Source: an uncultured Opitutales bacterium | GTDB taxonomy: Bacteria; Verrucomicrobiota; Verrucomicrobiia; Opitutales; Oceanipulchritudinaceae | Direction: 5' to 3' | Assembly (NCBI GenBank): GCA_913056355.1 | Contig: CAJXMX010000008.1 | Location: forward strand, 1 to 34,876 | DNA length: 34,876 bases | Part shown: positions 1-34,876 of the stretch, piece by piece | How positions within the stretch are numbered: position 1 is the stretch's first letter | Layout of the letters: each line of letters starts with the position of its first letter | Translations under genes and position numbers: made by a program | The notes under the pieces: generated by a model | Told to the model about the DNA's origin: nothing | The model's input: only the letters and a program-made list of their open reading frames with translations | Databases searched by the model: none

Positions 1-475
1 CCTCCGGGCCCTCGCCCGGCTGGGCTGCGACTGCCGCATCCTTTCCGGCGACCCGTCCCCCGCCGCCAGCGAAATCGGCGGCGTCCGGGTCCATGGGGGC
101 CTCCGTCCGGAGGACAAGGCGCGGCTGGTCCGGGAGTGGTCCGGGGAAGGCCGGCGTCTCCTCTTCATCGGGGACGGGATCAACGACCTGCCCGCCATGG
201 AGGCCAGCGACTCCGCCCTCGCCATCGACCTCGGGGCGGCCCTCGCCACCGAGTTCTCCGACGGCCTCCTGACCGGAGGCCGGATCGCCGTCCTGCCCGC
301 CGCCATCCGCCACGCCCTCCGCGGCAACCTCCGTTTCGCCCTGGCCTACAATGTTATCGGCATGGCCCTGGCCGCCGCCGGCCTCCTCCATCCGGTCCTG
401 GCCGCCGTCCTCATGGTCGGTTCTTCCGCCATCGTTTCTTTTCGCGCCCTCCGTGCCGCCGGCCTCGGGGCATAA
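1..475 (+). CDS. Heavy-metal-translocating P-type ATPase, C-terminal fragment (5' truncated by the window); CcoI/copper-type likely from context
   Basis: Frame from nt 2 reads LRALARLGCDCRILSGDP...LLFIGDGINDLPAMEASDSALAI...; the GDGxND hinge motif and C-terminal TM helices are typical of P1B ATPases. Stop taa at 473-475. Confidence 0.85.
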   Translation, partial: LRALARLGCDCRILSGDPSPAASEIGGVRVHGGLRPEDKARLVREWSGEGRRLLFIGDGINDLPAMEASDSALAIDLGAALATEFSDGLLTGGRIAVLPAAIRHALRGNLRFALAYNVIGMALAAAGLLHPVLAAVLMVGSSAIVSFRALRAAGLGA

Positions 476-643
476 GCTTCACTTTTTCAATGAATTAGAA
501 ACACTTAAGCCGCGCAAATTTTCAGAAGGCCCGGGAAATTTCTGTTGCGTTCGCACTTGATTCATCCAGAAGAGCATTATCCCCCACCTTGAGCTAGGGT
601 ATATCCATCGGTTCGAAGTGGGGCTAAACAGGCTGTATCAGAT

Positions 644-835
644 ATGTCAGAGCACAAACTGCGTCGAAAATCCTTTTTAATGACGATGGGAGCCTTAGCG
701 CTCGGCTGGATCGGAGTCCGGGCGGCGCCCAAGGGATCCCGGGCAACCGCGCCGGCACAGGCTGCCGGCACCATTCCGGAGAACCGGGTCCAGCGTGATC
801 CGCGCTCGGTCCCCAGTGCCGGGCGGTCGATCTAA
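644..835 (+). CDS. Small hypothetical protein with N-terminal RRKSF + hydrophobic segment (possible Tat/Sec-type signal)
   Basis: 63-aa ORF MSEHKLRRKSFLMTMGALALGWIGVRA..., co-directional and immediately upstream of actA; no family recognised. Confidence 0.5.
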   Translation: MSEHKLRRKSFLMTMGALALGWIGVRAAPKGSRATAPAQAAGTIPENRVQRDPRSVPSAGRSI

Positions 836-860
836 ACCAAACGCCAGGAAGGGTCTACAC

Positions 861-1514
861 ATGGCTAATTTGTTTCCCAAATGGTCCAACTCGGTTCCGC
901 TCAAGGTGATCATTGTGATCTGTGTCCTGGGTGTGACCGGAGTGGCCGGAGTCACCTATTACTTCACACCCAAGTATGCCCGCGTCGGCTACGCGCCGAA
1001 GCAGCCGGTGGCCTACAACCACTACCTGCACGTGGAGCAGCTGGGACTGGACTGCCGCTACTGCCACAGCCACGTGGACGAGTCGGGCCACGCCAACGTC
1101 CCGGACTCGGCCACCTGCATGAACTGCCACAGCCAGGTCAAGAAGGACAGCGCGCTGCTGGAGCCGGTCCGCAACAGCTACAATTCCGGCGAGCCGGTGG
1201 AATGGGTCCGTATCCACAAGACTCCCGATTACGTGTATTTCAACCACTCGGTCCACGTGAACCGGGGAATCAGCTGCGTGGAGTGCCACGGACAGATCAA
1301 CGAGATGGAAACGGTCTATCACGCCGAGCCCCTGACAATGGCATTCTGTTTGGACTGCCACCGCAATCCGGAGAATTTTATCCGGCCGCTGGACGAGGTC
1401 TACAACCTGAACTGGACCCCGGAGAATCCGGCCGCCCAGGCTGAATGGGCCCGGGAAACCGTCATTGAAGCGAACATTAACCCGCCGCAAAGCTGCTCAG
1501 GCTGCCACCGATGA
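861..1514 (+). CDS. actA: Alternative complex III subunit ActA, pentaheme c-type cytochrome
   Basis: ATG at 861 (MANLFPKWSNS...), one N-terminal TM, five CXXCH motifs (CRYCH, CMNCH, CVECH, CLDCH, CSGCH); first gene of an actABCDEF-ordered cluster. Stop overlaps the actB start (ATGA). Confidence 0.93.
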   Translation: MANLFPKWSNSVPLKVIIVICVLGVTGVAGVTYYFTPKYARVGYAPKQPVAYNHYLHVEQLGLDCRYCHSHVDESGHANVPDSATCMNCHSQVKKDSALLEPVRNSYNSGEPVEWVRIHKTPDYVYFNHSVHVNRGISCVECHGQINEMETVYHAEPLTMAFCLDCHRNPENFIRPLDEVYNLNWTPENPAAQAEWARETVIEANINPPQSCSGCHR

Positions 1515-4500
1515 ACCGCGATTCAAACCACAAAGAAACCCACGGCGAAATGACAACCGGCCCGAAGTACTGGCGCAGCCTGGACGAGCTGGCGGACAAG
1601 CCGGCCTTCAAGGAATGGCTGCACCGCGAATTCCCGCAGGGGGCCTCCGAGGTGGACGGAGTCAACCGCCGCCACTTCCTGAAAATCATGGCCGCCTCCT
1701 TCGGCGCCGCGGGCCTGGGGCTCGCCGGATGCCGCCGGCCGGAGCAGAACATTCTTCCCTACAGCCAGCAGCCCGAGTCCTCGATTCCCGGCATTCCGGT
1801 CTACTACACGACCTCCATGCCGGACGCCCGGGACAACCTGCCCCTGGTGGTGGAAACCCACCAGCACCGGCCGACCCATGTCGAGGGCAACCGGGATTTC
1901 CTCCCCTATGGCGGCGCGGTCCACCGCTTCGCCCCGGCCTCTGTCCTGAACCTCTACGATCCGGACCGCATGACTTCCTCCTACGAGGGGAACCGCCGGG
2001 TGACCGGCGAGCGCATCAAGGACGTCCTGGCCGGCCTGGCCTCCAAATTTGGCCCGACCAGCGGGCAGGGCATGGCCATCCTGGCCGAACCGTCGACCTC
2101 GCCGACCCGCCTGCGCATCAAGAAGGCCCTCCTCAAGAAGTATCCGCGGCTGCTCTGGGCCGAATACAGCCCGACGGTCGGCAGCAATCCGGAACGTGCC
2201 GCGGCCCGGCTTTTCGGGCGGCCCAGCCGCCCGCTGTACCAACTGGACAAGGCCGGCCGGATCCTCAGTGTCGATGCTGATTTTCTCAACGGCGAAGCCG
2301 GCAACGTGGGCCTGGCCCGCGCCTACGGCAAGGGCCGCAAGGTCCGCAACCAGGATGAGGCCGGCAACATGAGCCGCCTCTACGCGGTCGAGTCCTCCTT
2401 CAGTGTGACCGGCGGCATGGCGGATCACCGCCTGCGCCTCTCGACCGGCAACATGACCGCTTTTCTGGCCCTCCTCACGGCAGAGCTCCTGGAACTGGAC
2501 AACGGGGATCCGCACATGGCGGACTTCCTCCGGGAACGCGCTTCCGGCCTTTCCGTGGATCCGGCCTGGGTGAAGGAATGCGCCCGCGACCTCCTCGACA
2601 ACAGGGAACACAGCGTGATTGTCCCGGGAAGCCACCTCAGCGTGGAAGCCCAGCAACTGGCCATTTACGCCAACCAGCTGGTCGGCGGCCTGGACCACAC
2701 GGTCGTCTACGCCGAGCTGCCGGAGGATGAATCCAGCTCCATCCGGGAACTGGCCGCAGCCATCGGGGACAAGGCCATTGAGAGCCTGCTCATCCTGGGT
2801 GGCAATCCGGTCTACAACGCCCCGGCGGACCTGGACTGGATATCGCTCCAGAAGTCGGTCCCGGAGGTGATCCGCCACGGTTACTACTACGATGAGACCA
2901 GTCTCGAGGCGGGTCTAAGCATCGCGGCCACCCATTATCTCGAATCCTGGGGCGACGGCCGCACCCTGGACGGCACCTATGTACCGGTCCAGCCGATGAT
3001 CATGCCGCTCTTCGAGGCCTTCCAGGAAGAGGAAATCCTGGCCCGCCTGGCCGGCATGAGCCTGGCCGATCCCTATGGCCTGGTCCTGGATACCTTCACG
3101 GAATCCTACGCCTCCAGCAAGGGGGCCGCGGAAAAGGATTTCCAGCGATTCCTCTCCAACGGCTTCCTTCCGGAATCGGGCTACCGCCTGCTCAAGGCCG
3201 CCAGCCTGAACGTTTCCGGGGTCCGCGAAAACCTTTCCCCGGCGGTGCTGGCGCCCCGGGCCACCGGTCCCGAGAACCTGGAAGTGCGCCTGATGGCCAG
3301 CAATTCCTCCGGTGACGGCTTCTACAACAACAACGGCTGGCTGCAGGAGTGCCCGGACCCGATCACCAAGCTGACCTGGGACAACGCCATTCTCATCTCC
3401 CCGGCCCTGGCCAAGCATCTCGGCTTCGACACCAAGGCCGGCGATTTCCTGATCGGCGGGGTCTCCAAGAAGAATGCCAATTTCAAGCGCGGCCGGGAAG
3501 AATCCCGGATCGCCGAGCTGACCTGCAACGGCGTCACGGTACGCGGACCGGTCCACATCCAGCCCGGACTTGACGACTGGACGGTGATCCTGCCCCTCGG
3601 CTACGGCCGCAGCCAGGTCGGCCGCGTCGGCACCGGAACCGGATTCAACGCCTATCCGCTCAGCCATTCCGCTGAAGGCCTCCTCCGCAGCGGCGGCAAG
3701 CTGGTCATCACCGGCGAGGGCTACCGCCTGGCCAACACCCAGGAGCACTGGTCCATGGAGGGCCGGGCCATTGTCCGCGAGGGCAATGTCGGCACTTACG
3801 AGGAAAACGCCAATTTCGTCGCCGAGACCGGCATGGAAAGCCACAGCCCTCCCGTCTACGGTCATGACAAGGGCATGGACCTTTCCGGGAAATCGCTGCA
3901 GACGCCGCGGGGCGGTTCCTCCTACGAGACGCCCGATTTCGGCGACCCGCCCCCGAATGTCAATGTCTGGCAGGACCCCGAGGCGCGGGAGAAGTTCATT
4001 CCCGAACAGCAATGGGGGATGAGCATCGACCTCAACAGCTGTACCGGCTGCAACGCCTGCATCATTTCCTGCCAGAGCGAGAACAACATCCCGATCGTCG
4101 GCAAGGACCAGATCATGCGGGGCCGGGAAATGCACTGGATCCGTCTGGACCGCTACTACAGCTCGGGCGACCTCGAGGAAAACCGCAACGAGCTCCCCGC
4201 CGACCCGCAGAGCTCGATCATGCCGGTTGGCTGCCAGCACTGCGAGATGGCCCCCTGCGAGCAGGTCTGCCCGGTCAACGCCACCGTGCACGACCGCCAG
4301 GGCCTCAACGTCATGGCCTACAACCGTTGCGTGGGAACCCGCTACTGCGCCAACAACTGTCCCTACAAGGTGCGCCGGTTCAACTTCTTTGATTACAACA
4401 AGCGGGCCACGGACGAGTTCTACGCCGGTCCCCTCGGTACCAACCAGTACAAGATCGAGGGTGCGGCGCTCAAGGCCATGCAGAAGAATCCGGATGTCAC

Positions 4501-4966
4501 GGTCCGCATGCGCGGGGTCATGGAAAAGTGCACCTACTGCGTCCAGCGGATCGAGCAGGCCAAGATCGCCCAGCGGGTGATCGCCCGGGACTCGAACAAC
4601 ATCAAGGTCGCCGACGGGGTTATCCGGACCGCCTGCCAGTCCGCCTGCCCGACCGAAGCCATTGTCTTCGGGGACATCAGCGACGAGTCGACAGCGGTCT
4701 ACCAGTCCAAGATGAACGACCGCGACTACGCTTTGCTGGGTTACCTGAACACCCGTCCGCGGACCACCTACCTGGCCCGCCTGCGCAATCCGAACCCGAA
4801 GATGCCGGATTACGCCGAGGCCCTCAGCCGGACCGAGTACAAGTCGACCCAGAAATCCTCCGGCCACGGGGAAGCCCAGGGCGGGAGCCATGGGGCCGAA
4901 CCGGCAGCCCACGGCGAGGAGCATGCAACTGAAACCCACACCGAAGAAGGCCACGGAGGTCATTAA
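1511..4966 (+). CDS. actB: Alternative complex III subunit ActB (molybdopterin-oxidoreductase-like domain fused to Fe-S domain)
   Basis: 1151 aa; RRHFLKIMAASFGAAGLGLAGC signal region; C-terminal ferredoxin-like cysteine clusters (CTGCNACIISCQ, CQHCEMAPCEQVCP, CVGTRYCANNCPY, CTYCVQRI/CQSACPTEAI). Confidence 0.95.
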   Translation: MNRDSNHKETHGEMTTGPKYWRSLDELADKPAFKEWLHREFPQGASEVDGVNRRHFLKIMAASFGAAGLGLAGCRRPEQNILPYSQQPESSIPGIPVYYTTSMPDARDNLPLVVETHQHRPTHVEGNRDFLPYGGAVHRFAPASVLNLYDPDRMTSSYEGNRRVTGERIKDVLAGLASKFGPTSGQGMAILAEPSTSPTRLRIKKALLKKYPRLLWAEYSPTVGSNPERAAARLFGRPSRPLYQLDKAGRILSVDADFLNGEAGNVGLARAYGKGRKVRNQDEAGNMSRLYAVESSFSVTGGMADHRLRLSTGNMTAFLALLTAELLELDNGDPHMADFLRERASGLSVDPAWVKECARDLLDNREHSVIVPGSHLSVEAQQLAIYANQLVGGLDHTVVYAELPEDESSSIRELAAAIGDKAIESLLILGGNPVYNAPADLDWISLQKSVPEVIRHGYYYDETSLEAGLSIAATHYLESWGDGRTLDGTYVPVQPMIMPLFEAFQEEEILARLAGMSLADPYGLVLDTFTESYASSKGAAEKDFQRFLSNGFLPESGYRLLKAASLNVSGVRENLSPAVLAPRATGPENLEVRLMASNSSGDGFYNNNGWLQECPDPITKLTWDNAILISPALAKHLGFDTKAGDFLIGGVSKKNANFKRGREESRIAELTCNGVTVRGPVHIQPGLDDWTVILPLGYGRSQVGRVGTGTGFNAYPLSHSAEGLLRSGGKLVITGEGYRLANTQEHWSMEGRAIVREGNVGTYEENANFVAETGMESHSPPVYGHDKGMDLSGKSLQTPRGGSSYETPDFGDPPPNVNVWQDPEAREKFIPEQQWGMSIDLNSCTGCNACIISCQSENNIPIVGKDQIMRGREMHWIRLDRYYSSGDLEENRNELPADPQSSIMPVGCQHCEMAPCEQVCPVNATVHDRQGLNVMAYNRCVGTRYCANNCPYKVRRFNFFDYNKRATDEFYAGPLGTNQYKIEGAALKAMQKNPDVTVRMRGVMEKCTYCVQRIEQAKIAQRVIARDSNNIKVADGVIRTACQSACPTEAIVFGDISDESTAVYQSKMNDRDYALLGYLNTRPRTTYLARLRNPNPKMPDYAEALSRTEYKSTQKSSGHGEAQGGSHGAEPAAHGEEHATETHTEEGHGGH

Positions 4967-5000
4967 TTCGAATTCTTAACCTTAAAGCGGGAACAACGTT

Positions 5001-6497
<1,497 letters not shown>

Positions 6498-6515
6498 TTT
6501 CCGGGAACTGATACC

Positions 6516-7058
6516 ATGAGTAAACCATACGGATATCTCGCCCTCTTCGAGTCGGCCCCGGCGGTCTACCACGCCGCCCGGAGCGTCCGCGAAGCCGGCT
6601 TCAAGAAATGGGACGTCTTCACGCCTTTCCCGATCCACGGAATGGACGGGGCCATGGGCCTGCACCGTTCCAAGGTGCCCGCCTTCACCCTGATCGGCGG
6701 AATCATCGGTTTCGCCACGGGGATGCTGACGGCCTGGTACATGGGGCAGTTCGACTACCCCCTGATCGTGGGCGGCAAGCCCTTCTTCAGCCCGATCTTT
6801 CCCTTTCCGGTGGCCTATGAGCTGACCATCCTCCTGGCCGCCTTCGGGACCATCGGGGGCATGTTCATCACCAACCGCTTGCCGATGCATTATCATCCGG
6901 TCATGAACTACGACAAGTTCCGCCACCTCACCGATGACAAGTTCGCCGTCGTCATCGAGTCCGGGGACGAACTCTTCTCCGAAGCGGCAACCCGCGAGTT
7001 CCTGGAATCCCTCCATCCCGCGGAAATCGCGGTCATCAACGACGAGGAGGAAGAATAG
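6516..7058 (+). CDS. actD: Alternative complex III subunit ActD (DUF3341)
   Basis: 180 aa, YLALFESAPAVYHAARSVREAGFKKWDVFTPFPIHGMD... typical of ActD; position in cluster. Confidence 0.92.
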   Translation: MSKPYGYLALFESAPAVYHAARSVREAGFKKWDVFTPFPIHGMDGAMGLHRSKVPAFTLIGGIIGFATGMLTAWYMGQFDYPLIVGGKPFFSPIFPFPVAYELTILLAAFGTIGGMFITNRLPMHYHPVMNYDKFRHLTDDKFAVVIESGDELFSEAATREFLESLHPAEIAVINDEEEE

Positions 7059-7059
7059 C

Positions 7060-7719
7060 ATGCGACAATTCTTCATCATCTACTTTTTCCTGGTGGCCCT
7101 GGTGCTGACCGTCTTCGGCTTCCGCGGCTGCAAGTCGACCAAGCCGCCGCTGGAGATTTTTCCGGACATGGACCGGCAGGCCAAGTTCGCCGAGCAGGGC
7201 GCCACCAGCTTCTTCGCCGACGGGCGGATGGACCGCCCGCCCGTTCCCGGCACGGTTCCCCACGTCACCGGGGACCAGAAGGCCTTCCCGCACTGGATCC
7301 CGGACGGCCAGTTCCGCGAGGACAGCTACCTGGCCACCGGCAAGGTGGAGGACGGCTCCTTCGGCAGCGGTTTCCCGGTCGAGGTCAACTACGACAACAT
7401 GCGCACCGGGCAGGAGATTTTCACCATCTACTGCGCCATCTGCCACGGGGATTCCGCCAACGGCCAGGGCGTTGTGGCCCAGCAGCGCTACGGCTACAAC
7501 ACCATCGCCAACCTCCTCCAGACCCGGATCATGGAGCTGCCCGAGGGCGAAATTTTCAACACCATCACCTACGGCAAGAACACCATGGGTCCCTACGGGA
7601 ACAAGATTCGCGTGGAGGACCGGTGGAAGGTCGTGATGTATGTCCGCGCCCTGCAGCGGGCCGCCTCGGCCACCGTTGACGATGTGCCGCCCGAGCACAA
7701 AGGAGATCTTGGATTATGA
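7060..7719 (+). CDS. actE: Alternative complex III subunit ActE, monoheme cytochrome c
   Basis: ATG at 7060 (MRQFFIIYFFLVALVLTVFGFRGCKSTK...), lipoprotein-like N-terminus, one heme motif CAICHGDSANGQG; stop overlaps the actF start. Confidence 0.92.
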   Translation: MRQFFIIYFFLVALVLTVFGFRGCKSTKPPLEIFPDMDRQAKFAEQGATSFFADGRMDRPPVPGTVPHVTGDQKAFPHWIPDGQFREDSYLATGKVEDGSFGSGFPVEVNYDNMRTGQEIFTIYCAICHGDSANGQGVVAQQRYGYNTIANLLQTRIMELPEGEIFNTITYGKNTMGPYGNKIRVEDRWKVVMYVRALQRAASATVDDVPPEHKGDLGL

Positions 7720-9020
7720 GCACCAGCAGCGACGTCATTTCCCCCAGCGGCAGCGCCGCCGCGGACCGTGGAAGCGGCAACAAGTCCTTCCTTTTCCTGA
7801 TCGTGGGACTGGTCCTGATCGCCCTTTCCGCGATCGGGCTCTTCACCGGTTCCGAGACCGATCCCGCCCGGCCCTTTGTCGGCTGGATCCTGGGCATTTC
7901 CTTCTGGCTCTCGATCCTCATCGGGATGCTTTTCCTGACCATGATCTGGTGGATGTTCGACGCCGGCTGGTCGGTCATCATCCGGAGGCAGCTGGAGCAT
8001 GCCGTGGGGGCCTTCCCGTACCTGGCCCTGATCTTCCTGCCCCTGGTCCTGCTCAGTGTACTCTCCGGGGACAAGACGGGCATTCCCTGGATCTGGATGA
8101 ACAGCGATGCCATCGTTCCCGGCGGTCACGGCACGGTGGCCCATGACGTCCTCTACCAGAGCAAGGCCGGATACCTCGGCCAGGGCTTCTTCATTGTCCG
8201 CTACGTCCTCTATTTCGGCGTCTGGACAACCCTGGCCCTGCTCTTCCGCCGCTGGTCCTTCAACATGGACCGGACCGGGGACCATTCCAACGTGCACCGT
8301 TCCCGCAAGCTGGCCGCGGCCGGACTTTTCCTTTGCGCCTTCGCCACCACCTTTGCCGCCATCGACTGGTTCAAGTCCCTCAACTACCACTGGTTCTCGA
8401 CCATGTACGGGGTCTGGTTCTTCGCCGCCTGCATGCGCGCGGGCCTCTCGGCCACGGTCCTGACCCTGTTCTACATGGCCGGCCGTGAGGACGGCCTGAA
8501 GGGCATCATCAAGCCGGCCCACTTCTACCTGATGGGCTGCATCATGCTGGCCTTCACGGTCTTCTGGGCCTACATCAGCTTCTCCCAGTACTTCCTCATC
8601 TACAACGCCAACATCCCCGAGGAGACCTTCTGGTACAACATGCGCGAGCTCAACGCGGACGGCAGCAAGAACAGCTGGTGGTGGGTCAGCATGGGCCTGA
8701 TCTTCCTCCATTTCTTTGTGCCCTTCCTGTACCTCCTCTGGTACCGGAACAAGTTCGCCGCGCGCCTGCGCTTCATCGCCATCTGGATCCTCACCTTCCA
8801 CCTGCTGGACCTGTACTGGAACATTGTCCCGCAGAAGCTGGCCGAGGACAGCCACGGCCATTACATGATCCGACCCTTCGGCATCAGCTGGGTGGACGTG
8901 ACGATGTTCCTCGGCGTCGGGGCCATCGTCATCTGGTCCTTCCTCAAGTCCGCCGCCAGGGAGCGGCCCATCCCGATCCGGGATCCCCGGATTGAAGAAT
9001 CGATCAACTGCCATGAGTAA
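7716..9020 (+). CDS. actF: Alternative complex III subunit ActF (NrfD-like/quinol:cytochrome c oxidoreductase membrane subunit)
   Basis: 434-aa polytopic membrane protein, WLGISFWLSILIGMLFLTMIWWMFDAGW-like region; starts at ATGA overlap with actE. Confidence 0.92.
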   Translation: MSTSSDVISPSGSAAADRGSGNKSFLFLIVGLVLIALSAIGLFTGSETDPARPFVGWILGISFWLSILIGMLFLTMIWWMFDAGWSVIIRRQLEHAVGAFPYLALIFLPLVLLSVLSGDKTGIPWIWMNSDAIVPGGHGTVAHDVLYQSKAGYLGQGFFIVRYVLYFGVWTTLALLFRRWSFNMDRTGDHSNVHRSRKLAAAGLFLCAFATTFAAIDWFKSLNYHWFSTMYGVWFFAACMRAGLSATVLTLFYMAGREDGLKGIIKPAHFYLMGCIMLAFTVFWAYISFSQYFLIYNANIPEETFWYNMRELNADGSKNSWWWVSMGLIFLHFFVPFLYLLWYRNKFAARLRFIAIWILTFHLLDLYWNIVPQKLAEDSHGHYMIRPFGISWVDVTMFLGVGAIVIWSFLKSAARERPIPIRDPRIEESINCHE

Positions 9021-9339
9021 CGAAATTCTCAATACCGAGCCCTCCGACAAGAAGGTCCTGTTTTCCGCCATCGGATTTATCGGGGTCTTCCTGGTCTTCG
9101 CCTTCATTGTCGCCGTGGCCTACCTCCCGAACCGTTCCGTCTCCCAGGAGGCGCTGAACGTGGAGGCCCGGTCAAAGATCCTCAAGGAGGTCCAAACCGA
9201 GCAGGCCCGCCTCGTCAACGCCTACGAATGGGTAAACCAGAACGAGGGCGTGGTCCGTATTCCGGTCGAGCGGGCCATGGAATTGACCGTGCAGGAACTG
9301 CGCGAAAAACAGCAGGAAGCTGCCGAACCGGCCAAGTGA
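9013..9339 (+). CDS. Hypothetical single-TM protein in the ACIII-cbb3 operon
   Basis: ATG at 9013 overlaps the actF end; MSNEILNTEPSDKKVLFSAIGFIGVFLVFAFIVAVAYLPNRS... one TM and soluble C-terminus with GVVRIPVERAMELTVQEL; stop overlaps the next ATG (ATGA). Confidence 0.8.
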   Translation: MSNEILNTEPSDKKVLFSAIGFIGVFLVFAFIVAVAYLPNRSVSQEALNVEARSKILKEVQTEQARLVNAYEWVNQNEGVVRIPVERAMELTVQELREKQQEAAEPAK

Positions 9340-9542
9340 TGGACTGGGGCCAATACATCCTGATCGGGTTTGTTTTCGCCTGCCTGTTCTTTCTGGGGGC
9401 GGCCCTGGCCCTGCACTGGGCCCACAGGCACGGGCAATTGACCAATCTGGAAAAGGGGGCCCAATCGATTTTCGACGAGGATGAACCGATGGGGGAAATC
9501 ACCGACGCCTTCCCCCGCAAGCGGCGCAAGAAAAAGAATTAA
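9339..9542 (+). CDS. ccoS: CcoS-like cbb3 oxidase assembly protein
   Basis: 67 aa: MDWGQYILIGFVFACLFFLGAALALHWAHRHGQLTNLEKGAQSIFDEDEP...; TM followed by GQ(F/L)xxLE...I(F/L)xDD/E pattern as in CcoS; directly before ccoN. Confidence 0.65.
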   Translation: MDWGQYILIGFVFACLFFLGAALALHWAHRHGQLTNLEKGAQSIFDEDEPMGEITDAFPRKRRKKKN

Positions 9543-9579
9543 GCGTTGGTATACGATCCCGCTTCCAATCATCAATTCC

Positions 9580-11073
9580 ATGAGCTCTAACCCTTCTCTA
9601 CTACAATCCCTGAGTCCGACCGGCGATGCGGATATCAGCCTGAAGGCGCGTCTTGGCGAAGTGGACGCCTCGATGCGCAAGCCGGCCATGCTGTTCCTCG
9701 TCTCGGCGGTGTTCTGGCTGCTCCTGGGCACGGTCTTCGCCCTGGTGGCGGCCATCAAGGCCACCAATCCGGACTTCCTCGGCGGCACCGAATGGCTGAC
9801 CTTCGGACGCGTCCGCTCCGCCCACCTCAACGCCATGATTTTCGGCTGGGGCAACAATGTCATTTTCGCGGTGGCGCCCTGGATCATGGGCCGCCTGAGC
9901 CGGGCCCGCATCCGCCACACCAGCATCCTGCTGATTGCCGGGATATTCTGGAACATCGCGGTCACGGTAGGGATCTTCGGCATCCTCCGCGGTGACATGA
10001 TCGGGGTCGAATGGCTGGAAATGCCGTCTTACGCGGCGCCCTTGATCATCATCACCTACGCCCTGGTCGGGGTCTGGGTCATCATTGCCTTCCGCTGGCG
10101 CCAGACCGACCACGTCTACGTCTCGCAGTGGTACCTGCTGGCCGCCTTCTTCTGGCTTCCCTGGCTCTACACCGTGGCCCAGATCATGCTCATTTTCGAG
10201 CCCGCCACCGGGGTTGTCCAGTCCCTGACCAACTGGTGGTTCGCCCACAACGTCCTCGGCCTCTGGCTGACCCCCATCGCCCTCGGGGTGGCCTACTACC
10301 TGATTCCCAAGGTCCTCGGTCGCCCGATCCACAGCTACTACCTTTCCGTGGTCGGCTTCTGGGCCCTGGCCCTTTTCTACAACTGGGCCGGTGTACACCA
10401 CCTGATCGGCGGCCCGGTACCGGCCTGGGTCATTTCCGCCGGCACGGTGGCCAGCGTGATGATGGTCATCCCGGTCCTTGTGGTCGGCATCAACCACCAC
10501 CTGACCGTGGTCGGCCTGCACAAGGAAGGCTGGGCCAGCCCGACCATCCGCTTCGTCATGTTCGGGGCCATCAACTACACCTTCGTCAGCCTGACCGGCA
10601 GCCTGATGGCCTTGCGCCACGTCAACGAGGTCACCCACTTCACCCATTTCACGGTCGGACACGCCCACCACGGGGTGTACGCCTTCTTCACCATGATCAT
10701 GTTCGGGGCCGTCTACTACATGATGCCGCGCCTGCTTCTGCGGGAATGGCCCAACGCCTTCCTGATCAAGGTGCATTGGTGGATGGCCGGCATGGGCATC
10801 CTGCTGATGGTCGTGGCCCTGCAGGTCGGAGGCTGGATCCAGGGGCTGCAGATGAACGCCCTGAACGAGGATGGCACACCCGTCTACAGCTCCTTCATCC
10901 AGATTGTCGAGAACACCAGGCCCTGGCTCTGGCTGCGTTCCCTCTCCGGATTGATGATCCTAATCGGCCACCTGGCCTTCGGGGTCAACGTCTTCTGGAT
11001 GATCTTCAGCCGTCGCCGGGCCGGGGAACAGACCGCTCCCACGCTCTTGAGTCCAACCACTGAACAGGCCTGA
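9580..11073 (+). CDS. ccoN: cbb3-type cytochrome c oxidase subunit I
   Basis: Polytopic; WWFAHNVLGLWLTPIALGVAYYLIPKVLGRPIHSYYLSVVGFWALALFYNWAGVHHL matches the CcoN active-site helices (His in AHN, Tyr in SYYLS, HH pair). Confidence 0.92.
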   Translation: MSSNPSLLQSLSPTGDADISLKARLGEVDASMRKPAMLFLVSAVFWLLLGTVFALVAAIKATNPDFLGGTEWLTFGRVRSAHLNAMIFGWGNNVIFAVAPWIMGRLSRARIRHTSILLIAGIFWNIAVTVGIFGILRGDMIGVEWLEMPSYAAPLIIITYALVGVWVIIAFRWRQTDHVYVSQWYLLAAFFWLPWLYTVAQIMLIFEPATGVVQSLTNWWFAHNVLGLWLTPIALGVAYYLIPKVLGRPIHSYYLSVVGFWALALFYNWAGVHHLIGGPVPAWVISAGTVASVMMVIPVLVVGINHHLTVVGLHKEGWASPTIRFVMFGAINYTFVSLTGSLMALRHVNEVTHFTHFTVGHAHHGVYAFFTMIMFGAVYYMMPRLLLREWPNAFLIKVHWWMAGMGILLMVVALQVGGWIQGLQMNALNEDGTPVYSSFIQIVENTRPWLWLRSLSGLMILIGHLAFGVNVFWMIFSRRRAGEQTAPTLLSPTTEQA

Positions 11074-11077
11074 TCCG

Positions 11078-11773
11078 ATGAAAAGCCTACCACTGATTTT
11101 CCTTGGGGTTTTCTTCACCCTGGCCTTCTCCTGGACCGGGATTGTCCTGACCTCGCAAATACAGTTGAAGGAATTCACGCCGGCCACTCCGGATCTGGTG
11201 GACAGCCAGGACCAGCCGGCCCCGGGCGGCAAGTACCTGGTCGACGGGGAAACCATCAAGAACACCCCGGGAATGACCGCCAACCCGCAGCCGCTGGTCG
11301 GTGAGGCCCAGCGCGGCAAGCTGGTCTACCAGCAGATGGGTTGCCTCTACTGCCATTCCCAGCAGGTCCGCCGCCAGGGTTTCGGGGCCGATTTCGAGCG
11401 CGGCTGGGGCCAGCGCCAATCCGTGCCCCGCGACTACATCGAGCAGGACCGGGTCATGCTGGGGACCATGCGGACCGGCCCCGACCTGACCAATGTCGGC
11501 CTCCGCTATTCGGAGCTGTGGCAGTTCCAGCATCTCTACGATCCGCAGATTACCTCCCCGGGATCCATCATGCCTCCCTACGGGTTCCTTTTCGAGGTGC
11601 GTGAAATCAGTCCCCTGACCGGGCCCTCGGCCGAAGCCATCGAGCTGCCCGAGGCCTACCAGCCTCCGGCCGGTTACGAGGTGGTCCCGAGTCGCCGGGC
11701 CAAGGACCTGGTGGCCTACCTGATGAGCCTCCATCAGGATTACGAACTGCCGGAAATCAAATTTACCCAGTAG
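11078..11773 (+). CDS. ccoO: cbb3-type cytochrome c oxidase subunit II (monoheme)
   Basis: N-terminal TM; GKLVYQQMGCLYCHSQQVR, GPDLTNVGLRYS, SIMPPYGFLF typical of CcoO. Confidence 0.92.
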   Translation: MKSLPLIFLGVFFTLAFSWTGIVLTSQIQLKEFTPATPDLVDSQDQPAPGGKYLVDGETIKNTPGMTANPQPLVGEAQRGKLVYQQMGCLYCHSQQVRRQGFGADFERGWGQRQSVPRDYIEQDRVMLGTMRTGPDLTNVGLRYSELWQFQHLYDPQITSPGSIMPPYGFLFEVREISPLTGPSAEAIELPEAYQPPAGYEVVPSRRAKDLVAYLMSLHQDYELPEIKFTQ

Positions 11774-11790
11774 GACGGAGTATACTTTCC

Positions 11791-12678
11791 ATGAGCGACG
11801 ACCAGAAAGACAAGTTTCCTCCCAAGGGAGAATCCCGTTCCACTTTCGAGGGCACCCGTTTTGATGATACCGACCTGCAGAAGGTCCACAGCCAATTGAT
11901 GCGGGAAAAGGAGGAGCCGTCGGAGAATTTCTCGCCGATGCCGCTCTTCTTCGTGGCCCTTTTCATGATTCTTTCCTTCTGGGCCGGTATTTACCTGGTC
12001 CATTATTCCGGGGACTTCGGGCCGTTTCATTACGACGAGACCAAGAAACCGGGGGCCGGCATCGAAGAGGGCCCGCGGGAAGTCGACATGATGGCCCTGG
12101 GCAAACGCATCTACAGCCAGAATTGCGTGGCCTGTCACCAGACTTCCGGTCTCGGCCTGCCGGGTGTATATCCGCCCCTGGTGGATTCCGATTGGGTGCA
12201 GGACACTCCAAACCGGCTGATCAAGATCGTCCTCTCCGGCCTGGCCGGGAAGGTGCAAGTCAACGGGCAGGAATACAACAATGCGATGACCCCGTTCAAC
12301 CGGCTCAGCGACCAGCAGATCGCGGCCGTCCTGACCTTTGTCCGGACCAGCCCGGAGTTCGAGAACGACTCCTACGCGGTCTCGGAAGACCTGGTCAAGG
12401 AAGTCCGCGCCGAGTACGGGTCCCGCACCGATCCCTGGTCGCAGCAGGAACTGGAAGCCATCCATGGCCCCGCCACCGGAGACTGGAAGCCGCCGGCAGG
12501 TGCTGAGCCGGCGGCGGACGAAGAGGCCTCGGCGGACGAAGAGGCCTCGGCGGAAGAAGAGGGTCCTGCGCCGGAAGAAGAGGCACCAGCGGAAGAAGCG
12601 GGTGATGAAGCCGGCGCCCCGGCGGAAGAGGGAAGCAGTGAAGAAGCTACCGGTTCGTCGGAAGGATCCGGTAATTAA
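11791..12678 (+). CDS. Monoheme cytochrome c, CcoP-like oxidase subunit with acidic Ala/Glu-rich C-terminal tail
   Basis: TM segment then single heme motif CVACHQTSGLGLPGVYPPL; tail PAADEEASADEEASAEEEGPAPEEEAPAEE...; downstream of ccoNO. Confidence 0.85.
   Translation: MSDDQKDKFPPKGESRSTFEGTRFDDTDLQKVHSQLMREKEEPSENFSPMPLFFVALFMILSFWAGIYLVHYSGDFGPFHYDETKKPGAGIEEGPREVDMMALGKRIYSQNCVACHQTSGLGLPGVYPPLVDSDWVQDTPNRLIKIVLSGLAGKVQVNGQEYNNAMTPFNRLSDQQIAAVLTFVRTSPEFENDSYAVSEDLVKEVRAEYGSRTDPWSQQELEAIHGPATGDWKPPAGAEPAADEEASADEEASAEEEGPAPEEEAPAEEAGDEAGAPAEEGSSEEATGSSEGSGN
12513..12562 (+). repeat. ~18-bp in-frame repeat encoding the ADEEAS-type acidic tail
   Basis: gcggacgaagaggcctcg repeated, with a third degenerate copy, inside the CcoP-like gene. 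Confidence 0.7.
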
Positions 12679-12775
12679 ACCCCTGGCCTGGTGAAGGATC
12701 CCGAAGGGATTTAAGGCATTAGCGCGGGGTGGAGCGGAGCGACGCCCCGGGAATCGGTGGCAATAAAAGTACCGG

Positions 12776-12821
12776 CCCCGGAGGGGTCGCAGCCAGGTCA
12801 GGTTCTGCGACCCCTCCGGGG
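12776..12821. repeat. 17-bp perfect inverted repeat (12-nt loop)
   Basis: ccccggaggggtcgcag (12776-12792) and ctgcgacccctccgggg (12805-12821) are exact reverse complements. Confidence 0.9.
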
Positions 12822-12850
12822 TCGTGTGTCTAAATTGATCGTCGCTACCC

Positions 12851-12874
12851 CGGGTCCCGCGTTCGCGGGACCCG
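12851..12874. repeat. 10-bp perfect inverted repeat with 4-nt loop
   Basis: cgggtcccgc-gttc-gcgggacccg. Confidence 0.9.
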
Positions 12875-12887
12875 CGGCTACCATGTT

Positions 12888-13027
12888 CGATCTCACCGAG
12901 ATCGTTCCGGCGGTTGCAGGATCTCTCTGAGATCGTTCCGGCGGTTGCAGGGTCTCACTGAGACCGTTCCAGCGTCTGCAGGGTCTCACTGAGACCGTTC
13001 CGGCGGTTGCAGGGTCTCTCTGAGGCC
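12888..13027. repeat. Array of five short hairpins at exact 31-bp spacing
   Basis: Hairpin stems begin at 12889, 12920, 12951, 12982, 13013: GATCTC-acc-GAGATC, GATCTC-tct-GAGATC, GGTCTC-act-GAGACC, GGTCTC-act-GAGACC, GGTCTC-tct-GAGGCC; linkers gttccggcggttgcag with few changes. Confidence 0.92.
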
Positions 13028-13044
13028 GTTCCTTGCGCGAAGCG

Positions 13045-13722
13045 TTAATCCCTCCGGGCCAGGGCCAGCATGTAGAGCAGGTTGGCCAGGGAGCTGACAA
13101 AGGCGGCGACGTATGTCAGCGCCGCGGCATTGAGGGTATCATTGACCCCCTCCATCTCATCCTGCTGGAGGATGCCGGTGGAGACCAGTTCCACCTTGGC
13201 CCGGCGGCTGGCGTCAAACTCAACCGGCAGGGTGATCAGCTGGAAGATCGTCAGGACCAGGTAGACCAGGACCCCGAGCTTGATCAGGCCCAGCATTCCG
13301 AAGAAAAAGCCGCCGATAATGATAAAGGGCAGCAGCTGGGAGGCGATCATGGTGACCGGGACCAGGCTCATGCGCAGCTTGAGCATGGAATAGCCGGTGG
13401 CATGCTGGACGGCGTGGCCGGCCTCGTGCGCGGCCACCCCGAGGGCGGCCAGGCTGTGCCCATGGTAGTTGGCCTCGCTGAGCACGAGCCGCTTGTTCTT
13501 CGGATCATAGTGGTCGGTCAGCATTCCCCTGGTGGCGGTGATTTCCACGTCGGTGATTCCCGCCTTCTGGAGCACGTAAAGGGCGGCCTCGCGTCCGGTG
13601 ATGCGGCTCCGCGACCCGACCCGGGACCATTTCTTGTAGGCGCCCTGAACCCGCGCCTGGGCCACAATCCCCAGGATGGCCGTCGGAATGATCAGGAAAA
13701 GGAAAATCTGCATGGTACTCAT
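13045..13722 (-). CDS. YugP-type zinc metallopeptidase
   Basis: 225 aa; HEAGHAVQHATGYSMLKLR zinc-protease motif, C-terminal TM segments, N-terminal TM. Confidence 0.9.
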   Translation of the reverse strand: MSTMQIFLFLIIPTAILGIVAQARVQGAYKKWSRVGSRSRITGREAALYVLQKAGITDVEITATRGMLTDHYDPKNKRLVLSEANYHGHSLAALGVAAHEAGHAVQHATGYSMLKLRMSLVPVTMIASQLLPFIIIGGFFFGMLGLIKLGVLVYLVLTIFQLITLPVEFDASRRAKVELVSTGILQQDEMEGVNDTLNAAALTYVAAFVSSLANLLYMLALARRD

Positions 13723-13796
13723 ATACCTAGACAGGAAGACCAGCTTTTACGGCTTTTCAAGCAGATCCGGTCGATACGGTTGGATGCAGGTGGGGC

Positions 13797-13850
13797 CGGG
13801 ACCGGTCGGCCCAGTCGGACGAGTCGGACTGGCGGACTGGTCCGGCAGTC
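13797..13850. repeat. Degenerate gtcggac-type short repeat tract
   Basis: accggtcggcccagtcggacgagtcggactggcggactggtccggcagtc between pyrE and the YugP-like gene. Confidence 0.6.
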
Positions 13851-13851
13851 T

Positions 13852-14415
13852 TCAAGACCCCGGCTTGACCGCGGGGATATTGCGCAGTTCCGGGGGGATC
13901 TTGTCCGGCTCGTAGGTGGGGAAATTCATTTCCAGCAGGGCCACCAGGGGCGCGCTGAAACTGGCCTGGCCGGCGGAGCGGTCGACCAGGACGGCGATGG
14001 CCTCGACAATTCCCCCGCGGGAGTCGACCAGGTCCAGGGTTTCATGGACCCGTCCGCCCCGGGTGATGACATCCTCCACCACCAGGATCCGTTCGCCGCT
14101 GCGGATCTTGAAGTTCCGGCGCAGGGCCAGCCGGTCATCGACCTTTTCGGCGAAGATAAACCGCTTACCCAGCTGGCGGGCGACCTCCTGCCCGATGACC
14201 AGGCCGCCCATGGCCGGGGCAATCACGGTCTCGACCTCCGACATGTCGGGGAGCTTCCCGATCAGCAGCTCGGCCAGCCGGCTGACCTGGTCCAGATGCT
14301 CACAGACCCGGGCGCACTGGAAGAAGTGTCCGGAGCGAAGCCCGGAACGAAGGATGAAATGCCCCTCGAGCAGGGCGCCGGTTTGCTTGAAAATGTCGAG
14401 GACTTCGGAGGTCAT
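13852..14415 (-). CDS. pyrE: Orotate phosphoribosyltransferase
   Basis: 187 aa; PRPP-binding motif ERILVVEDVITRGGRV; VIAPAMGGLVIGQEVARQLG. Confidence 0.92.
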   Translation of the reverse strand: MTSEVLDIFKQTGALLEGHFILRSGLRSGHFFQCARVCEHLDQVSRLAELLIGKLPDMSEVETVIAPAMGGLVIGQEVARQLGKRFIFAEKVDDRLALRRNFKIRSGERILVVEDVITRGGRVHETLDLVDSRGGIVEAIAVLVDRSAGQASFSAPLVALLEMNFPTYEPDKIPPELRNIPAVKPGS

Positions 14416-14421
14416 GCGGTG

Positions 14422-14480
14422 GCGGGTTACGGGTTGCGGGTTACTGGTTACTGGTTACTGGTTACGGATTGCGGGTTACC
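14422..14480. repeat. Short tandem repeat ggttac(t/g)g, heptamer type
   Basis: gcgggttacgggttgcgggttactggttactggttactggttacggattgcgggttacc; lies 6-65 bp upstream of the pyrE start codon. Confidence 0.85.
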
Positions 14481-14613
14481 GGGTTTACCCGGAGCTGTTC
14501 GAAAGGTTGCGGGTGGCCTTATTGGTGGGGTTTGCCGGGAGCTGTTCAACAAGAATTTCCAGATTTGCGGAATGTTCGTTGAAATGCGGGCGTCATGGTC
14601 CACATTTCCAGCC

Positions 14614-15468
14614 ATGCAGTATCTCCTGGTGGACAATGGCAGCCTGCGGCCGGAGAGCGTGCTCAATCTGCGCCGGGTGGCACGGGAACTGGGCCTGGCC
14701 ACGGGCCTGGAGATCCTGCCGGCCTCGCTCCTGCATTCCAGCAAGGTACCGGCCGACCAGTTGGAGGCGGAACCCGCGGTCAATCTGGAACGCCGGCTGC
14801 GCTGGTCCCTGGAGTCGGATCTGCGGGAATTCTGTGTGATCCCCTTCTTCTTCGGACCCACCGGGGCCATCATCGACTACCTGCCGCAAAGGCTGGCCTC
14901 CCTGCGCCGGCGCTTCGGGGAATTCCATTTGGAGCGCACGCCTTTTTTGGGGGAGGAGGCGCCTGTTTGTCAGACAAGTCAGACAAGTCAGACCGGTCGG
15001 ACAAGGCTGGCTTCCATCCTGGCCGAGCGGGTGGGGGAGGTGCTGGCCGATACCGGCTGGCAACGTCCGCGGGTGGCCCTGGTCGACCACGGTTCGCCGC
15101 TGCCGGAGGTGGCTGCGGTCCGGGACCGGCTGGCGGGGGAGCTGGGCAAGGTCCTCGGGGAGCGGGTTTCGGCGGTGGCGGCTTCCTCGATGGAGCGCCG
15201 GGAGGGCGAGGCTTATGCCTTCAATGAACCGCTATTGGAGAATCTGCTGGAAACGGAAGGCTGGTCTGCCGGGGAGGTGGTGGTCTCCCTGCTTTTCCTG
15301 TCACCGGGCCGGCACGCCGGACCGGAAGGGGATATTGCCGGGATATGCAAACGGGCCCGGGAGCGGCATCCGGGGCTGCGAACACGAATGACCGGGCTGG
15401 TGGGCAACCATCCGGCAATTATCCGGCTGCTGCAACGCCGGTTGGAGATGCCGCGGGAAGTCCTTTAG
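14614..15468 (+). CDS. CbiX/sirohydrochlorin-chelatase-like two-domain protein
   Basis: 285 aa; second half has VALVDHGSPLPEVAAVRDRLA and LLFLSPGRHAGPEGDIAGI as in CbiX-type chelatases; first half has a similar but degenerate LLVDNGSLRPESVLNLRRVARELG. Confidence 0.75.
   Translation: MQYLLVDNGSLRPESVLNLRRVARELGLATGLEILPASLLHSSKVPADQLEAEPAVNLERRLRWSLESDLREFCVIPFFFGPTGAIIDYLPQRLASLRRRFGEFHLERTPFLGEEAPVCQTSQTSQTGRTRLASILAERVGEVLADTGWQRPRVALVDHGSPLPEVAAVRDRLAGELGKVLGERVSAVAASSMERREGEAYAFNEPLLENLLETEGWSAGEVVVSLLFLSPGRHAGPEGDIAGICKRARERHPGLRTRMTGLVGNHPAIIRLLQRRLEMPREVL
14969..15004. repeat. 9-bp tandem repeat (gtcagacaa)x4, in frame inside the CbiX-like CDS
   Basis: gtcagacaa gtcagacaa gtcagaccg gtcggacaa. 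Confidence 0.85.
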
Positions 15469-16847
15469 GCCTTACCGGCCACGTTCTCGAGGATGGCCTT
15501 GGAAACGGCGATACCTTTCTCCAGGTATGCCAGGTCGAAGGACTCGTTGGGCGAGTGCAGGTTGTTCCGCTCCGTTCCGGTGCCGAGCATCAGGCAATCC
15601 ATGCCGAGGACCTGGCTCATGATGCTGATGATCGGGATGGAGCCGCCGCTCCTGAGGTAGAGGGGCGGAATCCCGTAAACGGAGCCGACCGCTTCCTCGC
15701 AGGCCTTGAAGGCCCGGGCCAGGTGCGGATTCTGGTCCTTAGGCGTGTTGGACCGTCCGGGCGGAACAACGGAGTAGGGGATGCCATGGTGGAATTCCGT
15801 GATTTTCAGGCGGACCTGTTTCGGACAGCGGTCCCGGATGGCGGCGAAGACCTTGTCCCGGATGTCCGCGGCATCCTGGTTGGACACGAGGCGGCAGGTG
15901 ATCTTGGCAAAGGCCCGGGCCGGGATGATGGTCTTGTCCCCGACCCCCTGATATCCGCCGCCGATGCCGTTGATTTCCAGGGTCGGCTCGTAACGGATAG
16001 CTTCCATGCCGGTGCGCCGGCGCGCGGTGAAGAGCTCCGGAGCCCCGGTGGATTCCAGGAGATCCTTGTCGCCGACCGGCAGGCGGGCGATTTCCTCCTT
16101 TTCCCAATCCGCCGGCTGAACCACATCATCGTAAAAACCGGGAACGTTGATCCGGCCGTCCGGATGATGCAGGCTGGCGCAGATCTCGGTCAGGGCCTGG
16201 AGCGGGTTGTAGACGGATCCCCCGAAGTTGCCGGAATGCAGGTCCCGGTCGGGACCCGTGACCTCGAACTCGAAGGAGACCATGCCGCGCAAGCCGGTGT
16301 TGATCGCCACCTGGTCGTCGGTCGGATTGAGCGTGTCCGTGAGGAGGATGAAGTCGCCCTTCAGCTCTTCCCCGTGCTTTTCCAGGACACCGGGCAGGCT
16401 GGGACTTCCAATCTCCTCCTCGCCCTCGATCAGGAAGGTGATGCGGAGCGGGAAGTCGGGATTCTCCTCCAGGATCCGGCCCACCGAGGTCACATGGAGC
16501 ATCATCGGCCCCTTGTTGTCGGCCACGCCCCGGCCGTAGAGCCGCGTTCCCTTGAGGGTCGGCTCGAAGGGCGGGCTTTCCCAGAGGTCGAACGGATCAG
16601 GCGGCTGGACATCATAGTGTCCGTAAATGATGACATGCGGCCATTCCCCGGGTCCCCTGCGCCTGGCCAGGACCACCGGGTGGCGCGGAGTGTCGACGAT
16701 TTCCACTTCGAGGCCCATCTCTTCAAAAAGCCGGACCAGGACCTCCCGGGTCCCTTGCATGCCCTCGGCATAGTCCGGGTCGGTCGAAACGCTGGGGTGG
16801 CGGACCAGGTCCTTGATAACTTCAACAGGATCAAACATGGATGCCAT
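15465..16847 (-). CDS. M20 family metallopeptidase/dipeptidase
   Basis: VIIYGHYDVQPPDPFDLWESPPFEP, GRGVADNKGPMM, EGEEEIGSPSLPGVLEKH motifs. Start chosen at the MASMFDPVEV Met (alternative upstream start 16874). Confidence 0.93.
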   Translation of the reverse strand: MASMFDPVEVIKDLVRHPSVSTDPDYAEGMQGTREVLVRLFEEMGLEVEIVDTPRHPVVLARRRGPGEWPHVIIYGHYDVQPPDPFDLWESPPFEPTLKGTRLYGRGVADNKGPMMLHVTSVGRILEENPDFPLRITFLIEGEEEIGSPSLPGVLEKHGEELKGDFILLTDTLNPTDDQVAINTGLRGMVSFEFEVTGPDRDLHSGNFGGSVYNPLQALTEICASLHHPDGRINVPGFYDDVVQPADWEKEEIARLPVGDKDLLESTGAPELFTARRRTGMEAIRYEPTLEINGIGGGYQGVGDKTIIPARAFAKITCRLVSNQDAADIRDKVFAAIRDRCPKQVRLKITEFHHGIPYSVVPPGRSNTPKDQNPHLARAFKACEEAVGSVYGIPPLYLRSGGSIPIISIMSQVLGMDCLMLGTGTERNNLHSPNESFDLAYLEKGIAVSKAILENVAGKA

Positions 16848-16987
16848 TGATAGGTTGATTCCCGGTAATGGCAACCTTGCTACTTCGATCCCCCGCAGAA
16901 GTTGTTTGCTGTTGACCCGGCACCGGGAATTTACAACTCATGTACCGGCTCCGGGGCCCTGTTTCCGGACCGGGGAGGCAACAGTTG

Positions 16988-17281
16988 ATGCAGAAGATCG
17001 AATCCGAGAAAAGCTATGGCACGGCGGTTATCCTATCCGGGATATTCGGCGTCCTGGGGATTCACCACTTCTACCTCGGCTGCTGGCTGCACGGCCTGGT
17101 CGACCTCGGAATGACCGTCAGCGCCCTGTTCCTCATCACCAACGGGCACGAGGGCGTGGGACTGCTGGTGCTGGGTGTGGATATCCTGCATACCATCCTG
17201 ATCACGGTCCTGCTCCTGACCGGGGGCTACAAGGACGGCGAGGGGCGTTACGTCACCTACCCGGGCCAGAAACTAAACTGA
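16988..17281 (+). CDS. TM2 domain-containing protein
   Basis: MQKIESEKSYGTAVILSGIFGVLGIHHFYLGCWLHGLVDLGM... Confidence 0.8.
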   Translation: MQKIESEKSYGTAVILSGIFGVLGIHHFYLGCWLHGLVDLGMTVSALFLITNGHEGVGLLVLGVDILHTILITVLLLTGGYKDGEGRYVTYPGQKLN

Positions 17282-17293
17282 AAAGAATACATT

Positions 17294-17506
17294 ATGGAAA
17301 AAAGTGATAAGGGGTTCGTTCCCACGTTGTTGTTGTGTTTCTTCCTCGGTGGACTCGGCGTCCATCGTTTTTATGTCGGCAAGATCGGGACCGGCATCCT
17401 GATGCTCCTGACCCTCGGGGGACTGGGTATCTGGACCATCATTGATTTCGTTCTTATCGCCATCGGCAATTTCACGGACGCCGATGGTTTGCCGATCAAG
17501 AACTGA
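17294..17506 (+). CDS. TM2 domain-containing protein
   Basis: MEKSDKGFVPTLLLCFFLGGLGVHRFYVGKIGTGILMLLTLGGLGIWTIIDFVLI: canonical TM2 domain. Confidence 0.92.
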   Translation: MEKSDKGFVPTLLLCFFLGGLGVHRFYVGKIGTGILMLLTLGGLGIWTIIDFVLIAIGNFTDADGLPIKN

Positions 17507-17609
17507 TCCCCGCCAGTTAAAGGAATTCGCCGAGAGGACGCAGGGTTGACGGAATATTATCCGGTACTCAGGATTTCCGTTTTCTCCCGGATCAACCCCA
17601 ACGAATGAT

Positions 17610-18110
17610 ATGAAAACAAAGCTACGAATCCTCTCACTGGTCAGCCTGGCCTTTATCTCCTGCAACCTGGTTTCCGCCGCCAACCTCGACAAGGCCCGCG
17701 AGCTGATGGAGCTGATGCAGATTACCGGCGCCATTGACGCCTCCCTGGCCCAGGTGGAAGGCTTCGCCGACCGGATGATTGAATCCCAGAACCTGACCCC
17801 GGAGCAGGTTCAGGAAGCCAAGGCCCTTTCCCGGAAGTCCATGCAGGCCTCCATGCAGGTCATCAAGTCGATCGACTGGAACACCATGTTCGCCGAAATC
17901 TACGCCGATGTCTTCTCCGAGGAGGAACTGCAGGCCCTCATCGACTTCTACCAGTCCGATGTGGGGCAGAAGTTCCTCGAGAAGCAGCCCCAGTTGATGC
18001 AGGCCACGATGTCCCGGATGCAATCCGAGATGGGCAAGTTGATGCCGCAGATCCAGCAGGATGTCATGGAGGCCGTGCAGGAGGCGTCTTCCTCCGCCAA
18101 TCCTGAGTGA
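17610..18110 (+). CDS. DUF2059-type secreted protein
   Basis: Signal peptide; YADVFSEEELQALIDFYQSDVGQKFLEKQPQLMQ motif. Confidence 0.85.
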   Translation: MKTKLRILSLVSLAFISCNLVSAANLDKARELMELMQITGAIDASLAQVEGFADRMIESQNLTPEQVQEAKALSRKSMQASMQVIKSIDWNTMFAEIYADVFSEEELQALIDFYQSDVGQKFLEKQPQLMQATMSRMQSEMGKLMPQIQQDVMEAVQEASSSANPE

Positions 18111-18173
18111 GAGGCTGCCCGGCCGTACATAAGCGGTCTTGCTCCGTGTCCCTCCATTCCCCTGAATGAGGGC

Positions 18174-18572
18174 ATGAACATCAAGGATCGGAAGCCCCGG
18201 GCCTCCCGCTTCGAGTCCGACAGCCACGAGGCGCGGCTGGTCCGTTTGCGGGAAAAGGCCCCGACCCTGGGCGTCAATCCCAGGCTGCGCGTCTACGCCA
18301 TCCTTGGTTCCGCCCTGCTCTTCCTGACCGTACTGGGCTTCTACTTCGCCATGCAGATCTACAAGGCGGTGTCCGAGGATCGCCGGGATGCGGCCATGAT
18401 CGAGGTCGAGAAGGCCCCGGATCTGGAACTCACGGAAACCCAGAAGGCCCTCCAGCGCATCGAGGAGGAACAGGCGGCCGAGGAGACCGCCCTGGAGGAT
18501 GAGCTGGAAGCGCTGAAGTCGGTGGACCTGCTGGAGGAAATGGAGAATCCGCCTCCCGGCGGCGACAATTGA
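18174..18572 (+). CDS. Hypothetical single-TM protein with acidic coiled-coil C-terminus
   Basis: 132 aa; one TM (VYAILGSALLFLTVLGFYFAMQIY) followed by Glu-rich helix. Confidence 0.7.
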   Translation: MNIKDRKPRASRFESDSHEARLVRLREKAPTLGVNPRLRVYAILGSALLFLTVLGFYFAMQIYKAVSEDRRDAAMIEVEKAPDLELTETQKALQRIEEEQAAEETALEDELEALKSVDLLEEMENPPPGGDN

Positions 18573-18649
18573 ATTGCACTCGATTGCATTTATCACACAA
18601 GGGAGGGGCAGGCTAAGAAAATCCTGAACCCCTGACGAAAGACCCCCTG

Positions 18650-20053
18650 ATGAAGCAAATGGAGAATGGAACGAGCCGGCCGGCGGCAGCGCGGCTGGGA
18701 CTGCTGGAGAAGCTGGGCTACGGGGCGGGGGACCTGGCCTCGAACATCTTCTACCATGCCTTCAACCTGGTATTGTTGTATTTCTATACGGATGTCTGGG
18801 GACTCTCGCCGGGAATCGTGGGGACCCTGTTCCTGGCGGCGCGCTTCTGGGACGCGGTGAACGACCCGGCGATGGGGATCCTCGCGGACCGGACGCAGAC
18901 CCGCTGGGGCCGGTACCGGCCGTATCTTCTGTGGATGTCGATCCCCTTCGGGGTGATCGGGTTCCTGACCTTTGCCAGCCCGGGGCTTGAGGATGGTTGG
19001 AAGGTTCTCTACGCGGCCTCGACCTACACCCTGCTGGGCATGGTCTACACCGCGATCAACGTGCCTTATTCGGCCCTGATGGGGGTCATGACGCCGGACA
19101 CGGAGGAGCGGACCATCCTTTCCAGCTTCCGATTTGTCGGGGCATTCAGCGCGATGTTCATCATCGGTCTGGCGGTGCGGCCGCTGGTCCGGGTCCTGGG
19201 GGGCGGGGACGAAGTCCTCGGGTACCGGCTGACCTTTGCCCTGCTGGGCGGCCTGGCGACCCTCCTGTTCCTCTTCACCTTCGCCACCACGCGGGAGCGG
19301 CTGGCCCCGGAGCCGGCCAGGGAGGGGACCAGTATCCGCAACGACCTGAAGATCCTGGTCCGCAACAAGCCCTGGCTGGTCATGGTGGTGGCGGCCATCC
19401 TGACCTTGTCCAACGTGGCCGTCCGCGGTGCGGTGACATTTCATTATTTCAAGTACTACGTGGGGGACACCGGGGAACCGGTCTTCTGGTTCCTGGACCT
19501 GACCTCCCTGATGATCACCACCGGGTCGCTGGCCTTCATTGCCGGTATCTTTTTCACCAACACCCTCCGCAAGCGTTTCGGGAAGCGCAATTCGCTGATC
19601 GGCCTGTATGTCCTGAACGCCCTCTCCCTGGCGGCCTTCTTCGTCATTCCCCCGGATGCCGTGGGAACCATGCTGTTGGTCAACGCCCTTGGCAATGTCT
19701 TTGCCGGCCCGACCCCGGCCCTGGTCTGGGCCATGTACACCGACGTGGCCGACTACGGCGAACTGAAGTACGGCCGGCGGACGACGGCCCTGGTCTTCTC
19801 GGCAGCCATGTTCGCCCAGAAGATGGGCCTCATGATGGGGGGCACCTTGAGCGGTTGGATGCTGAGCGGATTCGGGTTCGTCGCCAATGAGGAGCAGACC
19901 TCCCTCGCGCTGCTGGGGATCCGGGTCATGTTCTGCCTGATCCCGGCGGGCTTTGCTTTGGCCAACGGGCTGGTCATGCTGCTCTATCCGCTGACCGAGC
20001 AGGACGTGGCGGAGATGGAGACCCAGCTGGCGGCCATCCGCTCGGCGGAATAA
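18650..20053 (+). CDS. MFS transporter, glycoside-pentoside-hexuronide (GPH) family
   Basis: 467 aa, LGYGAGDLASNIFYHAFNLVLLYFYTDVWGLSPGIVGTLFLAARFWDAVNDPAMGILADRTQTRWGRYRPYLLW: GPH/MelB-type signature. Confidence 0.92.
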   Translation: MKQMENGTSRPAAARLGLLEKLGYGAGDLASNIFYHAFNLVLLYFYTDVWGLSPGIVGTLFLAARFWDAVNDPAMGILADRTQTRWGRYRPYLLWMSIPFGVIGFLTFASPGLEDGWKVLYAASTYTLLGMVYTAINVPYSALMGVMTPDTEERTILSSFRFVGAFSAMFIIGLAVRPLVRVLGGGDEVLGYRLTFALLGGLATLLFLFTFATTRERLAPEPAREGTSIRNDLKILVRNKPWLVMVVAAILTLSNVAVRGAVTFHYFKYYVGDTGEPVFWFLDLTSLMITTGSLAFIAGIFFTNTLRKRFGKRNSLIGLYVLNALSLAAFFVIPPDAVGTMLLVNALGNVFAGPTPALVWAMYTDVADYGELKYGRRTTALVFSAAMFAQKMGLMMGGTLSGWMLSGFGFVANEEQTSLALLGIRVMFCLIPAGFALANGLVMLLYPLTEQDVAEMETQLAAIRSAE

Positions 20054-20159
20054 GGGAATTTGCCAAATTCCATAACCGCTTCCGGAGTTCTCCGGAATGA
20101 TCCAACTGGAGGATCGCTTTTGGCGAAGGGAACCTTACACTCGGGTTTTCTCACTCTCC

Positions 20160-22607
20160 ATGAACAGTATTCTCCTGCAGGACCTGAGGTTTGGATTCCG
20201 GCTGATCCGGCGAACCCCGCTGATCACGGCGCTGGCCGTCTTTTGCCTGGCCAGCGGCATCGGGCTGACCACCTTCATGTTCAGCATCACCTATGCGGTA
20301 GTGGGGCGCGGGCTTCCCTATGAGGACCAGGACCGGATCATTCATGTCTCGAGGAGAAGTACGGTCCAGTTAGGCGATCCCAATTCCCTGATCCACCTCG
20401 ACGAGTACCAGGAAATTGCCCGCCAGCAGACCAGCTTCAGCCACCTGGCGGCCATCAGCACGGACGGAGTGACGGTCGGCCGGCCCGGCCAGCCCCACCA
20501 CATGAACGGCGTCTACGTGACCCCATCGTTTTTCGAGGTGCTGCCGGTCTCGCCCCTGCTGGGCCGGGTCTTCCAGCCCCGGGATGCCGAACCGGCCAAA
20601 AGCCGGGTCCTGATCCTGAGTTACCGGATGTGGCGGGAACACTTTGCCTCGGATCCGGACATTATCGGGAGCGAGGTCGTCTGCGAGGGGGAGCCCTTCA
20701 CGGTGGTGGGAGTCATGCCGCCGGGATATGACCTACCCTTCCTCCAGGAAGTCTGGATTCCCCTCCTGCCCGGGACCTTGCGCGACCTCACCGGCTGGAT
20801 TGATTTTGTGACCCTGGTCGGAACCCTCGGGGAAGGGCGCTCCCTTCGGGATGCCCAAAGCGAGTTTCAGGTCATCATGGGCCGCATCGACGAGCGGCAG
20901 GGCATCCGTCAGCAGGAGCGAAACCGGCCTTACCTGAGGCCCTTGTCCGAACTCTATGTCGATGGGCAGGTCCGGCTCCTCCTGTGGAGCATGTTTGGGG
21001 CGACCTTTCTGGTCCTGCTGATCGCCTGCTCCAATATTTCCAGTCTGCTGACGGCGCGGATGGTGGTCCGGACCAACGAGCTGGCCATCCGCAGCGCCCT
21101 TGGGGCCAGCCGGCGACGGATCATGATCCAGATCCTTACCGAGGCCCTGCTGTACGGAATCATCGGAACCGTCATCGGCCTTTTTGTGGCGGACCGGGCC
21201 CTGCATTACGTGTGGCTCTTTGTCCAGTCACGGCCCTTCGCCCCGCCGGAATTCATGGAATGGACCCTCGACCCGGTATCCATCCTGGTGGCCGTGGGCC
21301 TGATGATCCTCTCCGTCCTGGGCTCGGCCATCCTGCCCGCCCTGCGCGCCTCCCGGCCGAACATCGGTTCCCTCCTGAGCGACAACCAGCGCACCGGTTC
21401 CAGTCTCCGCCTGGGGCGGCTCAGCACCGTCAGCACCATCCTCCAGCTTTCCCTGTCCTTTGCCCTCCTGGTGGCCGCCGGCCGGCTCATCGCGGCCATA
21501 GTCATGCTCTCCTTCATTGATTATCCCTTCGATGAGCGGGGCCTGCTGATCGGGAATACCGGCATCGACAACGAGTCGTATCCAAATGTCGAGGACGAGG
21601 TCCGGTTCTGGGAGGAGGTGCACCGGAAACTGAAGACGCTGCCCGCGGTGAAAAGCGTGGCCCTCGGCTACGACATGCCGGGCGTCAATTCCATGCAGGA
21701 CCCGATCCGGATTCCCGGCCAGATGTATGTCAACAAGGAGGAATACCCGCTGGTCCGGGTGGATGTGGTCACGCCGGGATACTTCGACACGCTCGGGGTG
21801 AAACTGGTCAACGGGAGGGACTTCGACGACGGGGACATCCGCGGCAAGGAGAACGTGGCCATCGTCAACACGGTCATGGCCGACAAGTTCTGGCCGCGCC
21901 AGAACCCGATCGGGAAAACCTTTTTCATGGAGGGCAAGGGGGATTACGCCAACGAGGCGGAAAAGCTGCACCGCATCATCGGGGTGGCCCCGGACCTGAA
22001 GATGGACGGCCTGACCCTGAACAACGACGACGGGGCCGGCTTCTACCGTCCCCAGGGACAGGCCCTGTGGGGAGACCTGCAGATCATAATCCGCACCGAC
22101 ATGGATCCGCATTCCCTCATCCCGGAGGTCGGGAAGGCGGTGGCCTCCATTGATCCGGATGTGGCCTTCACCAATGCCCAGACCTTCCGGGAACACGTCA
22201 GCGACAGCTTCTTCTACTTCCGGTTCTTTCTCACGCTTTTCTCCACCTTCGGGGTCCTGGCCCTGTTGCTGGCCTCGGCCGGGGTGTATGGAATTATTCA
22301 ATACTCGGTCAGCCAGCGGGTCATCGAGGTCGGTATCCGCATGGCCCTCGGGGCCACTCCCGCCCGCATCCGCTGGATGGTCCTGCTGCAGGGGTTGCGC
22401 AACACCGTCATCGGCCTGGTTATCGGCTGGTTCATCTCGATGGCCCTGATCCAGGTTCTCAGCCTGGCCTTCGTGGGTTTGCCGGATGAGAACTACAGCT
22501 TTCTCGGGGCCCTCCTGGTGCTCCTCGTAGTCTCCCTCTTCGCCAACGGGTTTCCCGCCCGGCGGGCCTCCCGCATGGATCCCATGGAAGCCCTGCGGGT
22601 GCAGTAG
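20160..22607 (+). CDS. ABC transporter permease, MacB/FtsX-type (ADOP-like), copy 1
   Basis: 816 aa from ATG 20160; FGFRLIRRTPLITALAVFCLASGIGLTTFMFSI; ARMVVRTNELAIRSALGASRRRI; C-terminal GVYGIIQYSVSQRVIEVGIRMALGA; no fused ATPase. Confidence 0.92.
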   Translation: MNSILLQDLRFGFRLIRRTPLITALAVFCLASGIGLTTFMFSITYAVVGRGLPYEDQDRIIHVSRRSTVQLGDPNSLIHLDEYQEIARQQTSFSHLAAISTDGVTVGRPGQPHHMNGVYVTPSFFEVLPVSPLLGRVFQPRDAEPAKSRVLILSYRMWREHFASDPDIIGSEVVCEGEPFTVVGVMPPGYDLPFLQEVWIPLLPGTLRDLTGWIDFVTLVGTLGEGRSLRDAQSEFQVIMGRIDERQGIRQQERNRPYLRPLSELYVDGQVRLLLWSMFGATFLVLLIACSNISSLLTARMVVRTNELAIRSALGASRRRIMIQILTEALLYGIIGTVIGLFVADRALHYVWLFVQSRPFAPPEFMEWTLDPVSILVAVGLMILSVLGSAILPALRASRPNIGSLLSDNQRTGSSLRLGRLSTVSTILQLSLSFALLVAAGRLIAAIVMLSFIDYPFDERGLLIGNTGIDNESYPNVEDEVRFWEEVHRKLKTLPAVKSVALGYDMPGVNSMQDPIRIPGQMYVNKEEYPLVRVDVVTPGYFDTLGVKLVNGRDFDDGDIRGKENVAIVNTVMADKFWPRQNPIGKTFFMEGKGDYANEAEKLHRIIGVAPDLKMDGLTLNNDDGAGFYRPQGQALWGDLQIIIRTDMDPHSLIPEVGKAVASIDPDVAFTNAQTFREHVSDSFFYFRFFLTLFSTFGVLALLLASAGVYGIIQYSVSQRVIEVGIRMALGATPARIRWMVLLQGLRNTVIGLVIGWFISMALIQVLSLAFVGLPDENYSFLGALLVLLVVSLFANGFPARRASRMDPMEALRVQ

Positions 22608-22695
22608 GATCTACCGGACTCCGGCATGAACCCCTCCTCGCTCAAGAATATGTAACCCAGCCGCCAGCCATCGCGTATCCTTTTCTGTTACCTCT

Positions 22696-25143
22696 ATGAA
22701 CTCCGTATTTCTTGAAGACCTGCGTTTTGGTTTCCGCCTCATCCGGCGCAGCCCGGTAGCCACGATCCTGGCCGTATTCTGCCTGGCCTGTGGGATCGGC
22801 CTGAGCACCTTCATGTTCAGCATCACCTGGGCGGTGGTGGGACGCGGCCTTCCCTTCGAGGACCAGGGCCGGATCATTCACGTGCAACGGCAGAACCTCA
22901 TCCAGTTGGCCGATCCCGATACGCTTATCCACGTGGAGGAGTACCAGCAGATCCTTGAGCAGCAGACCAGCTTCGAGGAACTCGCGGCCATGACCAACGA
23001 CGGGGTGACCGTCGGCCGCCCGGGGCTTCCCCACCGGATGAACGGGGTGTACGTTTCGCCCAGCTTCTTCAAGGTCATGCCCGTATCCCCGGCCCTGGGA
23101 AGGCTCATCAGCGAGGAGGACGCGACGGAGACCAACGGCAAGGTCCTCATGCTGAGCGATCGCGTGTGGCGGGAACACTTCGCCTCCGACCCGGAGATCG
23201 TCGGCAGCCAGGTTATCTGCGAGGGCCAGCCGTTCACGGTGATCGGGGTCATGCCACGCGGCTATGACTTTCCTTTCAACCAGGAGGTCTGGATCCCGCT
23301 GGTGCCGGAGACCTTAAAGTCCCAGACCGGCTGGATCGACTTCGTGACCCTGGTCGGCCGGCTCAGGGAAGACCGTTCCCTGCGGGATGCGCGAACCGAG
23401 TTCAGCCTCATCTTCGACCGGATCGACCAGAGCCAGGGAGTCAGCGAGCTCGTCCACTCCGAGCCGCATCTGGAGCCCCTGTTCAACGAGTTTGTCGGGA
23501 AGGAAATCAGGCTCCTCCTGTGGAGCATGTTCGCGGCGACCTTCCTGGTTCTCCTGATCGCCTGTTCCAATGTTTCCAGCCTCCTTTCGGCCCGGATGGT
23601 GGTGCGCAGCAACGAGCTGGCAATCCGCAGCGCCCTCGGGGCCAGCCGGCGGCGGATCGTCATCCAGATCCTCACCGAGTCGCTCCTCTACGGCCTGATC
23701 GGGGCGGCCATCGGGCTCCTGGTGGCCATGCGGGCCCTTTCCTACCTGTGGGATTTCGTTTCCAACCGGCGTTTTCATCCGCCGCAGTTCATGGAATGGA
23801 CCCTCGATCCGGTGGGCATACTGATGGCCCTCGGGCTGATGTTGATGGCGGTTCTGGTTTCCGGATTCCTTCCCGCCATGCGGGCCTCCCGTCCGAACAT
23901 CAGCGGTCTGCTCAACGATGGCCAGCGGACCGGGTCCAGTGTGCGGCTGGGGCGCCTCAGCTCGATCAGCACCATCATGCAGCTGGCCTTTTCCTTCGCC
24001 CTCCTGGTGGCCGCCGGGCGGTTGATCGCAGCCATTATCCTCATGGCCGCGATGGATTATCCATTCGAGTCCCGGGGCCTGCTGGTGGGAAGCCTGGCCA
24101 TTGACAGCCAGTCCTACCCCGATCCGGAGGACGCCCGTCTCTTCTGGGAGAATGTCCACCGGGAGCTGCGGCAGGTGCCGGGAGCTGAAAAGGTGGGACT
24201 GGGCTTCAACATGCCCGGCCTCTATTCCATGCAGGACCCGATCCGCATTCCCGGCGTGGATTATGCCGGCAAGGAGGATTACCCGCAGGTCCGGGTGGAC
24301 GTGGTCACGCCCGGCTACTTCGAGGCGCTCGGGGTTGAACTGGTCAACGGACGGGACTTCGATGACACGGATACCCGCGAGAAGGGTAACGTGGCCATCA
24401 TCAACACCGTCATGGCCGAGAAATTCTGGCCCCGGCAGAATCCCATCGGGCAGACCTTCTACATGGAAGGGAAGGGTGATTATGCCACCGAGGAGGAGAA
24501 GATGCATTTGGTCATCGGGGTGGTTCCCGACCTCAAGATGGCCGGCATGGTCAACGACGAGGATGACGGGGCCGGCTTTTATCGTCCCCAGGCCCAGGCG
24601 CTGTGGGGAGACCTTCAGGTCTTCATGCGTACCGGACGGGATCCGCATTCCCTGATTCCGGAAGTACAGAAGGCGATTTCCCTGATCGATCCCGATGTCG
24701 CCTTCACCGATGCCCAGACCTTCGAGGAACACATCAGCGACAATTTCTTCTTCTTCCGTTTCTTTCTCGGGCTCTTTACCACCTTCGGAGCGATGGCGCT
24801 CCTCCTGGCCGCCGCCGGCGTGTATGGAATTATTCAATACTCGGTCAGCCAGCGGGTGGTGGAAATCGGGATCCGCATGGCCATCGGGGCCAGTCCCGCC
24901 CATATCCGCGGGATGGTCCTCCTGCGCGGCTTGCGGAATACCCTGATCGGCCTGTTCCTGGGCGGCCTGATCTCCATTGCCCTGGTCCGGATCCTCGACA
25001 TCTCCTTCCAGGGCCTGCCAACCGAATACTACAGTTACCTCGGGGCCCTGCTGGTGCTCTTCACCGTTTCCCTGGCCGCCAACGGCTTCCCCGCCCGCCG
25101 GGCCGGCCGCCTTGACCCGATGGTCGCCCTGCGCGTACAGTGA
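22696..25143 (+). CDS. ABC transporter permease, MacB/FtsX-type (ADOP-like), copy 2 (tandem paralogue)
   Basis: 815 aa, collinear and highly similar to the preceding gene along its length. Confidence 0.92.
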   Translation: MNSVFLEDLRFGFRLIRRSPVATILAVFCLACGIGLSTFMFSITWAVVGRGLPFEDQGRIIHVQRQNLIQLADPDTLIHVEEYQQILEQQTSFEELAAMTNDGVTVGRPGLPHRMNGVYVSPSFFKVMPVSPALGRLISEEDATETNGKVLMLSDRVWREHFASDPEIVGSQVICEGQPFTVIGVMPRGYDFPFNQEVWIPLVPETLKSQTGWIDFVTLVGRLREDRSLRDARTEFSLIFDRIDQSQGVSELVHSEPHLEPLFNEFVGKEIRLLLWSMFAATFLVLLIACSNVSSLLSARMVVRSNELAIRSALGASRRRIVIQILTESLLYGLIGAAIGLLVAMRALSYLWDFVSNRRFHPPQFMEWTLDPVGILMALGLMLMAVLVSGFLPAMRASRPNISGLLNDGQRTGSSVRLGRLSSISTIMQLAFSFALLVAAGRLIAAIILMAAMDYPFESRGLLVGSLAIDSQSYPDPEDARLFWENVHRELRQVPGAEKVGLGFNMPGLYSMQDPIRIPGVDYAGKEDYPQVRVDVVTPGYFEALGVELVNGRDFDDTDTREKGNVAIINTVMAEKFWPRQNPIGQTFYMEGKGDYATEEEKMHLVIGVVPDLKMAGMVNDEDDGAGFYRPQAQALWGDLQVFMRTGRDPHSLIPEVQKAISLIDPDVAFTDAQTFEEHISDNFFFFRFFLGLFTTFGAMALLLAAAGVYGIIQYSVSQRVVEIGIRMAIGASPAHIRGMVLLRGLRNTLIGLFLGGLISIALVRILDISFQGLPTEYYSYLGALLVLFTVSLAANGFPARRAGRLDPMVALRVQ

Positions 25144-25206
25144 TCGTAGTCAAATTCAGGTAATTCACCGGATTGGAGATTATTCCTCAATCTTCAACCT
25201 GGTCGC

Positions 25207-25659
25207 ATGGCCAATAGCTATGTCCGTCTGCTCATACACTGCGTCTGGAGTACAAAATACCGGCAAATGTGTCTGGCTGCAGAGTGGGAGGAAGCGTTAT
25301 GGCGCTACATAGCTGGATCCGCGAAGCGAAAGGGAATCCACCCGGTTCAAATTGGCGGAATTGAAAACCATGTGCATGCCTTGGTTGAGCCACCCAAGTC
25401 CATGAACATCCCCCAGCTGCTTGAGATTCTCAAAACGCCAGCCTCCAATTGGATTAATCGGACCGGGAGGGTTCCCGGGCAATTCCATTGGCAAGTTGGA
25501 TATGGAGCTTTCTCCGTAAGCCCGTCCCTTGCGCCCCGTGTGGCTCGCTATATCAGGAACCAACGGAAACACCACGAACGCCAAACCTTCGACGCGGAAT
25601 ACCGTCAATTAATCAAGCGTAACGGTATTCCTGCCAAGAGCCGCTACCTGCTTGATTGA
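25207..25659 (+). CDS. IS200-like Y1 transposase, REP-associated (RAYT) type
   Basis: 150 aa; HUH motif ENHVHALVEPP, WQVGYGAFSVSPS, candidate catalytic Tyr in ARYIRNQRKHHER; ORF appears intact. Confidence 0.9.
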   Translation: MANSYVRLLIHCVWSTKYRQMCLAAEWEEALWRYIAGSAKRKGIHPVQIGGIENHVHALVEPPKSMNIPQLLEILKTPASNWINRTGRVPGQFHWQVGYGAFSVSPSLAPRVARYIRNQRKHHERQTFDAEYRQLIKRNGIPAKSRYLLD

Positions 25660-25671
25660 GGTCGATGCATA

Positions 25672-25860
25672 GGCGCTGCGCGCCGGCCGACCGTAGCCGT
25701 GGTCGACCGAGCCCCTTGGGGCGAGGAGGCCACGGTCACAGTGGCGGTGGATGGCGAATTCGATGCCCCGCGTTTCGTGTTCCGTGTTCCGTGGCCTCGC
25801 CTTCCGGCCTGGCGGCCTGCCGGCGTCGACCACGGCTACGGTCGGGCGGCGCGCTGCGCC
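25672..25860. mobile_element. Nested inverted-repeat element (REP/BIME-like) adjacent to the RAYT gene
   Basis: 36-bp arms ggcgctgcgcgccggccgaccgtagccgtggtcgac (25672-25707) / gtcgaccacggctacggtcgggcggcgcgctgcgcc (25825-25860), reverse complements with 2 mismatches; inner arms gaggccacgg (25726-25735) / ccgtggcctc (25789-25798). Confidence 0.8.
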
Positions 25861-25869
25861 TTCGGGACC

Positions 25870-26502
25870 TCAGGTCATTTGTGCCAGGACCATCAGGAGG
25901 CTCTGGACCAGGCCCACGGCGAAACCGATGACGGCACCGAGGATCTCGATGCTGCGGAATTCCTTGTGGGCCAGTTTGCGGACGATGTCCTCCAGTTGGT
26001 CCAGATCAAAGGCGTGGATCTTGTCCTCCACGATTTTCCGCACCGCGATCTGCTTTTCGACCTCCATGGAGACTTTTTCCAGGAGCGGCTCGGTTTCCCC
26101 GACGATGCATTCCAGGGCGATCTTGTTGAGGTTGTAGAGGAGCTTGTCGTTGACCAGGTTGCCGAGAAGGGGAATGGCCCGGAGGCGCGGCGCGAGCCGG
26201 TCCCAGACGATGTTGGTGGCCAGCTGCTGCAGGTGCGGATGAAGGTCCATCTTGCGGATTTCCTCGCGGATCAAGTGCTGGTTGAAGAGCTCCGTCTCGA
26301 CAATTTCACCGACCCGGACCGCCATCTCCTCCTGACGCCGGGGAATCAGTCCCTGAACCGTCCAGAAGAGGATTTTCCTCGGCTTACGTGGACGGAAAAG
26401 CATCTGGATGGCCAGCCGGTTGGTCAGCCAGCCAATACCGGCCCCGATCAGGGGAAAGGCCACCAGTAAGAAGGCAATTTGCCATGTTTCGGGAATATCC
26501 AT
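25870..26502 (-). CDS. DUF445 family membrane protein
   Basis: GAGIGWLTNRLAIQMLFRPRKPRKILFWTVQGLIPRRQEEMAVRVGEIVETELFN typical DUF445 N-terminus; alternative start 26529. Confidence 0.88.
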   Translation of the reverse strand: MDIPETWQIAFLLVAFPLIGAGIGWLTNRLAIQMLFRPRKPRKILFWTVQGLIPRRQEEMAVRVGEIVETELFNQHLIREEIRKMDLHPHLQQLATNIVWDRLAPRLRAIPLLGNLVNDKLLYNLNKIALECIVGETEPLLEKVSMEVEKQIAVRKIVEDKIHAFDLDQLEDIVRKLAHKEFRSIEILGAVIGFAVGLVQSLLMVLAQMT

Positions 26503-26518
26503 TTGTTTCGGACACTGA

Positions 26519-27547
26519 ATGGGGTTCAATCAGTTTGTGGGTCCCAATGAATCCGACATCCTCCAGATGACAAGCGCCGGGCTTTATTGTCCGGCCGGGG
26601 GATTCCACATTGATCCGTCGAAAAAGGTCCATCTGGCGGTGACCACGCATGCCCATTCCGACCATGCCCGCCGGGGTATGGGCGGTTACATCTGCGCCTC
26701 CAGCGGCGAGCCTCTCCTGCGCCAGCGGGTGGGAAAACAGGCGGAGATCCAGGCCCTGGAATTCGGACAGGGACTCCGTCTGGGCGGGGTGGGAATCACC
26801 CTCCATCCGGCGGGGCATATTCTCGGTTCGGCCCAGGTCCGCCTGGAGCTCAAGGGCCGGGTAACCGTCGTCACGGGCGACTACAACGCCACCCATGCCC
26901 ATGCCGCCGCCGAGCCGTGGGAGCCCCTGGAATGCGACTTCCTGGTCACCGAGTCCACCTTCGGGCTTCCCGTTTACCAATGGCCGGATCCGGCCCTGGT
27001 GATGGACGACATTCACCATTGGTGGCGGTTCAACCAGTCCCGGGGGCGCACCTCCATCCTGCCCTGCTACCCCCTCGGCAAGACCCAGCGCATCCTCTCG
27101 TCCCTCGATCCGGGACAGGGCCCCATCGGGGTCGCCGGTCCGGCCCGCGCCTTCCTGCCCCACTACCGGGCTGCCGGAGTATCCCTCCCGGAAGTGCACG
27201 AGCTGGACGAGTCCGGCATGGCGGCATTGAAAGGACGGGGCCTCCTCCTGATCTCATTCTCGGGCGAGGAACCTCCCGCGCTGCGCGCCCTGCGTCCCTT
27301 GTCCTACGCCGCGGTCAGCGGCTGGCTGCAAATCCGCTCCGCCCGGCGCGGACGGGATGTCGACCGCGGATTTGTCCTTTCGGACCACTCCGACTGGAAT
27401 GGTATCCTGCGCTGTATCCGATGCTCCAAAGCCCGCCGGGTGGCCGTCACCCATGGCCAGACGGAAGTCCTGGCCCGTTACCTGCGGGAAACCATGGGAA
27501 TCGATAGTTTTCCCCTCGGCCACTATCCGGATAACGCCTCCGACTGA
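26519..27547 (+). CDS. MBL-fold exonuclease, ligase-associated type
   Basis: GLYCPAGGFHIDPSKKVHLAVTTHAHSDHARRG, HPAGHILGSAQV, VVTGDYN, CDFLVTESTFGLPVYQWP: typical of the ligase-associated DNA exonuclease family. Internal starts possible. Confidence 0.85.
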   Translation: MGFNQFVGPNESDILQMTSAGLYCPAGGFHIDPSKKVHLAVTTHAHSDHARRGMGGYICASSGEPLLRQRVGKQAEIQALEFGQGLRLGGVGITLHPAGHILGSAQVRLELKGRVTVVTGDYNATHAHAAAEPWEPLECDFLVTESTFGLPVYQWPDPALVMDDIHHWWRFNQSRGRTSILPCYPLGKTQRILSSLDPGQGPIGVAGPARAFLPHYRAAGVSLPEVHELDESGMAALKGRGLLLISFSGEEPPALRALRPLSYAAVSGWLQIRSARRGRDVDRGFVLSDHSDWNGILRCIRCSKARRVAVTHGQTEVLARYLRETMGIDSFPLGHYPDNASD

Positions 27548-28383
27548 TCCGGATCCAGAAAGCGCCGGCCGAGTTCAAGGGCTTTCGCCAGCAGGTCCTC
27601 CTTTTCCGTCTCGGCCTTGATGACCAGCGCCGCCACGTGGTCCGGATCGAGTCCGCAATCCCAGTGGTTGGCCACGGTCTCCAGGACCAGGTCACAGTCC
27701 CGGAACTGGCCCAGACTCTCCTCAAAGCGGGAAACCTGCCGGGTCCTGGCCTTTTTCAGGTCCAGGCATTTGCGGAGGACCTTGCGGTGGTGGAAGTGTT
27801 CCTTGGCGGCCTTCCGGAGCTGGTGCAGCGATTCGTTGTTGGGTGCGTTCCGGTAGGCTGCCATGGCGTCCTGCAGCTTGAGGTAGGCATGTTCGGCGCC
27901 GTCGCGCAGGGTCTTCCGGCGCAGGGCTTTCAGGTCGGCCAGGAGGATTTTCCGGCAGATGTGCTCTCCCTCCTTCAGGACCTGCTCCCGCAGGGCCGGG
28001 TCGATTTCCCCGAATCCCACCTCGTCGCGCTTCAGGTAGGTCCTGAGCAGTTGGCAGGCCTCGGCCAGTAGGGGATCTTCCGTGTCCCTGATCCAGCGCC
28101 TCAACAGGCCGGCCAGGAATTCCCGGTCAAGGTTGAAGGAGAGGCTGCGGGCCATTCCCCGGATGTCCTTCTCCAGGTCGCGGGCCATGGGCCCAAGTTC
28201 CTTTCCCCGCAACAGGCACAGCAGGGATTGGCTTCGCTTCAGGTCCTTGCGGGCGGAATGGAGTCCCCGCGGATGATCCGGGCCATGGGAATCCAGCTCC
28301 CTCATGGCCTTTTGTATCCGTTCAGTCAATACAGCCCGAAACTGCTTGCGCAGGGGCTTTCCTTTCTGGATTAGAAAAGACAT
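27523..28383 (-). CDS. CHAD domain-containing protein
   Basis: LHSARKDLKRSQSLLCLLRG, LHQLRKAAKEHFHHRKVL His-rich conserved alpha-helical CHAD pattern; convergent 25-bp overlap with the MBL exonuclease gene. Confidence 0.85.
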   Translation of the reverse strand: MSFLIQKGKPLRKQFRAVLTERIQKAMRELDSHGPDHPRGLHSARKDLKRSQSLLCLLRGKELGPMARDLEKDIRGMARSLSFNLDREFLAGLLRRWIRDTEDPLLAEACQLLRTYLKRDEVGFGEIDPALREQVLKEGEHICRKILLADLKALRRKTLRDGAEHAYLKLQDAMAAYRNAPNNESLHQLRKAAKEHFHHRKVLRKCLDLKKARTRQVSRFEESLGQFRDCDLVLETVANHWDCGLDPDHVAALVIKAETEKEDLLAKALELGRRFLDPDQSEALSG

Positions 28384-28521
28384 CCTCCGAAGATCCGATA
28401 ACGCAACGGGCCAGACCGTAGTGGATTGCCTGCTGGTCAACAAGGAAAACCCCGTTCCGTCTGCCTGAAATTGACTAAAAGCCCGTATTGGCGGTCATTC
28501 CTCCGTCTCCAGTATGGCGGA

Positions 28522-29205
28522 ATGAACAAAAAGCGAGCGGGTTTCAGTCTGATAGAGATGCTGATGGTGCTGGGTGTGATGGCCATTCTCATGGGCATGC
28601 TGGTTCCCTCGGTGGGAGTGGTCCGGGAAAAGGCCCAGCGCATGGCCACCGGACAGAAGCTGCGCCAGATCGGGCTGGCCGTGGCCACCTACCACAGCAT
28701 GACCGGCCGCAGCCTGAGTGGAAGCGACCTCGGCGACTGGATGGCGCGGCTGGCGGCTGAGACGGGGGTCCGCGAGGCGGGACTGTATCTTTTCGAGGAG
28801 GATCCCCTCCTGGCCCAGGTGGCGGAAGCGATGCCGCCCGTCCTGGTCCAGCCGGGCATCGGCAGCTCATGGGAGCCGGTTGCCGGGTTCGACAGCTGGC
28901 CGGTCGGGGTGGCGGTGGTCAGCGGTACCAGCACGGCCTCGAATCCGTCGACGACCCCGGTGGCCTGGACCCGCGGACTGGGGACCGACGGCCGATGGGC
29001 CTCCTTTGGCGAATCCAGGCCCGGCGTCTATGGGGATCGGGGAGGCTTCATTGTCTTCCTCGACGGTCATGTGGAATTTTACCGGGACCTTTCCGAGGAC
29101 GGCGGCCAGCTGGTAAACTACAGCGACGGCCGGCCCACGGCCAACATCGTCGAGGCCATCGGACCCGGAACCACCGTCTTCGATTACCGGGGCCGGGTCT
29201 TCTGA
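28522..29205 (+). CDS. Type II secretion/type IV pilin-like prepilin (orphan)
   Basis: MNKKRAGFSLIEMLMVLGVMAILMGMLVPS: class III prepilin peptidase site (G|FSLIE) and N-terminal helix; VFLDGHVEFY near C-terminus as in verrucomicrobial prepilin-like proteins. Confidence 0.85.
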   Translation: MNKKRAGFSLIEMLMVLGVMAILMGMLVPSVGVVREKAQRMATGQKLRQIGLAVATYHSMTGRSLSGSDLGDWMARLAAETGVREAGLYLFEEDPLLAQVAEAMPPVLVQPGIGSSWEPVAGFDSWPVGVAVVSGTSTASNPSTTPVAWTRGLGTDGRWASFGESRPGVYGDRGGFIVFLDGHVEFYRDLSEDGGQLVNYSDGRPTANIVEAIGPGTTVFDYRGRVF

Positions 29206-29251
29206 TCCGCTCCGGTGCCAGTGCCGCGGATACGGTTTGCGGCGGGTGCGG

Positions 29252-30202
29252 CTAATCCGCCTCGGCCATGGCGCGGAGGTGTTCCTTCACGGACTCGGCC
29301 AGGGCTTCCAGGTTGTATCCGCCCTCCAGCATGGAGACCACACGGCCATGGGCGGACTCCTCCGCTATTTCCAGAACCCAGCGGGTCATGTGGTAGTAGT
29401 CGCGGGCATCCAGTTCGATGTCGGCCAGCGGGTCCTCCCGGTGGGCGTCGAATCCGGCTGAAATGAGGATCAGCTGGGGCTGGAAGGCCCGGATTTCCGG
29501 GGCCAGGTCGTGCTCCCAGGACTCATGGTAGAGATCGATGCCGGCGCCGAAAGGGAGGGGGCAGTTGACCGTCATTCCCTTCCCGGCACCGGTGCCCGTC
29601 TCATGGGATTCCCCGGTGTGGGGATATAGCGGCAACTGGTGCAGGCTGCAGAAGAGGACGGTGGGGCTGCCGTAGAAGATGTCCTGGGTCCCGTTCCCGT
29701 GGTGGACGTCCCAGTCAACGATGCAGACCCGTTCCAGGCCGTAGACCTCGAGGGCGTAATTGGCGGCGATGGCCACGTTGTTGAAGAGGCAGAAGCCCAT
29801 GGCCTGTTCCTCGCTGGCGTGGTGGCCCGGGGGACGGGTCAGGCAAAAGGCCCGCTGGTATCCTTCCTGCATGACGGAATCCACAGCCTGGATGGCCGCC
29901 CCCGCCGAAAGCAGGGCGGCGCGGTAGGATTCCTGGCAGACGGCGGTTTCCCCCATGTCGACAAAATGCTTTCCGCGCAGGCAGGATTCCTCGATGAACT
30001 GCCGGTACTCGGCCGTGTGGATCCGCTCGATCCAGCGCACCTCGGCAGGTTCGGGCAGTTGCCAGTGGATCAACGAGGCGAAACGCGAGGCATCCAGCGC
30101 GGCCTTGGCCACAGTCAGGCGGGCCACGGTCTCGGGATGCTGCGGTCCCGTGTCGTGCAGCAGGCAATCGGGGTGATAGTAGACGGCAACGGGGCGTGCC
30201 AT
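29252..30202 (-). CDS. Histone deacetylase family protein (AcuC/AphA-like)
   Basis: RPPGHHASEEQAMGFCLFNNVAIAANYAL, IVDWDVHHGNGTQDIFY, LILISAGFDAHREDPLA motifs. Confidence 0.93.
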   Translation of the reverse strand: MARPVAVYYHPDCLLHDTGPQHPETVARLTVAKAALDASRFASLIHWQLPEPAEVRWIERIHTAEYRQFIEESCLRGKHFVDMGETAVCQESYRAALLSAGAAIQAVDSVMQEGYQRAFCLTRPPGHHASEEQAMGFCLFNNVAIAANYALEVYGLERVCIVDWDVHHGNGTQDIFYGSPTVLFCSLHQLPLYPHTGESHETGTGAGKGMTVNCPLPFGAGIDLYHESWEHDLAPEIRAFQPQLILISAGFDAHREDPLADIELDARDYYHMTRWVLEIAEESAHGRVVSMLEGGYNLEALAESVKEHLRAMAEAD

Positions 30203-30294
30203 AAGCCTCATTGATACATATCCGAGGCTCATCGCCAAGCCTGATGATGGGCCAATCTCCGCAGGGACGCGGGTTGTCAAATTCCCCAAAAATC

Positions 30295-30322
30295 CGGGGA
30301 CCCCGGAATTCCGGGGTCCCCG
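30295..30322 (-). terminator. 28-bp perfect palindrome followed (minus strand) by a T run; candidate intrinsic terminator of nrdJ
   Basis: cggggaccccggaattccggggtccccg is self-reverse-complementary; minus-strand continuation is gatttttgggg. Confidence 0.7.
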
Positions 30323-30347
30323 CGTCTAGTTTGGTTGTCAGGAGAAA

Positions 30348-33302
<2,955 letters not shown>

Positions 33303-33368
33303 TGAGCTGGAGTTCGGTATTGAGAGCGGTTGATGGTGAATATGTTAAGAAGTTTGTGAATAAGCTGT

Positions 33369-33416
33369 TAACAATATATTGGGGGTAAACCCTTTTGTAA
33401 CCCCAAGATATTGTGT
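33369..33416 (-). promoter_or_regulatory. Two NrdR-box-like sites upstream of nrdJ
   Basis: caatatattg (33372-33381) matches the CWATATATWG core exactly; caagatattgtgt (33404-33416) matches core with one mismatch plus TGT flank; 32 bp apart. Confidence 0.65.
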
Positions 33417-33507
33417 TGTACAACAAAAATATTTCTGCCCTGGCTGAAAAGGCCAAAATTCCGGGCTTCCCTGTAATTACCAAAACTTGGCCCTGGAATT
33501 ACAGGCG

Positions 33508-34518
33508 CTAATGGCCTTGCCGGAGCAGTTCCCGGATCCAGCGCCGGTGGGGCCCGGAGAGGGAAACCGAAGCCAGCTCCCCGAGGGCGATCCAGCGGGT
33601 TTCCGGCCGGGAAAGGCAACTTCCGAGAAGGGGGTCGGCGGGGGAAATGGAATGGATCGATTCCCGGATCCGCTCCGAGGAAATTCCGCGGGACCGGGTC
33701 AGCAGGGGCGGGCCCGGCGGAGCCTTGGGAAGGGTCGGCAGCTCGGCCATGCCGGCCAGGCGGCTGGCCTTTTCATTGTTGAAATGCAGGAGCAGGCGGT
33801 CTCCATCCCGGACCCAGGCCCGGTGGACTTCGCGGCGGAGGGTGGCCTTGCGGGGGATCACGGGAATGGATTCCTGCGTCCCCGCGGCCCGGGCCCGGCA
33901 GTGGTCGCTGACCGGGCAGAGGAGGCAGGCCGGCCGGACCTTGCGGCAGACGACGGCCCCCAGTTCCATCAGGGCCTCGTTGAAATCGCCCGGGCGGGAG
34001 TCATCCATCAACTCCCGGGCCAATGGGAGGAGCCGTTTCTGGGCCTCCGCGGAGGACTTGACCGGGCCGGCGTCGTTGTTGAGCCGGCAGAGCACGCGGA
34101 TCACGTTCCCGTCGATGACCGGTTCCGGCAATCCCTGGGCGATGCTGGAAATGGCGGCCGCGGTGTAGGGGCCGATGCCCGGGCGCTGGCGCCATTCACC
34201 GGTATCCCGGGGCACCCCCTTCTCGACAATGGAGCGGGCCAGGCGATGCAGGTTGCGGGCCCGGGAATAGTAGCCCAGTCCCTCCCATTCCCGGAGGACC
34301 GCTTCCTCGCTCGCCGAGGCCAGGCTGGCAAAGTCCGGAAACCGCTTCATCCAGCGGTCGAAATAGGGGAGGACGGTCTCGACCTGGGTCTGCTGGAGCA
34401 TGAACTCGGAGACCACGGTCCGGTACAGGGAGGTCTCGGCCCGCCAGGGAAGGTCCCGCTTTTCGCGGTCGAACCACCGCAGGAGCCGCTTCCGAAAATC
34501 TGAGAATTCCCCTCGCAT
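33508..34518 (-). CDS. mutY: A/G-specific adenine glycosylase
   Basis: DLPWRAETSLYRTVVSEFMLQQTQVETVLPYFDRWMKRFP, RPGIGPYTAAAISSIAQG, VIDGNVIRVLCR, Fe-S cluster CRKVRPACLLCPVSDHC. Confidence 0.95.
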   Translation of the reverse strand: MRGEFSDFRKRLLRWFDREKRDLPWRAETSLYRTVVSEFMLQQTQVETVLPYFDRWMKRFPDFASLASASEEAVLREWEGLGYYSRARNLHRLARSIVEKGVPRDTGEWRQRPGIGPYTAAAISSIAQGLPEPVIDGNVIRVLCRLNNDAGPVKSSAEAQKRLLPLARELMDDSRPGDFNEALMELGAVVCRKVRPACLLCPVSDHCRARAAGTQESIPVIPRKATLRREVHRAWVRDGDRLLLHFNNEKASRLAGMAELPTLPKAPPGPPLLTRSRGISSERIRESIHSISPADPLLGSCLSRPETRWIALGELASVSLSGPHRRWIRELLRQGH

Positions 34519-34565
34519 GCAAAAGGGAAAAACCTAGATTCCTTAGGCATTCGATAAAATTCCCG

Positions 34566-34876
34566 ATGAAAAAGAAAAAAAGCGGCGACAGCGACGAACC
34601 CCAGGTCAAGACCCTCTACACGATCACCCTCAATCCGGAGCAGCTGGAGAAGCTGGAGGAGGTCTGTGACAAGCGGGTGTACGGCTACTACCACGTGGAT
34701 CACAGCCTGTTCGCCTTCAAGGGTCCGCATGACCAGGTCAACATCGTGGCCTACAAGAGCGGCAAGGTGGTGATCCAGGGCAAGGGGACGGAATCCTTTG
34801 TCCAGAACGTCCTGGAAGCGGAAATTACCGGCGATCCACGGATGGGGTACGACGAGATCCACCACCCGGAATGGTA
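34566..34876 (+). CDS. rnhC: Ribonuclease HIII, N-terminal part (3' truncated by window)
   Basis: ATG 34566; VKTLYTITLNPEQLEKLEEVC...FAFKGPHDQVNIVAYKSGKVVIQGKGTESFVQNVLEAEITGDPRMGYDEIHHPEW: RNase HIII N-terminal (TBP-like) domain. Confidence 0.85.
   Translation, partial: MKKKKSGDSDEPQVKTLYTITLNPEQLEKLEEVCDKRVYGYYHVDHSLFAFKGPHDQVNIVAYKSGKVVIQGKGTESFVQNVLEAEITGDPRMGYDEIHHPEW

Follow-up and report, generated by a model that had tools for sequence, protein, structure and literature searches.

The window analysed here, a stretch of 34,876 nucleotides from the draft genome of an uncultured Opitutales bacterium, carries a tandem array of small hairpins next to ccoP and yugP, two convergent genes (Table 1). 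Pfam matches and strand assignments bear out the first-pass annotation, which had placed the array between the 3' ends of a CcoP-like and a YugP-like gene. The two stop codons are 366 bp apart, and most of this interval is made up of palindromes. The array forms the outer end of a mosaic of about 350 bp (12698-13030). A search of the genome with the region found further copies of the left-half module at a number of places; the inverted pair of hairpin C modules, able to form a single stem of 17-20 bp, likewise recurs elsewhere in the genome. In the genome collection, the nearest named relatives of the YugP protein come from Opitutales and other Verrucomicrobiota. The 3' end of ccoP (12512-12603) codes for an acidic, Ala/Glu-rich tail by way of an 18/39-bp tandem repeat, and relatives have acidic tails too, with other sequence. 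Tandem repeats of seven-base units are also present, as CGGGTTA (8.9 copies) at 14423-14485 of the window and as degenerate GTCCTTA/GTCCTTC runs at L199 (2036-2207).

Table 1. Features of the ccoP-yugP region (window coordinates)
Feature	Position	Strand	Details
ccoP, CcoP-like cytochrome c of cbb3 oxidase	11791..12678	+	PF00034, PF13442
Left half of mosaic	12698..12753	+	small hairpin ATCCC-GAA-GGGAT and ATTAGCGCGGGG..CCCCGGGAA module
Hairpin C modules, inverted pair	12773..12824	.	CGGCCCCGGAGGGGTCGCAG / CTGCGACCCCTCCGGGGTCG, CGACCCCGGAGGGGTCG-type hairpins
Hairpin B of REP-like core	12848..12877	-	CCGCGGGTCCCGCG..CGCGGGACCCGGGG; also written CGGGTCCCGCG/CGCGGGACCCG
GTAG tetranucleotide	12878..12881	-	within GGTAGCC
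GTAG-proximal hairpin A	12888..12904	-	CGATCTC-GGT-GAGATCG, 7 bp
Hairpin A tandem array, five copies	12889..13030	.	31-bp period, linker GTTCCGGCGGTTGCAG
Array stems	12889-12903, 12920-12934, 12951-12965, 12982-12996, 13013-13027		
YugP-like zinc metallopeptidase	13045..13722	-	PF04298

Tandem Repeats Finder reports a 31-bp repeat at 12891-13032 (4.6 copies, 88% match, no indels) whose score of 214 is by a wide margin the highest in the window, and a hairpin script recovers five hairpins, each with a 6-bp stem and a 3-nt loop. Together with a direct read-out of the sequence, these results leave the hairpin count, coordinates, 31-bp spacing, stems and linker as first described. Lone hairpins of this geometry are frequent (132 in the window with G-T pairs allowed); the unusual feature is their periodic run, not the hairpins singly. 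The last stem had been taken to contain a G-U wobble, which holds if the + strand is the RNA; on the - strand the same position is a C-A mismatch. Among the array copies, a seventh, outermost pair is present only in the hairpin A nearest to GTAG, which is separated by five bases (AACAT) from GGTAGCC and then from the second, GC-rich hairpin B. The array linker contains neither GTAG nor CTAC. The exact array unit has no second place in its own genome and no match among 84,980 species genomes; as far as exact sequence goes, the array is therefore the one-off expansion that the first-pass annotation had weighed against a structural constraint. The genome is a draft of 425 contigs, so that assembly may have got the unit count wrong; the units are nonetheless sufficiently different that the array itself is no simple collapse.

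The hairpin nearest to GTAG belongs to an element that is scattered over the genome. A search with the whole region returned about 100 matching pieces, with modules at dozens of places, and the copies follow a common plan: hairpin A, usually five bases (for example AACAG or AACAT), GGTAGCCGCGGGTC, the remainder of hairpin B, and then hairpin C at a distance of roughly 25 bp. Dispersed copies of hairpin A have about 7 bp and a loop of mostly three bases, commonly GGA. The 14-base motif GGGTAGCCGCGGGT occurs exactly at 17 places and with at most one mismatch at 22, as against two for the reversed pattern; two of the 22 places (on C35 and C368) look like chance, which puts the element at about 20 copies. 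REP families often exceed 100 copies, so that dispersal is evident here on a smaller scale than in the typical large families. Five inverted motif pairs, about 155-220 bp apart, lie on C67, C128, C131, C147 and C190. At the loci inspected by eye, the copies are extragenic.

The element is a lineage-specific insertion, gained after the split from relatives of the same genus. Two genomes of that genus have ccoP-yugP gaps of only 27 bp (G003) and 48 bp (G002) where the window has 366 bp, from which it follows that the element was gained in the lineage of the window or, less likely, was cleanly lost in both relatives. The third, G001, does not enter this count: its short contig yielded no ccoP end to the script. 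The exact motif GGGTAGCCGCGGGT is absent from all three same-genus genomes and occurs at most once per genome in 132 relatives.

These properties inspire comparison with the GTAG-tagged palindromes, a described super-family that includes members in the verrucomicrobium Opitutus terrae and is common between convergent genes (PMC3733652). As in that super-family, we find a short, GC-rich palindrome that is tagged on one side by GTAG (the core at 12848-12881 of the - strand, GGTAGCCGCGGGTCCCGCG..CGCGGGACCCG), extragenic, dispersed, lineage-specific and often arranged in inverted pairs and clusters; the likeness to the O. terrae families is one of description, not a base-by-base match to published consensus sequences. 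The element differs in having a second, sequence-variable hairpin A outside the GTAG, at a near-constant distance of usually five bases. Only the inner hairpin of the array has a GTAG near it, not every array hairpin. Since the linker GTTCCGGCGGTTGCAG lacks the tetranucleotide, we class the core as REP-like and do not class the array hairpins as REPs. The first-pass annotation had presented the array as a stand-alone feature of no known repeat class; it proves instead to be one edge of a REP-like element with a GTAG tag, and elements of this class are already known in the phylum.

The arrangement of the modules also recalls BIMEs, in which spacers are unrelated and palindromes preserved (PMC2817692), and REPs that occur in tandem, evenly spaced or as inverted doublets, with compensatory changes (PMC3116915). 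One intergenic region holds the inverted hairpin C pair, hairpin B and the tandem hairpins A, and inverted GTAG pairs are found elsewhere. Shared with BIMEs and with tandem REP and REPIN clusters (PMC2817692, PMC3116915) are the mosaic of palindromes, the tandem copies with locus-specific spacers and the complementary changes that preserve the palindromes. In contrast to those clusters, the reiterated unit here is an accessory hairpin in a single orientation with a very short period of 31 bp, and, unlike the unit of canonical tandem REPs, it carries no GTAG. The ccoP-yugP site, with its one full GTAG element, does not show GTAG-REPs in strictly alternating orientation.

The claim that the two arms of the stems change together fares differently inside the array and outside it. 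Within the array, four of the six stem pairs are invariant, one shows a single double change (A-T to G-C, two of the five units against three, with neighbouring units sharing the change) and one shows a half change. When the array was shuffled, 357 of 500 shuffles matched the number of doubly changed pairs and 49 of 500 reached the covariation score; covariation within the array is thus weak and not above that of shuffles. The dispersed copies tell another story. In an alignment of 17 copies of hairpin A with a three-base loop (two copies with four-base loops and two more divergent ones were set aside), 98.3% of cells are paired and six of the seven pairs have changed on both sides, in 27 cells against 7.1 expected. 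None of 500 shuffles did as well, a figure that is not a probability because the copies are related by descent, and sliding the alignment as a control brought pairing down to 26-48%. Pairing in hairpin A is maintained as its sequence changes. This covariation could arise from selection on the folded strand or from templated correction of one arm by the other.

Hairpins of this type have been amplified at several other places. A survey of about 583 kb of genomic sequence, some of it picked around known copies, found arrays at no fewer than five other loci: C284 (34 bp, 3.7 copies), C293 (45 bp, 3.6 copies), C40 (30 bp, 3.5 copies), C65 (23 bp, 6.0 copies) and C67 (21 bp, 7.9 copies, bulged). 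Their spacers are locus-specific, and GGGTAG is present in most units of the C284 and C293 arrays. A two-unit version on C306, with a 32-bp period and a partly shared linker, places ATCCTGCAA as far from the hairpin as the window array does. Taken singly, the window's consensus unit has a hairpin score that is not extreme against shuffled units (p about 0.07), and the same holds for several other arrays; what links the arrays is therefore the common hairpin sequence and its position, not the shuffle test. In the window, C40 and C67 arrays, the stem is complete (7 bp) in the GTAG-adjacent copy and less well paired in copies further out. Units of the C284 and C293 arrays carry an uncompensated mismatch (CGATCCC/GAGATCG), of the kind that had been named beforehand as a mark of neutral duplication; with the uniqueness of the exact unit, this partly bears out one of the refuting conditions set in the first-pass annotation. 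Further afield, a covariance model built on hairpin A and GTAG was matched over its full length in genomes from further genera and families of the order (G037, G006 and G004). Inspection of these loci shows related GTAGCCGG double hairpins, which keep the two-hairpin plan in different sequence. In one genome of another family of the order (G037, contig C79), two arrays of 103-bp units (L036 727-1186 and 1391-2024; 4.4 and 6.1 units) contain the related double hairpin ATAGCCGGGGGTTGAGCGAAGCGATACCCCCGG.

Six genes for Y1 transposases (PF01797), a group that takes in IS200/IS605-type and REP-associated enzymes, are present in the genome, and one of them adjoins a GTAG pair. This gene, on C128, lies less than 500 bp from an inverted GTAG pair, with a hairpin C-like sequence on its other side; by a rough count, the chance that a GTAG pair falls so close to any of the six is about 0.03. 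Its product shows, by eye, an HVH sequence and the conserved tyrosine region. It scores as an IS200/IS605 transposase (60.8 bits, NCBIfam cut-off 55) and not as a REP-associated one, and is at most a candidate for the suspected cognate enzyme of the element. The only RAYT-like match in the NCBIfam scan (the Y1 gene on C16 lay outside it) was on C201 and fell short of its cut-off. Neither a transposition intermediate nor a target duplication was seen. The window itself has a Y1 gene of 150 amino acids at 25207-25659 (+), IS200/IS605-like and just below the NCBIfam cut-off; an inverted repeat containing GTAG, GCGCCGGCCGACCGTAGCCGTGGTCGACC, follows in its flanks (about 25671-25731 and 25831-25871), with similar ones on C29 and C284. 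At L064 (1257-1500) and L066 (871-1039), two more Y1 genes stand beside tandem arrays with periods of 56 bp and 47 bp, the units of which hold short palindromes (CGGCCTTTGGCCG and GGCCTCGAAGAGGCC, respectively), as though every transposase were matched with a palindrome family of its own.

We consider it very probable that the array arose when hairpin A, the outer hairpin of a REP-like mobile palindrome tagged by GTAG, was locally amplified in tandem, and that the intergenic region as a whole is a BIME-like mosaic. Speaking against this view are the array unit without GTAG, the copy number, which is low for a REP family, the score of the C128 enzyme as IS200/IS605, and the failure to see a transposition intermediate or target duplication. 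One could envision that the element spreads in single-stranded form, through the action of an HUH/Y1 transposase of the IS200/RAYT type. Cleavage by the REP-associated transposase TnpA-REP requires GTAG (PMC8266576). If the transposase reads GTAG together with the folded hairpin, stems would stay paired while their sequence drifts. Local duplication might then enlarge the arrays, whether by slippage, by unequal exchange or through rolling replication driven by the transposase, and distal copies would from then on be less constrained. Once transcribed, hairpins between convergent 3' ends may also impede exonucleases or assist termination; such roles have been proposed for other REPs and would here be a side effect. 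It is tempting to go further and to see a class of two-hairpin GTAG elements peculiar to Opitutales-like Verrucomicrobiota. The outer hairpin, variable in sequence and nearly always a paired triloop hairpin, would then serve the transposase as a second site of recognition, and tandem amplification would be a regular step of the life cycle, not an accident. We regard this extension as rather unlikely.

A different account of one step in this scheme, which leaves the identity of the element untouched, is that the stems owe their pairing to quasipalindrome-templated correction during replication and not to selection, in which case the covariation would be silent on function. Such correction is a known mutational process and would act on any palindrome of this kind. 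It explains neither the near-constant spacing to GTAG nor the better pairing of the GTAG-proximal copy; as the sole cause it seems improbable, and the two processes could act together.

The array might instead be a functional RNA in cis, maintained because its transcribed hairpins act from both sides on the ccoNOP and yugP messages, as terminators or stabilisers, or because the repeated triloops are recognised by a protein. The site between convergent 3' ends is typical of transcribed REPs (PMC3733652), the - strand folds more stably than shuffles (z -3.5) and its triloops read GGT, AGA and AGT. Against this, the array is missing from the ccoP-yugP gap of the two same-genus genomes, no intrinsic terminator was found, and no Rfam family matched at the gathering score anywhere in the window. 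The + strand fold is only slightly better than shuffles (z -1.9), and its loops vary (ACC, TCT, ACT). Moreover, the best folds of both strands join neighbouring units, as any tandem palindrome can, and do not form five separate hairpins. A cis-acting RNA is accordingly very unlikely to be what the array is.

Equally doubtful is a plain neutral duplication in which the hairpins are incidental and owe nothing to mobile palindromes. The uniqueness of the exact unit, the shuffle-like covariation of the array and the uncompensated distal stems of other arrays would all suit it. It is largely refuted by the dispersed copies: the inner hairpin belongs to a scattered element with strong covariation, and the same hairpin type has multiplied at several further loci. 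That the array itself grew neutrally would still agree with the amplification of a mobile palindrome that we favor.

The preference of the first-pass annotation for a nucleic-acid structure over coding stands, whether the structure reflects selection or a copying bias towards it, and the dispersed stems do covary. Coding is rejected: a 100-aa - strand ORF running through the array (12798-13100) has no Pfam match, and 31-bp units break the reading frame. A known RNA is also set aside (no Rfam family, with weak animal miRNA matches on hairpin C well below threshold), as is CRISPR, judged by the pattern of identical spacers and variable loops, which is the opposite of a CRISPR array.

The present case illustrates that a striking array of covarying hairpins can be the worn, amplified edge of a mobile palindrome and not a regulatory RNA. 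This small REP family from a little-studied phylum combines an unambiguous empty site with inverted pairs and a number of independent arrays, and would be useful for testing how BIME arrays grow.
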